Shown: piece by piece, positions 1-64,000 of the stretch
Layout of the letters: every line of letters starts with the position of its first letter
How positions within the stretch are numbered: the stretch's first letter is position 1
Assembly: GCF_016584665.1 (NCBI RefSeq)
Contig: NZ_BBJB01000077.1
Location: forward strand, 1-64,000
Direction of reading: 5' to 3'
DNA: 64,000 nt
Origin: Pseudanabaena sp. lw0831
Lineage (GTDB): Bacteria > Cyanobacteriota > Cyanobacteriia > Pseudanabaenales > Pseudanabaenaceae
The notes under the pieces: generated by a model
Told to the model about the DNA's origin: nothing
The model's database searches: none
The model's input: only the letters and a program-made list of their open reading frames with translations
Position numbers and translations under genes: made by a program

Positions 1-2
1 TT

Positions 3-368
3 GAACCTCATTTTAAGGATTACAAGTCTGGGGCTTTTGATATTGTTAGCTCTCATCTCCGCGATGCTCAAGCTCTCACTTGTTTATTTATGCTCCTTGC
101 CACGGCTTCCTTGATTGCTCTGATTCTCGGTATCATGTTGGTGCGTTTGGGGCAAAGGGCTTGGATTGATTGGCATGACCACAGAGGCTTGAGTTTTCTG
201 CAACTCGGTCTCCGTCATCTTCACAGTCTTCTTTACCAGCAAAAACTACTTCCTCAATTGCAGGTTTTGCCTAAAAGTAACCCTCCTCCTGCCTGTGCTT
301 CTATTACCAAACGAGAAATGTTAGATTTTCGTATTGAATTTTCTCGTGTTACCACTGTCTCAGGATGA
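3..368 (+). CDS. Transposase C-terminal fragment (IS4-like DDE), cut by window edge
   Basis: An open frame runs in from the left edge, starting upstream of the first internal ATG at 90. It reads EPHFKDYKSGAFDI and later ends in a basic tail. The EPHFKDYKSG stretch matches the C-terminal catalytic Glu region of IS4-type DDE transposases (family knowledge). Only about 120 residues are visible, so intactness cannot be judged. I did not find the terminal inverted repeat between the stop codon and the next gene. Confidence 0.7.
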   Translation, partial: EPHFKDYKSGAFDIVSSHLRDAQALTCLFMLLATASLIALILGIMLVRLGQRAWIDWHDHRGLSFLQLGLRHLHSLLYQQKLLPQLQVLPKSNPPPACASITKREMLDFRIEFSRVTTVSG

Positions 369-406
369 GACTCGCCTAAGTTTTCTGCACCACTAAGGAT
401 AATATC

Positions 407-1702
407 TTACATATCATCCAAAATCGGATTCACATCAAACCAACTAATCCCCTGATACTCATATTCAAAAACAAACTGACTCTTAATCAAAGTCTGATAC
501 TCCACCTCACCACGTACTTTCTTATCTTGTTTTACCTTTGTAATTAGTTCCCATTCATCTTCAGTAATTGTTTTAACCATCTTATTCCGTTCCTTGGCGA
601 TGATACTCTCGACCAACTTAGCCGTAATCGGCGGATCGTCCTGCTCCAAACAACCATACAACAATCGAAATAAATTACGAACATGACCACCACTAGCTTG
701 ACATAAGCGATCGAGAGTTTGGGGCGTATCAAATACTTTATTCACAAACTCATCGCCAATCCGCTGCACCGCACTTATATTCGGGAACGCCCTCGCCATC
801 ACGATCTGTCGCAATAGCGCCATCCCCGCCTCGCACGCACTGCCATCCTGCAACCGAGCAGGAACCATCGGCAAAGTCTTAATATCCGTACCAAATCGAC
901 TCGTCACGATCGCAGCATCATTAGAAAAAGTCAACAACAACGGAACCGTATATACCACATGACAATCCATTCCCCGTAACTGATCGCCCCGCTCCACAAA
1001 CAAATATCCCGCCCGTGACTGCTCCTTAGGATCGATACGATTTTCAATGCGATCGAGGTTATCAACAATTACTACTAATCCATTCAGCCCTTTGGCTTTC
1101 AGTTTTTCCTTCGCAGGAGCCAGTAACTCCTTATTAATCGAATTGATAATGCTACTTGTCCGTGACTCCAAACGTTCGCGCATCTGCCGCCGCAATGACG
1201 GACTATTCTTCGCCTGCGCTGTAATCTCGGCAATCCCCACGGATAGTTTAAAATTGGCGCTTAAATCAAGCTTTGTTTGCAAAATATCCTTCAGTTCACC
1301 AAACAATTTCTTGAAATATTCTGGGATGATGTTGATCCCTTCCTTTTCCAATCCTTTGCTGAGTTGTCCTGCGATCGCTAACAAAATATCACTAGCATCA
1401 ACATCGCTCAGTTCCAACTGGCGATCGCATTCAAAATAAGCCACATGGAACTTTTTCTCCGTCAGCTCATGCTTTAGTCGTAAAAGCTCCGTCGATTTGC
1501 CGCAACCGATATGCCCGGTAAATAATTGACAGGTCGCCTCGTCAGGCGAAATCCGCACAATCTTGCGCGACAAACTTTCAATCAGCTTTTCGCCGCGCAC
1601 TGTTGAAAGATCGACGTAATAGCTACGATCCTCTTCATTACTGGAATCAAGCGGATGTGTAGGATTGCAAGCTTTGTAAAATCGAGAAAGTTCAAGATCC
1701 AT
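407..1702 (-). CDS. P-loop ATPase of unknown role
   Basis: The 431-residue protein has a clear Walker A motif (GHIGCGKST, residues 63-71) and a Walker B-like VVIVDNLDR near residue 213. It therefore belongs to the AAA/STAND-like P-loop NTPases that bind ATP. No membrane segment or recognisable effector domain is visible. Its C-terminal 100 residues match nothing I know. It stands alone, next to a transposase fragment. The ATPase fold is secure; the biological role is not known. Confidence applies to it being a real gene and an ATPase. Confidence 0.85.
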   Translation of the reverse strand: MDLELSRFYKACNPTHPLDSSNEEDRSYYVDLSTVRGEKLIESLSRKIVRISPDEATCQLFTGHIGCGKSTELLRLKHELTEKKFHVAYFECDRQLELSDVDASDILLAIAGQLSKGLEKEGINIIPEYFKKLFGELKDILQTKLDLSANFKLSVGIAEITAQAKNSPSLRRQMRERLESRTSSIINSINKELLAPAKEKLKAKGLNGLVVIVDNLDRIENRIDPKEQSRAGYLFVERGDQLRGMDCHVVYTVPLLLTFSNDAAIVTSRFGTDIKTLPMVPARLQDGSACEAGMALLRQIVMARAFPNISAVQRIGDEFVNKVFDTPQTLDRLCQASGGHVRNLFRLLYGCLEQDDPPITAKLVESIIAKERNKMVKTITEDEWELITKVKQDKKVRGEVEYQTLIKSQFVFEYEYQGISWFDVNPILDDM

Positions 1703-1918
1703 ATTTGAATTAATCGACGACTGCGGATGTCCTGATTATTCGTTATTGTAAGTCATCATCTACCAAAAACTAATCAGTTGCCCTGCATGGCGCGGCTCAA
1801 TGCAAATAAGCCCTGCGAACTTGCTAATGCTATGATGCGAACTCAGATTTTGGTTTTATGGTCGAGGAGTCGTAGTTTGTGTGGTCGATCGCAGAGCGAT
1901 TGATCCTTGCAACAAAGG

Positions 1919-2581
1919 TTATTTAATCAAATCGCTTAGATAACTATTTCTCTTTTTGAGAAACTCATCTAATAAATCGTAATAATTTTCGGGAACTGCT
2001 TGTTGCACAGATGGTCTTTCCAGCAAGGCTTTCCGCCAAGCATTAATCTTGGGAGTCCGATCGCTAAAGCCAAAATTTTGATAGCGATCGAAGGCGACAA
2101 AGTATCGAAAGATGGGCGCATAGACTGCATCGATCAGTGAAAATTTTTCACCAACAAAATATGGAGATGCATCTAATTGAGCGTCGAGGATTTCTAGATT
2201 TGCGATTAGATCCAAACGTTTTGTTTCAAAAGTCTCTTGGTCTTTAGCCGCATAGAATCCCGCAATTTTTGCAAGTAGATTTGATCCAAACTCAATCCAA
2301 GAGCGATGTTTAGCTTTTGTTAAAGGATCTAGTGGATGTAGAGAATCTGGGGTGATTTCATCAAGATATTCACAAATTACAGCAGATTCAAATAGGACTT
2401 CGCCATCAACGAGTAGAAGAGGAACTTTGCCTAGTGGCGAAATTTTAAGAAACCAGTCTGGTTTATTGCCAAGGTCAATATATTCGCGATCGCAAGGTAT
2501 TTGCTTTTCGATGACGGTGATTAGCGATCGCTGTACATAGGGACAAAGAATATGGCTAATCAGTTTGAGTTTAGGCAACAT
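1919..2581 (-). CDS. Glutathione S-transferase family protein
   Basis: I place the start at the internal Met at 2581 (220 residues) because homology begins at MLPKLKLISH; an upstream Met at 2617 would run into the shared control region. The N-terminal thioredoxin-like domain shows CPYVQRS (catalytic Cys/Ser position) and FESAVICEYLDE, the glutathione gamma-Glu binding motif. An all-helical C-terminal domain follows. The likely role is conjugation or reduction of electrophiles with glutathione in the cytosol. It is divergent from a MarR regulator and shares palindromic operators with it, which suggests the MarR protein controls this gene. Confidence 0.9.
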   Translation of the reverse strand: MLPKLKLISHILCPYVQRSLITVIEKQIPCDREYIDLGNKPDWFLKISPLGKVPLLLVDGEVLFESAVICEYLDEITPDSLHPLDPLTKAKHRSWIEFGSNLLAKIAGFYAAKDQETFETKRLDLIANLEILDAQLDASPYFVGEKFSLIDAVYAPIFRYFVAFDRYQNFGFSDRTPKINAWRKALLERPSVQQAVPENYYDLLDEFLKKRNSYLSDLIK

Positions 2582-2626
2582 GGCAAGAGTGTTATTAATA
2601 TTTGAATATAGTTGCATTTACATTAA

Positions 2627-2674
2627 TTGCAATTGCAACTAATATTAATCTAGCATATTTAATTGCAATTGCAA
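2627..2674. promoter_or_regulatory. Two palindromic operator-like sites between GST and MarR genes
   Basis: The perfect 12-bp palindrome TTGCAATTGCAA occurs twice, at 2627-2638 and 2663-2674, 36 bp apart centre to centre. A related half-site TTGCA lies at 2612-2616. The sites sit in the intergenic region of the divergent pair, where a dimeric MarR protein would be expected to bind. Binding itself is inference. Confidence 0.6.
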
Positions 2675-2697
2675 TGACTTTTTCTCATACTGTTAAC

Positions 2698-3156
2698 ATG
2701 TCAACTAATTTAGCCTTAGATCCTTTACGAAATTCAGCTTGGCGAGCGCTTTTGACCGTCCATAGCAAGCTGCTCGATCGCATTGCCGAAAAACTCACCC
2801 AAGCCGATCTGCCGCCGTTGGAATGGTATGACGTAATGCTCACACTCAAAGAAGCTACTGATTACTCCTTGCGATTGAGTGAGTTAGCCGAAAAAGTTCT
2901 ATTAAGTCGCAGCAATCTAACCCGCCTTGTCGATCGCCTTGAAAATGCAGGCTTTCTCTATCGCAAGTCCTGTCCTAACGATCGACGGGGGACTTATGCC
3001 GTCTTAACGGAATCAGGTTTAGCAATGCAACAAAAAATGTGGATGGTATATGCGGAGGGGATTTCTGAATATTTTGCTAACCATATCTCAGATGATGAAG
3101 CGAGAACTTTACAGCAAATCTGCGATCGCTTATTATGCCAATTCTCGAAAGCGTGA
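2698..3156 (+). CDS. MarR family transcriptional regulator
   Basis: The 152-residue reading from 2698 has the typical MarR size and a winged helix: LRLSELAEKVLLSRSNLTRLVDRLENAGFL is the HTH region and DRRGTYAVLT the wing, with the conserved DRR motif. Starts at 2602 or 2674 are possible, but 2674 overlaps the second operator palindrome, so 2698 is preferred. It is transcribed away from the GST gene. By family analogy it represses itself and the GST until a small ligand or oxidant releases it. Confidence 0.88.
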   Translation: MSTNLALDPLRNSAWRALLTVHSKLLDRIAEKLTQADLPPLEWYDVMLTLKEATDYSLRLSELAEKVLLSRSNLTRLVDRLENAGFLYRKSCPNDRRGTYAVLTESGLAMQQKMWMVYAEGISEYFANHISDDEARTLQQICDRLLCQFSKA

Positions 3157-3194
3157 CTACATTTTCCTATAGCAAATTAAAAACCAAAATAGAG

Positions 3195-3215
3195 TTGCGG
3201 CGCTTTGCGCCGCAA
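3195..3215. repeat. Hairpin with GGCGC-TTT-GCGCC core
   Basis: This 9-bp perfect stem (TTGCGGCGC) has a TTT loop and lies downstream of the MarR gene. It belongs to the window-wide hairpin family. Confidence 0.75.
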
Positions 3216-3232
3216 AAATTTCAAAGAAAAAA

Positions 3233-3250
3233 CCCTACCAAAAGGTAGGG
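3233..3250 (-). terminator. Rho-independent terminator of the Hli gene
   Basis: Read on the minus strand, a 7-bp stem (CCCTACC/GGTAGGG, TTTT loop) is followed directly by TTTTTTCTTT. It sits 56 bp beyond the hli stop codon. Confidence 0.85.
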
Positions 3251-3305
3251 TCGAATAATCGTTTTTACTTTGTCTCAAAACATTTTGATTGGGAACGGTC
3301 AGTGC

Positions 3306-3515
3306 TTATACGTTAGCAAGCCACCAAATCAACCCATGCCCCGTAGAAAATTCAAGGATTAGCAAAGATACAAAACCAATCATCGCCAATCTGCCATTCA
3401 ACAATTCTGCGTAAGGTGTAAAACCAGCTTTTTGGGTTTCTTCAACATACATCTTAGGTTCAACTGCGAAATTGTTGAGAACACCGCGCTCATCGACTCT
3501 ATAACTGTTGCTCAT
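3306..3515 (-). CDS. High-light-inducible (Hli/Scp) chlorophyll-binding protein
   Basis: This 69-residue protein has one membrane helix carrying the chlorophyll a/b-binding signature ELLNGRLAMIGF near residues 37-48. The Glu and Asn/Arg of that motif ligate chlorophyll and form the intermolecular salt bridge (family knowledge). Hli proteins sit in thylakoids, bind to photosystem assembly intermediates and quench energy under high light. It is monocistronic, with its own terminator downstream. The family is certain; which hli paralogue it is cannot be told. Confidence 0.95.
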   Translation of the reverse strand: MSNSYRVDERGVLNNFAVEPKMYVEETQKAGFTPYAELLNGRLAMIGFVSLLILEFSTGHGLIWWLANV

Positions 3516-3629
3516 TGCTTTGTCCTGTGTGTGACTTCCTTATGTAAAGAAATATAACAAAGTATTTCAATATATGAATCTAGCTAAAGGTATGCTTAGA
3601 AGCTTTGCCTTGCCTATACAAAGAGGTAC

Positions 3630-3678
3630 GCCAAGAATAAGTGGTGCGGGGCGAAGCCCCGCACCACTTATTCTTGGC
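3630..3678. terminator. Long perfect hairpin with GGGGCGAAGCCCC core
   Basis: The 49-nt palindrome has a stem of about 23 bp beginning GCCAAGAATAAGTGGTGC. It lies between the hli promoter side and the 3' end of the MscS gene. Confidence 0.75.
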
Positions 3679-3685
3679 TTGAAAA

Positions 3686-3714
3686 CTATTGGCGGGGCAA
3701 AGCACCGCCAATAG
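3686..3714. terminator. Hairpin next to the MscS 3' end
   Basis: This near-perfect stem starts CTATTGGCGG, has a GCAAAGC core, and ends just beyond the stop codon of the minus-strand MscS gene. It is a likely terminator of that gene. Confidence 0.75.
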
Positions 3715-3724
3715 ATTCTTGGGT

Positions 3725-5161
3725 TCATGATTTTTGAATTGTGTTTACCACACGGCGGCGTGTTTCTAAGATCTGACTGATTTCACGGGCAAAACTAGGC
3801 TGGCGATCGATCATTTGATTAACAGCATTAGCAGACAGCATCATCACTTCTAAATCCTCGATCGCTGTTACTGATATCGGACTATGCTCACCAGAAAAAA
3901 GCGTCATCTCACCAAAAAATTCGCCAGTCTTGATTGTTAAAAGCTCATGTTCGATATGCTCACGATCGCAGACGGACATAATCGCAGTACCAGCGATCAC
4001 AATATACAGCGCATTATTACTGACTCCTTGCCAGATTACTTTCTCACCCGCGCCATAATGTTGCAAATCAATACCATCGGCAACAGAATCAGGGTTTTGT
4101 AATGGCACAAAAGCCGGAACAGATTGCAGGCTCTCGGTAAATTTCTTGGAAGTTCCCTGAGCCTGTAAGGTAGGACCATTAAAATGATAAAGAGTGCGAA
4201 TGGGAAAAGGAATCGTCAGGTTATTGCGTTGGGCGGCATACCAGATCCGACTCATAAAGCGATCGCGAATACTTTCAATGTTGCTGTAGTCATCGATATA
4301 AAACTTCACCTCGTAGGTAATCGCAAAGTCATCGTAGGAAATTGTAAAAATCTCTGGCTCTGGATCTTTTAAAATGCCTTCAGTCTCAAGAGCCGTAGTC
4401 AGCAAAACATGTTTGGCCAAATTGGGCGGATCGTTATAAGAGAATCCATGACGAATCCGTTCCGCATGAATAGCGATCGGGCGGCTAAAGTTGCGAATAA
4501 TCGCATTGCCAATGAGCTTGTGTGGAATAATCACCATTTCGCGCTCGAAGGTTTGTAAACGCACGGCTCGCCAATTGATATCAATCACTTGTCCAGTCAA
4601 ATCACCGACTTCCAGCCAATCACCGACGGAGAAAGGTCGCTCAAATATCAGTGCAATTCCTGACATAACGCTGCCGAGGGTATCTTGGAGCGCTAAACCA
4701 ATCACAATCGAGCTAACACCTAGAGCAGTAACTAATCCAGCGAGATCGGCATTCCAGACTGTAGCAAGGACGATCGCCACACCCAAAAGCACTAAAAACA
4801 GACGAAAGAGATCGATTAAGAGCTTAGGAACTCGCGCTCGCCAAGTATCGGCTTTTGCTTGCTCAAAAATGATCGCATTCAGTAGCGATAACGCCGCGTG
4901 CAATACGAAAATCCAAAATAGAGTTTGGACACTTTTAACAAGGTCGTCACTAGCAGGACGTTGCAGCACATACTGGATAAACAACATGAAGGCGAGCATT
5001 GGTAGCACCAAATTTCGCACTACTTGCAATGTGGCGACGAGGGGGCGGCGGCGATGTTGTAAGCGATAGATAACTTCGCCAAGAATAATTACCGACAGTG
5101 CTAGTCCGACAATTAAGGCGATCGCCCAAATAAACAGATGATTGGCAGTAGGTTGCAGCAT
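3725..5161 (-). CDS. MscS mechanosensitive channel with C-terminal cNMP-binding domain
   Basis: The 478-residue protein starts with four or five membrane helices. It continues with the MscS pore and beta domain (VGLALQDTLGSVMSGIALIFERPFSVGDWLE, then the NFSR region) and ends with a cyclic-nucleotide-binding domain from about residue 360 (GEFFGEMTLFSGEHSPISVTA, the phosphate-binding cassette region). It would gate ion flow under membrane tension or on cNMP binding. Start 5161 has an upstream GGAA. The alternative start at 5191 lies inside a hairpin that appears to terminate the upstream gene, so it is rejected. It follows an adenylate cyclase gene, which suggests cAMP is its ligand. Confidence 0.92.
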   Translation of the reverse strand: MLQPTANHLFIWAIALIVGLALSVIILGEVIYRLQHRRRPLVATLQVVRNLVLPMLAFMLFIQYVLQRPASDDLVKSVQTLFWIFVLHAALSLLNAIIFEQAKADTWRARVPKLLIDLFRLFLVLLGVAIVLATVWNADLAGLVTALGVSSIVIGLALQDTLGSVMSGIALIFERPFSVGDWLEVGDLTGQVIDINWRAVRLQTFEREMVIIPHKLIGNAIIRNFSRPIAIHAERIRHGFSYNDPPNLAKHVLLTTALETEGILKDPEPEIFTISYDDFAITYEVKFYIDDYSNIESIRDRFMSRIWYAAQRNNLTIPFPIRTLYHFNGPTLQAQGTSKKFTESLQSVPAFVPLQNPDSVADGIDLQHYGAGEKVIWQGVSNNALYIVIAGTAIMSVCDREHIEHELLTIKTGEFFGEMTLFSGEHSPISVTAIEDLEVMMLSANAVNQMIDRQPSFAREISQILETRRRVVNTIQKS

Positions 5162-5180
5162 ATTGTGATTTCCAAATGAA

Positions 5181-5211
5181 GTTAAGAACATGGGTTTGCC
5201 ATGTTCTTAAC
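5181..5211 (-). terminator. Hairpin between cyclase and MscS genes
   Basis: A perfect 13-bp stem (GTTAAGAACATGG) with a 5-nt loop overlaps the cyclase stop codon at 5207. It could end or attenuate read-through into the channel gene. Confidence 0.75.
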
Positions 5212-7339
5212 TTGGCTTAATTTTGCTCGTGCTTTTCAGTTGCCATGCTTCTAAAGTGGTTTCACCATCCTCAATTTTGGTGGCTAGGGGTGCAAACTCG
5301 TAGAGGTCGCATAGGCGACTGTAAATTTCGTGAGACACTAAAATTGATCCTTCGGGACAGGCCGACTTTAAGGCGCTAGCAATATTGATCGTGTCGCCCC
5401 ATACATCGTAGATAAATTTATTTCTGCCGACAATGCCAGCCACGATATCACCTGAGTTAATCCCTAAGCTGATATTCAATTTGAATCCACGCTCTTGGCT
5501 AAACCGTCGCACGATCGCTTGCATCTCCAGCGCAAAATCGATTGCCCTTTTGTCATGGTCGAGATAGGGCACTGATAGCCCACAAACTGCCATATAGCTG
5601 TCACCAATGGTTTTGATTTTTTCCATACCAAAGCGATCGGCGGTTTCATCAAAGCTCGTGACCAGATCGTTGAGAATGCTGACAATTTCGTAAGCAGTAA
5701 GAGAATCTGATAACTTCGAGAATCCCGTCAAATCCGAAAATAGCACCGTCACATTAGAAGCACTCTCGGCAATATTCTTTTCACCTTGCTTAAGACGTTT
5801 AGCGATCGCCGCAGGAAAGATGCTCAGCAATAATTGCTCATTTTCGCGATTTTTTTCTTCGACTAAGTTTGTCTGATCGTGCAAGCTCGATACCATTAAG
5901 TTAAAAGACTGCGCGAGTTCGCCAAATTCATCTTGAGTTTCTAAAACCGCGATCGCATCTAATTGACCAGAGGCCACTTTACGAGCGCTGGCAATTAATT
6001 GATTAATCGGTTTCACAAATAAAGAAGCCATCACCATCGCCAATAAAACAACTAACAACATTAATAGAGTTGCCGAAATTACTAACTGGCGCTCAAAATC
6101 ATTAATTGGCGCATAGGCTTCTGCTAAGTTGATCTCCGATAGAATGGCCCATTTTAATCCTTCTATTTGTAAAAGTGAGTAGGAACTGAGAACAGGAATA
6201 TCACGATAATCACGGATGATTTTAATACCTTGCTTACCCATCATGGATTCCTCAACGGCGGTAGTCCGAACAACTTGCGCCAAAACCGAGGTCTTGTATT
6301 GACGAATTCTATTAATCGTTTCGTTATTAACGCCTAAAGCAACTAGCGTTTGAATGTATTCTTCAGGAGTTTCGATCAAAAATCGCGAAACCGATCGCAT
6401 TAAAAAATCTTGACCGACTAAATAGGTTTCACCACTTTTGCCCAAGCCATCACTTTCCCACTTGCGATTGCCCGTCATCACATTATTAATCTCATCGACG
6501 GGAACTTGAATTGCGAGAACGCCAATAAATTTATCTTGATTATAGATAGGTGCAGCAATAAAGGCGGCCGGAGCGCCATAGGAAGGAGAATAGGCTTCAA
6601 AATCGATAATTCGCGCATAGTCCTTTTCTTTAGAACGGCGCACTGATACGAATAGACGGGCAAGATTACTTTCGTTATATGCGCCAACGGTGAGGCTAGA
6701 AGCAAAATCTGTCTCTTTATAAACTGTATAAACTATTCTGCCATCAGGATCAATTAGGAACAAATCATAGTAACCAAATTTCTCAATAATATTCCGAAAG
6801 ATCGGATGATAACGACTATGGAGGCGACTGTATTCGCTACTATCATTGGCTTTGTCTAAGAGATGCTTTTTGCCAATAGAATTAGAATTATTGGCGATGT
6901 AATGATATTGCAGATAATTACTAGCGATCGCTTCTGGTAAAAATGAATTCAAAACAGGAGAACCTTGCTCTGTTTGCGCCAACTTGGGCAGAAATTCATT
7001 TTGATAATATGCATTAATTTTGGGGGATGCATCGGCTGGTAAAGGTACATTCTCAAGCTGTCTGTATGCGTTCGTGAATTCGGCGATCGCTGTTCCCACT
7101 GAAGGATCGTTACTCAACGTTTGAATATGATTGCGAATTGTTTTGAAATAGGATTCGATTTGATAAGCCTTGGAAGCCCGCACGCTGGTTAGCTGATTAA
7201 ACACGCGATCGGTCAAATTGGACTTCCCGCTTTGATAACCAAGATATGCAGTCACGAGGATCGAGCTACTGCTAACCGTGAGCAGCATCACAATCAGTTT
7301 CGACTTAATACTCAGCCAATTAAATTTTAACCATTGCAT
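5207..7339 (-). CDS. Membrane adenylate cyclase (Cache-HAMP-class III cyclase)
   Basis: The 710-residue protein has an N-terminal membrane helix (about 15-32), a large extracytoplasmic double-Cache-like sensor (about 35-400), a second helix (about 418-440), a HAMP segment and a class III cyclase domain (about 520-690). Metal-binding Asp residues lie in LFSDLTGF and TIGDSYM. Adenine-selecting Lys (EKIKTIGD) and Asp (YDVWGDTIN) are present, so ATP rather than GTP is the expected substrate. It turns an external signal into cAMP. It lies upstream of and in line with the cNMP-domain MscS gene. Confidence 0.93.
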   Translation of the reverse strand: MQWLKFNWLSIKSKLIVMLLTVSSSSILVTAYLGYQSGKSNLTDRVFNQLTSVRASKAYQIESYFKTIRNHIQTLSNDPSVGTAIAEFTNAYRQLENVPLPADASPKINAYYQNEFLPKLAQTEQGSPVLNSFLPEAIASNYLQYHYIANNSNSIGKKHLLDKANDSSEYSRLHSRYHPIFRNIIEKFGYYDLFLIDPDGRIVYTVYKETDFASSLTVGAYNESNLARLFVSVRRSKEKDYARIIDFEAYSPSYGAPAAFIAAPIYNQDKFIGVLAIQVPVDEINNVMTGNRKWESDGLGKSGETYLVGQDFLMRSVSRFLIETPEEYIQTLVALGVNNETINRIRQYKTSVLAQVVRTTAVEESMMGKQGIKIIRDYRDIPVLSSYSLLQIEGLKWAILSEINLAEAYAPINDFERQLVISATLLMLLVVLLAMVMASLFVKPINQLIASARKVASGQLDAIAVLETQDEFGELAQSFNLMVSSLHDQTNLVEEKNRENEQLLLSIFPAAIAKRLKQGEKNIAESASNVTVLFSDLTGFSKLSDSLTAYEIVSILNDLVTSFDETADRFGMEKIKTIGDSYMAVCGLSVPYLDHDKRAIDFALEMQAIVRRFSQERGFKLNISLGINSGDIVAGIVGRNKFIYDVWGDTINIASALKSACPEGSILVSHEIYSRLCDLYEFAPLATKIEDGETTLEAWQLKSTSKIKPS

Positions 7340-7355
7340 ATAAAAAATTTATAAG

Positions 7356-7394
7356 CTTATAGATAAAAAGTGCCACGCACTTTTTATCTATAAG
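7356..7394. terminator. Hairpin downstream of response regulator
   Basis: An 18-bp perfect stem beginning CTTATAGATAAAAAGTGC has a CAC loop. It lies between the regulator gene and the cyclase start. Confidence 0.7.
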
Positions 7395-7477
7395 TTCACT
7401 ATTAAGAGCAATGTATTTTAGGTTAGAAATTTATAGAAAAATGTTAGTAGATAACTCATGTCAGTGTCTAGCAGTAA

Positions 7478-7538
7478 AATAAACAACCAGTTTTTTGTGG
7501 CGCGGCGAAGCCGTGCCACAAAAAACTGGTTGTTTATT
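7478..7538. terminator. Long hairpin downstream of response regulator
   Basis: A palindrome of about 60 nt begins AATAAACAACCAG, with core GCGGCGAAGCCG (one mismatch pair). It lies 33 bp beyond the regulator stop codon. Confidence 0.75.
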
Positions 7539-7571
7539 AAAAGAAAGGCAGCACATCGTGCTGCCTTTCAA

Positions 7572-8276
7572 CTAAGAATAAGCTTCAATCAAGCCATGTT
7601 GTAACGCATAACGCACCAATTCAGTGCGGCTGCTAGTACCAGTTTTGCTAAAGAGCCGACTGACATATTTCTCAACATTACGAATAGTTGTGCCAAGACG
7701 CTTAGCGATTTCTTTATTCATTAAGCCTTCAACTACAAGCTCTAAAACACTCTGTTCACGAGGTGTAAACTCAATCTTGATCGGTGGTGGGGTTACCTTA
7801 ACCTTGATTGCTGCCTTCTCTTTCAGCAATTCCTTGATTTCTGCAAGTTGACCCGCCAGATCCGTTATTTCTGAAGTATTACTATTTGCTGTAACTGCTT
7901 GGATCGCTCGACGGGCAATCAAATTTTCCGCGATCGCGACTAGCTCATCAGGATCAAAAGGCTTGGACAAATAGGCATCACAACCCGCGTTATATCCCTC
8001 GATCCGATCCTTGGTCATGCCCTTTGCTGTCAAAAACACCACAGGCAAATTTAAAAAACGCACATCTTCGCGCATTTGCTTCAGAAATTCATACCCACTC
8101 ACCTGTGGCATCATGATGTCCGAGATCACGAGATCGGGTGTGGTTTGCTCTAGCATTTGCCATGCATCGCGTGCATTGTTGGCAACTTGCACAGCAAAGC
8201 CACTATCTTCGAGATAGGCTTGCACCGCCTCTCTCAGACTTGGTTCATCATCCACAAGCAGGATATGTCCTGACAT
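7572..8276 (-). CDS. NarL/FixJ-type response regulator
   Basis: The start is set at 8276 (234 residues) because MSGHILLVDDEPSLREAV is the canonical receiver N-terminus. The receiver domain has the acidic pair DDE, the phosphoacceptor Asp in DLVISDIMMPQVSGYEF and the Lys in LSKPFDPDE. A LuxR/GerE helix-turn-helix follows (FTPREQSVLELVVEGLMNKE). It is phosphorylated by an unidentified histidine kinase and then binds DNA. The architecture resembles the algal/cyanobacterial Ycf29 group, but I cannot assign a symbol. No cognate kinase is adjacent. Confidence 0.92.
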   Translation of the reverse strand: MSGHILLVDDEPSLREAVQAYLEDSGFAVQVANNARDAWQMLEQTTPDLVISDIMMPQVSGYEFLKQMREDVRFLNLPVVFLTAKGMTKDRIEGYNAGCDAYLSKPFDPDELVAIAENLIARRAIQAVTANSNTSEITDLAGQLAEIKELLKEKAAIKVKVTPPPIKIEFTPREQSVLELVVEGLMNKEIAKRLGTTIRNVEKYVSRLFSKTGTSSRTELVRYALQHGLIEAYS

Positions 8277-8330
8277 AGTTATCCTTATAGTTATGCAGTT
8301 ATTTTGCGATCGCAATAGTTAGCTAATCTC

Positions 8331-8369
8331 AAAATCTGTACCGCCTGCGTAGCGGGCGGTACAGATTTT
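8331..8369. repeat. Hairpin of the AAAATCTGTAcCGCC subfamily
   Basis: Arms AAAATCTGTACCGCC and its complement flank a GCG core. The same arm sequence recurs in the palindromes near 55.6 kb and 59.1 kb. Confidence 0.75.
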
Positions 8370-8443
8370 GGTTCTGGTTTTGTAATTATGCTGAGTTACT
8401 CATCTACCAATATATATCAATCCTAAATCATTTATGCCGTTAC

Positions 8444-8508
8444 CATAAAACCGCAAAAAAGCGAGTGGTGGCGCTTAGCGCCACCACTCGCTTTTTTGCG
8501 GTTTTATG
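8444..8508. terminator. Very long perfect hairpin at Rieske 3' end
   Basis: A perfect stem of about 31 bp (arm begins CATAAAACCGCAAAAAAG) with a GGCGCTTAGCGCC core overlaps the stop codon of the Rieske gene. Confidence 0.8.
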
Positions 8509-8965
8509 CACTAACTAATACTTGTCCATTCTCAATTTTGGCAGCATAGCGTTGCAGGGGTTTGTCTGCTGGCCCTTGGCGCACAGCACCGTCAGCCGCA
8601 AACTTGGCATCATGGCAAGGACAAACAAATTCTTTGTTTGCCGACTTCCACGCTACCGTGCAGCCTTTATGGGTACAAGTCGCATTAACAGCCAATACCT
8701 TTGTTGCATCATTAGGATTACGTACTACAGCAATTTTTTTGTCTGAGGAGACCAAAGCACCGTCTTTGTCCAGTTGAGCAACTGTACCGATCTCTTTAAA
8801 ATTACCACTAGGTGCAGCAGCTACACTTTCAGGTGCTGATGTTGATGTAGGCGCTGATGCAGTAGGGGTATTAGCTTCACTACATCCAATTAAAGATGAG
8901 GGAAGAAGGCTAGCCAACCAGCCTAAACCAAACCAAGAAAGTAACTTACGGCGATTCAGATTCAT
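8504..8965 (-). CDS. Small Rieske [2Fe-2S] lipoprotein-like protein
   Basis: The 153-residue protein begins MNLNRRKLLSWFGLGWLASLL, with twin Arg (Tat-like) and a lipobox-like SLIGC, then a Ser/Thr/Ala/Pro-rich linker. It ends in a Rieske fold with both cluster motifs, CTHKGC and CPCHDAKF (Cys and His ligands). It should be an exported or membrane-anchored redox protein. It is shorter than PetC of the cytochrome b6f complex and lacks PetC's transmembrane anchor pattern, so it is an auxiliary Rieske protein; its partner is unknown. Confidence 0.9.
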   Translation of the reverse strand: MNLNRRKLLSWFGLGWLASLLPSSLIGCSEANTPTASAPTSTSAPESVAAAPSGNFKEIGTVAQLDKDGALVSSDKKIAVVRNPNDATKVLAVNATCTHKGCTVAWKSANKEFVCPCHDAKFAADGAVRQGPADKPLQRYAAKIENGQVLVSA

Positions 8966-9107
8966 ATGTGTTCTCTGTGCGTCAGCTAAATATTTAGTGC
9001 AAACATTAACTCATTCTAGATAACCAGTATAGCGATCGCTATTCAAGACTTGCCATTTTAGGATGCTTTATGATGCATATAGCAATGAGGAACATACTTC
9101 ATTCCCA

Positions 9108-9150
9108 GTGAATAGGTGGGGCGCAGCGAAGCCGCGCACCACCTATTCAC
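9108..9150. repeat. Hairpin between Rieske and CheW genes
   Basis: The arms (GTGAATAGGTGG) flank a GCGCAGCGAAGC core in the intergenic space upstream of two divergent genes. It is therefore not a simple 3'-end terminator. Confidence 0.7.
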
Positions 9151-9256
9151 TTTTAACGCTTATTAACTGAAAAATGGGGACGCAAGCAGCCATAATGCTG
9201 TATACAAACGATTACCCTGATCGCTATACATGATTAATGTTTACTAAGGTCGACAT

Positions 9257-9775
9257 ATGTCCATGCAAACACTTACACAGAGTGTCGATCGCATCCAAGA
9301 AGGAAAGATGAGCGTACAGCAAGATACAGGGCTTGATACTTGTCTAAAGTTTGTGATCGATCCTCAAACTGTCGGCTTACTTGAAAGTGAATTTACTCAA
9401 GAAGTTTTGACGATCAGAGCCTCTCACATTATGCCCGTACCGAATAAACCATCTTGTATTTTAGGTATATTAAGCCGTCGTCGCCGAGTTTATTGGGCGA
9501 TCGATTTAGCAATGCTATTGGGTTTGCAACCTCTAGATCAAAATATTGGACTCTATGAAGTAATTTTGATATCAGTGCAACAACTTTCACTGGCGATGAT
9601 CGTGCCTAAAATTTGGGGGGTTGTCCATATTCCAAATGACACCCTTGACCAAAATATTAGCTCTGTGCCAGCGACATTGAGACCATATCTTAAAGGGTAT
9701 ATTAACGATAAGGGAGAATGTTCTTATTTACTAAAAGCTGAAAATATTGTGCAATCGACAATTCTACATTCATAA
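9257..9775 (+). CDS. CheW-like adaptor protein
   Basis: The 172-residue protein is a single CheW domain (LKFVID, ILGILSRRRRVYWAIDLAMLLGL, LAMIVPKIWGVVHI). CheW/PilI proteins couple a chemoreceptor to a CheA-type kinase; in cyanobacteria such modules drive type IV pilus phototaxis. No receptor or CheA gene is in the window. The next gene starts 17 bp downstream and encodes a tandem ComFB protein, so the two are probably co-transcribed. Confidence 0.85.
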   Translation: MSMQTLTQSVDRIQEGKMSVQQDTGLDTCLKFVIDPQTVGLLESEFTQEVLTIRASHIMPVPNKPSCILGILSRRRRVYWAIDLAMLLGLQPLDQNIGLYEVILISVQQLSLAMIVPKIWGVVHIPNDTLDQNISSVPATLRPYLKGYINDKGECSYLLKAENIVQSTILHS

Positions 9776-9792
9776 TTATATCTATCCCCAAA

Positions 9793-10806
9793 ATGGAATC
9801 CTGCCGCAATGTTCTGCTTGAATTTGTTTCTAGAGAAGCTAATGCTCAAATTCAGAGCTTAGGCAGTGGGATTAGACATAAATACAATATTGACGAGGTG
9901 ATTGCCTATACATTAAATCGTCTGCCATCTATGTTTGCATCGACGGATGTTGGCTTGCAGACAAAGAGACAAGAATGTACTGCTATGCAAGCCGATATTA
10001 CGAAGGTAACTCGTCAAGCATTGTTAGCAGTGCGTCGCGATCCTTTGCGGGAGCCTCAGCCACTGGAAGCTATAGAAGTAGCCAATGCACCCCATGCTTT
10101 GCTAGATGCCCAAGACAGACTAGGTCGGACAAATCTCATGTGGTGTGACTTGCCCAGAGCCTTAGAAGACAATTTAGAAAATGCGATCGCTAAATATAAT
10201 TCTGGTAACTTATCGCCGCGTGTCAGTAAATATGGCTCTTTGGGGCAGCGACAGATGAATTCGCAAATGTATCTTGGTAAGTCTAAGTCTACGCAAAAAT
10301 GCAGCGTTGCCCCTGATTCTAAACAGAAAGAATATGACGTTTATATGATGGAATCTCATCAGCTAGTCCATTCTTTGGAGCGACTGGTGATTAGAATGGC
10401 GCAAAACCGAGCACAAAGTTTTCCCCCATCCGATCTGAGGTTCATTCGGCTAGAAGATGTACTAGCACGAACTTTAAATCGTCTACCGTCCTTGTATGCC
10501 ACGTCAGCAAAGGGACTTGCTCATTTGCGTTATTACGCACAAATGAATATCGGTTCGGAAGTTGCCATCATTGTGCATGAGTCGATGCTAGAAGCTCGTA
10601 ATGCCAGTTATCAAAAAATCGATCCCCTGATGTTCTCTAAAATTCGTCATGAGAGAGTACAAGCTTTAGCTAAAGTCAGTAAGTTACTGTTTGATCGGCA
10701 AGTAACATGGCAAAATTTGAGCGAATCTATATCAAAATCCCTAGAGCTTGCTAAAGCTGGAAAGGTTTGTTGGGTGCGATCGCAGCATAATGCGCCTAAA
10801 CAATAA
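9793..10806 (+). CDS. Tandem ComFB-domain protein
   Basis: The 337-residue protein contains two copies of the ComFB motif: DEVIAYTLNRLPSMFAS (about residues 36-52) and EDVLARTLNRLPSLYAT (about 223-239). Each is followed by a helix with conserved basic residues. A linker of about 100 residues separates them. ComFB-domain proteins have been reported as cyclic-dinucleotide receptors linked to motility and competence in cyanobacteria (established knowledge). The adjacent CheW gene points to control of motility. The duplication within one chain could create two ligand sites or an internal dimer; that is inference. Confidence 0.85.
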   Translation: MESCRNVLLEFVSREANAQIQSLGSGIRHKYNIDEVIAYTLNRLPSMFASTDVGLQTKRQECTAMQADITKVTRQALLAVRRDPLREPQPLEAIEVANAPHALLDAQDRLGRTNLMWCDLPRALEDNLENAIAKYNSGNLSPRVSKYGSLGQRQMNSQMYLGKSKSTQKCSVAPDSKQKEYDVYMMESHQLVHSLERLVIRMAQNRAQSFPPSDLRFIRLEDVLARTLNRLPSLYATSAKGLAHLRYYAQMNIGSEVAIIVHESMLEARNASYQKIDPLMFSKIRHERVQALAKVSKLLFDRQVTWQNLSESISKSLELAKAGKVCWVRSQHNAPKQ

Positions 10807-10836
10807 AGGTGGTGCAAAGCACCACCTTTATTGTTT
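10798..10836. terminator. Bidirectional hairpin holding both stop codons
   Basis: A perfect 18-bp stem (AAACAATAAAGGTGGTGC) with an AAA loop contains the TAA of the ComFB gene (10804-10806), and the TAA of convergent ftrC (10835-10837) starts inside it and ends one base past it. Symmetric A/T runs on both sides fit termination in both directions. Confidence 0.85.
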
Positions 10837-11206
10837 AAGCATCGTAAACAATTTCAACTACTTCTAGTTCTTGTTTTGTACCAACAAAAGGATTATCTTC
10901 AGTCAGAAACAACATACAGTGACATTCTTTGCGTTCGCGCATTGGCACACAAGGGCAGTTCCAGTAGGTATCTTTGACTTCAGCTTCCTTGTCTTCATAA
11001 TAGCGACAGGGACATAGAGGAGAGCCTAAATCATCTTTGTGTTTAGCTAAGCCCTCAATAACGGCATTAGTTACGCTAGGATCGACACAAAAGAATGTGC
11101 CTGTATTTTTTGCGTACCTTTCGGAGAATTTTCGCATTGCCTCAAAACTTTTAGAGGATGCTTTATTTTCCCCACGATCTGACTCTGACTCTGGGTTAAG
11201 GGACAT
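10835..11206 (-). CDS. ftrC: Ferredoxin-thioredoxin reductase catalytic subunit
   Basis: The 123-residue protein has the diagnostic cysteine pattern FFC, CPCRYYED, NCPCVPMRERKECHC, which holds the [4Fe-4S] cluster and the adjacent redox-active disulfide. It passes electrons from photosynthetically reduced ferredoxin to thioredoxin, linking light to enzyme activation. The variable subunit gene ftrV is not nearby. The N-terminal 20 residues are polar and poorly conserved, so a later start is possible. Confidence 0.95.
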   Translation of the reverse strand: MSLNPESESDRGENKASSKSFEAMRKFSERYAKNTGTFFCVDPSVTNAVIEGLAKHKDDLGSPLCPCRYYEDKEAEVKDTYWNCPCVPMRERKECHCMLFLTEDNPFVGTKQELEVVEIVYDA

Positions 11207-11273
11207 GATCTAACAAAATACCAAGAAACTATTAGTTACTACCTATAGCATGAAATCGCTACACCACTTTATC

Positions 11274-11333
11274 TTAAAACCCTAAGAGGTAGAGGTAATC
11301 CAAAGCGTTAACTCTATCTCTTAGGTTTAATTT
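11274..11333. repeat. Imperfect inverted repeat upstream of ftrC
   Basis: CCCTAAGAGGTAGAG pairs with CTCTATCTCTTAGG across about 20 nt between two divergent genes. It may act in either 5' leader. Confidence 0.45.
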
Positions 11334-11424
11334 GTCTTACTTTTGTCACAACAAACAAGAATTTTTGCTAAAGTAGAAACAGAAGAAACAAGCCATTTCC
11401 AGTAATGCTGTATTAGGTGCATGT

Positions 11425-12084
11425 ATGGCAACTAGAGTTAACTTTTGTATATCAATTGGTAGCGCGATCGCGGCAAGCTTTTTCAGTGCGATCGCCTTTG
11501 CTCCTGCCGCCCGATCAAATGATACTAGCAATCAAAAATTAGGCACAATAAGAACATTACCCAGTCTCCAGACAAGAGCACATCCACCTTTACAGCCTGA
11601 TACTTTACATTTGGGCATGTTAGAACCGCAGTTTTTTAAGTATGCTCAGGACAATAACTGGGCTGCGATCGCGACGATTCATCGCGATGCATATACGATG
11701 CACCAGTTACAACCAGGCGGCGAGGGCTTGTATGCCTTGCCCGATCGCAAACTGGTTTATGTTAGGGGCTTTACTGCCAATATTTATTTTGAAAGCGATC
11801 GCTTAGTGGGGATTAGATTAACTCCTGATAACCGCGATCGCGCTCTGACAGCACCAGAGTTACTTATGCTTGTTCGGGCTTGGTTTCCTGATGATGTGCT
11901 AAGTGTGATCTATCAAGTCGCGCCATCCGATCCGCGCAAGAGTATAGTCGAAACGCTAATTGGTACAATACCAAAAGCTTTTGAGCAGGATCTGGGGAAT
12001 GTCAGCTTGCCTTTTTGTCGAGCGATCGTTTTCCCCTCGCCTGTTCCTGTAAATACCTTGTCAACCTGTAACCTAAATATATAG
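11425..12084 (+). CDS. Secreted protein of unknown function
   Basis: The 219-residue protein opens with a signal peptide (hydrophobic core about residues 10-27, cleavage near AAR). The mature part holds no motif I recognise. It includes a segment around YALPDRKLVYVRGFTANI and ends with two cysteines. It is probably periplasmic or in the thylakoid lumen. It lies between ftrC (divergent) and trpS (same strand) but a hairpin separates it from trpS. I cannot assign a function. Confidence 0.75.
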   Translation: MATRVNFCISIGSAIAASFFSAIAFAPAARSNDTSNQKLGTIRTLPSLQTRAHPPLQPDTLHLGMLEPQFFKYAQDNNWAAIATIHRDAYTMHQLQPGGEGLYALPDRKLVYVRGFTANIYFESDRLVGIRLTPDNRDRALTAPELLMLVRAWFPDDVLSVIYQVAPSDPRKSIVETLIGTIPKAFEQDLGNVSLPFCRAIVFPSPVPVNTLSTCNLNI

Positions 12085-12109
12085 AATCAGCGCTTCGCGC
12101 TGATTCTAT
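12081..12109 (+). terminator. Hairpin at 3' end of the secreted-protein gene
   Basis: A 13-bp perfect stem ATAGAATCAGCGC with TTC loop overlaps the stop codon. Confidence 0.8.
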
Positions 12110-12140
12110 GATGTTATACATTATCAACCTTTCAAATATC

Positions 12141-12163
12141 AAGTGAGCGCAAAGCGCTCACTT
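12141..12163. repeat. Short hairpin just upstream of trpS
   Basis: A 10-bp stem AAGTGAGCGC with an AAA loop ends about 20 nt before the trpS start. It could sit in the trpS leader. Confidence 0.7.
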
Positions 12164-12182
12164 GCATGATCTTAAAAATCCC

Positions 12183-13181
12183 ATGCAAAAACGAGTTTTA
12201 TCTGGCGTACAACCGACTGGCAACCTTCACATTGGCAATTATTTGGGGGCAATTCGCAACTGGGTAGAGACTCAGGCTGATTACGAAAATTTCTTTTGTG
12301 TTGTCGATCTACATGCGATCACGGTTCCCCACGATCCGAAGACTCTAGCTAGCAACACTCGCGATATTGCCGCTCTATATATTGCTTGTGGCATTGATCC
12401 CAGTATTTCCACAATTTTTGTGCAGTCCCATGTTTCGGCACATGCCGAGTTAACTTGGCTGCTCAACTGCATCACACCGCTTAATTGGTTGGAGCGAATG
12501 ATCCAATTTAAAGAGAAGGCGATCAAGCAAGGCGAAAATGTGGGCGTAGGGCTGCTGGACTATCCTGTGCTTATGGCGGCGGATATTTTGCTGTATCAAG
12601 CCGATCTAGTGCCTGTTGGTGAAGATCAAAAACAGCATTTGGAATTAACGCGGGATGTGGCAGGAAGGTTTAACGATCAATTTGCGCCAGTTTTGAAAGT
12701 GCCTGAGCCATTAATTCGTAAGGAAGGAGCACGAGTGATGAGCCTCACCGATGGCACAAAAAAAATGTCCAAGTCCGATCCTTCGGAAATGAGTCGGATT
12801 CATGTGTTAGATAAGCCTGATGAGATTGCTAAAAAAATCAAGAAATGTAAAACCGATGCAGTACGCGAGTTAGCTTTTGATGATAGCGATCGCCCTGAGG
12901 CAAATAATTTACTTGGGCTATACGCAATTTTTGCCAATAAAACTAAGGAACAGGTTCAAGCTGAGGCGGCGACATGGCGCGGTTGGGGTGATTTTAAGAC
13001 TGTGTTGACTGATGCTGCGATCGCGCATCTTGAGCCGATTCAAACTAAGTATGATGAAGTGGTAAAGGAGTCAGGCTACCTTGATCGCGTATTACATGAT
13101 GGGCGCGAAAAAGCTGCCGAGACTGCTTTTAAAACTCTGAATGCAGTCAAAGATGCAATGGGTTATTTACCACCGTTGTAA
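12183..13181 (+). CDS. trpS: Tryptophanyl-tRNA synthetase
   Basis: The class I aminoacyl-tRNA synthetase begins at 12183 (332 residues) with MQKRVLSGVQPTGNLHIGN, which carries the HIGH-type motif. KKMSKSDPS is the KMSKS loop. It charges tRNA-Trp with tryptophan in the cytosol. An in-frame ATG at 12162 would overlap the leader hairpin and precedes the family N-terminus, so it is rejected. No Shine-Dalgarno sequence is evident. Confidence 0.97.
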   Translation: MQKRVLSGVQPTGNLHIGNYLGAIRNWVETQADYENFFCVVDLHAITVPHDPKTLASNTRDIAALYIACGIDPSISTIFVQSHVSAHAELTWLLNCITPLNWLERMIQFKEKAIKQGENVGVGLLDYPVLMAADILLYQADLVPVGEDQKQHLELTRDVAGRFNDQFAPVLKVPEPLIRKEGARVMSLTDGTKKMSKSDPSEMSRIHVLDKPDEIAKKIKKCKTDAVRELAFDDSDRPEANNLLGLYAIFANKTKEQVQAEAATWRGWGDFKTVLTDAAIAHLEPIQTKYDEVVKESGYLDRVLHDGREKAAETAFKTLNAVKDAMGYLPPL

Positions 13182-13270
13182 GTTTGCCAAACCACATTCA
13201 AAATCATTGTAAATCTAGGCTAAATATAGAGTTCAGAAACTATCAAAAAACTTATTTACTCACCAAAATA

Positions 13271-13786
13271 ATGTCAAATTCTAAACGAAATATATTAGGA
13301 CTATGGATACTAACTAATACATTTGGATTTGTCTTGGGTATGATATTCGCGGTATTGAGTATAAGTGTATCTTGGGCTCTTTATTCTAGTAGTATTCCTT
13401 ACTATAATGTATTTCATTCTTTTGTTTCTGTACTGCCAGCTTCAAGTGTTGCATTTGCTGCTCAGTGGCTAGTACTAAGAAGATTTTTTACTGGATTAAG
13501 ATGGTGGATACCAGCATCTGTTGGAGGCGCAATCCTCGGTTGGATTATTTTAACTAATCCTGAGAATAGCCTTCTTAAGATTTTTGTTACTCTTCCCGTT
13601 GGATGTATGCAATACCTGTGCATTTATCAGAGTTTTGAAAAGAAAATCTTGTGGGTGCTAGCTTCCACAATTGGCTTATTCTCAATTTTCATCACAGGTC
13701 CTGTCGGCGTGGCAATTTATGTAGTATTAACGGGAACCTGTCTAACTAAGTGGGAGCGTCAAACTATTGAAAAAAATAATGGTTAG
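13271..13786 (+). CDS. Multi-pass membrane protein of unknown function
   Basis: The start at 13271 (171 residues) gives MSNSKRNILGLWILTNTFGFVLG, a cytoplasmic basic start followed by the first helix. Four or five hydrophobic segments follow, with WLVLRRFFTGLRWWIPASVGGAILGW typical of small cyanobacterial membrane proteins of unknown role. An upstream Met at 13184 would add a polar stretch without homology. It lies 90 bp after trpS. Confidence 0.75.
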   Translation: MSNSKRNILGLWILTNTFGFVLGMIFAVLSISVSWALYSSSIPYYNVFHSFVSVLPASSVAFAAQWLVLRRFFTGLRWWIPASVGGAILGWIILTNPENSLLKIFVTLPVGCMQYLCIYQSFEKKILWVLASTIGLFSIFITGPVGVAIYVVLTGTCLTKWERQTIEKNNG

Positions 13787-13873
13787 AAAGTATTTATTTA
13801 CAAAAATGTAATAACTCATGAACTCATTTGAAGATGTGCCATTCTCAAGTCTTTATTGAAAATAAACCCCAAG

Positions 13874-13906
13874 ATTAGTAGGGTGAACAATGCCCACCCT
13901 ACTAAT
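13874..13906. repeat. Hairpin with TAGTAGGGTG arms
   Basis: ATTAGTAGGGTG pairs with its complement. The same GGGTGGGC..GCCCACCC type core recurs inside the element at 45.9 kb. Confidence 0.7.
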
Positions 13907-13961
13907 TTCTTTTGGGAATTGATATGAGCTACGATTAGAGAAGTAACTTTGAGATGAAAGT

Positions 13962-14321
13962 ATGGCTACCGTATCAATCTTGCCAATTTCTGATCCTAAA
14001 GGTGAAAAATCATATCGCGCCCTTGCGGGTGACAAACACTCTGAGGGTAAAACTGCGGGGCAGGCCTTAGATGCATTAACTACTCAACTAGGTGAAATAG
14101 AATTTAGTGCGATTGTTCTTATTCAAAGCTTTCAGCCTGACTCAATTTTTGGGGCTGAGCAACAAAAACGCTTATCAGAATTAATGGACTTGTGGAGACT
14201 TGCACGAGATCAAGACCAAGAATTACCAATCAATCAACAACAAGAGTTAGATCAATTAGTTGAAGCTGAGTTAAAAGCAGCAACAGCACGTACAGCCATC
14301 TTGATGCCGCAACAGAATTAA
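13962..14321 (+). CDS. Small partner gene of an HNH module
   Basis: The 119-residue protein matches no family I can name. Its C-terminal half is predicted helical and acidic (QELPINQQQELDQLVEAELKAATARTA). Its stop codon overlaps the start of the following HNH gene by one base (TAATG), which implies translational coupling. A second small-gene/HNH pair with the same organisation lies at 61172-61998. The role may be a partner or inhibitor of the nuclease; that is inference from arrangement only. Confidence 0.75.
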   Translation: MATVSILPISDPKGEKSYRALAGDKHSEGKTAGQALDALTTQLGEIEFSAIVLIQSFQPDSIFGAEQQKRLSELMDLWRLARDQDQELPINQQQELDQLVEAELKAATARTAILMPQQN

Positions 14322-14722
14322 TGAATCCTTACTATGTTGCGATCGCTAAACGTGCAAACCATCGCTGTGAGTACTGCCAAGCACCTGAGATCGTTTTTAA
14401 TTTTCCCTTTGAAGTTGAGCATATCATTCCAATTTCTCGACAAGGTATAAATGCGCCAGATAATCTAGCTCTTTCATGTCGTTCTTGCAATCTTCGCAAA
14501 GGAAGCCGTATTACTGGAAATCTAGCTGCTCTCAATAGTAATGTCGCTGTCTTTCATCCGAGAAACGAAAAATGGCATGAACACTTTTATGTCAATACCG
14601 AAATCGGCGCGATCATAGGAATCACTCAAACTGGAGAAGTTACAGTCAAGTATCTCGAAATGAATAGTCCTGCTCAGGTGGGAGCAAGGCAACTATCGAT
14701 TCGTCTAGGTTTGTTTCCGTAG
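14321..14722 (+). CDS. HNH endonuclease
   Basis: The 133-residue protein has the HNH/zinc-hairpin layout: CEYCQAP, VEHIIPISRQG (catalytic His), DNLALSCRSCNLRKGS. Two CxxC pairs hold a structural metal and the His-Asn set forms the nicking site. It ends with an extension shared with the HNH protein at 61172-61582 (FHPRNEKWHEHF, then a GITQTGEVTVKYLEMN-like strand). It is translationally coupled to the small gene before it. The nuclease fold is certain; the target is unknown. Confidence 0.9.
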   Translation: MNPYYVAIAKRANHRCEYCQAPEIVFNFPFEVEHIIPISRQGINAPDNLALSCRSCNLRKGSRITGNLAALNSNVAVFHPRNEKWHEHFYVNTEIGAIIGITQTGEVTVKYLEMNSPAQVGARQLSIRLGLFP

Positions 14723-14739
14723 TTAAAACTCAACCAAAC

Positions 14740-15450
14740 CTATTTCCGTTTGAAATAAGCACGATACACGGGTAAACCTTGAGAAATGACTGAACTTTCG
14801 CGCTCGGTGGGAATATGTTCAGGGAAAATCGAATCATCGGCAAAGTTTCCTGTCCCAGCGAGATTAATAAAATTTTCATTTGCATCAAAATGTTGGCGCA
14901 TATCTTCAGCTACTTCCAAAACATCTGACTGCAAGAATACATCGGCATTAGGCACAAGTAACTCAGCTAAAGTCGCCACTAATTCGGGTTGGACGGCGCG
15001 GCGTTTTTGTTGGCGACGCTTAAACCAAGGATCGGGAAATTGGACTGTGACTTCATGCAATGATTCTTTAGTTAATAATCCTGCTAGCGACACATTGGCA
15101 TTGCAAAAAATGTAATGCAGATTTTTTAAACCTAGTTCATCACGGACTTCATTGCAGCGATCTACTAGCGGCTCCCGAATTTCTAAACCCAAAAAATTCC
15201 AATCTGGCTTGAGTTGCGCCGTCTGCAAAATATAGCGTCCTCTTGCCGAGCCAATATCCAAACTGAGTGGCTTTGAGCAATCAGCATAAACTTCTGTCCA
15301 GACTGGCGGCGCGATCGCAACGCTGTATTTTTTGGCTAAAGGGTTAACGTGTTCACGTACACGCGCCCGCGGCGACACATTTTCATTGCTAATGTTGACA
15401 ATGATTTCGTTTGCGGATCGATTGGATTGGGACGTTGAGGAGTTTTGCAT
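14740..15450 (-). CDS. trmB: tRNA (guanine-N7-)-methyltransferase
   Basis: The 236-residue protein has the SAM-binding motif LDIGSARGRYIL, the acidic end of strand 2 in LGLEIREPL, and the TrmB signature VQFPDPWFKRRQQKRR. It methylates G46 of tRNA in the cytosol. The first 30 residues (MQNSSTSQSNRSANEI) are low-complexity and probably an unconserved extension. It is convergent with the HNH gene, with 17 bp between the stops. Confidence 0.96.
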   Translation of the reverse strand: MQNSSTSQSNRSANEIIVNISNENVSPRARVREHVNPLAKKYSVAIAPPVWTEVYADCSKPLSLDIGSARGRYILQTAQLKPDWNFLGLEIREPLVDRCNEVRDELGLKNLHYIFCNANVSLAGLLTKESLHEVTVQFPDPWFKRRQQKRRAVQPELVATLAELLVPNADVFLQSDVLEVAEDMRQHFDANENFINLAGTGNFADDSIFPEHIPTERESSVISQGLPVYRAYFKRK

Positions 15451-15468
15451 ATTATTTAAGAATACCTC

Positions 15469-15507
15469 AGATAGAAGCTGTGGCGCTTTGCGCCGCAGCT
15501 TCTATCT
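15469..15507. repeat. Hairpin between divergent trmB and phosphotransferase genes
   Basis: Arms AGATAGAAGCTG flank a GGCGCTTTGCGCC core. It lies upstream of both neighbours, so it is not a terminator of either. Confidence 0.75.
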
Positions 15508-15655
15508 TGTCCAAGCAACTGACAAAAAACGACTTTTGGTTTTTGGCAAACACTTTTGATCCCTGCTCTGCGATATATCTGGATAGAGCTAAAAATTAAT
15601 CAATTTATCGATCGCTATGCCTGTCGCAGATTGGTCTCTAAAGCATGTCCCCAAT

Positions 15656-16639
15656 ATGTCTGACCATCTTTTTCCCATAACCTATTCCACCCTTGCAACG
15701 CAAGCATTGGTAGATCGAGTGTTATGCCGATATGCCGTGGGCGAAATTACCAGTTGTGTCTTCTGGATGCGGGGACTGAGCGACATCTATCTCGTAGAAG
15801 CAGGCGATCGCCGCTATGTACTGAGAGTTTCCCATGCCCATTGGCGCTCTAAAGCAGAAATCGAATTTGAATTAGAATTATTAGCGTTTTTGCACAAAAA
15901 TTATATTCCTGTTGCCCATCCCCTCACAACTAATGATGGACAACTAGCGATCGAGATTCCTGCCCTTGAAGGTAAACGCTATGCTGCTTTATTTACTTAT
16001 GCCGCAGGTCAAGTTGCTATTGGGGATCTGAATAAAGCACAAGCGCAAAAATTAGGTGAAACTTTAGCTAATCTCCACGGCGCTGCTCAAAATTTTTACT
16101 GTCGGATCGATCGCCCCCATTTGACGATCGAATATTTACTAGATGACTCACTACATGACTTGTCACCGTTTTTGCATGGTTCAGCGCGATCGTATATGAA
16201 TGATGCGATCGCCCAAATCAAAGAACAAATCTGTCATCTTCCACAAACTTTCCCGATCTGGAGTGTCTGCTGGGGCGATCCCCACAGTGGCAATGTCCAT
16301 TTTACTGACACCAACGAGATCACCCTATTTGATTTTGATCAATGCGGCTATGGCTGGCGATCATTTGACATTGCCAAGTTTCTGCAAGTGACTTTGCAAG
16401 CAGGGATCAGTCCTAGCGTCCGCAAAGCTTTTTTGCAAGGCTATCAGTCATCACAGCCACTTGAAGACATTGAGTTAAGTTGTATGCAACCCTTAATCCA
16501 AGTCGCGCAGATCTGGTCATGGGCGATCAGTGTCAAATCTGCGATCGTGCATAATCACAGCAAGCTCGATGCTAGTTACTTCCACCAACGTCTTGAGCAT
16601 TTTAAGATGTTGCGATCGCCCGACTGGAAACCTTTTTAA
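15656..16639 (+). CDS. APH/choline-kinase-like phosphotransferase
   Basis: The 327-residue protein (start 15656, MSDHLFPITYS) has the aminoglycoside-phosphotransferase fold. The phosphate-binding and Lys region is YVLRVSHAHWRSKAEIEFE, the catalytic loop is CWGDPHSGNVHF (Asp and Asn) and the metal-binding motif is LFDFDQCGYGW. Such enzymes transfer phosphate from ATP to small hydroxylated substrates or, in the SrkA group, to proteins. The substrate is not predictable. It is monocistronic, with a hairpin downstream. Confidence 0.85.
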   Translation: MSDHLFPITYSTLATQALVDRVLCRYAVGEITSCVFWMRGLSDIYLVEAGDRRYVLRVSHAHWRSKAEIEFELELLAFLHKNYIPVAHPLTTNDGQLAIEIPALEGKRYAALFTYAAGQVAIGDLNKAQAQKLGETLANLHGAAQNFYCRIDRPHLTIEYLLDDSLHDLSPFLHGSARSYMNDAIAQIKEQICHLPQTFPIWSVCWGDPHSGNVHFTDTNEITLFDFDQCGYGWRSFDIAKFLQVTLQAGISPSVRKAFLQGYQSSQPLEDIELSCMQPLIQVAQIWSWAISVKSAIVHNHSKLDASYFHQRLEHFKMLRSPDWKPF

Positions 16640-16646
16640 AATTAAA

Positions 16647-16693
16647 GCCAAAAAAGCAGATGGGGCGCAAAGTGCTCCATCTGCTTTTTTGGC
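16647..16693 (+). terminator. Hairpin downstream of the phosphotransferase gene
   Basis: A near-perfect stem begins GCCAAAAAAGCAGATGG, has a GCGCAAAGTGC core and is followed by a T-rich arm. Confidence 0.8.
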
Positions 16694-16759
16694 CTTACAA
16701 GAAATGCTATAACAAAAGAACTTTTGATCTAAATAATTCTAAATAATTCTCAATAAATC

Positions 16760-17251
16760 ATGAAATATTGGCGATTCATCACCAGCATCATCTTAGCCAC
16801 AATCATCTTTTTAAGTCCATGCCCAGTCCAAGCTGCTAGCTCCTCCAGCGTTACTCGCTCCATCTTGAACGAAGCAGGAAGCGAAGACTTCTCTGGAAAA
16901 AACTTAATTCGGGCCGAATTTACTAGCATCACTTTAAAGGATGCAAATTTTACAAATGCTGATTTACGAGGCGCACTCTTCAATGGCGTTTTATTAGATG
17001 GAGCCAATCTACATGGCAGCGATTTTAGTTCGGGAATAGCTTATGTTACGAGGTTTAAGAATGTTGATTTGAGTGATGCAATCTTAGCTGATACCAATAT
17101 GTTGCGATCGACCTTTGATAATGTGGATGTCACAGGTGCTGATTTCACCAATGCACTGCTAGATGTTCAGCAATTAAAAAAACTTTGTGTTAATGCATCT
17201 GGCACAAACTCTAAAACAGGCACTGATACTCGCGAATCTCTAGGCTGTTAA
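16760..17251 (+). CDS. Exported pentapeptide-repeat protein
   Basis: The 163-residue protein has a signal peptide (residues 1-24, ending VQA) and then about 15 pentapeptide units of the A(D/N)LXX type (DANFTNADLRGALFNGVLL, GADFTNALLD). These form a right-handed quadrilateral beta-helix. It ends with a Cys-containing tail (KKLC...LGC) that could make a disulfide. Such proteins are known from the thylakoid lumen; the function is not established. It is convergent with kaiC. Confidence 0.88.
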   Translation: MKYWRFITSIILATIIFLSPCPVQAASSSSVTRSILNEAGSEDFSGKNLIRAEFTSITLKDANFTNADLRGALFNGVLLDGANLHGSDFSSGIAYVTRFKNVDLSDAILADTNMLRSTFDNVDVTGADFTNALLDVQQLKKLCVNASGTNSKTGTDTRESLGC

Positions 17252-17286
17252 TAAAAAAAGGAGCGCAACGCGCTCCTTTTTTTATT
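17250..17286. terminator. Bidirectional hairpin between pentapeptide gene and kaiC
   Basis: A perfect 17-bp stem AATAAAAAAAGGAGCGC with an AAC loop contains both convergent stop codons. Confidence 0.85.
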
Positions 17287-18856
17287 CTAAAGGTTCAACT
17301 GATACGCCTCGAATGATCCGCGATAATTCTGATTTTTCATCCACAGATACCCTCGTTGGCGATCCACTCAAAATCCGCTCGAATCCTTGGAATGAATCCT
17401 TAATTTGTGCGCCTTCATCGGTAATGACATATTCACGAATACGGCTGTCATGGCGCGATCCCCGCATCTTAAACACATTGACCGCACGCGACATTTGCCC
17501 GCGAATTTCTACATATTGCAACAGAATAATCGTGTCTGTAATTGTCGAAATATGTGACTCTGTAATCGAATGTGAACCCATGAATTGATCGGTGGTGTTT
17601 GTAAATAAGCCTGTGATTTCTTCTTGCTTGACATAGCCTGTTAAGCCGATCACAAATTGGCGGAAGGTGTTGTTACTTACGCCTCTCGCCAATGCTGAGA
17701 GGGAGTCGATCGCAATACGAGAGGGCTTGAATGTTTCGATTTCCGACTTAATTACCTGTAAATGATCCTCCAATCCTGATGACTCAGGGTAAACACAGAT
17801 AATTTTTAATAAGCCAGAACTTTCCCATTTATCGAAATCGGTTCCCCAAGATGAAGCATTGCGCGTAAGCTGTTGGCGGGACTCCTCATAGGCAAACAAA
17901 ATCGCCCGTTCGCCATTTTCACAACCATTTTCAATAAACTTACTAACCATCAGGGTTTTGCCCGTACCAGTTGCCCCAGTTGTAAGAATAATCGAATCCT
18001 TAAAATAGCCACCACCACACATTTCATCAAGTGTAGTAATACCCGAAGAGACTCTGGTATTAGATGATTTTTGGGTAAGGCGCATTGCGCCCAAGGGAAA
18101 TATATTAATGCCTTTGCTGGTCATCGTAAATGGAAATTCGCCCTTCATATGGGTTGTACCCCGCAGCTTTAGAATCTCGGCGGTGCGATGGCGACGCTCC
18201 CCATCAAGGACATTTCTTAAAATAATTACATTATCGGAAACGAATTCTTCTACCCCAAATCTTGCCACAGGGCCATATTCTAATTCGCGCTCAGTGGTCA
18301 TGACTGTGGTTACGCCCAGAGACTTAAGTCGAGCGATAATCCGAAATATTTCGCGTCGGACTAGGCCAAGCGAGTCGTATTGCTGAAAGATAGCGGTCAT
18401 CGAATCAATGGAGATCCGTTTCGCTTTGTATTTGATAATTGCGTATTGAATGCGCTCGATCAGTGCTGACAGGTCAAAATCGCCAACTACTTCTTGACCT
18501 TCAGGATCTGGAGAAGCATCAAGGATAAATAAGCGCCCTTCATCGATCAGTTTTTGCAGATCCCAATTAAAGCTATGGGCATTTTTAATAATGTCAGACG
18601 GCGATTCTTCAAAAGTAACAAATACGCCATGCTCGTCTAAGCCCGTAATGCCGTTATAGAGAAACTGCATTGACAAAAGAGTTTTTCCAGTACCTGATGT
18701 CCCACTAACAAGAGTCGATCTCCCTTTGGGTAGTCCTCCATGAGTGATGTCATCTAACCCCTCGATCATGGTGCGTAACTTCTGCACACCTAGCTCTTGT
18801 CTTTTGGTATCGCTGCTATCGTTATTTATTTCAATTGATGGGCTAGTCATTGCCAA
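17282..18856 (-). CDS. kaiC: Circadian clock ATPase/autokinase KaiC
   Basis: The 524-residue protein is a tandem RecA/KaiC hexamerising ATPase. CI has Walker A GTSGTGKT and catalytic Glu pair TFEESP. CII has GATGTGKT and YEES. The autophosphorylation region [13 protein letters not shown] keeps the Ser/Thr pair and the nearby Thr. The C-terminal A-loop/tail ([18 protein letters not shown]) that KaiA binds is present. KaiC is the core oscillator, cycling in phosphorylation under KaiA and KaiB. Its start overlaps the kaiB stop by 14 bp, so kaiB and kaiC are coupled. Met at 18850 is an alternative start. Confidence 0.99.
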
Positions 18857-19142
18857 TTAATTCCTCATATAGTAGATCTAGTCCGATTAAAACTTTTTCG
18901 CGATCAGACAGGTCACCAATAATTTTCCTAACTGGCGGCGGTAAAACCTTTGCTAAGGTGGGAGTAGCAAGGATTTTATCTTCTTCAGCTAGTTGCGGAT
19001 TTTTAAGCACATCAATGACTTTCAACGTATAAACGCCTTGAAATTCTTTCTCAAGGATATCGTTGAGCATTTTCAGTGCTCTCACCGAATTTGGCGTGTT
19101 GCCTGCGACGTAGAGTTTTAGGACGTAAGTTTTACGAATCAT
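18843..19142 (-). CDS. kaiB: Circadian clock protein KaiB
   Basis: The 99-residue protein is near-identical to canonical KaiB over most of its length ([58 protein letters not shown]). KaiB is the fold-switching protein that binds phosphorylated KaiC CI and sequesters KaiA. It lies between kaiA (84 bp upstream) and kaiC (14-bp overlap). Confidence 0.99.
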
Positions 19143-19225
19143 TTCATTAATTGTGGTTGCGTCGGCTATTTATAACGTATCTCTTAAACTTCTATAGAAT
19201 TAATCTTTGCATTTGCTCTATTGTT

Positions 19226-20107
19226 TTAGGATCGGGGAATAGATCGTCGATATAGCTCACATAGGTGGGCAATCATGTCAATTAGCGTAATTCGATAATC
19301 TAGTAAAATTTCATCATTTCTGCCTTCTAGTCTTAATTGCTTGGCAAATTCATCCATCAGTTCCATATGAATCTCTAGAACCTGTGACACAGAAATATCA
19401 GCAAAAAATGAGAGATTAACGAATTCATCAATCTTTTGGTTTAAATCATCGTTTTTTTCGAGAAAGTACTCTAGGATGATTGACCGATATATGTTCTTTA
19501 GGCGATCGCTATATTCTTTCCTATCCTCAGGAGATAGGTTACGCAGGAATAATCGTGAATCGCGTTTGTAATACACCCCCAAATACCCCAATCTCTCATT
19601 TAGCTTTTGAGCTAGCCTTTGTTGTTGAACACTTAAAGATTCGGAAGCATCGCTGCATGGAATATTGACATAGACTTGGTGTCTAACTTGTGGCGAAATC
19701 TTGATAAAAGTGGCGATCGCTTGATCGATAATCGTTGGCAGATCTTGAAGCTGAGCAAGATTAATACTGATACTGGCTCGATAAAAGTCTTTTGATTCGA
19801 TCTGTTCATAAGGGGGTTCGCTTTGTTCATAAAGATCTTCTAGGACTAGGATGGTCGGCATGAAAATATTTAACATGCCAAGATGATCGACTACAGCCTC
19901 AACATCTCTCTTGACATCTTTAAATATAACTAGACAATCTTGGGCATTTTGGGTTTTTGTTAATAAACTTACAAGTCCTTCTAATTCGGAAACAACTGTA
20001 ATTGTGTATCGATCCTCTGGCAAAAACTTCGCAAGAGTGGATTTGGTTTGGTTGACATTATCTTTAGCCACCAAACAGCATACTTGTAGATTAGAAATAA
20101 CAGGCAC
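19226..20107 (-). CDS. kaiA: Circadian clock protein KaiA (full length)
   Basis: The 293-residue protein has the N-terminal pseudo-receiver domain (about 1-140) and the C-terminal four-helix KaiC-activating domain (about 180-290, RDSRLFLRNLSPEDRKEYSDRLKNIYR...). It is therefore the long form and not the truncated form seen in some filamentous strains. It stimulates KaiC autophosphorylation. It heads a kaiABC cluster and is divergent from a hybrid kinase gene 259 bp away. Confidence 0.98.
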   Translation of the reverse strand: MPVISNLQVCCLVAKDNVNQTKSTLAKFLPEDRYTITVVSELEGLVSLLTKTQNAQDCLVIFKDVKRDVEAVVDHLGMLNIFMPTILVLEDLYEQSEPPYEQIESKDFYRASISINLAQLQDLPTIIDQAIATFIKISPQVRHQVYVNIPCSDASESLSVQQQRLAQKLNERLGYLGVYYKRDSRLFLRNLSPEDRKEYSDRLKNIYRSIILEYFLEKNDDLNQKIDEFVNLSFFADISVSQVLEIHMELMDEFAKQLRLEGRNDEILLDYRITLIDMIAHLCELYRRSIPRS

Positions 20108-20265
20108 GGGCTATTGGTGGTTGGTAATGGCTGAAATTTTATCTTAATCTTTATTTTCGCACTTAAATGACGAAACCATGTGAAATTGGTGATCGTACTA
20201 TATAGAAATTTATAGGTTGTTAGTGATAAATGACACTTACAGTACTTTCCGCTAATATCCGAACT

Positions 20266-20313
20266 AATAAATTTTTTTAAAGTGTTGCTTGGCAACATTT
20301 AAAAAAATTTATT
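20266..20313. repeat. A/T-armed hairpin in the kaiA-kinase intergenic region
   Basis: AATAAATTTTTTTAAA pairs with its complement around GTGTTGC-TT-GGCAACA. It sits between divergent promoters and shares its TGTTGCxxGCAACA core with hairpins at 26033 and 61083. Confidence 0.75.
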
Positions 20314-20366
20314 GGGTTTCGTCCGATCTGTGCTGTATTAACCATAACCCGTAAGCATTTCAGCAT

Positions 20367-22778
20367 ATGGACTCTCTCACCTTAAATCAGTCTTTAGAGA
20401 TATATGGACAGTCGCTGGTAGCAATTTGCCGACTGCCCACCCATACTGCTGAGGCGTTAAGCCTTCTTCAAAAAGGATGGTCTAATGTTGTGGTGTTAGA
20501 TAAAAACGATTTGCCTCAGGGGTTATTTAATACAAGATGTTTATTAAATTGGCAATCGCAGACAGATAATTGCGCGTTTGTAGCGCCATCGATCGCGTTA
20601 GAAGATATTGATCTGGAGCCATTACCTGCGATCTCGATCTCGATGACGATCGCTGATTTTTTGCAAAGAATTTCGCAATATCGGCATTCGGCGGAAATAT
20701 GGGCTTTAGTTGATGACTATGGGAAATTTACGGCGCTTTTGGAAGTCTCAAAATTATTGCGATCGCTGGTGCAAGTTGAGCAAAGCCAAAGCCCAACTGT
20801 AACCTCGTTGTTATTGCCTCTGATCTATCAATTACCACTACCCGTGATGATCAGCGATCGCGATGGGGCAATCGTGGGGATGAATTCTGCATGGCGAAAT
20901 AGCTTACACGAAAGTTTACTCAGTAATGCTGCGGCATATATATCGCCAATAGCTGAGACTACTAGCAAAATATCGACTAATAATCATCATGTTGAGAATA
21001 GTCCCCAAGTACTTGAACCAAATCTACCAGTAACTCACCAGTTCTGTACTACTGATGGTGCATCATTTACTTGGCAAGTGATTAGTGTCGCCCTACAAGG
21101 CAGTCTGCAAGGACTAGATCTAGCGATCGCCTACGACATCACTGCCCAAAAGAATCTCGCTCAAGAGCTAGCGGGGCTAAGTCGAGTCAAAGATGAATTC
21201 TTGACCTGTATCAATCATGAGTTAAAAACGCCCTTAACTTCCGTGATTGGGATTGCTAGTTTATTGAGTAACAATACTTTTGGAGAACTGAATGAACGCC
21301 AAAGTCGCTATGTGAAGATGATTCATCAAAGCGGTCGGCAATTAGTTTCGATTATTGATAATATTTTTGACCTCGCCAAAGCCGAGTCAGGACAACTAGA
21401 ACTATATGCCGAGACTGTTTCTGTAAAAGATATTTGCCTAAAAAGTATTCAACAGGTTAAAAAGCTCGTTCAACAAGATTCCACGATTTTCCGAAACTAT
21501 CACTTTGAGGAAGGTTGGGAACTGGATATTCATTTAGATATCGATCCAACGGTGCAAACAATTTATGCGGATGAAACTAGGTTGCAGCAAATGCTCATAA
21601 ACCTGCTTTCCAATGCTTTTAAATTTAGTTTTTTTCCATCGGAATTAGTTGATGATGTACCGTCTACACCTCCCAAAATAGGGGTTACGGTGCGATGGTG
21701 GGAAGGCTGGCTCGCAATCACTGTCTGGGATCAGGGGATTGGCATTCCTGAAGAAAAACAAAGCTTAGTATTTCAAAAATTTCAACAGGTCGAAAATGTC
21801 CTAACTCGACGCTTTGAAGGGACTGGATCAAGCTTGCTCTTAACTAGACACCTAGCTCGTTTGCATGGTGGCGATATTACCTTTGTTTCACAGGTAGATG
21901 TGGGCAGTCAGTTTACAATTTTGTTGCCTCCTGAGACTAGCCGTAATCTTGAGCAACTTGAAAAGCGGATTGACATCAGTCATGGTCGCTTAGTATTGAT
22001 TGTGGAAACTTCTATGGAGGCTGTGGATTGGCTAAGAAATACTCTGGCGGATTTCAATTATCAAGTAGTAATTGCGCGATCGGGAACTGAAGCTCTAGAA
22101 AAAGCAAGACGTTTGCAGCCTTGCTTAATTTTGTTAAGTCCAAATGTGCCAATGTTATCGGGCTGGGATGTTTTAGCATTACTCAAGGGCGATCCAATAA
22201 CGCAGCATATTCGCGTAGTAATGATGAAACATGCTGATGAACCCAAAATCAACTCCCATCAAGCGGATGGAATTTTGATCAAACCGATCAAATCGGAAGA
22301 ACTTAGCGTGTTTCTGCCCAACTACGTGGCAGCTCCGAAATCTCTCAAATTCTTATACTTAAATCACAATCTGGAAGACCCTGTAATTGGTTTACTTCAA
22401 GATCTTGGTCATTGTCTACTAGAAGCCGAAGACTTGCCTCAAGGAGATGCGTTATCCAAAATTTGGCAGCCAGATTTGGTTCTACTTAATGGTGACAATC
22501 AGTTTTTATTGAAGTATCTAGAAGATATTAGTAAGTTAGAGTTACTATCCAGTTTGCCAATCTTAATTATTACTAAGTCCGAGATCGCTGAAATTAATTG
22601 GCTTCAAAATCGATTTATAAACCTGAATTTACATGATTGCCTAAGCCTAGATTTAGACAATGTAGATATAGCTAGAACTGAGATTTTGTTGGCTTTGCAT
22701 CAGTCGATCACTAATGCTATATGTTATGTTATTCCACATTCTTTTGCGAATACAGCAAGCATAAGCCGCGATCGCTAA
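20367..22778 (+). CDS. Hybrid histidine kinase with CBS-like, PAS and pseudo-receiver domains
   Basis: The 803-residue protein has a CBS-pair-like N-terminus (about 1-135), a PAS-like domain (about 145-260), HisKA with phosphoacceptor His in NHELKTPLTSVIG, and an HATPase with intact N box (LINLLSNAFKFS) and G1 box (DQGIGIP). The G2 box reads GTGSSLLLT instead of the usual GTGLGL. Two receiver-like domains follow; the first has CLILLSPNVPMLSG where the phosphoacceptor Asp should be, so it is a pseudo-receiver, and the second is still more degenerate. The kinase-plus-pseudo-receiver layout recalls CikA, and the gene is divergent from kaiA. A clock role is inference. Confidence 0.88.
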   Translation: MDSLTLNQSLEIYGQSLVAICRLPTHTAEALSLLQKGWSNVVVLDKNDLPQGLFNTRCLLNWQSQTDNCAFVAPSIALEDIDLEPLPAISISMTIADFLQRISQYRHSAEIWALVDDYGKFTALLEVSKLLRSLVQVEQSQSPTVTSLLLPLIYQLPLPVMISDRDGAIVGMNSAWRNSLHESLLSNAAAYISPIAETTSKISTNNHHVENSPQVLEPNLPVTHQFCTTDGASFTWQVISVALQGSLQGLDLAIAYDITAQKNLAQELAGLSRVKDEFLTCINHELKTPLTSVIGIASLLSNNTFGELNERQSRYVKMIHQSGRQLVSIIDNIFDLAKAESGQLELYAETVSVKDICLKSIQQVKKLVQQDSTIFRNYHFEEGWELDIHLDIDPTVQTIYADETRLQQMLINLLSNAFKFSFFPSELVDDVPSTPPKIGVTVRWWEGWLAITVWDQGIGIPEEKQSLVFQKFQQVENVLTRRFEGTGSSLLLTRHLARLHGGDITFVSQVDVGSQFTILLPPETSRNLEQLEKRIDISHGRLVLIVETSMEAVDWLRNTLADFNYQVVIARSGTEALEKARRLQPCLILLSPNVPMLSGWDVLALLKGDPITQHIRVVMMKHADEPKINSHQADGILIKPIKSEELSVFLPNYVAAPKSLKFLYLNHNLEDPVIGLLQDLGHCLLEAEDLPQGDALSKIWQPDLVLLNGDNQFLLKYLEDISKLELLSSLPILIITKSEIAEINWLQNRFINLNLHDCLSLDLDNVDIARTEILLALHQSITNAICYVIPHSFANTASISRDR

Positions 22779-22909
22779 TTTTTTAAATAGCGAGTCTATT
22801 TAGGATTGTTATATCTAGATTTTGAGCCATTTCGCGGAACATATTTGGCAATAGATTAAGCTAGATTTAAGAGGTATTATAGTTAGCTATTAGATAAAAA
22901 TGAGTAAGT

Positions 22910-22936
22910 GAGAGGCGGCGCAAAGCGCCACCTCTC
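22910..22936. repeat. Hairpin upstream of the receptor-cyclase gene
   Basis: GAGAGG..GGCGC pairs with GCGCC..CCTCTC around AAA (one mismatch). It ends 23 nt before the cyclase start. Confidence 0.7.
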
Positions 22937-22959
22937 AGTAAATATATCAAGTTTAAGGT

Positions 22960-25900
22960 ATGGAGTATCGACCAATGAATCGAGAGGCTAAGTCCTTAAA
23001 TATTGAAAGTAATAGTAGGACTGAAGTCATCCGAGTCGGCGTGATGCACTTTCCGAGTGTCGTTATGGGCACTGGCGATGCGCTGGTTAAAGATGCAACC
23101 TTGATGGCGATCGCAGAGATTAATCAATCGGGAGGCATATTAGGAAAAATTGTCGAACCAATCGTTGTAGATATCGCTTCTAATGACTACAACATTACGG
23201 TACAAGCTCGATACCTACTATCAGAATTGAATATTAGCAACTTATTTGGTGGCGGATCATCTTCATCTCGAAAAAGTATTATTCCCATCCTCGAAAAACA
23301 TCAAGCTCAACTTTGGTATCCCTATTATTACGAAGGGCTAGAATCTTCTAGGAATGTATTTTATACGGGTGCTTGCCCCAATCAGGTTGTGCAGCCAGCA
23401 GTTAATTGGCTGCTACAAAACAAAGGAAATAGCATTTACTTGCTCGGAACCGACGGAATTTATTCACGTACGGTTAATAAAATTATTCGCGCTCAAATCA
23501 AGCAGCAAAATGGCTTGATATTGTGTGAAGACTATATCCCGCAAAATGCGTCCGAATATCACGATAGTATTGCCAAAATTAAGCATATAGTCCCTGATGC
23601 TGTCATTAGCACATTGAATCCCGAAAAATCAATAGCTTTTTTACAGCAATATGCCGAAGCTGGAATTAAAGCTGAAGATATTCCCATTTTATCAATGCGA
23701 TTAACGGATGTGGAACTGTGGCAACTCAGCCAAAATATCGATCCATCTGCGATCGCAGGTCATCTTGCTTGTGCAAATTATTTTCAAAGCATAGAGACAG
23801 CCCAAAATCTTGATTTTCTGCGTAAATTCGCCATTTGGTTTGGATTAAAGCAGGAGCGATCGCTAGCAGTTAATGCGGTAATGCAATCCGCCTATACTCA
23901 AGTATTTTTGTGGAAGCAAGCAGTTGAAGCTGTCCAAACTTTTGATGTATTACCAGTTCGTAAAGCTGTCTACGATCAAATCTGTTTAGCACCTGCTGGC
24001 AAAATGATGATTGCGCTCAACCATCACATTGCCACAGCCTGTCGTGTTGCCGAAGTTAATTCGACAGGAAAATTTGAAATCTTATACACAGTCGATCCGA
24101 TTAAACCACTGCCTTGGTTGGGAGCAGAGGAGTTAAATCCAAACCAATCAATCGTAGTAATTGAGATGCTTATGGAAATTGCCCAAGGCATTCAGCGAGG
24201 CTGGAAATTTGAAAAAGAAGTTCAAGATCTGGAATTTACAATTACACGTCTATTAGGCCGTGGTCAGAGTAAAGGTCGTAACCAACTAGCTCCTGAAATT
24301 ACTCGCGCGGCGATGTCTAAAATGTTTAAAGCAAATCAGCGCTTACTCAAAGCGCAATCCGATCTGTTAAATGTTGAAGGTGAGTTGCGGGATGCCAATG
24401 AATTATTGGAACGGCGGATTGAGCAACGCACGCTCCAATTACAAAAGACGATCAAACGTTTGCAAAATGAGGCGGCGGATCGCCAGCAAGCAGAAGTACT
24501 GCTACGAGAAAGTCAGCAAAGATTTTCTGCGATCGCAGACAATGTGCCGGGGGTCGTCTATCGCGCAGTTTTACATCCCGATGGTAGCGTCTCGATGCCC
24601 TATATCAGCCCTCGTACTCAAGAAATATTTAGCATATCCGTTGAAGAGTTTACTGAGCATTTGGAATGGGTATTTGATATGGCTCATCCTGAAGATCGCG
24701 CAGCACTCAGTGAGATGGTAAGAATATCAGCCGAAGAACTGATGACTTTTGAGCATGAATATCGAGTCTCTAGTTTCTTTAAGAAAGTTAAATGGGTGAG
24801 AATCATTTCTCAACCCCATCGCAATCAAAATGGTGATACGGTCTGGGATGGTGTGATTATTGATATTAGTCATCAAAAACAGATCGAAGAGTCCCTTCGC
24901 CAAGCGGAAGAGAAGTATCGCAGCATTTTTGAACATGCGATCGAGGGCATTTTTCAGGCGCAAACTGATGGATGTTATATCAACGCTAATCCTGCGCTTG
25001 CGAATATTTATGGCTATGAAACTCCTACACAGCTAATGACTGAAGTGGCGGTCGATCCATATCGGCTATTTGCTGAACCACATCGTTATCAAGAATTTCT
25101 GCATCAAATTGAAACTGACGGTTCTGTGGCAAGCTTTGAAGCTTTGGTATATAAAAGCGATCGCAGTATCATTTGGATTTTGATTAATGCTAGAGCTAAC
25201 TATGATGAACAAGGAAACTTTATTGGCTATGAAGGACTTGTTCAAGATATTACAGAGCGCAAGAAAGCGGAACAAGCTCTCAAAGCCGAGCAAGAAAAAT
25301 CTGAAAATTTATTGCTAAATATTTTGCCAAAAGAGATTGTCAATCAACTGAAGATCGGGAATAATGCGATCGCTTCAAGATCGGAAAATGTCTCCATATT
25401 GTTTGCGGATATTGTGGACTTCACAGCGCTCTCTTCGCAAGTTTCCCCTAATGACTTAGTGACTATGCTCAATGGAATTTTCTCTTCTTTTGACATGCTT
25501 GCCGATCAGTTGGGATTAGAAAAAATTAAAACAATTGGTGATGCCTATATGGTAGTTGGAGGATTGCCAACTGCCCGCTCCGATCATGCAGAAGCGATCG
25601 CTGAGATGGCTCTAGCTATGCAAAAATCAATTTCTAATTTTAACCGTGGTGACGATACTCCCTTCCGTTTACGAATTGGGATTAATACGGGTGCAGTTGT
25701 GGCAGGGGTAATTGGCATCCGTAAATTTATTTACGATCTTTGGGGGGATGCTGTCAATGTCGCTAGTCGGATGGAATCTCATGGTTTAGCAGGGGGGATT
25801 CAAGTCACACAGACAACCTATGAGTTACTCAAAGATAAGTATAACTTCTGGCATCGCGGCAAAATATTTGTTAAGGGCCGAGGTGAAATGGATACCTATA

Positions 25901-25986
25901 TGTTGCTTGATAGTAAGTCTCAACTAAAACCTGATGTATTGGAATTAAGCCAAGAGGTGTCGCAAAGCATCTCTGCTTCGGTATAG
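22960..25986 (+). CDS. Adenylate cyclase with substrate-binding-protein-like and PAS sensor domains
   Basis: The 1008-residue protein has an N-terminal type I periplasmic-binding-like domain of the urea/amide (UrtA/AmiC) kind (about 20-400: IRVGVMHFPSVVMGTGDAL, GGGSSSSRKSIIPILEKH). A coiled coil (about 455-510), two PAS domains (about 515-770) and a class III cyclase (about 800-980) follow. Cyclase metal Asp residues lie in LFADIVDF and TIGDAYM; EKIKTIGD Lys and YDLWGDAVN Asp predict ATP as substrate. There is no signal peptide or membrane helix, so the binding domain would act inside the cell, as in AmiC. It probably makes cAMP in response to a small amide or urea-like ligand; ligand identity is inference. 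Confidence 0.93.
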   Translation: MEYRPMNREAKSLNIESNSRTEVIRVGVMHFPSVVMGTGDALVKDATLMAIAEINQSGGILGKIVEPIVVDIASNDYNITVQARYLLSELNISNLFGGGSSSSRKSIIPILEKHQAQLWYPYYYEGLESSRNVFYTGACPNQVVQPAVNWLLQNKGNSIYLLGTDGIYSRTVNKIIRAQIKQQNGLILCEDYIPQNASEYHDSIAKIKHIVPDAVISTLNPEKSIAFLQQYAEAGIKAEDIPILSMRLTDVELWQLSQNIDPSAIAGHLACANYFQSIETAQNLDFLRKFAIWFGLKQERSLAVNAVMQSAYTQVFLWKQAVEAVQTFDVLPVRKAVYDQICLAPAGKMMIALNHHIATACRVAEVNSTGKFEILYTVDPIKPLPWLGAEELNPNQSIVVIEMLMEIAQGIQRGWKFEKEVQDLEFTITRLLGRGQSKGRNQLAPEITRAAMSKMFKANQRLLKAQSDLLNVEGELRDANELLERRIEQRTLQLQKTIKRLQNEAADRQQAEVLLRESQQRFSAIADNVPGVVYRAVLHPDGSVSMPYISPRTQEIFSISVEEFTEHLEWVFDMAHPEDRAALSEMVRISAEELMTFEHEYRVSSFFKKVKWVRIISQPHRNQNGDTVWDGVIIDISHQKQIEESLRQAEEKYRSIFEHAIEGIFQAQTDGCYINANPALANIYGYETPTQLMTEVAVDPYRLFAEPHRYQEFLHQIETDGSVASFEALVYKSDRSIIWILINARANYDEQGNFIGYEGLVQDITERKKAEQALKAEQEKSENLLLNILPKEIVNQLKIGNNAIASRSENVSILFADIVDFTALSSQVSPNDLVTMLNGIFSSFDMLADQLGLEKIKTIGDAYMVVGGLPTARSDHAEAIAEMALAMQKSISNFNRGDDTPFRLRIGINTGAVVAGVIGIRKFIYDLWGDAVNVASRMESHGLAGGIQVTQTTYELLKDKYNFWHRGKIFVKGRGEMDTYMLLDSKSQLKPDVLELSQEVSQSISASV

Positions 25987-26032
25987 TGATCGATATATTA
26001 GAACCTATTTTCAGCACTTTGGGCTCAAAGCA

Positions 26033-26094
26033 GAACCAAAAAAACTTGTTAAAAGTGTTGCTTTGCAACACTTTTAACAAGTTTTTTTTGGTTC
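26033..26094. terminator. 62-nt hairpin downstream of the receptor cyclase
   Basis: The arm begins GAACCAAAAAAACTTGTT and the core is GTGTTGCTTTGCAACAC. It lies between convergent genes and has T-runs in both directions. Confidence 0.8.
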
Positions 26095-26158
26095 GTTTGG
26101 TCGGAAATTACTATGTTTTTTTTGCCTTCCATTACTAGTAAAATATGGGCTTTAAGAA

Positions 26159-26551
26159 CTAATGTGTAGATTCTACTTGATCTCGCAATACATATCCCAC
26201 GCCGCGTACTGTATGTAATAAACGTTTAAGATTGCTTGCTTCTAATTTGATGCGTAATGCGCGAATATAGACTTCGATGATATTTGACTCACCCATAAAG
26301 TCGTATCCCCATACAGACTCTAGGATTTGATCACGGGTTAAAACTTGATGTGGATGTCGCAACATAAATTCCAGAAGATCGAATTCTTTGGCAGTTAGTT
26401 CGATCTTTTGATGAGCGCGATAGACCTCGCGGGTGAGGCGATTAAGAGTTAAATCGGCAAACTGTAAGTTGTCAGAAACGTCAGAAGACATTCGACGTAA
26501 TCTTGCTTGGATTCTAGCCAGTAGTTCTTCAATACTAAATGGTTTAACTAG
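26159..26551 (-). pseudogene. OmpR-family response regulator remnant, 5' end lost at IS element
   Basis: The frame continues upstream of the ATG at 26491 as [23 protein letters not shown], the end of a receiver domain with its conserved Lys, and stops at the IS boundary. The rest is a complete winged-helix DNA-binding domain ([36 protein letters not shown]). The phosphoacceptor half of the receiver is missing. A short protein from 26491 could still be made if the IS supplies a promoter. It resembles NblR/RppA-type regulators in the DNA-binding half but I do not assign a symbol. Confidence 0.9.
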
Positions 26552-28388
26552 ATAGGGCTTGCTGAAAAAGAGACTAAGCGGAAAGTAGTGTGCAAAGAGG
26601 AAGAAGGTAACACTTTGACGGGTGCGACCTTCATATGATACCTTCTCAAATTAGCGAAATCCTTGCCTAGTAAAGCTTTCATCAAATCCATTCAAAAATT
26701 ATTTCCTGAATTAGGGAAAGCCAGAATCCTTACACAGTAACGGGTTATCAAGTGGAGGTCGCACCCACTTTGACTGTCTACCAGAAAATAGCCAAGAAAG
26801 AGAACTAAAGCTAAAGAGTTGTTTCTCAAAAGGAAGAAGAAAGAGTTGCCAGCAAAACATAAGCAAAGAAAAACCGAAAAAAACAAGCCGCTTGAGCAGC
26901 GATTCCAAATTCATCACCAAGAAATTGATAGCGATCGCGGTTTCCGAAGTATTGGCTAACTTAGTCATCACGCAGTCTAAGCCAAAGCGACGCTTAGCCT
27001 GCCCAAACTTGCCTTCAATGTGATTGCGAATCTTAGCATCTTCAAGAGATTGCTTGCGAATGACCGCCAAATCATCGGGTACAGGTCTGCCCAAAGGCGG
27101 AGCCGTAATCCGAATACCCAAATTTCGACAATAGGCGCGATTGCTGCGAGTGCGGTAAATCTGGTCAAAGTAAACCGCTTCAGGGTAATGTCCAAAGCGA
27201 GATTTAAACAATTCTACTTGATGCTGTAAATCCCCCGATTCATTGAAGTTATCCCAACTGAGATGGTCGAGAAATACCTTGCCATCAACACAACTAACCG
27301 AGAGTTTGGCTCCAAACTCTACAGGTGTTCCCGCCTTGCCTCGAACAATGGGACGCACATGGGGTTGAGTGAGACTAACGATACGAGCTTCAATGCGATG
27401 ACAACGTTGGTCATACATCCATTGTTGTTGTCGAAATACTTCACTGACCACCAACAAACTCCGATAAAGATGCTTGCTCAACTCTGTCAGTAATGCACCT
27501 GCGGATACCAAAGAATCAATATGACCGAGATTGCGACGTACATATCCCAATTGTTGCCGAATTGCTTTGCGTAACTTTTTGCCCTTGGTTTGGCGTTGTT
27601 TGGTGATGGCTAGATAGGCTGTCCTTGCTTGAAGACGATAGGTGCGCGGTTTCTTTGGTAATTGGGCTTTCACTTGTTCGTAAAGTGCATCAACGATCTT
27701 TTCGGTGACTACTCTTGCTTGATTCAATAGGTTGATGTCAGTGGGATAACGAATATCGGCTGGCGCGACTGTTGCATCTAGTAGCAATTTGCCTTGGTTC
27801 GGTGGTTCTTCTTCTTTCTCTTTCTCTTCTTCTTGACCTTGACCTTGTCCTTCTTGCTTCGATTCGATTGACCGTTTTACGATCTGTTCGTTGATTCTGC
27901 CGATGATCTCTAGGTTCAATCGTTTGCGAAAGTGTACCATCATGCTGGCTTCAAAGGGGGCTTTGTCGCTGTATTCTGATATCCCTAGAAAGTATTGCAA
28001 ATATGGGTTCTCGCGGATCTGTTCTACTGTCTCTTCATCGCTTGTCCCTAATTTCTCTTTGATGATCAGCGCTCCCAGTGCCATCCGAAAACTCTTGGCT
28101 GGCGCTCCTTCTCCTGCACTGAATTGTTCTGCATATTCATTCTCAAAACTTTCCTATGGGATTAGTTCTGCTAACTTTACCCATCGATTCTCTCCTGATA
28201 GTTTCCCATTAAATGGAAGATAGAAGTTCTCGAATGATAGTTGTCCTTTGGCGGAACGTCGGCACATAAGATTTTATTGCTGCAAGGCTTTTTCTTGCTT
28301 TTATGCTTTTTCCTTGCATTTTATCAGTTTTTATCATCCTTGAAAACCATTAATATCAACTGTTTCTGCCTTTCTCAGCAAGCCCTAT
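26552..28388 (-). mobile_element. IS5-family insertion sequence
   Basis: The element is bounded by perfect 14-bp terminal inverted repeats, ATAGGGCTTGCTGA at the left and its complement at the right, and flanked by CTAG on both sides (26548-26551 and 28389-28392). CTAG agrees with the CTAR target duplication of IS5-type elements. It is 1837 bp long with one transposase gene on the minus strand. The flanking genes are both truncated; see findings. Confidence 0.9.
26711..28267 (-). pseudogene. IS5-family transposase with an in-frame amber codon
   Basis: The full frame begins at ATG 28267 (MCRRSAKGQLSFENFYLPF) and would give 518 residues. A TAG at 28154-28156 interrupts it in the stretch VKLAELIP*ESFENEYAEQF, where relatives have Trp. 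Downstream the frame is intact from MALGALIIKEKLGTSDEETV, with DDE-type regions KLLLDATVAPADI, VYFDQIYRTRSNR and RNHIEGKFGQAKRRFG. The shorter product from ATG 28084 (457 residues) lacks the N-terminal domain. It is probably inactive unless TAG is read through or supplied in trans. Confidence 0.85.
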
Positions 28389-28889
28389 CTAGATCGACCC
28401 TTTGTGACTGGCGATTACATCCGCCTACCAGGAGGAGAATTAGGCAAAGTAGAAAGTATTGGTTTGCGATCGACCAAAATTCGCTCACTTGGTACTGGCA
28501 CAATTATTGTCATGCCCAATTCGATTTTAGTTAGTGTCGAGATTGAAAATGTGACTCTTGCAAAAAAAATTATGGTGTTACTATATATGGATTTTGCGGC
28601 AGTTTTAGGGGAACGCGAACACGCTCTGGTGCAGCAAGTAATTATGGAGAAAACCTCTTCATTATCAGGAATTGATGCGAATAGCACTAATATTTCTGAT
28701 GCTGATGGCACGGGTAAACGATTGCGCGTTAGCTTCGCAATTCTCGGCTCTCAAGATAATGCGATCGAGGTGCGTAAACGTTTACTAGAGCTAGCAAGTG
28801 TCGAAATTGCGAGATCTCTTTCCGAACAGGGAATTGTTTTTACGATGGAAGATCCGACAATCTATGTCCAGTCACCACTTACCATTTGA
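28389..28889 (+). pseudogene. MscS-channel remnant, 5' end lost at IS element
   Basis: The frame reads LDRPFVTGDYIRLPGGELGKVESIGLRS from the IS edge, the start of the MscS beta domain, and continues to the normal C-terminus (166 residues). All membrane helices are gone. A start at 28404 exists, but the product would be a soluble fragment without a pore. It is distinct from the intact MscS-cNMP gene at 3725-5161. Confidence 0.9.
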
Positions 28890-28927
28890 TTAATGTGATA
28901 AATTAGGGATATCCCTTTGAGAAGTCG

Positions 28928-28967
28928 CAAAAAGAGAGTGGCGCGGCTTCGTGTCACTCTCTTTTTG
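28928..28967. terminator. Hairpin between MscS remnant and amylosucrase gene
   Basis: Arms CAAAAAGAGAGTG flank a GCGCGGCTTCGTG core between two convergent 3' ends. Confidence 0.8.
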
Positions 28968-28969
28968 TG

Positions 28970-30922
28970 TTATGTTTCTGTCAACCAGTAAAACTGATAA
29001 CCTTGCAGAACAATGCACTCATCATGTTGAGATGGCTTCTTACCGCTATATAAATCGATAAACTGACTATAGGCGCTAAAACCTGTGTGACTTAAATCTG
29101 ACAGGTCTAAATATTGCGGATTGACATCAAAATTAGCTAGAACAAGCACTTTCTCGGATGGACGCTGATGATCGAATCGAATAAAACCAAGTAGATGTTC
29201 GTTCTCTAATTGCAGTAATTCGCGGTTATTAAAGTCAGCAAATGCAGAGATTTCTTTGCGAATAGAAATCATCTTTTTCATGGCAGTGAAGATTGCATAC
29301 TTTTCTGTGCCTTGTTTTTTGCGTAACTCCGCTTTTTCCCAATCAATTTTTGGACGGTGCACCCAGCGATTATCATTGCATTTGATAGGATCTTCACTAA
29401 AGCTGTAATCATTAAGTACGCCTAATGCATCACCGTTATAAATCATAGGAATTCCACCAAAGGAGAGAATAATTCCATGCAGCAAGAGAATTCGATTAAT
29501 AGCTTCGGAAATCAATTTTTTATCTTCAGTCTGTAATGCGGATTCTAACCCGACTAGGGAAGCCAGTGAACCACAGATACGCCCATCACCAGTGGATTCA
29601 TTGTGCATAAATTCCAATCCTCTCGCTGAACCGTCAAACTTACCGCTAAAGTAATCAATTAAAAAGCGTCTGTGAGAATGAGGTTCGTAGCCTGCTAAGC
29701 GAATATCATTGTCGTCAAAGCCAAAACCAATGTCATCATGACAGCGTACATAATTCAGCCAAGTCGCTCGTTCCAATTTATTGGGCAAGCTCTTTATACC
29801 TTGACTGAGGAGCTTTGTGTTTTTTGTAGCAACTCCATCCCAGAGTAATGCCATTAAAGTTGCATTATAGGCAATTTCGCACTCTTTGGCAACGATCGCA
29901 TCTTCGCCAAAATACTTAATTACTTCAATGGGAGCAACGATCGCTTCGGCAATAAATAACACTCCTGGGGCAGTCACCTGACAACAGTCCTTCATTAACT
30001 GCAAAATCAGATGTGCCTTGCGCTCATTTTGGCAAGAAGTTCCAATCTTTTTCCACAAAAAGGCTACCGCATCGAGGCGCAACACGTCCACGCCCTGATT
30101 TGCCCAAAACAGAATAATATCAAGCATTTCAATGAATACAGTGGGATTGCTGTAATTCAAATCCCATTGATAATCATGGAAAACTGTCATCACCCATTTT
30201 CCCATTTCAGGATTCCAAGTGAAATTCCCTGGATCGGTTGCAGGAAAAACTTCTGGCATACTCTGCTCAAACATATCAGGGACTTCTCGACCTTCAAAAA
30301 TATAGTAATAGTCTTGAAAACGACTATCGCCCTTCATGGCTTGCCTTGCCCATTCATGTTCGTCAGAAGTGTGATTGAGAACTATATCTAGAACCAGCAA
30401 AATATCTCGCTTGCGGAAATCTTCGGCAATAAGACGAACATCTTCCAAATCACCCACACTCTCATCAATTTGGCGAAAATCACTGACCGCATAGCCACCA
30501 TCGCTTTTACCATCAGGGCATTTCAAAATCGGCATAATATGCACCATATTGATGCCCAATTCTTGAAAATAACTGCTTTTGCTCACTAGATCGCTGAGGT
30601 TGTCAGCAAATCCATTGGAATAAAGCGCCATCCCCACCCATTTTTGGGACAAAAACCAGTTGTGGTCTTTTTCTCGCTGAATATCCAAACGCTCTAATTC
30701 TGGAGAGCGATCGATGTAGCCTTTCGCCATAGTTTCCACTAGACGCAACATTTGCAATTTAAAATCATCGCGATGTCCATACAGTGTATAGAAAAGCGAA
30801 TGGATTGCGTAGAAATTTGCCCCAAGACGAGTATAAAAATGTCGCAAATCTTGGCGACGAATTTCAGGCTTTAAATCGTCAAGGATAGAATTTAAAAGTG
30901 AGTGAGAAATCTGCTCGTACAT
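28970..30922 (-). CDS. Amylosucrase (GH13 subfamily 4)
   Basis: The 650-residue size and motifs match amylosucrase: the N-terminal helical region, LDIVLNHTSDEHEWA, nucleophile Asp in GVDVLRLDAVAFLW, acid/base Glu in LFIAEAIVAP, and transition-state Asp in VRCHDDIGFGF. The enzyme transfers the glucosyl unit of sucrose to alpha-glucan, releasing fructose, or works as a sucrose hydrolase/isomerase. It is the last gene of a sucrose-synthesis cluster, 49 bp after the phosphatase, so it probably turns over the sucrose made by its neighbours. Confidence 0.92.
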   Translation of the reverse strand: MYEQISHSLLNSILDDLKPEIRRQDLRHFYTRLGANFYAIHSLFYTLYGHRDDFKLQMLRLVETMAKGYIDRSPELERLDIQREKDHNWFLSQKWVGMALYSNGFADNLSDLVSKSSYFQELGINMVHIMPILKCPDGKSDGGYAVSDFRQIDESVGDLEDVRLIAEDFRKRDILLVLDIVLNHTSDEHEWARQAMKGDSRFQDYYYIFEGREVPDMFEQSMPEVFPATDPGNFTWNPEMGKWVMTVFHDYQWDLNYSNPTVFIEMLDIILFWANQGVDVLRLDAVAFLWKKIGTSCQNERKAHLILQLMKDCCQVTAPGVLFIAEAIVAPIEVIKYFGEDAIVAKECEIAYNATLMALLWDGVATKNTKLLSQGIKSLPNKLERATWLNYVRCHDDIGFGFDDNDIRLAGYEPHSHRRFLIDYFSGKFDGSARGLEFMHNESTGDGRICGSLASLVGLESALQTEDKKLISEAINRILLLHGIILSFGGIPMIYNGDALGVLNDYSFSEDPIKCNDNRWVHRPKIDWEKAELRKKQGTEKYAIFTAMKKMISIRKEISAFADFNNRELLQLENEHLLGFIRFDHQRPSEKVLVLANFDVNPQYLDLSDLSHTGFSAYSQFIDLYSGKKPSQHDECIVLQGYQFYWLTET

Positions 30923-30971
30923 GGAATTGTCCTCGAATCTTCTGTTTTGCTAATTATTTTTTTGCTAGAAC

Positions 30972-31817
30972 TTATACAAGTAATTTTTGTATGTCTGGAT
31001 GGTAGTGGGCAATCCCTTCCAAAATTCCTCCGCTGTAGTTCCCATTCATGCCCAAAAAACCACCCTTGGCTAAATACAAATAGTTTGTATTCCCTAGTTC
31101 CTTTGCTTGCCTTTGAGACTGTTCAATAACATCCTCATGGGCATTTGCAACTAAAATAGAAGGCACGGAACTAATCAACAATGGCATATCATTACCACTG
31201 TCACCCGCAAACACTGTATTGCTGTAATCAAAACCCAGTTGGTTCATCAGAAATTCCACGGCATGAAATTTAGTTGCATGAGCTGGCAATATGTCTAATA
31301 AGCCGATCGCTTTGGCTTCATCAACGCTATAGATTAAACTGGCGGCAATATTTTGTTCTTCAAGGCGAAGTTTGATGTAATGCTGTAAAGACTCTTTTTC
31401 GACCTCTAAGGGCAGATAATAACTGAGTTTAAAACGGCTTTGTTGATCGGGTTCTTGTAAAATCAAATGCGAGATTTCGGTTAAATCCAGAAACAATGGC
31501 TCTAAGTCTATAGCATTTAAACCTTGCCAATCCCCCGCGATCTTTTTTGACCAGCTTTGCCAAGATTTCCAGCGATCGCCATCGAGTTGATAAATCGTGC
31601 TACCAACATCGCCAACAACCCAATGAGGTGCTGGTAAATCATACTCTTGAATTGCTTCTTGGATTAATGTCAAATTCCGACCGCTCACATATACCAAACA
31701 TACTTCTAGACGGCTTACAAAAAGGTTAAATATTGACCGCGCTTCAGGGGATTCTGGTTGGTTTCCATTCGGTAATAAGGTGCGATCGAGGTCAGTACAA
31801 ATCAATAATTTCTGCAT
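30972..31817 (-). CDS. spp: Sucrose-6-phosphate phosphatase
   Basis: The 281-residue HAD-family protein starts MQKLLICTDLDRTLLPNG, with both catalytic Asp of the DxDxT motif. It also has the Ser/Thr motif YVSGRN, Lys-containing SRFKLSYY and FAGDSGNDMPLL. It removes phosphate from sucrose-6-phosphate, the last step of sucrose synthesis. Its gene lies between sucrose-phosphate synthase and amylosucrase. Confidence 0.95.
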   Translation of the reverse strand: MQKLLICTDLDRTLLPNGNQPESPEARSIFNLFVSRLEVCLVYVSGRNLTLIQEAIQEYDLPAPHWVVGDVGSTIYQLDGDRWKSWQSWSKKIAGDWQGLNAIDLEPLFLDLTEISHLILQEPDQQSRFKLSYYLPLEVEKESLQHYIKLRLEEQNIAASLIYSVDEAKAIGLLDILPAHATKFHAVEFLMNQLGFDYSNTVFAGDSGNDMPLLISSVPSILVANAHEDVIEQSQRQAKELGNTNYLYLAKGGFLGMNGNYSGGILEGIAHYHPDIQKLLV

Positions 31818-31846
31818 AAGTTGTGTTTGAATTGGTTGAAAATTTT

Positions 31847-31888
31847 ATAGTAAGGATAGCCCCGCCGAAAGCGGGGCTATCCTTCTAT
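31847..31888 (-). terminator. Hairpin between sps and spp
   Basis: AAGGATAGCCCCGC pairs with its complement around CGAAA, and the structure covers the sps stop codon. It could lower transcription of the downstream genes. Confidence 0.75.
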
Positions 31889-34023
31889 AAATTAAAGAAA
31901 TCATAGTGGGCGATCGCCTCTAAAATTCCACCAGCATGGGCGCTATCCGCAAAATAAACGCGATCGGTATCGTTCAAGGCTAATAACTCTTCACGGTGAG
32001 GATTATCAACTACTACACCCAAAGTATTACCGCGCAGCATATCTGCATCGCCACCCGATCCACCATTTACCAAAACCTGCTCCAATGGAATATTCCATTG
32101 TCTAGCGACATATCGCAAAGCCAGTCCCTTAGAAGCTCTAGCAGGTACAAAGTCTAAATATTGACCAAAGGAAAGAGTTGTATTCACAGACAACTCCTGT
32201 TGACGCAATAGGGTTAAAATTTCCTCCATTGGCGGTGCAATGTTCGCATCGTAGTAATAGGAAACCTTAAACCGACTTTGCTGATCCTTCTGTTGCAGCG
32301 TTATACCTGGCAAGGGATCGATAATGCGGCGTAATACTTGCGGTGTCCATAAACGATCAATATGATAATGCCAAGCAACATCGGCAGTAAATCGAGGCGG
32401 ATAGTAAATCTCGGTGCCTAAACTGGTAATTAAAACATCAGGAGTGGGAATACCATAGGTTTTCAAAATTTTGAGAACGGAATCTAAGCGGCGACCTGTG
32501 GCGATGCCAAATAAAAACTTCCGATGTTGTTGGCGAACAAGTTGAATAAATTGCGACAACGCTTCCGCATCCCCCAATAGGGTATTGTCGATCGCTGTAA
32601 AAATCGCCCGCTTGCGATACTGACTTGATTTGGTTAGTAATGCTGGCTTTGGTAAAGGCTCCTGTTTTAAGATTAACGGTTGAATCTTTTGGATATAGGC
32701 GTGAGCGTGAGCATCCCATGAATAGAATTTGGCAACACTTTTTAAACCATTTTCGGAAAATTGCTGCCAAAGCGTAGCATCTTCGAGGATTTTCAATAAT
32801 GCTTCAGCGATCGCCTCTCCATTGAGAGGATCGACCAATAAACCGTTATGACAATTACCAATGATATCTACTGGACCACCATTTTCTGTGGCAACTAAGG
32901 GCAATCCACTCGCCGCAGCTTCTAATAGAGTTAATCCAAAAGGCTCAGTTAGAGCAGGATTCACAAAAATGCCTTTGGAGTTAGCCGCTAATCGATAAAT
33001 ATCCGCAACTTCACTAGAGCTATGATGTTTCGGTAAAGCGACTAGCCCATAAAGATCATAGCAATCCATTACCAGCAATAACTCAATTAAAACATTTTGC
33101 GCCCCTTCATTCAGTTCCCGAATATCGTCGCGATTGCCTGCCACAACTACTAAATTAGCTACTTCTTGAAGACGTGGCGATCGCCCATAAGCTTCTAGAA
33201 GTGTGACAATATTTTTGCGCTCATCGGGTCGGCATAGGGCAAGAATAATTGGCTTATCAGGATTATTGAGAAACTTTATTAAAACATCCTTGAAAGCGAT
33301 CTCCTCATTGCGATCGGTCGATGGATAAAACTGCTCTAAATCGGTTCCAGGAGGGATAATCGCCATTTTTTCTGGCGTATAATAATCGTAAAGTTCGTAC
33401 TGATCTTCAATTTCATTACGAGTGCTAGTAATTACCAAATCAGCATTACTTAAAGTATCTTCTTCCGCACTCACCCTCTGGAGCATATGATAGCGCTCTT
33501 CGACCTGTTCTAGCGTCATCCCAGAGGCAAGCAATCTTCGCAGTTTATCCCGTCCCAAAGAATGCCCTGTATGGATTAGCGGCAAACCTGTTAAATGGGA
33601 AAGGCGCACTCCCACATATCCCGCATCGGCGTAATGACTATGGATAATGTCAGGCAATCGTCGCTGTTCGAGTAACCATGTAAATAGGCGATCGGTAAGG
33701 CTATCAAGATGACTCCATAATTCTTCTTTGGGAATATAGGCTTCAGGACCTGCTTCAATCCGCACAATCTGGACATTCTCTGCTAAATCTTCAGTCACTG
33801 CGCTATAGTCAGCATCCACAGCATCATCAATGATCAGCCTCGTGACCAAATCAACGCGCTCTACATTCGATTGCTTGCCAAGAGCTTTAGCTAGTTCCAC
33901 AACATATTTTGTCTGTCCTCCAGTATCGGCATCTCGCCCTAGTTCCAGATTTTGACCTCTAATCAATCCATGAACGCTGATGAGCAGAATATACAATGGC
34001 TTGTTCTCGGAGTTGTTGAACAT
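31885..34023 (-). CDS. sps: Sucrose-phosphate synthase with inactive phosphatase-like domain
   Basis: The 712-residue protein has a GT4 glycosyltransferase region (HGLIRGQNLELGRDADTGGQTKY at the N-terminus, HSHYADAGYVG, EPFGLTLLEAAASGLPLVATENGGP) and a HAD domain from about residue 460. In that domain motif I reads FTAIDNTLL, so the nucleophile Asp is Ala and phosphatase activity is not expected. It condenses a nucleoside-diphospho-glucose with fructose-6-phosphate. The free phosphatase encoded next door supplies the missing step. Sucrose in cyanobacteria serves as a compatible solute and carbon store. Confidence 0.95.
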   Translation of the reverse strand: MFNNSENKPLYILLISVHGLIRGQNLELGRDADTGGQTKYVVELAKALGKQSNVERVDLVTRLIIDDAVDADYSAVTEDLAENVQIVRIEAGPEAYIPKEELWSHLDSLTDRLFTWLLEQRRLPDIIHSHYADAGYVGVRLSHLTGLPLIHTGHSLGRDKLRRLLASGMTLEQVEERYHMLQRVSAEEDTLSNADLVITSTRNEIEDQYELYDYYTPEKMAIIPPGTDLEQFYPSTDRNEEIAFKDVLIKFLNNPDKPIILALCRPDERKNIVTLLEAYGRSPRLQEVANLVVVAGNRDDIRELNEGAQNVLIELLLVMDCYDLYGLVALPKHHSSSEVADIYRLAANSKGIFVNPALTEPFGLTLLEAAASGLPLVATENGGPVDIIGNCHNGLLVDPLNGEAIAEALLKILEDATLWQQFSENGLKSVAKFYSWDAHAHAYIQKIQPLILKQEPLPKPALLTKSSQYRKRAIFTAIDNTLLGDAEALSQFIQLVRQQHRKFLFGIATGRRLDSVLKILKTYGIPTPDVLITSLGTEIYYPPRFTADVAWHYHIDRLWTPQVLRRIIDPLPGITLQQKDQQSRFKVSYYYDANIAPPMEEILTLLRQQELSVNTTLSFGQYLDFVPARASKGLALRYVARQWNIPLEQVLVNGGSGGDADMLRGNTLGVVVDNPHREELLALNDTDRVYFADSAHAGGILEAIAHYDFFNL

Positions 34024-34162
34024 AATTCGTCAACCTAAATATAAACGACAACAAAATTTGGGCGAATAATTGGGGCGATCGCACTAAAAATGCTTGATAA
34101 TCAACGCTTAACACGCCAATTTCGCAAATATGCTCCTAAAAAATTACTCAATAATAAATTAC

Positions 34163-34741
34163 TCAATTCACCTTAGCATCTGAACAAACTAAAAATTTAG
34201 AACTCACGAATCCTCTAACACCATTTTCATCAACTACTTCTGTCCAATATCCCACAAAGCCTTTGTAAGTAACAATAGCACCTGTTCGCAAAGGGCCAAT
34301 TATTGGGGATGACAAACTAGCAGATTGGCGGATGTTCAGATTTGAACCATCTAATGTTTTGACTCGCATTGTCCCATTAAATGTTGAACTTTCATCGGAA
34401 CTTACTCTCAAATCTCTAGTCCGCACCCATCCTGTTAGCCCTCCCTTTAGTCTGATTTCCGACCAATCTCCAGTTCTATCAGAGATTTCAAAAAGAACTT
34501 CAGTTCCAGCAGAGACAAGTTTAATAACCTCAGCACCGCGATCGTCAGCATAGTAGTTTGGATGTTTAAAAACTTCTGCTCCACCCTCAACATTTCCAAT
34601 AATTCTAAAGGCAGTATTACAAATATTTGTCGGCTCATTTTCTCTCAAAGCCTCCTCAAATCCATTAGCACTTGTGGTAATGGATAAAGGCAAACAGACT
34701 AAAAAAGCAAACAATAGATTAAAATATAATGGAGATTTCAT
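34163..34741 (-). CDS. Secreted tandem SH3b-domain protein
   Basis: The 192-residue protein has a signal peptide (residues 1-26, ending SANG) and two bacterial SH3 domains. The first is at about 40-108 (EVLFEISDRTGDWSEIRLKGGLTGWVRTRDL). The second is at about 125-188 (SNLNIRQSASLSSPIIGPLRTGAIV, GFVSSKFLVC). Such proteins usually bind cell-wall peptides. Two Cys residues may form a disulfide. There is no catalytic domain. Confidence 0.85.
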   Translation of the reverse strand: MKSPLYFNLLFAFLVCLPLSITTSANGFEEALRENEPTNICNTAFRIIGNVEGGAEVFKHPNYYADDRGAEVIKLVSAGTEVLFEISDRTGDWSEIRLKGGLTGWVRTRDLRVSSDESSTFNGTMRVKTLDGSNLNIRQSASLSSPIIGPLRTGAIVTYKGFVGYWTEVVDENGVRGFVSSKFLVCSDAKVN

Positions 34742-35047
34742 GTTGTTAGTCTTGATGTTTACAATATTTACAACAGACTTTATTTTTGCCTATTAATCTA
34801 GATTAACGCAAAAAAGCTCAAATATTTATTAAGTAAGTAAGACTCAATTGGTATTTCAGATAATTGTTTTAGATTGAAAGACTGTAATGAACGTTTTACA
34901 ATAAGTTTATCCGTAGCGACCTCCAATGTTTGAAATTTCTATCACGCAAAACTCGCACAAACTTCGATCTTTTGATTGAGGCTGACATCCATCAAAGTAC
35001 TATCAAGCCAATACTTTCCAAGCCAAATCTCAGAACTAGAGAACATA
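34742..35047. other. Gene-free intergenic stretch
   Basis: This 306-bp AT-rich region separates the divergent SH3b and GGDEF genes. I see no ORF, hairpin of the local family or RNA gene. It presumably holds both promoters. Confidence 0.6.
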
Positions 35048-35920
35048 ATGAAATCACTTATTAATCTGCTTTTTAAACCTAATCAAAAGATAAACAAGAA
35101 TGAGGAATTTATCTTAATTTTTCTAATAATTTCATTGGTGGGTTTGATTGCGATTCTCGACTATTTTACTGGTTCTGAGATCAGATTTGGATTAATGTAT
35201 GTAATACCAATTCTTCTGTCTGCCTCAATTAATAGACGTTTCGGCTTCATCATTGCTATTGTTACTGCGCTATTAGCCCTTTCCATGGATTTATATTTGC
35301 AGCATTACTCCGATCGTCATATTTACTATATTTGGGAATTAATTACACGAGGGACAATTTTTACTCTTGTTGCTCATTTACGATCAAACTTGATGTATTT
35401 CATACTGAGAGAAAGTGAATTAGCCCGTACCGACCATCCAACGGGTGCTATGAATTTGCGTGCATTTAGCGAACAGTTAGAAACTGAAATCTATCGAGCA
35501 AGTAGATATTGTTGTCCACTGACGATCGCTTACATTGATATTGATAATTTTAAGACGATCAACGATACGCTTGGACATAGCGAAGGAGATAGAGTTCTTT
35601 GTGCTGTGGTTGCAACAATCAAGTAGCACATAAGAAAGTCAGATATAATATCACGGCTAGGCGGTGATGAATTTGCAATTCTATTGCCAGTTGCAGATTG
35701 GGATGATTCGCATACGATCGTCAATACGCTCCGAGATCATCTAATGGATAAAGCCCATAAAAATAGTTGGACTATAACATTTAGTATCGGCGTTCTAATT
35801 TGTATCGAAATACCTCCTAACGGAGAGCAATCGATCGAAGCCGCCAATAGTTTAATGTATAGCGTCAAGCAACAAGGAAAAAATTCAATCAATTATTCCC
35901 TATTCAGTAAAAATAATTAG
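35048..35920 (+). pseudogene. Membrane diguanylate cyclase interrupted by an amber codon
   Basis: From ATG 35048 the frame encodes about five membrane helices and a GGDEF domain (YIDIDNFKTINDTLGHSEGD). A TAG at 35624-35626 falls in VATIK*HIRKSDIISRLGGDEFAILLP. The same frame then continues without a shift to 35920, including the intact GGDEF active loop. Relatives usually have a polar residue at the TAG, so a single CAG to TAG change explains it. Without read-through the product lacks the catalytic half. It would have made c-di-GMP. Confidence 0.9.
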
Positions 35921-35937
35921 AAATTGGAATTCAAAAA

Positions 35938-37494
35938 ATGATAGAGCCAGGTTTACAAGAAATATTAATCGAAGAGAATCTTAAGCAATTCTTACTAGTG
36001 CTTTCGGTCTCACTGAGTGTGGCAACTTTGCCACAAATTTTTAGTTGGTTTCGCAAAATTCCCTATACATTATTATTGGTGATTGTTGGTCTAGGACTAG
36101 CATTAGCCGATGTGCGGTTGATTAATCTCTCTCCCCAATTAATTTTGTTGATTTTCTTGCCGCCTTTACTATTTGAAGCTGCTTGGAATTTGAAATGGTC
36201 GAGATTAAAGCAAGATTTAATTCCCATTGGACTCTATGCGGTTGTGGGCGTTGTGATCGCGATCGCGGGAATTGCGCTTAGCCTCAATCAATTTGCCCAG
36301 ATTGCTTTACCAACTGCCTTACTAATTGGCGCTAGTCTGTCCGCAACCGATCCTGTATCCGTGACGGCTTTATTTCGAGAGTTGGGGGTGGGCAAGCGTC
36401 TAACTACTTTGATGGAAGGCGAAAGTTTATTTAATGACGGGATGGCAGTAGTTGCCTTTGGATTTTTGATTGCCTTTTCCCAAGGAACAGCCAACTTGAC
36501 ATTTCAGGCGATTTTCACGCAATTGCTGCTGGTCGTGGGGATTGGATTGGGAACTGGAGGGTTGATTGGGTTTGGCATTTCCTATTTGACTCAGCGTTTC
36601 GATCTACCTCTAGTGGAGCAATCGCTAACTCTGGTGGTCGCCTATGGAACTTACCTAATCACAGAAGAATTAGGCGGATCGGGAGTAATTGCAGTAGTAA
36701 TTACAGGATTGATTTTAGGTAACTTTGGTTCTCTAATCGGAATGAATCCCCGCACCAGAATCATTGTTAGTGAGTTTTGGGAATTCTTAGCCTTTTTTGT
36801 GAATTCCATTGTTTTCCTATTGATTGGCGATCAGATTCGCTTTGCTAGTCTCGGTGAAAATATTGGCGCGATCTCGGTAACAATCGCCGCCGTAATTGGC
36901 ACAAGGGCGATCGCGATTTATGGACTGGGTAGATTGAGCAATCGCTTTGCGAAGTCAGAGATTCCCATTGCCGAGCAAACGGTACTTTGGTGGGGTGGGC
37001 TGCGAGGCGCAGTGTCTATTGCCTTAGCATTGAGTGTCCCTGAAAGCTTTGAGGGGCGGGAGTTGGTGATTGCGTCTGTATTTGGGACAGTGCTATTTAC
37101 TTTGCTCGTCCAAGGATTGACGATTCAGCCTGTTCTCCAGAAGCTAAATCTACTCCAAAAACAACCGATGCGCGAAAGATATCTAGAAATTATTGCGCGT
37201 CAGGCTGCGCTCAGTCGAGTTTTGCAACGACTGACTGAAATAGAGCAACATCCAAGGGTTGAGATTGAGTTCTATAACTATCAAGTGTCTTTGGTCAAGG
37301 GTGAGCTAACTCGACTCCAAGAGGAAATCGATCAGCTTAAAACTGAGTACCCTGAATTGTTGCCATTTATTACCGATCAATTGCGTGAAGAACTATTAGC
37401 GATCGAGGCTGACACCTATGCTGAGTTTGTGCGTACAGGTCGATTAAATCAAGAACTTCCACTATTTTTAGACGGTGAATCCCTAGAATCTTAG
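35938..37494 (+). CDS. CPA1-type Na+/H+ antiporter
   Basis: The 518-residue protein has about 12 membrane helices with the CPA1 motifs FLPPLLFEAAW, SATDPVSVTALF and EGESLFNDGMAVV (the transport Asn-Asp pair) and a C-terminal cytoplasmic tail of about 110 residues rich in charged helices. It exchanges Na+ (or K+) for H+ across the plasma or thylakoid membrane. It resembles NhaP/NhaS-type cyanobacterial antiporters; which of these it is cannot be told. It follows the broken GGDEF gene by 17 bp. Confidence 0.93.
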   Translation: MIEPGLQEILIEENLKQFLLVLSVSLSVATLPQIFSWFRKIPYTLLLVIVGLGLALADVRLINLSPQLILLIFLPPLLFEAAWNLKWSRLKQDLIPIGLYAVVGVVIAIAGIALSLNQFAQIALPTALLIGASLSATDPVSVTALFRELGVGKRLTTLMEGESLFNDGMAVVAFGFLIAFSQGTANLTFQAIFTQLLLVVGIGLGTGGLIGFGISYLTQRFDLPLVEQSLTLVVAYGTYLITEELGGSGVIAVVITGLILGNFGSLIGMNPRTRIIVSEFWEFLAFFVNSIVFLLIGDQIRFASLGENIGAISVTIAAVIGTRAIAIYGLGRLSNRFAKSEIPIAEQTVLWWGGLRGAVSIALALSVPESFEGRELVIASVFGTVLFTLLVQGLTIQPVLQKLNLLQKQPMRERYLEIIARQAALSRVLQRLTEIEQHPRVEIEFYNYQVSLVKGELTRLQEEIDQLKTEYPELLPFITDQLREELLAIEADTYAEFVRTGRLNQELPLFLDGESLES

Positions 37495-37558
37495 ATCTTG
37501 AGACTTCTGTAACAAACATCAATCAGCGATCGCAATACCGCAAAACTTACAATTGGTC

Positions 37559-37600
37559 GGCGATCGCCTAACATCAAGACTCACAGTAATAGCGATCGGC
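37559..37600. repeat. HIP1-bounded repeat, copy A
   Basis: GCGATCG boxes flank a spacer of the form CTAacATCAaGACTCACAG. It is followed by a second spacer type (TTGAAAAGATAGATG) and another GCGATCGC at 37620. Confidence 0.7.
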
Positions 37601-37711
37601 TTGAAAAGATAGATGTTAATGCGATCGCGTTTGACTCAGAGTCAGATCTGCTGTATTTTGTCTTGAATATCTAAATTAAAATCTCAATTACATAATTTAG
37701 GAGACTGTATC

Positions 37712-38722
37712 TTGCTTACACCGCAGCTTAGAGGGCTTGTACTAGAAGAGATTATCTTAATCTTACTTAGCAAAGCAGGTTATCGAATCTTAAAATCTGG
37801 AGAAGATACTTCAATTAGAAATGGGAGATCAGGCTTAGAAGTAAAAGGACGGGGAGAATGGCATCAAGTGGATGCTCTAGTTGCCAATGATCATACATCT
37901 CCATTTTTGTATCCTATTAGGCTCGGTTTGGAAGCTAAAGCAAATTTTCCAACACCTCGTTCTAACGGGAGAGTGGGAATTGAAGTAATCCGTAATGCTG
38001 TTGGTGTAGTAAAAGATCTTAATGAAAATTACTTCTCTGATCGTGAACAGACTTTTAAACTGAAAAGATACAACTATGTTTATTCAATATTTTCACTTTT
38101 TGGCTTTACAGAAAATGCTCAACGTTATGCAATAGATCATCAAATTTATTTGATTCAGTACTATCATAATCGCCTTTTTGAGAATATCAAAACTTTACTT
38201 AGACAATTAGAAGGGACGAATGCAAGACAAATTAGTCAATTAAATATTAGAAGAGAGTTGAGAAATTTTTTCGAGAATCCAAATCAAAACATAGAGAATT
38301 TACAGCAAATGTTCGGGAATGAGGCTGTTTTAGTGAGAAACTTATTAGAAGAGACTCGCCAAATCAGCAGAGGTTCATATTTTGGTTTATTGAACGGTGA
38401 ATATCCTATTCATATTATCTCTGAGCCTCCTATTGAAAGACTTGATGAAGATGAATATCGGGTGGAAATACGGTTGGATGAAAATGGAATGGTTATAATT
38501 AGATTAAGACAGAATAATCTCTATTTTGAATTACCTGAAGTTGTAGCTCAGACACTAAAGGAAGTGTGGCAAGATCATAGAATGGTCGCTGATTTAAAGA
38601 GAAGGAATATATCTTTCATAACTCTATCTGGAATTATAGGAAATGTTAGACGCACTATAAAGTTAATATTAGATACAAACTGGTTAGATGATTATGTATC
38701 TGCACAAAGAACTATTGAATAA
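37712..38722 (+). CDS. Putative PD-(D/E)XK nuclease-like protein
   Basis: The 336-residue protein uses a TTG start with a good ribosome site (AGGAG, 8 nt away). The N-terminal half shows a Mrr-like nuclease pattern: an early Glu helix (LEEIILILLSKAGYRIL), then WHQVDALV (catalytic Asp) and RLGLEAKAN (ExK). The C-terminal half (from about 200) is charged and not recognised. No methylase, helicase or McrB-like gene is adjacent, so it is not an obvious restriction system. It is bracketed by HIP1-bounded repeats and is probably accessory. Confidence 0.7.
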   Translation: MLTPQLRGLVLEEIILILLSKAGYRILKSGEDTSIRNGRSGLEVKGRGEWHQVDALVANDHTSPFLYPIRLGLEAKANFPTPRSNGRVGIEVIRNAVGVVKDLNENYFSDREQTFKLKRYNYVYSIFSLFGFTENAQRYAIDHQIYLIQYYHNRLFENIKTLLRQLEGTNARQISQLNIRRELRNFFENPNQNIENLQQMFGNEAVLVRNLLEETRQISRGSYFGLLNGEYPIHIISEPPIERLDEDEYRVEIRLDENGMVIIRLRQNNLYFELPEVVAQTLKEVWQDHRMVADLKRRNISFITLSGIIGNVRRTIKLILDTNWLDDYVSAQRTIE

Positions 38723-38752
38723 AAGACGATAAATTCAAAATATTCGATAAGA

Positions 38753-38855
38753 GCGATCGCCTAGAAATTACGACTCACAGTCATAGCGATCGCCTTGAAA
38801 ATAGATTGTTGAGATGATCGCCTAAAAATCACGACTCACAATAATAGCGATCGCC
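38753..38855. repeat. Short array of HIP1-bounded repeats, copies B and C
   Basis: The order is GCGATCGC, spacer 1 (CTAGAAATTACGACTCACAG), GCGATCGC, spacer 2 (CTTGAAAATAGATTGTTGAG), a degenerate box GATCGCC, spacer 1 again, GCGATCGC. Related single copies lie at 37559, 40069 and 42756. Confidence 0.75.
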
Positions 38856-38903
38856 TACAGCAAACTCTTTAGCAGATGGATAATTTAGGCGAACTAATTA
38901 TAC

Positions 38904-39497
38904 TTAGAACGTTCGCGGTGAAACTAATAAGGTGTTGATATGTCGCCGCACGAGATATTTTTGCTGTTCCGCTAAAAACTGCTCAGGACAGATGACAATT
39001 CCCGAACCAATGCCATCTACAAGAGCGATAAGTGAATTGGCTTCAAAGATTAAATCTAGCTCAGATCGAATCAGCTTAGCTGTTTGTAAGGCTGCTAACT
39101 CTTGATAAATAATCTGCCGTAACAAATCATAGCGTTTTCGATGTTCCTTAACTAAGTGTTCTCGTCCAACAGAATAACCCAAGAACGCCAACCAAACCTT
39201 CCAATCATCTCTATCAGTCCCATCCAAAGGTAAAGCCACAAAGATCATCTGTTCTAGTCTATCAACTCCATTCTGCTCTTCAACACAAGCACTCATGAAT
39301 TCTATGACATTTTTAAATACTTGTTCTAGAGCAAACAGAATGAGTTCTTCTTTATCTCGAAAGTAGTGGGTGACAACCCCAGTAGAAGAGCCAAGTTCTT
39401 GCGCGATCGCCCGCATACTAGTGCGATCCAATCCTTCGCGAACAATTACCTGCCATGCTGCCTTGGCGACTTCAATGCGACGATCTTCATAACTCAT
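38904..39497 (-). CDS. TetR family transcriptional regulator (BetI-like)
   Basis: The 197-residue protein has an N-terminal TetR helix-turn-helix (IVREGLDRTSMRAIAQELGSSTGVVTHYF) and an all-helical ligand domain with WLAFLGYSVGRE, as in BetI-type regulators. It is divergent from a GNAT acetyltransferase, and the intergenic region holds palindromic sites that fit its operator. The ligand is unknown. Confidence 0.9.
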   Translation of the reverse strand: MSYEDRRIEVAKAAWQVIVREGLDRTSMRAIAQELGSSTGVVTHYFRDKEELILFALEQVFKNVIEFMSACVEEQNGVDRLEQMIFVALPLDGTDRDDWKVWLAFLGYSVGREHLVKEHRKRYDLLRQIIYQELAALQTAKLIRSELDLIFEANSLIALVDGIGSGIVICPEQFLAEQQKYLVRRHINTLLVSPRTF

Positions 39498-39537
39498 AGG
39501 TTTACAGCAACATGAAATAATTATCTTGACATTTTAT

Positions 39538-39579
39538 CATAACAGTTGTTATGTTTGCATTATAATAACTGTTGTGATG
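39538..39579. promoter_or_regulatory. Operator-like palindromes and promoter between TetR and GNAT genes
   Basis: CATAACAGTTGTTATG at 39538-39553 is a 7+2+7 palindrome. A related ATAACTGTTGTGAT lies at 39565-39578 in the same region. TATAAT at 39561-39566 could be the -10 box for the GNAT gene, placed between the two sites. Binding by the divergent TetR protein is inference. Confidence 0.55.
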
Positions 39580-39594
39580 GAAACAGGATTTACA

Positions 39595-40062
39595 ATGATT
39601 AGATTAACTTCACAAGATGACACAACAGCTTTGATCTCTTTGGCAGAGGCGACTGGTTTATTTGAGCCAAGTCAAATAGGGTCTCTCTCTCAAATGCTTA
39701 TTGACCACTTCAACGATAAAGCTAAAACTCAAGACTTCTGGTTTACTGACTACGATAACGAGCCAGTGAGTATGGCATATGTTGCGCCAGAACGAATGAC
39801 TGAGGGAACATGGAATTTATATTTGATCGCTGTGCATCCTCTTCATCAGAGACAAGGTCGCGGGAAGTCAATGCTGCAACATGTTGAGAAGATGTTAACG
39901 AAAAAAAATGAGCGGATATTACTAGTGGAAACTTCTGGAACGGATGATTTTGAGTACGTTAGGGAGTTCTATCGCAAGAGTGGATACGAGGAAGAAGCGC
40001 GGATTCGAGAGTTTTACGCGGCTGGAGTTGACAAAATCGTTTTCCGTAAGAGGCTGAACTAA
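39595..40062 (+). CDS. GNAT family N-acetyltransferase
   Basis: I choose the start at 39595 (155 residues, MIRLTSQDDTTALISLAEATG) because an AGGA lies 7 nt upstream and the Met at 39577 overlaps the second palindrome. The acetyl-CoA-binding motif is LYLIAVHPLHQRQGRGKSML (R/Q-x-x-G-x-G/A). It transfers an acetyl group to an unknown amine. Its divergent TetR neighbour suggests inducible expression. Confidence 0.9.
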   Translation: MIRLTSQDDTTALISLAEATGLFEPSQIGSLSQMLIDHFNDKAKTQDFWFTDYDNEPVSMAYVAPERMTEGTWNLYLIAVHPLHQRQGRGKSMLQHVEKMLTKKNERILLVETSGTDDFEYVREFYRKSGYEEEARIREFYAAGVDKIVFRKRLN

Positions 40063-40068
40063 CTTAGA

Positions 40069-40106
40069 GCGATCGCCTAAAACTCACGACTCAGAGGAAT
40101 AGCGAG
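40069..40106. repeat. HIP1-bounded repeat, copy D
   Basis: GCGATCGCCTAaAAcTCACGACTCAgAG matches spacer 1 of the 38.8-kb array. The right box is degraded to AGCGAG. Confidence 0.65.
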
Positions 40107-40296
40107 AGTTATTTCGGTATATTTTAAGAATTTAAACAATATTGATGTTTCGACAGTCAAAGTGAAACAATAGCATTTGAATATCTTATAGCGATTTGCA
40201 GTCGATTTTTTAAAAGCCTTTAAAAATAAGGCTTTTCCTAAAAGATTCAATGCTCCAATTTCCCAAAAACGTTAAATATCAACAAGAGTAAGGATT

Positions 40297-41316
40297 ATGA
40301 AAAGACTCATTGTATGCTGTGATGGAACTTGGCAAAAGCTAGAAAATAATGGAGCTAGCAATGTCGTCAAAATCACACAAGCAATTCGGGCAAACGACGA
40401 TCCAGGTACGCATCAAGTCGTTTTTTATGATGAAGGTATTGGCACGGAAGGTGATTTTCTGGAGCAATTTGGAGGTGGTGCGTTTGGCGTGGGTATTGAT
40501 CGCAAGATTAAAGGCGCCTATCGTTTTTTAAGCTTGAATTATGAGGATGGTGATGAAGTCTATCTGTTTGGATTTAGTCGTGGTGCTTATACAATTCGCT
40601 GTTTAGCGGGATTTATCTACTGCTCTGGACTGCTAAGGCGGCAGTATATTCGTAAGGCTCCTGAAGCCTATGAACTCTATCGCAATCGCGGAGATGACGC
40701 CAAACCAAATAGCGATCGTGCAATACAATTTCGTCAAAATTATGGAGATCGAGTACCAATTCGCGCATTATGCTGCTGGGATACTGTAGGTTCCTTGGGT
40801 ATTCCCGATTTAATTCCCTTCTTTCCGTTAGATAACTGGATCAATAAACAATACGAATTTTTTGATACAAAACTCAATCGCTATATCCAAAATGCTTTTC
40901 ATGCGATCTCGATCGATGAAATCCGCAAGTCATTTCCTGTAACACCAATGAACCTTAGTAAGGATGCTGACACTAAAATTCAACAATTGTGGTTTGTAGG
41001 CGAGCATGGCTGTATTGGCGGAGGTACTGAAGCTACCTATGGTTTATCGGATATTACTTTAGATTGGATGATGAAACAGGTTGAGGATCTGGGACTATCT
41101 CTTGATCGCCACCGTCTTGAATATAAACTCAATCCTCGCTTTGATACATTCTTTGATAATCAACCTTCTAGTGTATTCAAATTGGATGGAAAAGTTTGGC
41201 GAACAGTGGAAGGTGGTATTTTGGCTTTGCATGAAACGGTAAAGCTCCGTTGGAAAAAGGATTCCCTTTATCGACCAGAAAATCTGTTGCATTTGAGTAA
41301 AGAGCTTGATGCATAG
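40297..41316 (+). CDS. DUF2235 alpha/beta-hydrolase-like protein
   Basis: The 339-residue protein shows the DUF2235 signature: KRLIVCCDGTWQ at the N-terminus, YDEGIGT, and the nucleophile elbow LFGFSRGAYT (Ser). DUF2235 is shared with type VI secretion phospholipase effectors (Tle1 group) and with stand-alone hydrolases. No secretion-system gene is near, so a housekeeping or stress role is more likely. The substrate is unknown. Confidence 0.88.
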   Translation: MKRLIVCCDGTWQKLENNGASNVVKITQAIRANDDPGTHQVVFYDEGIGTEGDFLEQFGGGAFGVGIDRKIKGAYRFLSLNYEDGDEVYLFGFSRGAYTIRCLAGFIYCSGLLRRQYIRKAPEAYELYRNRGDDAKPNSDRAIQFRQNYGDRVPIRALCCWDTVGSLGIPDLIPFFPLDNWINKQYEFFDTKLNRYIQNAFHAISIDEIRKSFPVTPMNLSKDADTKIQQLWFVGEHGCIGGGTEATYGLSDITLDWMMKQVEDLGLSLDRHRLEYKLNPRFDTFFDNQPSSVFKLDGKVWRTVEGGILALHETVKLRWKKDSLYRPENLLHLSKELDA

Positions 41317-41377
41317 ATAGTAGAGGCGATCCATGAATCGCTTCTACTATATTGTTAAATTATTACTCCCTTCCGAT

Positions 41378-41424
41378 TGAATAATTAGGCGTGCGCGGCT
41401 TCGCTGGGCACGCCTAATTATTCA
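41378..41424. terminator. Hairpin downstream of the DUF2235 gene
   Basis: Arms TGAATAATTAGGCGTGC flank GCGGCTTCGCTGG (one mismatch). Confidence 0.75.
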
Positions 41425-41469
41425 CTTTATAATGCCTGTTTTTTGGGTGAGAAGGGAGTAAGGCAGCAT

Positions 41470-41598
41470 GTAAAAATAACTTAAGCAACTTATTTGTTAG
41501 ATTTATTTCATATATTGCTTGCCTGCCATACTCGTCCTACTTTCTGAAGTTCCATTGGAAATAGTAGTTCTATCTCAAAATGCTTAAGTTGTTTTTAC
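41470..41598. mobile_element. MITE-like element 1
   Basis: Inverted ends GTAAAAATAACTTAAGCA (left) and the complement of TGCTTAAGTTGTTTTTAC (right) match at 17 of 18 positions across 129 bp with no ORF. It may be an IS deletion derivative. No clear target duplication is seen. Confidence 0.55.
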
Positions 41599-41680
41599 AA
41601 GATTCCTAAGAAAGCACACTTTTGGTAACGAGCATTATCCAAAACGAGAGTAATGGGGATAGTCAAACCCAAAGCCGATA

Positions 41681-41839
41681 GGCTCTATAGGTGTTTCGGG
41701 GAGTTCAAACATGATAAACGGCTAAATGCATTTAATGACAGGTGTTTCAGGCATCAAAGACATCCGAGGCTAAAACTATTACACATCAGGCATTTCAGCT
41801 ATTTAAGCTAAAGCACCTCCCCGAAACACCTATTGAGCC
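41681..41839. mobile_element. MITE-like element 2
   Basis: The 159-bp ORF-free segment is bounded by inverted repeats GGCTC(T/A) + ATAGGTGTTTCGGGGAG (22 of 23 match). Degenerate copies of the GGTGTTTC motif occur inside. Together with element 1 it fills most of the 616-bp gap between the DUF2235 and methyltransferase genes. Confidence 0.65.
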
Positions 41840-41932
41840 AAGATGTTTTGGGGTCGTCGGTGAGAGCAAAGTTTTGAGCAGATTCTGGAGTCTAAAATGA
41901 AGTTACATTCACGATCTAAATAAAGCTAGCTT

Positions 41933-42748
41933 ATGCAAGACCCTAGACAGGAAATTAATGCCAGAGCTTCTATGCCTTTGGAACAGCGAAGGAATTGGTA
42001 TTCTCCTGTTGCTGATATCTATTACAACGCAAGACCAAACTATCCAAAGGAATTGGTCGATCAATCCGTCGGTTTAGTTCAGCTTTCCTCAGAGGCATCG
42101 ATTCTTGAGGTCGGCTGTGGTCCAGGAAATGCAACAGTGGCTTTTGCTCAATTTGGTTTTTCGATGACGTGTCTTGAGCCAAACCCAGATTTTTGTCATT
42201 TGGCAAGACGCAACTGTATGCTGTACCCGAATGTTGCAATCCACAACACCTCATTTGAGGAATGGAAACTAGAGGAAAAACAGTTCAATGCCGTTCTAGC
42301 TGCCAACGCCTTTCACTGGATATCGCCAGAGATTCGGTATGCCAAGGCTGCGTTGGCATTACACAACAACGGGTTTCTGATCCTGCTTTGGAATTTGACC
42401 CCTGAACTGAAATACGAAGTGTATCAAGAGATCGAGGAAGTGTATCAAGCTTATGCTCCCTCATTTGTCCGATATGAAGGCGCGGAAATTCAAGCGGAGA
42501 CTTTGCGGGGATTTAGACAAGAAGTTTTAGACTCTGGTTATTTTAAGGAGTTAATTTTCAAGCAAACCGCGTGTGAAGTCACCTATGGCATTAATGATTA
42601 CCTTAAGCTGTTAAGTACCCATCGGGGACTAGAGCCACAAGCGGAAGCGCTACTATTTGCAGGATTGCGGGAGAAGCTAGAAAAAATGGGAGATAGTGTG
42701 CGACTCTCGTTTCTTTCGGCTGTTCATGTAGCTCGCAAAGACAAGTAA
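41933..42748 (+). CDS. Class I SAM-dependent methyltransferase
   Basis: The 271-residue protein has SAM motif I ILEVGCGPGNATVAFA and an acidic strand-2 end (CLEPNPDFC). LAANAFHWISPE resembles small-molecule methyltransferases of the UbiE/trans-aconitate type. The substrate is unknown. It lies in the repeat-rich accessory region, which hints at acquisition. Confidence 0.88.
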   Translation: MQDPRQEINARASMPLEQRRNWYSPVADIYYNARPNYPKELVDQSVGLVQLSSEASILEVGCGPGNATVAFAQFGFSMTCLEPNPDFCHLARRNCMLYPNVAIHNTSFEEWKLEEKQFNAVLAANAFHWISPEIRYAKAALALHNNGFLILLWNLTPELKYEVYQEIEEVYQAYAPSFVRYEGAEIQAETLRGFRQEVLDSGYFKELIFKQTACEVTYGINDYLKLLSTHRGLEPQAEALLFAGLREKLEKMGDSVRLSFLSAVHVARKDK

Positions 42749-42755
42749 TTGACAA

Positions 42756-42795
42756 GCGATCGCCTAGAAATCACGTTTCACAATAATAGCGATCG
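42756..42795. repeat. HIP1-bounded repeat, copy E
   Basis: GCGATCGCCTAGAAATCACG + TTTCACAATAATAGCGATCG follows the methyltransferase stop and matches spacer 1. Confidence 0.7.
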
Positions 42796-42818
42796 TTAAA
42801 ACCAACTAATTCTCATCT

Positions 42819-43076
42819 TTATTTCTGGCTCTCCAGAATTTTCTTCGCATTCAAAAGCCCTTGATGTTGCTCTTTACTGAGCGTAGGATACTTGAGATCC
42901 AGTTCCTTTAACTGCGTGTAAATGATACCCGCCACAACCAGACGAGTAAACCATTTGCGATCGCTGCGAGTATGTGGGCGATCGGGCTTACACCTAAAGA
43001 ACATAGCGATCGGTTTAACGGGGCTGCAAGTATTGTTCTCCCATATTTGATAGGCATCCACTTGAGCGATATACAA
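42819..43076 (-). pseudogene. PPK2-type polyphosphate kinase C-terminal remnant
   Basis: The last part, DRKWFTRLVVAGIIYTQLKE + LDLKYPTLSKEQ, matches the C-terminus of PPK2 phosphotransferases, and AYQIWENNTCSP resembles the region just before it. Between them the expected APWYVVPA-like stretch is replaced by about 19 residues encoded by DNA with three GCGATCG boxes (42957-43013). The catalytic Walker regions are absent, and a stop codon lies just upstream of the TTG start. It is a decayed gene fragment. Confidence 0.75.
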
Positions 43077-43194
43077 GCGAAATTAGGTAGATAAAGCCCA
43101 AATTCTTGTACCGCCTACCACGCGGGTAGTGTAATATTTTCGGTTTTAAGTTTAGACTTGAGTAGAAATCGCGAAGGGAAGAGCGCAAGCACCC

Positions 43195-44991
43195 ATGAAT
43201 AGACCCGAAGATATTCCCACCCTATGGCAAAACTCTCGTAATTGGCTTGGAATGCAGATGGGCGTAGACGAACATCGTAAAGCCGAGGTGTATTTAGAAA
43301 TCTCACAGGCTGCGACATTACGCGATGCTTCCTACTGGCTTCAGGTTGTTTTTGCGGCTGGTATCGCCACCCTTGGGCTGATTCTCAATAGCCCCGCCGT
43401 AATTATTGGCGCAATGCTAATTTCTCCCCTCATGGGACCGATCCTCTCCTTAGGGCTTTCCCTCGCAACTGGGGATTTTGTCTTGCTGGCGCGGGCGATC
43501 GCTAATCTAACTTTGAGTTGTACGGTTGCGATTAGTTTTGCGGTCATTCTGATTTTCTCGTTGCCTTTTAAGGAAATTACTAGCGAAATCGTCGGACGTA
43601 CTCAACCAAACACCCTCGATCTGGTAATCGCCCTTTTTTCGGGAGCCGTTGGCGCACTAGCAACCTGTCGTCCTATCAAAGGCGTGGTCAACTCCATCCC
43701 AGGAGCCGCGATCGCCGTTGCCCTCATGCCACCTCTATGCGTAGTTGGCTATGGCATCGGTACTGCTTTAAGCCTAAATCTATCTGATGGCTTCCAAACT
43801 GCAAGGGGCGGAGGATTGCTATTTCTCACTAATCTGGTAGCGATCGCCTTTTCCTCATTGCTTGTTTTTCTTGCTCTACATATTGATACAGATACAGTGC
43901 GGGAAAAAGTGAGGATTTGGGAAGCAAACGATCCTGAAAGCGACAACATTCAAAAATTTCTTGGTAACTATCCATTTTTACAAAAATTACGCCCCATCGG
44001 TAGCTTGCCAGGAAGGTTGCTGGTAGGTTTGTTAGCGGTTCTAGCGCTTTTAGTTCCCCTCAGTAATGCCTTTGGTCGCTTAGGTAATGAAGTCGCTCAA
44101 AAACAACGGCAGAACTTTTTACGGCGCAATGTCACAGAGATCTGGCAAAAAGATTTTGGCACTCTTCCCGATGGACAGCCTCGCTCTACAATTGAACGAG
44201 TTTCTATTCGTGAACAGGATCGGCTGATCAACTTACAGCTAAATATTTTCACCAGCAAACTTTACTCACCTATAGAAAAAGAACAATATATTAAAGAACT
44301 TGCTCAAAAAATTGACAAAGAACCAAAACAAATTCGATTTACGCTAAACGAGATTCCGATTGCTTCCAACGAAGTTCTGACTAAACAAGAAGAAGTTCGC
44401 GCATTAGTAGAAACTCCTACCCCCAATTTCAAAGAATTACAGGTCAGTCTCTTCCAAAAGCTGAATGCTTCTCTCAGCGATCTTGCCCTACCGCCGCAGG
44501 TTAATTTATTAGACTATGCTCTGACTACAAGTAAAGCCCAGTCAATGCTAGTTGTGATTACCTATCTCAGCGATCGCGATATGAGTGATGATGCGCGTTC
44601 GTTAGTGATTCAAGATATTCGCACTCGATTAGATATCAAAGATGCGAATGTCAAGTTAGAACATATCAATACATCAGCAGGAGAAATTCTATTTGAAGAG
44701 GATAAATCTATCCTTCCATTATCGGCAAATAGCACATTAGACAAAATCGGCACTTTACTTAAAAATTATCCTTCACTCAGCCTAAACATATCAATTTCTC
44801 GCCGCAGTTCAGAGCAACTCGGTTTCGAGAAATCACGATATAACGGGATCGCCTTATATCTATTTACAAAATGGCAAATCGGACAAGAACGGCTCAAGTT
44901 ATCCTTCTTGTCAGGACTTTCTAGTGAATTGATTCCCATCAAATTACCGCAGGATGGTAGAACATTGTTACGTTTAAATGCAAACAATTAA
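43195..44991 (+). CDS. DUF389 membrane protein with C-terminal soluble domain
   Basis: The 598-residue protein has a DUF389 membrane domain: LQVVFAAGIATLGLILNSPA, IIGAMLISPLMGPILSLGL and GALATCRPIKGVVNSIPGAAIAVALMPPL. A soluble C-terminal half of about 300 residues from NAFGRLGNEV follows. Its last part (FEEDKSILPLSANSTLDKIG, SRRSSEQLGFEKS) resembles an OmpA-like peptidoglycan-binding fold, though weakly. DUF389 proteins are uncharacterised putative transporters. Confidence 0.85.
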   Translation: MNRPEDIPTLWQNSRNWLGMQMGVDEHRKAEVYLEISQAATLRDASYWLQVVFAAGIATLGLILNSPAVIIGAMLISPLMGPILSLGLSLATGDFVLLARAIANLTLSCTVAISFAVILIFSLPFKEITSEIVGRTQPNTLDLVIALFSGAVGALATCRPIKGVVNSIPGAAIAVALMPPLCVVGYGIGTALSLNLSDGFQTARGGGLLFLTNLVAIAFSSLLVFLALHIDTDTVREKVRIWEANDPESDNIQKFLGNYPFLQKLRPIGSLPGRLLVGLLAVLALLVPLSNAFGRLGNEVAQKQRQNFLRRNVTEIWQKDFGTLPDGQPRSTIERVSIREQDRLINLQLNIFTSKLYSPIEKEQYIKELAQKIDKEPKQIRFTLNEIPIASNEVLTKQEEVRALVETPTPNFKELQVSLFQKLNASLSDLALPPQVNLLDYALTTSKAQSMLVVITYLSDRDMSDDARSLVIQDIRTRLDIKDANVKLEHINTSAGEILFEEDKSILPLSANSTLDKIGTLLKNYPSLSLNISISRRSSEQLGFEKSRYNGIALYLFTKWQIGQERLKLSFLSGLSSELIPIKLPQDGRTLLRLNANN

Positions 44992-45013
44992 TTCCTAGAG
45001 CGATTTGCACCTC

Positions 45014-45481
45014 TTACTTAAATGAAATAGATTCTAATGCTTCAAAGCGATCGCCTGTAAAATGTACTTCAGAAAATTTCTGTAATTGCAGTTTGTCAAT
45101 ACGTCGCTGTACTTGTGCCGAAGTCGTTACAATCCAAACTTGGCGATCGCGGTTCACTGCATCTAAAACTATTGTTTCTATCGCTAGAGTAGCTGATACC
45201 CCAATTGCAGGCACTTCACTCAAGTCCAAAATCAAAGCTTGATAATCTTGAACGATAGACATACTCTGAGAAATATTTTTTGCAGCCCCAAAGCTCAGAG
45301 GTCCTCCCAACTGAAACAGCAAAATATTACCCTCAGCAAGAGCTAATAATTTCTGTTCTTCAGGTTTAAGGTCGTGGGCATGAATGGGATCGGTAGTAGC
45401 TTGGATGCGATCGCGCTGTACATCAGTCAAACGCTTGATTGTCAATAGATTGGCAATAAACGCACCCACAACAACAGCATG
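45014..45481 (-). pseudogene. SulP transporter C-terminal (STAS) remnant
   Basis: The frame reads HAVVGAFIANLLTIKRLTDVQ, the last membrane helix and linker of SulP anion permeases, then a STAS domain (LFQLGGPLSFGAAKN, LILDLSEVPAIGVSATLAIE). All earlier helices are missing; the frame ends at the palindrome AGCATGCT (45476-45483), where a cyclase fragment begins on the other strand. A GTG at 45469 could start a short protein, but no transporter could result. Confidence 0.85.
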
Positions 45482-45864
45482 CTGAAGCAGTGGCGGCTAT
45501 GGCTTTAGATATGCAAGAAGTAATTAAGCGATTCAAGTTCGACGGACATAAAGAGTTGGAACTGCGAATTGGCATTAATACTGGAGTTGTAGTTGCTGGT
45601 GTAATCGGGCTACGGAAGTTTATCTATGATTTGTGGGGAGATGCGGTTAATATTGCTAGTAGAATGGAATCTCATGGGATTCCTAGGGAAATCCAAGTTT
45701 CAGAAGCTACTTATCAACGACTCATGCACAAGTATGCTTTGGAAGAGCGCGGACTAATTCAGGTAAAAGGAAAAGGTGAAATGAAGACATATTTTCTGCG
45801 ATCGCAGATCAACCAAATTAATCTTTCCGATCAAAAAAGCTTGCAGTTAGCCAAGGAATCTTAG
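45478..45864 (+). pseudogene. Adenylate cyclase C-terminal remnant
   Basis: From the junction the frame reads HAEAVAAMALDMQEVI, then LRIGINTGVVVAGVIGLRKF, YDLWGDAVNIASRM and the closing KGKGEMKTYFL. This is the second half of a class III cyclase catalytic domain, close in sequence to the cyclase at 22960-25986. The metal-binding Asp region and all sensor parts are missing, so it cannot be active alone. Confidence 0.9.
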
Positions 45865-45880
45865 CTAAACATCAGTACTC

Positions 45881-46048
45881 TAACCCAAGTTGCTACCTAT
45901 TAGTAAGGTGGGCAAGGCTCACCCTACTTAATCCATATTTACACCAAAAATTACTAGATATTTAAATAAAAAATAGTGGCATTCTGGAGTCCATAGGCTA
46001 GTGTGAAGCTGATTTTCTGCAATTTTTTGTAGGTAGCAACTTGGGTTA
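45881..46048. mobile_element. MITE-like element 3
   Basis: The 168-bp segment is bounded by inverted repeats TAACCCAAGTTGCTACCTAT and its complement (19 of 20). There is no ORF. It contains a GGTGGGCAAGGCTCACC hairpin. It occupies the gap between the cyclase remnant and pheA. Confidence 0.65.
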
Positions 46049-46107
46049 CGCTAAGTAATATCTCTATGTGCATAAGGAGCAAAAATTTAATAAAACCCAA
46101 AAGAGAG

Positions 46108-46127
46108 TTGCAGCGCAAAGCGCTGTA
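46108..46127. repeat. Small hairpin upstream of pheA
   Basis: TTGCAGCGC-AAA-GCGCTGTAA lies about 50 nt before the pheA start. Confidence 0.6.
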
Positions 46128-46177
46128 AATTACGATAGTCCGCAAGATTTCCGCATTAAATTTTATTTGAGCTAATC

Positions 46178-47014
46178 ATGACAACGATTGCTTACCTTGG
46201 TCCCGCAGGTACATATTCAGAAATAGCAGCTTTGCAATATATACAACTTAGCCATCCAGACTTAGAGCATGATCCTGCGCGGATGTGTCCCTATCCCACC
46301 ATCCCCCAAGCAATTAATGCTGCTGAGCATGGCAATGTGGATATTGCGGTAGTACCTGTGGAGAACTCGATCCAAGGTGGTGTAACCATGACTCTTGATA
46401 GCCTCTGGCAATCGGAATCTTTGCAAATCCAACAGGCGATCGTCTTGCCGATCGCCCATGCGCTGATAACCCGTGCTCAGGCTTTTACAGATATCAAAGT
46501 TGTCTATTCCCATCCTCAAGGTTTAGCTCAATGTCAGCAATGGCTCGATCGTTATTTACCCACTGTGCAACAAATTGCCACCGACTCCACCACCGATGGC
46601 TTGCATATTGTCGCTGAAGATGTGACTGTGGCTGCGATCGCCTCGCAACGCGCCGCTGAAATTTACAACTTACCAGTTCTGAAATTTCCGATCAACGATC
46701 AGCCTGATAATTGCACCCGTTTTTTAGTCTTAGGGCGGACTGCACCCACGACTAAAGGCACACATTCATCGCTTGCCTTTAGTCTCAAACGCAATATGCC
46801 AGGAGCCTTAGTCAAACCTTTATTAGTATTCGCCGATCGCCAAATCAACTTAAGCCGCATCGAGTCCCGACCAACTAAGCGATCGCTAGGAGAATATATT
46901 TTCTTCCTCGACATCGAAGCCGAGATCGATGATCCTAACTTCAGTGAGGCCTTACAAGATCTTCAAGCCGTTACCGAAAATCTTAAAATTCTTGGCAGCT
47001 ATGCCATTACCTAA
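46178..47014 (+). CDS. pheA: Prephenate dehydratase
   Basis: The 278-residue protein begins TTIAYLGPAGTYSEIAAL, followed by VPVENSIQGGV, the catalytic-site motif NCTRFLVLG and a C-terminal ACT domain with the ESRP motif (NLSRIESRPTKRSLGEYIFF) that binds phenylalanine. It converts prephenate to phenylpyruvate in phenylalanine synthesis and is probably feedback-inhibited. There is no fused chorismate mutase, as is usual in cyanobacteria. Confidence 0.96.
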   Translation: MTTIAYLGPAGTYSEIAALQYIQLSHPDLEHDPARMCPYPTIPQAINAAEHGNVDIAVVPVENSIQGGVTMTLDSLWQSESLQIQQAIVLPIAHALITRAQAFTDIKVVYSHPQGLAQCQQWLDRYLPTVQQIATDSTTDGLHIVAEDVTVAAIASQRAAEIYNLPVLKFPINDQPDNCTRFLVLGRTAPTTKGTHSSLAFSLKRNMPGALVKPLLVFADRQINLSRIESRPTKRSLGEYIFFLDIEAEIDDPNFSEALQDLQAVTENLKILGSYAIT

Positions 47015-47015
47015 G

Positions 47016-47046
47016 TAAAAAGATTGCGCAAAGCGCACTCTTTTTA
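47016..47046. terminator. Hairpin between pheA and a convergent gene
   Basis: Arms TAAAAAGA..TGCGC flank AAA with two mismatches. T-runs lie on both sides. Confidence 0.75.
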
Positions 47047-47805
47047 TGTTTTAGATTGGGCAAGACGCTTATTCCGCATCAGTACATTTGCACCTTCATT
47101 AGTTTGCTCAATTACTAATAACGGTGTTGGTTTAGCCGTTTGATCCCAACTAATCACCGCTAGCCGCCCCTGAATTGTGGGTTGCCAATTTCGATTAGCA
47201 TCCGAGGCAACCACAAAATTTTCCAAACCTGTTGCTAATTCCTTGAGAATACTTTGTGAGCCATTGACAGGAATTTTCGCGAGCTTTACATGTATGCGAA
47301 AAAGTGTACGAATTTGTGAGTCATCGCGATGTTCAGGTTGATACGACACATCAAAGACCACATCGATTTTACGAACATTACCGCTTTCTTCTTCGGTTGG
47401 CATCAGCGCGGGAGCAACTTTTTGGCGGAGGTTGACTTTCATTTGAGCCAAGATAATTTCACAAAAATGTGGCTCCTCCATTCTCATACTGAGATAGTCA
47501 AGATTAAACTCACGAGAATGGATCAAATCAGGATTAAGCTCTTGCTCATCGATAGTATGCAGCGCTAGTTTAAGCTTTTTTGCAAGTTCGTTAGTTTTCA
47601 ACCTTTCAATCTTCAATAGTTGTCGGTTTTTTCGCAATTGCCAGTAGTAATAGGCGGTCGCGCCGATCGCTCCCCATAGCAAGACCAAAAGTAAACTCAC
47701 GCCAACTGTATTTTGCAGTGGCAGAGTTGATTGTTCGATCGTTCCTAGTAAACCTTCGCGATCGCTGGTTTTCACGGATATCACAGTTTTTGATGCGTAC
47801 AACAT
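47044..47805 (-). CDS. Membrane-anchored protein of unknown function
   Basis: The 253-residue protein has one membrane helix (about residues 33-53, VGVSLLLVLLWGAIGATAYYY), a charged coiled-coil-like segment and a soluble domain with no motif I recognise. It looks like a conserved cyanobacterial protein (good codon use, clean frame). It is convergent with pheA. The function is unknown. Confidence 0.75.
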   Translation of the reverse strand: MLYASKTVISVKTSDREGLLGTIEQSTLPLQNTVGVSLLLVLLWGAIGATAYYYWQLRKNRQLLKIERLKTNELAKKLKLALHTIDEQELNPDLIHSREFNLDYLSMRMEEPHFCEIILAQMKVNLRQKVAPALMPTEEESGNVRKIDVVFDVSYQPEHRDDSQIRTLFRIHVKLAKIPVNGSQSILKELATGLENFVVASDANRNWQPTIQGRLAVISWDQTAKPTPLLVIEQTNEGANVLMRNKRLAQSKT

Positions 47806-47923
47806 AGCAAAGCCCCAATCATTTAAATCGAAATATCAGAAAGCTAACTTTCTTTTCACTCCCCTCTTATTACTATTCCCACAAAACTCAAGGAAATTAA
47901 TTGCCGTAAAAGAGAATGGGGTA

Positions 47924-48002
47924 TTCCTAAAAAGGAAAGGATTTAAATAGGTAAGGATAGGCGGCGCGAAGCGCCGCCTATCCTTACCTATTTAGCACTA
48001 CC
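47924..48002. repeat. 79-bp palindromic direct repeat, copy 1
   Basis: The copy starts TTCCTAAAAAGGAAAGG and carries the hairpin AAATAGGTAAGGATAGGC..GGCGCGAAGCGCC. It differs from copy 2 (49903-49981) at one position. It lies just downstream of the Ser/Thr kinase gene. Confidence 0.9.
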
Positions 48003-48003
48003 G

Positions 48004-48032
48004 AGAATGGGACGCTTTGCGTCCCATTCTCT
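48004..48032 (-). terminator. Hairpin at the kinase 3' end
   Basis: GAGAATGGGACGC-TTT-GCGTCCCATTCTC is a 13-bp perfect stem ending 2 bp from the kinase stop codon. Confidence 0.8.
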
Positions 48033-48033
48033 T

Positions 48034-49800
48034 TTAATTAACTTTTGTCAAATTTGCAATTTTCCATTTGCTATTTTCAAAAATTAACGTACAAATATAT
48101 CTACCTCTTGATGGCTGAGACTGTGTGCGATCGATTTTGCCATTGACATAAAGTGTCGGACTCTCAAAGATCTCTACAGTTATATTCGCTTGATTATCTT
48201 GAATACCAAACGAACCTGCGCGGCTGACCGTAAATTCGCCATAGCTATAAAAAGCATTATTGCTTTGCAACCAATCGATCGATCCCTTGCGCTTTTCGTA
48301 GGCTTCACCTGTAGTTAGTTCGGCAAGCAATTGACGATCAAAAGGTGGGGCAAACATTTGATTTTTACTAGCTACCAAATTATTCACGATCGCAACGGCA
48401 TCAGCCTCAGACAAAGGCTCGATCGGCACTTTTGGTGAAGCTTTGGGCGTAGGACTAGCCGAAGCTTTGGCAGTAGGAGAAGGCGTGGGACTAGCCGTAG
48501 CCGTAGGTTCAATAGCTTGCGGACTAGCTACATCTGTCGGGCTAGGACTTGGGGTAATAGCAGCATTGTTAGAAGAAGAATTAGGAGTGGTCTTCTCGAC
48601 AATCGGTTGAGGATTTGGCTTTTGAGTTGCGATCGCCACACCGATCGAGATCGCAGTCGCAAAGGCTCCACCCCAGACTGCAATCCATAAACCTTTATTA
48701 CTGTGATTACTGCCATCATTACTATTGGGTTGTGGCGCATAAGCCTGCACAGTTTGCGAAGATAGCGGCTCAGGTGCGGGATGGCGATTTACAGGCACAG
48801 TATGGATCGGCGAATTTGGAACTTGCCATGGCTGGATCGGTTTATAGACCTCAGTTGGTGGAATTGTTGGCGGACTATTGGACAACAATTCCGTACCCAA
48901 ATCGCTATTGTTATTTACACTGACAATGGTGGACTGAAGACCATTTGCCGCGTTACTTACTGGTTGATTTGGTAATTGGCGATCGCTTAATGTTGTCAAA
49001 AGCTTGCGAATCTCGGCCGCTGATTCATAGCGATCTTTGTAGTGATAGCGAGTCATCTTGGCTAGCACATCGACTAATCCCGACTTGTTTGGGACAAGAT
49101 GCTGCCAAATTAATTCCCCCGTTTGATAATCTTCTTGCAATTCACGGGGCGGTAAACCTGTCAGGGCTTGAATGCCGATCACCCCGATCGCATACAAATC
49201 ACTATTCGGTCGCGGTTTGCCTTGAGCTTGCTCACTGGGCATATATCCCAAAGTCCCGATCGCCACTGTCGCCGCAGTCTGCCCCTCTTGATTAAGCTGC
49301 GTTTGCACCTGTTTAATCGCGCCAAAATCGATCAGCACCAACTTGCCATCAGATCTACGACGAATAATATTATCTGGCTTGATATCGCGATGAATTACGC
49401 CGTGGCTGTGGGTATATTCCACAATACTTAACAAGTCATCTAATATCTGAAAAACTTGCGTTTCACTAAGCCGATAGCCGCGTACTAGCTCTAACTCTAG
49501 CGATCTCCCCTCGACAAACTCCTCCACCAGATAAAACTCACCCGCCTCCTCAAAATAGGCAAGTAAACGCGGAATGCGATCGTGATGCCCTAACTGAGCG
49601 AGGGTTTGCGCTTCACTGGTAAATAATCGATTTGCGACTTTTAGATATTCGCGATCGCTACTAGCAGGCTTGAGATGTTTAACTATACAAAGCGGCTCAT
49701 TCGGTATCCGCGTATCATGGGCTAGATAAGTATGACCAAATCCACCCTCACCCAACTTGCTAGCTATGCGGTAGCGTCCATCAAGTAATTGACCAATCAT
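48034..49800 (-). CDS. Ser/Thr protein kinase with C-terminal ARC6-like IMS domain
   Basis: The start is set at 49800 (588 residues, MIGQLLDGRYRI) because GGAG lies 6 nt upstream. The kinase domain has GEGGFGHTYLAHD, Lys in CIVKHL, HRDIKPDN and DFGAIKQ. A Pro/Ser-rich linker, one membrane helix (LWIAVWGGAFATAISIGVAI), another Pro/Ala/Ser linker (SPTPSPTAKASASPTPKAS) and a C-terminal domain of about 125 residues (SEADAVAIVNNLVASKNQMF ... YICTLIFENSKWKI) follow. That domain resembles the IMS/DUF4101 domain of ARC6. It would sense across the membrane and phosphorylate cytosolic targets. Confidence 0.92.
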   Translation of the reverse strand: MIGQLLDGRYRIASKLGEGGFGHTYLAHDTRIPNEPLCIVKHLKPASSDREYLKVANRLFTSEAQTLAQLGHHDRIPRLLAYFEEAGEFYLVEEFVEGRSLELELVRGYRLSETQVFQILDDLLSIVEYTHSHGVIHRDIKPDNIIRRRSDGKLVLIDFGAIKQVQTQLNQEGQTAATVAIGTLGYMPSEQAQGKPRPNSDLYAIGVIGIQALTGLPPRELQEDYQTGELIWQHLVPNKSGLVDVLAKMTRYHYKDRYESAAEIRKLLTTLSDRQLPNQPVSNAANGLQSTIVSVNNNSDLGTELLSNSPPTIPPTEVYKPIQPWQVPNSPIHTVPVNRHPAPEPLSSQTVQAYAPQPNSNDGSNHSNKGLWIAVWGGAFATAISIGVAIATQKPNPQPIVEKTTPNSSSNNAAITPSPSPTDVASPQAIEPTATASPTPSPTAKASASPTPKASPKVPIEPLSEADAVAIVNNLVASKNQMFAPPFDRQLLAELTTGEAYEKRKGSIDWLQSNNAFYSYGEFTVSRAGSFGIQDNQANITVEIFESPTLYVNGKIDRTQSQPSRGRYICTLIFENSKWKIANLTKVN

Positions 49801-49863
49801 GCTTGACTCCATCTCTGCAATAAATATAGCAACCGCCAAGGCGGTTAAGACATAAAATCCCAA

Positions 49864-49896
49864 AATTAGAGGTGTCACAAAGTGACACCTCTAATT
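49864..49896. repeat. Hairpin upstream of the kinase
   Basis: AATTAGAGGTGTCAC-AAA-GTGACACCTCTAATT is a perfect 15-bp stem in the kinase leader. Confidence 0.8.
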
Positions 49897-49902
49897 TTGG
49901 TG

Positions 49903-49981
49903 TTCCTAAAAAGGAAAGGATTTAAATAGGTAAGGATAGGCGGCGCGAAGCGCCGCCTATCCTTACCTATTTAGCTCTACC
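49903..49981. repeat. 79-bp palindromic direct repeat, copy 2
   Basis: This is the same orientation and sequence as 47924-48002 with one substitution (TTTAGCT versus TTTAGCA). It lies upstream of the kinase gene, so the two copies bracket it. Confidence 0.9.
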
Positions 49982-50194
49982 CTAATTTTGGGCTTTTAGA
50001 AGCCCCAGAAATTTCATGCTTCACGATTTAACGACACCTTGGTTTATGATGGATAAGCTGTAATGCCTAATAACTGAAATTAAAGTGTTAATGTCAAAAA
50101 ATGACATGGCGCAGAATAGACATATAGCTTTTTAGAGATAGTTTGTAGACAAGGACTAGTAAACTGCTAGCCGAACCAGTTGTTTTGATGATTT

Positions 50195-50545
50195 ATGGCT
50201 AGATACACTCAACATTTCTTAGTTGAAATCGCTCCCGAAAACCTACATTCAACGATTCTTAAAACGTTGGAATCTTGTAGCTTGGTAATTACCTATGAAA
50301 CCGACGACTATGTAATTGCTCAAGAAATAGAGACTAATGCTTCATTCGCCAAAATGGTAACGGTAGAAGTCTTGATTCATCGTTCTGAAATTGAAGGCAA
50401 TCAAGCAAAATTGACTAGCGTCACCAAAAACGCTGAGCTGCCCCTGCGGCTTAATAATCACTGTCACGGTATCTCTGATCGCGTTTCTAAAGCATTCTGT
50501 GACAGTCCAGAATGGAAGCTATTAGAAGTTACATCAGGATATTAG
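50195..50545 (+). CDS. Small conserved-looking protein of unknown function
   Basis: The 116-residue soluble protein (MARYTQHFLVEIAPENL) has no signal, membrane helix or motif I recognise. It ends 19 bp before smpB on the same strand, so the two probably form an operon. The function is unknown. Confidence 0.75.
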   Translation: MARYTQHFLVEIAPENLHSTILKTLESCSLVITYETDDYVIAQEIETNASFAKMVTVEVLIHRSEIEGNQAKLTSVTKNAELPLRLNNHCHGISDRVSKAFCDSPEWKLLEVTSGY

Positions 50546-50564
50546 ACAGTATCAATGGGAATAA

Positions 50565-51023
50565 ATGGCAAATTACTATCGTGTACTCGCCGAGAATCGG
50601 CAAGCTAGATTTAATTACGAAATCCTCGAAACTCATGAAGCGGGTATCGAGTTACTTGGTACTGAAGTAAAAGCAGTCAAGGGGGGACAAGCAAATCTAA
50701 GAGACGCTTATGGGATCGTGCGGAAGGGGCAGATTATGCTGCTAAACATGTATATTCCGCCGCACCGCACTACCAGTGTGTATTTTAACCATGAGCCAAC
50801 GCGCACACGCCGCCTGTTATTGCATAAAGATGAAATCCGCAAGTTGATCGCTGAAGTCCAGCAAAAGGGTTTAACCTTAGTCCCGCTCAAGGTTTATCAA
50901 AAAGAGGGCTGGATTAAAGTGGATCTTGCTGTTGTGCGTAACAAAAAATTGCATGACAAACGCGAAGACATGAAAAAGCGCGACGATAAACGCGAAATCG
51001 AACGAGTCATGAAAAATCATTAA
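50565..51023 (+). CDS. smpB: SsrA-binding protein SmpB
   Basis: The 152-residue protein shows the SmpB hallmarks: ARFNYEILETHEAGIELLGTEVKA, RDAYGIV, the tmRNA-binding HEPTRTRRLLLHKDE region and a basic C-terminal tail (HDKREDMKKRDDKREIERVM) that enters the ribosomal A site. It works with tmRNA to rescue stalled ribosomes. No tmRNA gene is visible in the window. Confidence 0.97.
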   Translation: MANYYRVLAENRQARFNYEILETHEAGIELLGTEVKAVKGGQANLRDAYGIVRKGQIMLLNMYIPPHRTTSVYFNHEPTRTRRLLLHKDEIRKLIAEVQQKGLTLVPLKVYQKEGWIKVDLAVVRNKKLHDKREDMKKRDDKREIERVMKNH

Positions 51024-51060
51024 AAGCAAAAACGGCGCATTGCGCCGTTTTTGCTTTTAA
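51020..51060. terminator. Bidirectional hairpin between smpB and the ABC exporter
   Basis: A perfect stem of about 19 bp begins TTAAAAGCAAAAACGGCGC and contains the stop codons of both convergent genes. Confidence 0.85.
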
Positions 51061-52850
51061 TGGGTTGCCATCATTTCTAATTCGTAGAGACTTGCGTACA
51101 AACCTTGTTTAGCAATCAGTTGATCGTGAGTGCCAGATTCGACTACTTCGCCTTGCTTAAGTACGAGAATGCGATCGACATTGCGAATCGTCGATAGACG
51201 GTGGGCAATGATGATTGTGGTGCGATTAATCAAAAGTCTATCTAAGGCTTGTTGAATCAAAAACTCGGTACTGACATCAAGGCTAGCCGTTGCTTCGTCT
51301 AGAATTAAAATTCTAGGATCGCGAATGGCGGCTCTGGCAAAAGCTAGCAATTGCTTTTGTCCACCAGAGAGATTTGTACCGCGCTCTCGGACTTGCGTTG
51401 CATAGGCTTCGGGTAGATCTTGAATGAAGCGATCAACATTCATCAGTTCGGCAGCTTCAACCACTTGCTCGATCGCATAGTCTTCACCGAGCGTAATATT
51501 GTCTTTTATATCACCAGAAAACAAAAAGGCATCTTGCAAAATCACACCCACACAACGCCGTAATTCCGCTTGGGGAATTTCGCGAATATCAATGCCATCA
51601 ATCAAAATTCTGCCTTTCGTTGGTTCATAAAGACGAGATAACAACCGAATAATTGAGCTTTTACCAGCACCCGTGGGGCCAACGAGGGCAATTTTTTCAC
51701 CTGCTTTGAGGGTGAAGGTAACATCCTTAAGGACATACTCATCAGGCTTGTAGCCAAACCAGACATGGTCAAAACAAATTTCGCCAGTGCCATCAAGGGG
51801 AAGAGTTTTGGGATATTCAGGATCGCGAATATCGATCGGTTCTTGCAAAATGGCGTTAATACGTTCAACCGCCGTAAATCCTGCTTGAATTGTGGTGAAT
51901 TTCTCAGCTAGTTGACGAATTGGGTCAAAGAGACGCTGTGAGAACAGGACAAAAGCTGATAGCTCACCGAAAGTAAGATTTTTCTGGACAATTTGTCCAC
52001 CTCCTAGCCAAAGTACACCAGCGATCGCTACTAGAGCAATCCATTCCAACGTTGCTGATACGGCGGAGTCATGAAAAACTGTGCGGTTTACCTCAGCCAC
52101 ATATTGCTGATTGACTTTGAGGTGTTGCGCGGAGTTAAACTTTTCGCGACGAAATAACTGAACGATACTCGCGCCAATAATATTTTCTTGAAGAATCGAG
52201 TTGAGTTCCGACAGGCGATCGCGGGCTTTGAAATTGGCTTTGCGATACTCGTACTGAAAATAAACAATTAATGCTGTAACTGGGATGACCATTGCTAAGA
52301 GCAACAGCGCTAAATCCCATCGCAGCAAGAACATAAATATCGCGATTGTCCCAATCGCTGCAAAATCGCTAAGGACACCCACCGCACCAGTCGCAAATAC
52401 ATCACCTAACGCTTCGACATCACTAGTTAAGCGTGTAATCAATTTGCCAACAGGTGTGCGATCAAAAAAACTAGTTGATAAGGAGGTAACGTGACGGAAC
52501 AAATCAGTGCGAATATCCGCCGTAATTTTTTGTCCGACCTCTTGTACCAAGTAGCCCTGCCAAGACTGAAACGCAAGACGGACTGCGATCGTCAATAGAA
52601 TGACTAAGCATATCCACCGCAAACCCAACAAATCGCCGCTTTTAATTGGACCATCGATGGCTTGCTGTACCAGAATTGGCTGGACGGCACTAGCGATCGA
52701 TAAAGGCACAAGTAAAAGCAGTGATATGACAAGCTGTTTAGAATTTTGCTTTGCGTAAGGCAATAAGCTCAACATCAATCGCCAGTCATTACTTTTGACT
52801 AGCTTTGAAGGCTGAGATTTGGCAGAGCTAGCGTTGGAAGTGTTGATCAC
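51057..52850 (-). CDS. ABC exporter half-transporter (MsbA/ABCB-like)
   Basis: The 597-residue protein has six membrane helices (about 30-330) followed by the ATPase domain: Walker A GPTGAGKSS, signature LSGGQKQ, Walker B ILILDEATASLD and the H-loop IIAHRLST. It works as a dimer exporting lipids, drugs or peptides; the substrate is unknown. It starts with GTG, which overlaps the psbI stop (TAGTG), so its translation may be coupled to psbI. Confidence 0.93.
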   Translation of the reverse strand: MINTSNASSAKSQPSKLVKSNDWRLMLSLLPYAKQNSKQLVISLLLLVPLSIASAVQPILVQQAIDGPIKSGDLLGLRWICLVILLTIAVRLAFQSWQGYLVQEVGQKITADIRTDLFRHVTSLSTSFFDRTPVGKLITRLTSDVEALGDVFATGAVGVLSDFAAIGTIAIFMFLLRWDLALLLLAMVIPVTALIVYFQYEYRKANFKARDRLSELNSILQENIIGASIVQLFRREKFNSAQHLKVNQQYVAEVNRTVFHDSAVSATLEWIALVAIAGVLWLGGGQIVQKNLTFGELSAFVLFSQRLFDPIRQLAEKFTTIQAGFTAVERINAILQEPIDIRDPEYPKTLPLDGTGEICFDHVWFGYKPDEYVLKDVTFTLKAGEKIALVGPTGAGKSSIIRLLSRLYEPTKGRILIDGIDIREIPQAELRRCVGVILQDAFLFSGDIKDNITLGEDYAIEQVVEAAELMNVDRFIQDLPEAYATQVRERGTNLSGGQKQLLAFARAAIRDPRILILDEATASLDVSTEFLIQQALDRLLINRTTIIIAHRLSTIRNVDRILVLKQGEVVESGTHDQLIAKQGLYASLYELEMMATH

Positions 52851-52966
52851 TATTCGAGATCCCTGTTACCTGGGTTGCGAGATGGATCGCTATTGAGGAA
52901 GCCAAATACGAACAAGCTGATAAAGAATATGACAGTGATGTAGACCACTATTTTTAAAGTGAGCAT
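52850..52966 (-). CDS. psbI: Photosystem II reaction centre protein I
   Basis: This 38-residue ORF reads [19 protein letters not shown], then [13 protein letters not shown] and GNRDLE, which is canonical PsbI: one membrane helix and the conserved DPxRNPG..DLE C-terminus. A ribosome site (CGGAG) precedes the ATG. PsbI sits next to D1 and CP43 in PSII and helps assembly and stability. It was found by reading the intergenic region; its TAG overlaps the GTG of the ABC exporter gene. Confidence 0.97.
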
Positions 52967-53121
52967 AAATAAATAATCTCCGTATAAATATCTAAAAATT
53001 TATCCTATGTTCAATCTTATAGGAAAAGATGGGAATTCCTTATACTTGCTTAAGATCCGCTATTTACTATTAAGTATAAATACTTAAAATCTAGAATTAG
53101 GGGAAGTCTGTCACATTGCTT

Positions 53122-53793
53122 TTAGGTTGGAAAGACTTGTCCTAAAAGTTGCGATCGCTCGATATATAGGGATACTTGAGATGCGATCGCCTTTAATAGC
53201 TTTTCATCTAAAGCTGAATAAGCAAGGGTAATTTCTTGCACATTCTCCGCTGTAATTGAAATATCTTGAACTTTACGATTTATTAACTGAAAAACCCCGA
53301 TCGTACTTTTTTGCCAGTCAAACATGGGAACGGCTAGAACAGAGCGGGTGTGGTATTCAAGATCATAATCAAACGTCTTGTGGTGTTGATATATCGCATC
53401 ATCTGGTAAATCATGGGCATCGGATAGATTCAGCGTCTCGCCCGTCATCGCCACATAGCCCACGATACTATCTTGATTTAGTGGAACTGCAAAGTTGACC
53501 AGCGATCGCTCAGGCTGCGAGTCATTTTGAGCAACTTCAAAGCAGACTGTATGGACTGGGGCAGAGCGATCGATTAGATAAATACTACCTGCGTCACTTG
53601 CCGTCATTTTGCGAGTTGTCGCTAATGCTAACTCTAAAAAAGCTCTTAAGTCATTACTACTAGATAAAGACATGGATAAAGCCAACAGATCATCAAGCAA
53701 GCATTTGTAATAATGCAGATGCTCTAAGACCTGAAGATTGGAGGGGGAAATATCTTCAGATGTATCTGGTTGCCAGCCTAAATCAGGAATCAT
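53122..53793 (-). CDS. GAF-domain protein
   Basis: The start at 53793 (223 residues, MIPDLGWQPDTSEDI) is preferred over 53832. One GAF domain of the phosphodiesterase type fills residues about 55-205 (SDAGSIYLID, FAVPLNQDSIVGYVAMTGE, RSVLAVPMFDWQKSTIGVFQLINRK). No output domain is attached, so it may regulate a partner by binding a cyclic nucleotide or other small ligand. The ligand is not predictable; the cAMP-rich neighbourhood is suggestive only. Confidence 0.85.
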   Translation of the reverse strand: MIPDLGWQPDTSEDISPSNLQVLEHLHYYKCLLDDLLALSMSLSSSNDLRAFLELALATTRKMTASDAGSIYLIDRSAPVHTVCFEVAQNDSQPERSLVNFAVPLNQDSIVGYVAMTGETLNLSDAHDLPDDAIYQHHKTFDYDLEYHTRSVLAVPMFDWQKSTIGVFQLINRKVQDISITAENVQEITLAYSALDEKLLKAIASQVSLYIERSQLLGQVFPT

Positions 53794-53986
53794 GGATCTC
53801 GCCAATATCTTTAATAATGTCCCGCTCAGCACAAATAATACCTATTCTCAAAACGGCGTTGTCATTTTGAGAATCCAAAAACCTTAATGAGCTTGTTTTA
53901 TAACAAAATTTTGGAAATTTAGTCTTAGCAGCACAAGCTATCCGAATAATACTAGCAAAATCACATCAGAAAATTACTAAAAACAT

Positions 53987-54024
53987 AAAGTAAAGGGCAA
54001 GCGCTTGGTGCTGCCCTTTACTTT
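53987..54024. terminator. Hairpin downstream of amt
   Basis: Arms AAAGTAAAGGGCA flank AGCGCTTGGTGC near the amt stop codon. Confidence 0.75.
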
Positions 54025-54026
54025 AT

Positions 54027-55481
54027 TTAGTCTTCTTCGTCATCATCAAATTGCAGATCATCGATTGGATAGACATCTGGCCAAGCCGATGCACCATGTT
54101 CGTAAACATCAATACCAATGCGATCGGCTTCAGGATTGACTCGTAACAGTCCAACAGCATTGAGTGCGCCAAACATTAAAAATGAGAATATAACAACAAA
54201 GATGATAATCGCTACTTCACCACCGAGTTGTACTCCGAGCAAATCAAAACCTCCTCCTAGGAATAGACCAGCTTTTTTATTCATCGTTAATGCTGGGTGT
54301 CCAAATAAGCCAACACAGATTATGCCCATCATGCCGCATACGCCATGCACCGCAAATGCGCCAACAGGATCGTCAATTTCAAACCATTCAATAACATCTA
54401 CAGCAACGAGTACAAGGACACCAGCCACTGCGCCAATTAAAGCTGCCGCCCAAGGCATGACATAAGCACAGCCTGCCGTAATCGCGACTAAACCAGCGAG
54501 TGAGCCGTTTAGTCCACAGAATAAGTGCCACTGACGAATGCGAAAGTAAATGTAGAGAAATGCGGTCATCGCCCCAGCCGAAGCAGCTAGAGTCGTATTA
54601 ACAACAATCAATCCCGCTAGTCCAGGATTACTGAGCGTCAGGGTTGAACCAGCATTAAACCCATACCAACCAAACCATAAAATCATCGTGCCAATCGTGG
54701 CATAGCCTAGATTATGAGCTGGTGGGATTTGTCCCCATACCCGATCGGGGCGAGGACCGAGAATATATGCACCAACCAAAGCTGTCCACCCACCCACAGT
54801 ATGTACGGCAGCATCTCCTGCAAAATCATGGAAGCCGAGCTTATATAACCAACCACCATTGTTCCAAGCCCAATGCACGACTATGGGATACATTACAGCT
54901 CCCATGATAAAGGCGTAAATTAAGTCGCCTTTAAAATCAGTCCGCTCAGCCATTGACCCTGTGGTGATCGTACTCGCGGTTGCGGAAAAAGCAAACTGAA
55001 AGAAGAAAAGGGTGAATGTACTAACTGGCGCAGTCGAACCGCCCGCCCCCATTGCATATTCGATCGCGCCATTACTGATCGTCAATGCGTTATTTAAAAA
55101 GAACCCGTCTGTCCCAAAAAAACCATTGCTAGTTGTACCGAAGGCGATCGCAAAACCCGTAACCCACCATGCTAAGAGGGTAATAGCCGCATCAACAAAG
55201 TTTTCGGCAAGTGTATTTACAACCCCAGTCTGTCTGACTAGCCCTGCCTCCAGCATGGCAAATCCACATTGCATAAAAAACACTAAAAACCCTGTGATTA
55301 GTACCCAACCAGTATCAACCGATAGCTTTAGCTCATTTGTGCTTTTAGTTAAAGATTCCAATGTCCCCGTCTCGATCGCATGGGAGATCGTTGGCGTAAA
55401 TGCAGCAAATATCGCTGCCCCGATCGAGATCGCTAAAAAACGCGCCAAATAATTCTTTCTTTTTGTTGTCACTTTTGCCAT
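54027..55481 (-). CDS. amt: Ammonium transporter
   Basis: The 484-residue protein begins with a cleavable-looking signal (MAKVTTKRKNYLARFLAISIG...). It continues with 11 membrane helices of the Amt fold: FFMQCGFAMLEAGLVR, NGGWLYKLGFHDFAGDAAVH, the HTVGGW motif, and the second pore His in AFAVHGVCGMMG. It imports ammonium/ammonia. The C-terminal tail is short and acidic. No glnB/glnK gene is adjacent, and I found no clear NtcA box (GTA-N8-TAC) upstream. Confidence 0.96.
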   Translation of the reverse strand: MAKVTTKRKNYLARFLAISIGAAIFAAFTPTISHAIETGTLESLTKSTNELKLSVDTGWVLITGFLVFFMQCGFAMLEAGLVRQTGVVNTLAENFVDAAITLLAWWVTGFAIAFGTTSNGFFGTDGFFLNNALTISNGAIEYAMGAGGSTAPVSTFTLFFFQFAFSATASTITTGSMAERTDFKGDLIYAFIMGAVMYPIVVHWAWNNGGWLYKLGFHDFAGDAAVHTVGGWTALVGAYILGPRPDRVWGQIPPAHNLGYATIGTMILWFGWYGFNAGSTLTLSNPGLAGLIVVNTTLAASAGAMTAFLYIYFRIRQWHLFCGLNGSLAGLVAITAGCAYVMPWAAALIGAVAGVLVLVAVDVIEWFEIDDPVGAFAVHGVCGMMGIICVGLFGHPALTMNKKAGLFLGGGFDLLGVQLGGEVAIIIFVVIFSFLMFGALNAVGLLRVNPEADRIGIDVYEHGASAWPDVYPIDDLQFDDDEED

Positions 55482-55555
55482 GATTTAGATCCATACACCA
55501 CTATTTGGATTGTTGAGTATTTAAATCTTGTCTTGAAGATTTTAGATTGGCTGCT

Positions 55556-55658
55556 AAGTACCCTAAAACAATTAAAAATTCATAGCCAAAATCTGTATCG
55601 CCCGCATATCTGGGGGCAAAGATTTTTGGGTTTTATATTTAATTGTTCTAGGGTACTT
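55556..55658. repeat. Palindromic repeat element, copy 1
   Basis: The ends AAGTACCCTAAAACAATT and their complement match at 20 of 21 positions. The inner part (CCAAAATCTGTATCGCCCGC) is imperfectly paired. It is homologous to 59051-59154. Confidence 0.8.
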
Positions 55659-55933
55659 AAAACATCAACGAGATTAATCATTGCAGGATGATGATTTGAT
55701 CGGTTGATGCTTTTTATAAAGTTTTATTCCCCTAAAATCTGTTAATCCGTCGCTTATCCCCTTAATCAAATTTTCAGAGGCTGCTAGAGAAATAACAGCA
55801 AAGTTAATTTTGCAAATAGACGTAAGTTTAACCCTACTTTCTTATACGTTTAAAGGATGATCTATGAAAGTGTCGATAAGTACAGTCAACCTTGTGGGGG
55901 TTGCAACGATAGTCTGCAGGTTTTACCAGTACG

Positions 55934-55994
55934 TGTGATCGATGTCACAGTAAGCATGTTTAACGATCGCAGTTTTGTTGTGAGCTGAGTCACT
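55934..55994. promoter_or_regulatory. Two CRP-type binding sites
   Basis: TGTGATCGATGTCACA at 55934-55949 is a canonical TGTGA-N6-TCACA site. TGTGAGCTGAGTCACT at 55979-55994 matches in nine of ten consensus bases, with centres 45 bp apart. Cyanobacterial CRP homologues (SyCRP1 type) bind this consensus with cAMP. The nearest downstream feature on the plus strand is a terminator at 56055, then the MBL-fold gene. Confidence 0.7.
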
Positions 55995-56005
55995 ACTAAC
56001 AGCAG

Positions 56006-56083
56006 AAAAAAGAAAGATACTCTACTCACTAGCGACGTATCTACATAATTTCTCCCCGCAAGAATGCCTCCTGCGGGTTTTTT
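56006..56083 (+). ncRNA. Candidate small RNA or terminated leader
   Basis: A short transcript is suggested by CRP sites upstream, a possible -10 (TACTAA at 55994-55999), a stem AGATAC/GTATCT (about 56025-56052) and a strong terminator at its end. There is no ORF and no known RNA family recognised; it does not carry the Yfr1 core. Existence as an RNA is inference. Confidence 0.35.
56055..56083 (+). terminator. Rho-independent terminator
   Basis: CCCGCA and TGCGGG form a stem followed by TTTTTT. No coding gene ends here on the plus strand, so it must end a non-coding transcript or attenuate the MBL gene. Confidence 0.85.
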
Positions 56084-56087
56084 ATGT

Positions 56088-56128
56088 CAAAAGATAGAGA
56101 CTGCGCTTTGCTCAGTCTCTATCTTTTG
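56088..56128. repeat. Hairpin in the MBL-gene leader
   Basis: CAAAAGATAGAGACTG pairs with its complement around GC-TTT-GC. It lies between the terminator and the MBL start, which argues against the in-frame start at 56084. Confidence 0.8.
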
Positions 56129-56182
56129 GATCGTAAACAATTCGTTACAATATTATGTAGAAATTTACCAACGCAAAAAACT

Positions 56183-56959
56183 ATGTACCTAACATGGCTA
56201 GACAGTAATTCTTGGCTGATCGAGATTGCAGGCAAACGGATCTTGCTTGATCCTTGGCTAGTTGATGCCCTGATGTTTGGTAATGCTGCGTGGTTTTTCA
56301 AATCTGAGCGACGGACACCAAGAGAAATACCAAAAAATATTGATTTGATTTTGCTGTCACAGGGCTTGCCAGATCACGCTCACCCTGCAACGCTTAAGCA
56401 ACTCGATCGCCAAATTCCTGTGGTAGGTTCACCGAGTGCTGCCAAACTAGTTAGGGAATTGGAGTATAAGCAAGTTACAGCTCTTGCTCATGGTGAAGTA
56501 TTTAGCATTCCCAATCTTCTAGAAATTAGAGCCGTTCTGGGTTCTCCCACTGGGCCAAACACCTTTGAGAATGGCTATATTTTGAAGGATCTCGTGGAAG
56601 GAACTTCTATTTATTACGAACCTCACGGCTATCATGCCGCCGCAATTCAAGAATTTGCACCTGTTGATGTGGTGATCACACCCACAATTGATTTGAAGTT
56701 GCCTCTAATTGGTACAGTCATCAAAGGACAGCAAGGTGCTGTGCAGGTTGCGAAGTGGCTGAAGCCTCAAGTAATGTTGCCAACTGCGGCAGGTGGCGAT
56801 TTGACCTATAGCGGGTTCTTGCTAAATATTTTGAAGGCAGAAGGAACGATAGATTCTTTGCGATCGCTATTTATAGAAAATAATATTTCCACACAAGTGA
56901 TTGAGCCTAAACCTTGGGAACGCTTTGAAGTCAAGCTCCAGAAATTAGCCGTTATATAA
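56183..56959 (+). CDS. MBL-fold hydrolase-like protein with altered metal site
   Basis: The 258-residue protein starts at 56183 (MYLTWLDSNSWLIEI). The fold fits metallo-beta-lactamase hydrolases (KRILLDPWLVDAL, IDLILLSQGLPDHAHPATLK). Where the family has HxHxDH this protein has QGLPDHAH, so the first two His ligands are absent and only Asp-His remain. It may be a non-canonical or inactive hydrolase. An in-frame start at 56084 would run through a hairpin and is rejected. Confidence 0.82.
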   Translation: MYLTWLDSNSWLIEIAGKRILLDPWLVDALMFGNAAWFFKSERRTPREIPKNIDLILLSQGLPDHAHPATLKQLDRQIPVVGSPSAAKLVRELEYKQVTALAHGEVFSIPNLLEIRAVLGSPTGPNTFENGYILKDLVEGTSIYYEPHGYHAAAIQEFAPVDVVITPTIDLKLPLIGTVIKGQQGAVQVAKWLKPQVMLPTAAGGDLTYSGFLLNILKAEGTIDSLRSLFIENNISTQVIEPKPWERFEVKLQKLAVI

Positions 56960-56992
56960 AAAAGGGAGCGCTAAGCGCTCCCTTTTTTATAT
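56954..56992. terminator. Hairpin between MBL gene and ftsH
   Basis: ATATAAAAAAGGGAGCGC pairs with its complement; it contains the MBL stop codon and ends 3 bp from the ftsH stop codon. Confidence 0.85.
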
Positions 56993-56994
56993 TT

Positions 56995-58887
56995 TTAGAA
57001 CTTGACTGAAGCAGTTTTCTTTTCAGGTAGTTGCGTGTATTCGGCAACGATTTTACGAAACTCTTCGCCGTCTAAAGTCTCTACATCTAGCAGAATATCG
57101 ACTAGGCGATCGCACAAGTCACGATTTTCTTCGATCAAGCGCTTGGCGGTGTCGTAACAGGTTTGGGCAATCTGACGAATTTGACGATCAATGCGATCGC
57201 CTAGTTTGACCGAATAATCATTTTGAGGCATCATATTGCGTCCCAAAAAGACCTCGCCGCTTTCGCTTTCGAGTGCGCCCAAACCCAAATCAGACATGCC
57301 AAATTGAGTCACCATCAATCGCGTTAGCCTTGCGACTTGCTGAAAATCGCCCGATGCACCTGTGGTAATTTCAGCATCACCAAAGACTACTTCTTCGGCA
57401 GCTCTACCACCGAGCATCATTGTAATTGTGTCCAGAATCTGCGATCGCGACTCTAGACCATATTCTTCATCGGGCACACCTTTGGCAAACCCACCAATAC
57501 CGCCAGAGCGAGGCACGATGGTGATTTTGTCGAGCAAAGATGCATTTTTAAGCAAGGTCATTACTAGGGCATGACCAACTTCGTGATAGGCAACCAAACG
57601 TTTTTTGGAGCTATCGAGCATTGGTTTCATGGTTAACCCAATGGTAATGCGATCGATCGCATCGGCAATTTCTAGTTCCCCAATCGCCTCTTTATAACGA
57701 CGTGCTGCCAAGATTGCTGCTTCGTTTAACAGGTTAGCCAAGTCCGCACCTGCAAACCCAGGAGTCAAACGAGCTACTGACTCAAGGGAGACACTTTCCT
57801 CAAGTTTTTTGTTGCGGGCATGGACTTTGAGGATTTCTTGACGACCTTTATAGTCGGGATAGTCAACTGTAATTTGGCGATCAAAACGACCTGGTCTGAG
57901 CAAAGCGCTATCTAGTACATCAGGGCGGTTAGTTGCGGCTACGACGATCACACCCGAATTACCTTGAAATCCGTCCATTTCCGTGAGCATTTGGTTTAGG
58001 GTTTGCTCACGCTCATCGTTGCCGCCGCCGATGCCCGATCCACGTTGCCGACCGACTGCATCAATTTCATCTATGAAAATGATACATGGAGCATTATCTT
58101 TGGCTTTTTGGAATAAATCACGGACGCGGGAAGCACCCACACCCACAAACATTTCTACAAACTCTGAACCTGACAGCGAAAAGAAAGGAACCCCCGCCTC
58201 TCCTGCGATCGCCTTGGCTAATAGGGTCTTACCTGTCCCTGGAGGACCAATCAGCAAAACGCCCTTAGGGATTTTTGCGCCAACCGCCGTAAAGCGATCG
58301 GGCTGTTTAAGAAATGTAACGACTTCCTGTAATTCTTCTTTTGCCGTATCAATCCCCGCCACATCCTCAAACATGATCCCCGTTTTTGCTTCAGGAGAGA
58401 ACCTTGCCTTAGTTTTGCCAAAGCTGAGGGTCTGTCCAGGCCCACCAGGAGCATTGCTGAGGCGGCGTAACACCATTAGTAATATGAAAATCAACAGCAT
58501 TGGCACAAAAAATGTACTCACCAGTTGCCAAATTAAGGTTGGCTGCTGAGGAGCTTTCACCGCTGTATCGACACTATTTTCCCGTAGAGCCTTCATTAAC
58601 TCGGTATTGCCATCACGGGCAATTAAGTCAACCCTGACCTTGCGCCCATCTTTCAAAACTGCTTCTGCGGCAAGCCCGTTGCTTTCTAAATCGATTTTTT
58701 GAACTCGATTTTCTTTCACATTCGCGAGCAGCTCGGTATAGCTGATAGTCACAGCGCTTTCAGCATCAGCTTGTGCAGATACTGGTAAGGTGGTCGCTAC
58801 ACTTTGCAATATGGCTAAACTTACGACTGTTGTTTTGACGCGCCGCCAAAAGTTTGCCAAAAAGATTTTTTTTCCAGAAGACATCAC
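56995..58887 (-). CDS. ftsH: ATP-dependent zinc metalloprotease FtsH
   Basis: The 630-residue protein has two N-terminal membrane helices, with an extracytoplasmic segment between them, then an AAA domain (Walker A GPPGTGKT, Walker [20 protein letters not shown] region) and the peptidase zinc motif HEVGH with a distal Asp. It forms thylakoid or plasma-membrane hexamers that degrade damaged membrane proteins such as photodamaged D1. HEVGH in place of the commoner HEAGH keeps both His and Glu. Which of the four cyanobacterial FtsH types it is cannot be told from sequence alone. Confidence 0.97.
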
Positions 58888-58982
58888 TGCCTGTCGCTCC
58901 TTATTGCCCCGTCGATGCGGTAATCGGTTGACTTAACTATTTAACTAGTCTAATGCATTAGCTTAAAACCTGTCATACAGAT

Positions 58983-59025
58983 AAACCCAGAAGAATAGTT
59001 GCGCGTCAACAATTCTTCTGGGTTT
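58983..59025 (-). repeat. Hairpin upstream of ftsH
   Basis: AAACCCAGAAGAAT pairs with its complement around a GTTGCGCGTCAAC core. Confidence 0.75.
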
Positions 59026-59050
59026 TAGCGCAAACTTAACTGGCGACAGC

Positions 59051-59154
59051 TAAGTACCTCGACATAATTAAAAAAACAAAGCCAAAATCTGTATCGCCCG
59101 CGCAGCGGGCGATACAGATTTTGGGTTTTATATTTAATTGTGCCTAGCCACTTA
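59051..59154. repeat. Palindromic repeat element, copy 2
   Basis: The ends TAAGTAC..ATAATTAAA and complement flank a perfect inner stem CCAAAATCTGTATCGCCCGC with a GCA loop. It is homologous to 55556-55658 and shares arms with 8331-8369. Confidence 0.85.
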
Positions 59155-59186
59155 GTATGAAAACTTTATTCAGAAAGGAAAAAATA

Positions 59187-59585
59187 ATGAATTGGATTGT
59201 TGCCAAGATTAAATGGATTATGCTTGTGTCTGGTTTGCTGACTTGCACATTGTTTTATGCCGCGATCGCACCACAAGCAGCACTGCGATCTACATTTGGC
59301 GATTCTTTAGAGGGGCAACTCGCAGAAATTATCGTGCGTAACTGGGGCGCGTTGATTACGCTAGTCGGTGTAATGCAAATTTATGGAGCATTTAACCCTC
59401 CGATGCGGAGATTTGTTTTGGTTATAGCATGTGTTAGCAAGTTGACTTTTATTAGCTTAGTCCTGATTTACGGTAGACAATATCTCGCACAAGCAGGGCT
59501 TGCGATCGCGATCGATTCGGTAATGGTCATACTGTTTATCATTTATATGTTTAGCGATCGTCAAAAAGTCACCAAGAAAATATAG
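59187..59585 (+). CDS. Small four-helix membrane protein of unknown function
   Basis: The start at 59187 (132 residues) has an AGGAA ribosome site. The protein has four hydrophobic segments and short polar loops (IKWIMLVSGLLTCTLFYAAI, NWGALITLVGVMQIYGAFNP). It is not a family I can name. It is monocistronic with a strong hairpin at its 3' end. Confidence 0.75.
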   Translation: MNWIVAKIKWIMLVSGLLTCTLFYAAIAPQAALRSTFGDSLEGQLAEIIVRNWGALITLVGVMQIYGAFNPPMRRFVLVIACVSKLTFISLVLIYGRQYLAQAGLAIAIDSVMVILFIIYMFSDRQKVTKKI

Positions 59586-59593
59586 CGACATTA

Positions 59594-59648
59594 AAACCAA
59601 TTTTGAGGTTTTCAGCGCCGCAGGCGCTGAAAACCTCAAAATTGGTTT
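59594..59648 (+). terminator. Perfect 26-bp hairpin
   Basis: The arm begins AAACCAATTTTGAGGTTTTC with a CAGCGCC-GCA-GGCGCTG core. It follows the small membrane protein gene. Confidence 0.85.
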
Positions 59649-59799
59649 CAAAATTGAGAATCGCCTCTCTAATTTTTTGGGTTTTATGTTAAGAAGCGTA
59701 GCAATTCTAGAGAAAGATAGATTTACTTCATATTCTCTATAGCGCTATGAGACAATTACAATAAAATACACGCAAGCAACGCTACGCATATTCATATCC

Positions 59800-60693
59800 A
59801 TGAACGCCACAACAAATATTCAGCCCTTTTCTGCCGACGATTTTGCCAACGCCCTCGCCGAACATAACTACGAATTTGCCGTTGGGCAAACGGTGAAGGG
59901 AAAGGTTGTGTCAGTAGAAAGTAGTGGCATTTATGTCGATATTGGCGCTAAGTCTTTAGGTTTCCTTCCCATTGAAGAAGCAACTCTCAGCGGTGCTTCG
60001 CGCTCTAATAATGATGCTTTCCCCATCGGTAATGAGTACGAATTTCTGATCATCAGTAGTCAAAATGCTGATGGTGAAGTAAAGCTATCGGTGCGTCGTT
60101 TGCTATTCAAGCAAGCTTGGCAGACTCTCCGTGATTATCAAGCGGAGTCGAAAGTTTTTGAATGTCGGGTGATCGGTACAAACAGCGGCGGTGTAATCGT
60201 AGACTCTGTTGGTTTACGAGGCTTTGTACCGCGATCGCATCTTTCTGACACTTCAGATCTCGCTAAACTTATTGGCAAAATGCTGCCTGTGATGGTGTTA
60301 GATGCCGACGAGACTCGCAAAAAACTGGTACTATCTAACCGCCAAGCCGCCAAACTCGCTGCGATGAACCAACTGGCTAAGGGACAACTGATTACTGGTC
60401 GAGTATCCAACATTCGACCTTTTGGGGCCTTTGTTGAATTTGCTGGAGTTTCAGGGCTGTTACATGTCAAGGAAATGAGCCAAAAGCCCGTCGGCGATCC
60501 TACTCGTGTATTTCAAATCAATGACATGATTAAGGCTGTCGTCGTCGATATTGATGAATCACGCGATCGCATTGCTCTATCTACTAAAATCCTTGAGCTT
60601 CATGCTGGCGAAATGCTCGATAACTCAGCGCAAGTATTTGCTGAAGCCGAAGAGCGTCTCGAAAAAAATATCAGCAAACTCTGGGAAGCTTAA
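59800..60693 (+). CDS. S1-domain RNA-binding protein (Rps1b-like)
   Basis: The 297-residue protein has three S1 domains: about 25-105 (GQTVKGKVVSVESSGIYVDIG), about 115-185 (more divergent) and about 195-265 (GQLITGRVSNIRPFGAFVEF, SGLLHVKEMS). It is shorter than the main ribosomal protein S1 and resembles the second cyanobacterial S1 homologue, Rps1b, which binds single-stranded RNA and is implicated in SD-independent initiation. An acidic C-terminal helix follows. Confidence 0.9.
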   Translation: MNATTNIQPFSADDFANALAEHNYEFAVGQTVKGKVVSVESSGIYVDIGAKSLGFLPIEEATLSGASRSNNDAFPIGNEYEFLIISSQNADGEVKLSVRRLLFKQAWQTLRDYQAESKVFECRVIGTNSGGVIVDSVGLRGFVPRSHLSDTSDLAKLIGKMLPVMVLDADETRKKLVLSNRQAAKLAAMNQLAKGQLITGRVSNIRPFGAFVEFAGVSGLLHVKEMSQKPVGDPTRVFQINDMIKAVVVDIDESRDRIALSTKILELHAGEMLDNSAQVFAEAEERLEKNISKLWEA

Positions 60694-60694
60694 C

Positions 60695-60741
60695 CACCAA
60701 AAAATTAGGCGGTGCTAAGCACATCGTCTAATTTTTTGGTG
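60695..60741 (+). terminator. Hairpin downstream of the S1-domain gene
   Basis: CACCAAAAAATTAG pairs with its complement around GCGGTGCTAAGCACATCG. Confidence 0.75.
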
Positions 60742-60890
60742 TTGCGGGCGCAAAGCGCCTGCAAATCAATTGCATCGGAGAAAGAACTAATCTTCTAGGT
60801 TTTAAATTTTTTCGTAAGAGTATTCATTTTTGAACTTAGAATATTAGCAGTCATCAAAATATTTAAAAATCAGTAATCAAAGTCAAACTT

Positions 60891-61010
60891 ATGGAAACTA
60901 ATTTTCTTGGTCTTCTAGCTACTGTCCTAGCCATATTTGTGCCGACCGTCTTCTTGTTGACACTGTATATCCAAACATCTAGCCGTGAAGAAGGTCAAAG
61001 CAGCAAATAA
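60891..61010 (+). CDS. psbM: Photosystem II protein M
   Basis: This 39-residue ORF reads METNFLGLLATVLAIFVPTV, then FLLTLYIQTSSRE and EGQSSK, which aligns with PsbM (family pattern ME.N.LG..A..LF..VP..FL..LYV.T). PsbM is a single-helix subunit at the PSII dimer interface. It was read from the intergenic sequence. A textbook terminator follows 6 bp downstream. Confidence 0.93.
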   Translation: METNFLGLLATVLAIFVPTVFLLTLYIQTSSREEGQSSK

Positions 61011-61016
61011 ATAAAC

Positions 61017-61048
61017 AAAAAAGCACAGCCAAATGGCTGTGCTTTTTT
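61017..61048 (+). terminator. Terminator of psbM
   Basis: AAAAAAGCACAGCC-AAAT-GGCTGTGCTTTTTT is a perfect 14-bp stem ending in six Ts. Confidence 0.9.
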
Positions 61049-61082
61049 GTGTTGATTATGCGATCGCAGTTTGTGCAAGTCC

Positions 61083-61134
61083 AAGAACCTATTTGTAAAA
61101 GTGTTGCTTCGCAACACCTTTACAAATAGGTTCT
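61083..61134. repeat. 52-nt hairpin near the HNH module
   Basis: AAGAACCTATTTGTAAA pairs with its complement around GTGTTGC-TTC-GCAACAC. It shares its core with the hairpins at 20266 and 26033. Confidence 0.8.
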
Positions 61135-61171
61135 TGTTTCGGGTTTGAGCGCAAAGCGCTGTAAATGGTTT

Positions 61172-61582
61172 CTAAGGATAAATTTTCTGCAATATTAAAG
61201 CCTGCCTGATCATTAAACGCTTTGGCTCATTTAGCTTCAATAAAAATATGGTGGTTCTTCCAATATCGGTTAAGCCGACAATATAACTTCCTTCAATTTT
61301 AAAGTGATCACCCCATTTGTACGATCGCGGATTAAATAGCGATGTTATCTCTCTGTTTATGGGATCAATGCTGGTTAAATCTGACCCTTTGTATCGATTG
61401 CAAGGAAGGCAAGACAGCACTAAATTGTTGGTATTAGAGGATCCTCCATGCTTGATCGCGACTGCATGATCTACTTCATGGCTATAGATAGAAAAGTCTT
61501 GATGGATGAGGCAATATTCGCATTTCCCACTTGCCCGATCGCTCACAAACTGTCTACTAGGTAAGGAAATATAGATGGTCAT
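61172..61582 (-). CDS. HNH endonuclease (second module)
   Basis: The 136-residue protein has CEYCLIH, HEVDHAVAIKHGG and NNLVLSCLPCNRYKGS, the same HNH/zinc layout as the protein at 14321-14722. It also has the same tail (SLFNPRSYKWGDHF, IVGLTDIGRTTIFLLKLNEP). Its ATG overlaps the stop of the upstream small gene by 4 bases (ATGA), which implies translational coupling. The target is unknown. Confidence 0.9.
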   Translation of the reverse strand: MTIYISLPSRQFVSDRASGKCEYCLIHQDFSIYSHEVDHAVAIKHGGSSNTNNLVLSCLPCNRYKGSDLTSIDPINREITSLFNPRSYKWGDHFKIEGSYIVGLTDIGRTTIFLLKLNEPKRLMIRQALILQKIYP

Positions 61583-61998
61583 TCTGGATTAGAGCTACTG
61601 GTCTTTGGGGATTTTATAGCCGCGTAGGCTCTTATTTTCATCATTGCCATGAGGCTATCAAGTTGCTCGTAAAGATTCAGTTCTGCTATTTCTGACGAAA
61701 CAAGGTTTACATCACGATTTTTTTGAAGTAACTCACGCAATCGCGCTTGCGATTTCTCAGGAACTTTGAAGTTGGCAATCTGCTCTGATGTAGGGCGATT
61801 TACTAAAAAATCAATAATCTCCAGATAAGTTGGTAACTCTGTGGGCGAAGGAGTGCTAGATACATCAAGTTTATCTGTAATGGTTTCGAGGAGTGATGAT
61901 GTATTGACTAGATTGGCGAAAATTTCTGAGATTTGATTTTGGTATGGGGCTAGCTTTTGGGCTAATTCGTCTGGAATCTCAATGGTTAGCTGAGCCAT
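61579..61998 (-). CDS. Small partner gene of the second HNH module
   Basis: The 139-residue soluble protein starts MAQLTIEIPDELAQKLAPYQ, an N-terminus like that of ribbon-helix-helix antitoxin-type DNA-binding proteins (beta strand followed by a PDEL helix). The rest is helical and acidic. It shows no clear sequence similarity to the small gene at 13962, although the arrangement with HNH is the same. It may be a regulator or antidote; inference only. Confidence 0.75.
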   Translation of the reverse strand: MAQLTIEIPDELAQKLAPYQNQISEIFANLVNTSSLLETITDKLDVSSTPSPTELPTYLEIIDFLVNRPTSEQIANFKVPEKSQARLRELLQKNRDVNLVSSEIAELNLYEQLDSLMAMMKIRAYAAIKSPKTSSSNPE

Positions 61999-62045
61999 TT
62001 TTTTGTGATGTTTTGGACTGCTCTTCTTTAAATTATAACAAGAAA

Positions 62046-62074
62046 AAAGAGGAGCGCGTTACGCGCTCCTCTTT
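62046..62074. terminator. Hairpin at the chlP 3' end
   Basis: AAAGAGGAGCGCG pairs with its complement around TTA, directly beyond the chlP stop codon. Confidence 0.85.
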
Positions 62075-62076
62075 GA

Positions 62077-63297
62077 TTAAGGTGCTAGGGCGTTGCCTCT
62101 CAGCAAACTACCGATCGTCTTAGCGGTAATCTTCAACTGCGTGAAAGGATTGGCTGGTACAACCGTTTTGTAGAGATAACTGTCAAAGGTGAGCTTTTGC
62201 ACATCCTTGTCAGCGCACATTTCCACAAAGGCTTCGCGGGTTGCATTAGTGGCGTAAAACACATTCTGAAGAATGTCGAGAACCTTGTAGGTCAATCCAT
62301 ACTGCTTGTCCCAACGCTTGATATAAACCTTGAGGTCAGCTTCGGTAGGAATGCGCTTACCCTCTTCGGCAAACTCCACGATCGCTTCGGCACACATACG
62401 ACCAGACTTAGCTGCAAAGTAAATACCTTCGCCACTGGACTTGGTGACATAGCCTGCGGCATCGCCAACTAGGGCAATCCGACCAACGACACGGCGAGGT
62501 CTTGGATGCTCAGGGATTGGGTGCGCTTCGACTTTGATCACTTCGCCACCCTCGATCCTTGGTAAAGCACGGGCGCGGATGCCTGCTTGGAGCTTCTTGA
62601 TCAGGCGTTGGTTTTTGTGCATCGTGCCAGTACCAACTGCAACGTGATCGTATTTTGGAAATACCCATGCATAGAAGTCGGGCGAAACATCGTCGCCAAC
62701 ATACATCTCGGCTAAATCTTTGTAATACTCCATTTTTTCTGGAGAAATGCGAATACGTTCTTGGAAAGCAATCGCATAGTTATAGTCGCCAGCATCCATA
62801 GCTTTAGCGACAACTGAGTTAGCGCCATCAGCACCAACGATCAGATCAACTTCGAGGCTACGCATAACCCCTTCGTTACCGCCTTCAGTAAAATCTGAAT
62901 AGCTGAGAACGTAAGGCTTTTTGCCATTTTCGGTGATCTTAATATCAAGGATACGAGCATTGATCAATTTTGCGCCAAGCTTAGCGGCGCGTTCACGTAA
63001 AAAGGCATCCATAACTTCGCGGCGACACATACCGATATATTCATCGGGATTGTCTAGTTTGATGTCTACTTCCACATTGCTAGGAGAGATCATCTTCATA
63101 TTGCGGACGCGGCGATCGATGATTTCGTCAGGCAGATCAAATTCTTGAACCATACATAGAGGAATTGCTCCACCGCAGGGTTTGGCGTTGTCCAGTTTAC
63201 GCTCAAATATGTAGGTCTCAATTCCTGCTTTGGCAAGTGTTTCAGCAGCACATGAACCCGCAGGCCCGCCGCCTACAACAGCAACTCGTAATGTCAA
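62077..63297 (-). CDS. chlP: Geranylgeranyl reductase
   Basis: The 406-residue protein begins with the FAD-binding Rossmann motif VAVVGGGPAGSCAAETLAKAG. It continues with KPCGGAIPLCMV and a second FAD motif RIALVGDAAGYVTKSSGEGI, which identify the ChlP family. It reduces the geranylgeranyl chain to phytyl for chlorophyll and tocopherol synthesis, at the thylakoid membrane, using NADPH. It is monocistronic. Confidence 0.97.
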   Translation of the reverse strand: MTLRVAVVGGGPAGSCAAETLAKAGIETYIFERKLDNAKPCGGAIPLCMVQEFDLPDEIIDRRVRNMKMISPSNVEVDIKLDNPDEYIGMCRREVMDAFLRERAAKLGAKLINARILDIKITENGKKPYVLSYSDFTEGGNEGVMRSLEVDLIVGADGANSVVAKAMDAGDYNYAIAFQERIRISPEKMEYYKDLAEMYVGDDVSPDFYAWVFPKYDHVAVGTGTMHKNQRLIKKLQAGIRARALPRIEGGEVIKVEAHPIPEHPRPRRVVGRIALVGDAAGYVTKSSGEGIYFAAKSGRMCAEAIVEFAEEGKRIPTEADLKVYIKRWDKQYGLTYKVLDILQNVFYATNATREAFVEMCADKDVQKLTFDSYLYKTVVPANPFTQLKITAKTIGSLLRGNALAP

Positions 63298-63329
63298 AAT
63301 GCGCTCCTAAAGCTTTATTTAATCGAGGT

Positions 63330-63539
63330 TTAACTACTTTGGATGTTAGCATTGCTACTAGAGGATTTGGGGCAAAATTGACGAATATTAACATTTGTAT
63401 TGTTTTGTATATTGAGATCGGCGATCAACCACATCAAAAGCACAAATCCCTTTTGATTTAGAGCGACTCCTTCGCTCTCGGCTAAGTGGATTAATTGTTG
63501 GTGAAATGTGTCTGGCAAGCGAAGGGTTAATCGACCCAT
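63330..63539 (-). CDS. CopG/HicB-type antitoxin-like small protein, possibly frameshifted
   Basis: The 69-residue ORF starts MGRLTLRLPDTFHQQLIHLAESEGVALNQ, the ribbon-helix-helix N-terminus of HicB/CopG-type proteins. After ALNQ, where relatives continue with YIVYAL-like helix 2, the frame gives KGFVLLMWLIADLN and a polar tail, so a frameshift or decay is likely. No toxin gene is visible beside it. It follows the partial TPR gene by 14 bp. Confidence 0.5.
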   Translation of the reverse strand: MGRLTLRLPDTFHQQLIHLAESEGVALNQKGFVLLMWLIADLNIQNNTNVNIRQFCPKSSSSNANIQSS

Positions 63540-63553
63540 AGTTTGGTTCTTAA

Positions 63554-64000
63554 CTACTCATTTCTTAATTGCTCAAGCACCTCTTTGGTGAATATTTCAG
63601 AGGGATGTTTACCTGCACGCAATTCTTCAATCCATCTTTGACGTTTAGTTCTATATTTGGCTTTGTCAGAATCATTCCACTTACTACTGATATCAAGCCA
63701 TTTTAAGAATTCTTGAAAGTCTTCAATTGCACCTTCAATATTTCCAGTAATTGCTCTAGCAAGTCCTCGACTATCTCGATAGTTCCCATTATCGTTTGAA
63801 AGTTCGATTGCTTTGTCACAATCAGATAGAACTTCTCGTGCCTTTCCTGCAATACTACCTCTCCAACAAATACTGTTATATGCAGAGACATATTTTGGAT
63901 CGATGGCTATGACTTGGCGATAGACCGAGATCGCTTCATCTAGTTTATTTTGGTTGTTAAGGGCTTTGCCCAGATCGTTGTATGCATCTAAGTGTTTTGG
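63554..64000 (-). CDS. TPR-repeat protein, partial (5' end beyond window)
   Basis: An open frame enters from the right edge and ends at TAG 63554-63556, giving 148 visible residues. It holds tetratricopeptide repeats: AYNDLGKALNNQNKLDEAIS, YRQVIAIDPKYVSAYN, and a later NIEGAIEDFQEFLKW. TPRs mediate protein contacts. Length and any catalytic domain are unknown because the start lies outside the window. Confidence 0.85.
   Translation of the reverse strand, partial: PKHLDAYNDLGKALNNQNKLDEAISVYRQVIAIDPKYVSAYNSICWRGSIAGKAREVLSDCDKAIELSNDNGNYRDSRGLARAITGNIEGAIEDFQEFLKWLDISSKWNDSDKAKYRTKRQRWIEELRAGKHPSEIFTKEVLEQLRNE

Follow-up and report, generated by a model that had tools for sequence, protein, structure and literature searches.

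Genomic context of the locus

The DNA analysed here, called the window throughout, is a stretch of 64,000 nucleotides from Pseudanabaena sp. lw0831, in which the block at 55934-56083 lies between a gene for an ammonium transporter (amt) and one for a protein of metallo-beta-lactamase fold (MBL). The features needed for the discussion are as follows:

3725-5191, minus strand: MscS-like channel with a cNMP domain
5207-7339, minus strand: class III cyclase
22960-25986, plus strand: fusion protein of a class III cyclase, a periplasmic binding domain (PF13433) and PAS domains
54027-55481, minus strand: amt, ammonium transporter (TIGR00836), divergent and a neighbour only
55934-55949, plus strand: distal CRP site TGTGATCGATGTCACA, a perfect match to TGTGAN6TCACA, centred at -86.5 from the inferred start
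55965-55968, no strand assigned: GATC between both CRP sites, at -63 to -60 (centre -61.5), found in 22 of 23 copies
55979-55994, plus strand: proximal CRP site TGTGAGCTGAGTCACT, one mismatch to TGTGAN6TCACA, centred at -41.5
56016-56021, plus strand: -10 hexamer GATACT, sharing four of six letters with TATAAT
56028-56083, plus strand: inferred small RNA of 56 nt, its start deduced from promoter geometry
56028-56048, plus strand: unpaired 21-nt segment ACTAGCGACGTATCTACATAA, the putative pairing segment, from fold prediction and the 28-copy alignment
56055-56083, plus strand: intrinsic terminator, stem 56055-56060/56072-56077, U tract 56078-56083
56137-56151, plus strand: conserved promoter-like element ACAATTCGTTACAAT of the MBL gene, separate from the small RNA
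56183-56959, plus strand: MBL gene (PF13483), a downstream neighbour only

The preliminary description of this DNA had reported a pair of CRP-like sites 45 bp apart from centre to centre, a possible -10 box, a terminator at which no gene ends, and two adenylate cyclases together with a cNMP-domain channel in the same window, and all these elements were recovered. No open reading frame of at least 50 amino acids lies within 55692-56083, and the frame listed from 56084 is that of the MBL gene extended upstream of its conserved start at 56183. Judging from its domains, the cyclase at 22960-25986 may respond to small molecules outside the cell.

Two structures near the block deserve mention on their own account. 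A 40-nt imperfect inverted repeat (80%) lies at 55555-55659 upstream of amt, perhaps in its leader, and directly past the terminator there is a near-perfect 19-bp hairpin, AAAAGATAGAGACTG...CAGTCTCTATCTTTT, at 56088-56128. The latter is probably a dispersed palindromic element, because similar copies occur elsewhere in the same genome (C93:51956-51999) and in several relatives.

Predicted promoter and transcript

Within the window, the distal site is the sole perfect CRP match and the proximal site is one of three matches with a single mismatch. With up to two mismatches allowed, 34 matches were observed against 27.5 expected, a number reached in 8 of 100 shuffles; since the window is hardly enriched at this level, such counts alone prove little. 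Among 23 aligned copies, the distal site retains GTGA-N6-TCAC in 21 (L004 and L018 are off by one letter), while the proximal site retains it in all 23, varying in position by no more than 1 bp. With +1 set at the A of ACTAG, the centre of the proximal site falls at -41.5 in 21 copies and at -42.5 in two, and the distal centre at -86.5 in 20, at -87.5 in two and at -85.5 in one. Five further copies, including two at an unrelated locus of another genus in which the proximal site has seven of the eight core letters, carry their sites at -86.5 and -41.5, and both sites lie within 1 bp of these positions in 28 of 28 copies. CRP promoters of class II have their site centred at -41.5 and, relative to the inferred start, the arrangement of the sites is of this class II geometry. 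The gap from the proximal site to the -10 hexamer measures 21 bp here, and in a survey of cyanobacterial CRP sites (PMC2633013, available text) the site is followed at about 22 bp by a -10 box. In other copies the hexamer reads [GC]ATA[AC]T, with the exception of L018 (GACAAT). The GATC at 55965-55968 could belong to the site of another factor.

From this geometry, the predicted transcript would begin at A56028, the A of ACTAGCGACG, and end after the hairpin CCCGCA...TGCGGG (56055-56077) and the six T of 56078-56083. A strict scan of 55000-57000 called neither a promoter nor a terminator at the small-RNA locus, because the 11-nt terminator loop closes only via a 2-bp inner stem and the promoter has no -35 box. 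Folded alone, the 56-nt RNA is predicted to form the terminator hairpin only, leaving its first 27 nt unpaired, and the stability of the fold is not exceptional with respect to shuffled sequences (z -1.4). The first 16 nt of the RNA are identical in 28 of 28 copies, 25 of the 26 copies from the genus agree over the whole 21-nt segment (in L018, C17 is changed to A), and 47 of 58 alignment columns are invariant among the 23 copies. In the two copies of the other genus the terminator stem is different, CCGTTAGC.../GCTAACGG, with pairing retained and the first 16 nt unchanged. The CCUCC of the terminator loop has been lost in these copies, as well as in L088 and L089, and therefore the loop is unlikely to be the essential pairing part.

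Conservation and distribution

By the preliminary description's own criterion, its idea would fall if the sites and terminator were not conserved in relatives, and the idea withstood this comparison. A DNA search found the block in each of the 22 other genus genomes and in 0 of 15 genomes of other families. A covariance model built from the 23 copies, and run on 388 genomes with stricter filters by which weak matches may be lost, then retrieved it in 26 of 26 genomes of the genus, in 2 of the 12 family genomes outside the genus and in 0 of the 350 remaining ones. The pattern of a CRP site plus CTAGCGACG recovered from the same 388 genomes the same 26 and one of the two other-genus genomes, in addition to single matches in G024 and G159 that look like chance, whereas the reversed control pattern occurs in about 25 places, none of which is in the genus. 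Among the 38 family genomes, a 16-mer search allowing one mismatch led to the same 28, with an extra one-mismatch place in G003. In a scan of named genomes for an exact 20-mer, 19 contigs were found. Fifteen bear the name Pseudanabaena, among them contigs of Pseudanabaena biceps PCC 7429 and Pseudanabaena sp. UWO311; the others are from one Phormidium tenue, one Oscillatoriales MAG and two uncultured cyanobacteria.

Along the locus, ungapped pairwise identity among 23 genomes runs from 0.26-0.30 upstream of the block to 0.42-0.62 over the promoter and 0.81-0.83 at the RNA start, then declines to 0.61-0.49 over the terminator, where a spacer indel of 1-2 nt shifts the register, and to 0.31-0.28 beyond the block. 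The flanks of the 23 copies are at background identity. In the two genomes of another genus of the same family, the block sits at a different locus and with a different terminator stem. A chance origin of the block was rejected in view of its conservation. We consider it very likely that the locus is a real, conserved gene for a small RNA, with a class II promoter of CRP type.

The putative activator and cAMP machinery

Which protein would recognise these sites? The best candidate is P0001, a CRP-family protein with cNMP_binding and HTH_Crp_2 domains, both over their cut-offs, which corresponds to a reading frame of 230 amino acids without its first residue, next to a gene resembling murC by eye. 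The protein aligns with CRP structures and carries RETVTRV in the region of the recognition helix and GEM...RS in the cNMP domain, residues whose roles we assume after E. coli CRP; it scores 68.5 of 266 bits against the NCBIfam model of E. coli CRP, below cut-off. Orthologues with at least 70% identity are present in 37 of 38 family genomes, including 10 (of the 12 outside the genus) that lack the RNA, and none was found in G006, a genome 82% complete that carries the RNA. The genome also encodes other relatives of CRP fold, namely the paralogue P0002 and NtcA (TIGR03697). From the sequence of the sites and the presence of the orthologue, cAMP-CRP control of the small RNA is likely.

The whole genome of 5.26 Mb contains six perfect CRP sites against three for the reversed control pattern. 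Two of the other five fall inside ORFs, and the remaining three precede mechanically listed ORFs: one for a cAMP phosphodiesterase, by about 130 bp, one for a DUF3352 protein, by about 70 bp, and one for a small protein that looks exported, by about 100 bp. The site ahead of the phosphodiesterase gene (NF008359, over cut-off), at L061 1501-1516, suggests feedback on cAMP; it also runs into the start of a mechanical ORF on the opposite, divergent side.

Candidate targets of the RNA

Searches for complements of the conserved segment led to one candidate of interest. With TAGATACGTC, sites were found in the pyrH (UMP kinase) leader of three of the six genus genomes among seven genomes searched, and this leader is our best target candidate. 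It contains TATGTAG[A/G]TACGTC, followed by CTAG, complementary to nt 2-20 of the RNA, and the A/G alternation preserves the predicted pairing through G-U. In the lw0831 genome the predicted duplex has 19 pairs in blocks of 14, 1 and 4, with an energy of -23.1 kcal/mol versus -21.9 for the best non-self tile among 1704 tiles of the window (mean -11.3, sd 2.7), a comparison in which leaders, scored over 260 nt, are favoured over tiles of 150 nt. Chance sites equal to the pyrH duplex are to be expected in the whole genome.

Of 30 pyrH loci, 27 could be scored. Among the 22 genus leaders 17 reach -19.1 or better, two reach -16.9 and three are weaker, while the five leaders from outside the genus lack the site and none is better than -12.3. 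By sequence, the complementary site is present in 19 of 24 genus leaders (a count that leaves out L355, missed by the extraction pattern), with mismatches to the RNA in the near-identical L356 and L358; it is absent in L349, L350, L352, L360 and L362, which come from genomes keeping the RNA. Because several genomes retain the RNA without the site, which is also missing from the five non-genus leaders, pyrH cannot be the sole target. Moreover, the site forms part of a block, GCCATTTGCCGTAGAAAC..GGTATGTAGRTACGTC, that extends over about 70 bp ahead of pyrH, is seen in L348 (G000:C67) and others of L339-L363, and resembles a promoter or a leader element; since the whole block is conserved and not just its pairing part, it may be a promoter. 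As many of the genomes are close relatives, these pyrH counts are not independent.

The complement 10-mer GATACGTCGC occurs in the lw0831 genome at two tandem paralogous genes (L123), with the sites inside the self-complementary GCGATACGTCGC. For the complement 9-mer ATACGTCGC, searched in 23 genomes, 15 of them of the genus, 60 contexts from nine genus genomes were examined among the matches listed; in these its recurrent places are coding, one antisense to a permease-like gene and one in a GyrB-like gene, both named by eye, with other recurrences in a near-identical repeat-like gene (L165/L186) and in a place common to two close species (L157/L181). For CGTCGCTAG, all 84 places besides the RNA gene in the same seven genomes were read, and the recurrent ones lie in mechanical ORFs. 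As a side observation, the tandem genes at L123 4488-5466 encode small membrane-like proteins and have the motif GCGATACGTCGCAAYGCC before each.

Interpretation and alternative explanations

The reading that accounts best for these data is that 55934-56083 constitutes a gene in its own right, encoding a regulatory small RNA of 56 nt that is activated by cAMP-CRP and pairs in trans with mRNAs, a view that we hold with considerable confidence. Rising cAMP would lead P0001 to bind the site at -41.5, probably with the help of the site at -86.5, and P0001 would then activate transcription from A56028 in the manner of class II CRP promoters, with the transcript ending at the hairpin 56055-56083. The nearly invariant unpaired 5' segment would pair in trans with at least one mRNA, altering its translation or stability. 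In its narrower form the proposal has nt 2-20 pairing with the pyrH leader, coupling cAMP to the supply of pyrimidine nucleotides, with further targets where the pyrH site is missing; this we advance tentatively and regard as rather doubtful. The CRP-driven small RNA that the preliminary description had put forward is strongly supported by comparative genomics. The other possibility raised there, an attenuated leader of the MBL gene, did not survive, as discussed below.

The two neighbours of the RNA suggest other explanations, which we rejected on synteny and spacing. In nearly every copy whose contig is long enough, MBL follows in the same orientation at 128-394 bp from the start of the RNA, and the block might be a regulatory or attenuated leader of this gene. 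Yet the spacing varies widely, and each of the 19 copies (out of 23) that hold the gene has a separate, conserved element of GTTACAAT type before it, as does L010, the contig of which ends before MBL (20 of 23 in total); furthermore, the RNA persists without adjacent MBL in L021, despite 1556 bases of room, and in L086 and L087, which belong to another genus. This explanation is already largely refuted and we give it hardly any weight. Equally improbable is that the CRP sites serve the divergent amt, which lies upstream in most copies, and that the remainder is an incidental terminator: the sites stay at the same distance from the rightward -10 and from the RNA start, whereas the distance from RNA start to amt ranges from about 220 to 650 bp, and amt was not found in L023, L088 and L089, where a GAF gene stands instead, or in the other genus. 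None of six neighbouring genes tested was found beside the two other-genus copies.

More serious alternatives accept the small RNA and concern either its activator or its mode of action. NtcA binds sites of the form GTAN8TAC, while the proximal site has the CRP form TGTGAN6TCACA in 23 of 23 copies, and P0001 carries RETVTRV and GEM...RS; these points argue against NtcA or P0002 as the activator, with nitrogen status or another non-cAMP signal as input. On the other side, both proteins are encoded in the genome and share their fold with CRP, P0001 does not reach the cut-off that NCBIfam sets for E. coli CRP, amt adjoins the RNA in most copies, and the NtcA-driven small RNA NsiR4 also has its site at -41.5 (PMC6316151, available text); on balance, a change of activator seems to us improbable. 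With respect to mode of action, base pairing is probable. Small RNAs that act by pairing usually consist of an unpaired conserved segment followed by a terminator, a form that our RNA matches, and the conserved complementary site before pyrH points in the same direction. The competing view, that the RNA binds a protein or sponges another RNA, draws on the 21-nt segment, which exceeds a minimal seed both in length and in the rigidity of its conservation, and on the genomes that keep the whole segment while missing the pyrH site; it is unlikely, albeit with a better chance than the exchange of activator.

Conservation in every sampled Pseudanabaena genome suggests that the cAMP signal is relayed by a small regulatory RNA. 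Through this 56-nt RNA, single-copy and near-invariant, a connection of cAMP with post-transcriptional control can be tested in a genus of cyanobacteria.

Relation to known small RNAs

No match to Rfam 15 families at gathering score was found in the window. Below this score, the region 55850-56180 has 15 matches, the majority of which fall on the distinct hairpin of 56088-56128. The matches that cover the RNA itself, to manA-II, anti-hemB and SpF03 and, in minus orientation, to Yfr19 and Hrs10, were discarded as far below gathering score.

Small RNAs driven by CRP are well known in enterobacteria, and CyaR is an intergenic one, under CRP-cAMP and with an intrinsic terminator. The Pseudanabaena gene shares with CyaR the intergenic position, the CRP-type promoter and the intrinsic terminator, here recognised from sequence alone, but it is cyanobacterial, encodes 56 nt with a single hairpin and has two CRP sites 45 bp apart. 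CRP-dependent small RNAs of enterobacteria have been surveyed in Yersinia (PMC4376681, available text). Among cyanobacteria, the cAMP receptor of Synechocystis has been linked with motility and pili, and that of Anabaena with nitrogen genes (PMC4284465 and PMC2633013, in the text available). In the open-access papers searched, PMC12475003 included, no description of a CRP-driven small RNA in these organisms was seen in the available parts, and the accessible text of a review of cyanobacterial small RNAs (PMC6202907) has 0 occurrences of CRP or cAMP. If the pairing with pyrH were true, this would be, to our knowledge, the first CRP-driven base-pairing RNA in cyanobacteria.

Two cyanobacterial RNAs come closest. 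NsiR4, which has homologues in distant cyanobacteria (PMC6316151, available text), resembles our RNA in being conserved and in having the site of a CRP-family activator at -41.5; compared with NsiR4 by description, our RNA differs in the CRP-type GTGA-N6-TCAC of 23 of 23 copies and in being found only in one family. Yfr1, of 54-69 nt, has an ultraconserved unpaired segment, ACUCCUCACAC, between two stem-loops (PMC2190773, available text). The 28 aligned copies do not contain ACUCCUCACAC, and our RNA lacks the 5' stem-loop and is predicted to form one stem-loop only, but it shares with Yfr1 the size of the RNA, an ultraconserved unpaired segment and a terminator hairpin at the 3' end.
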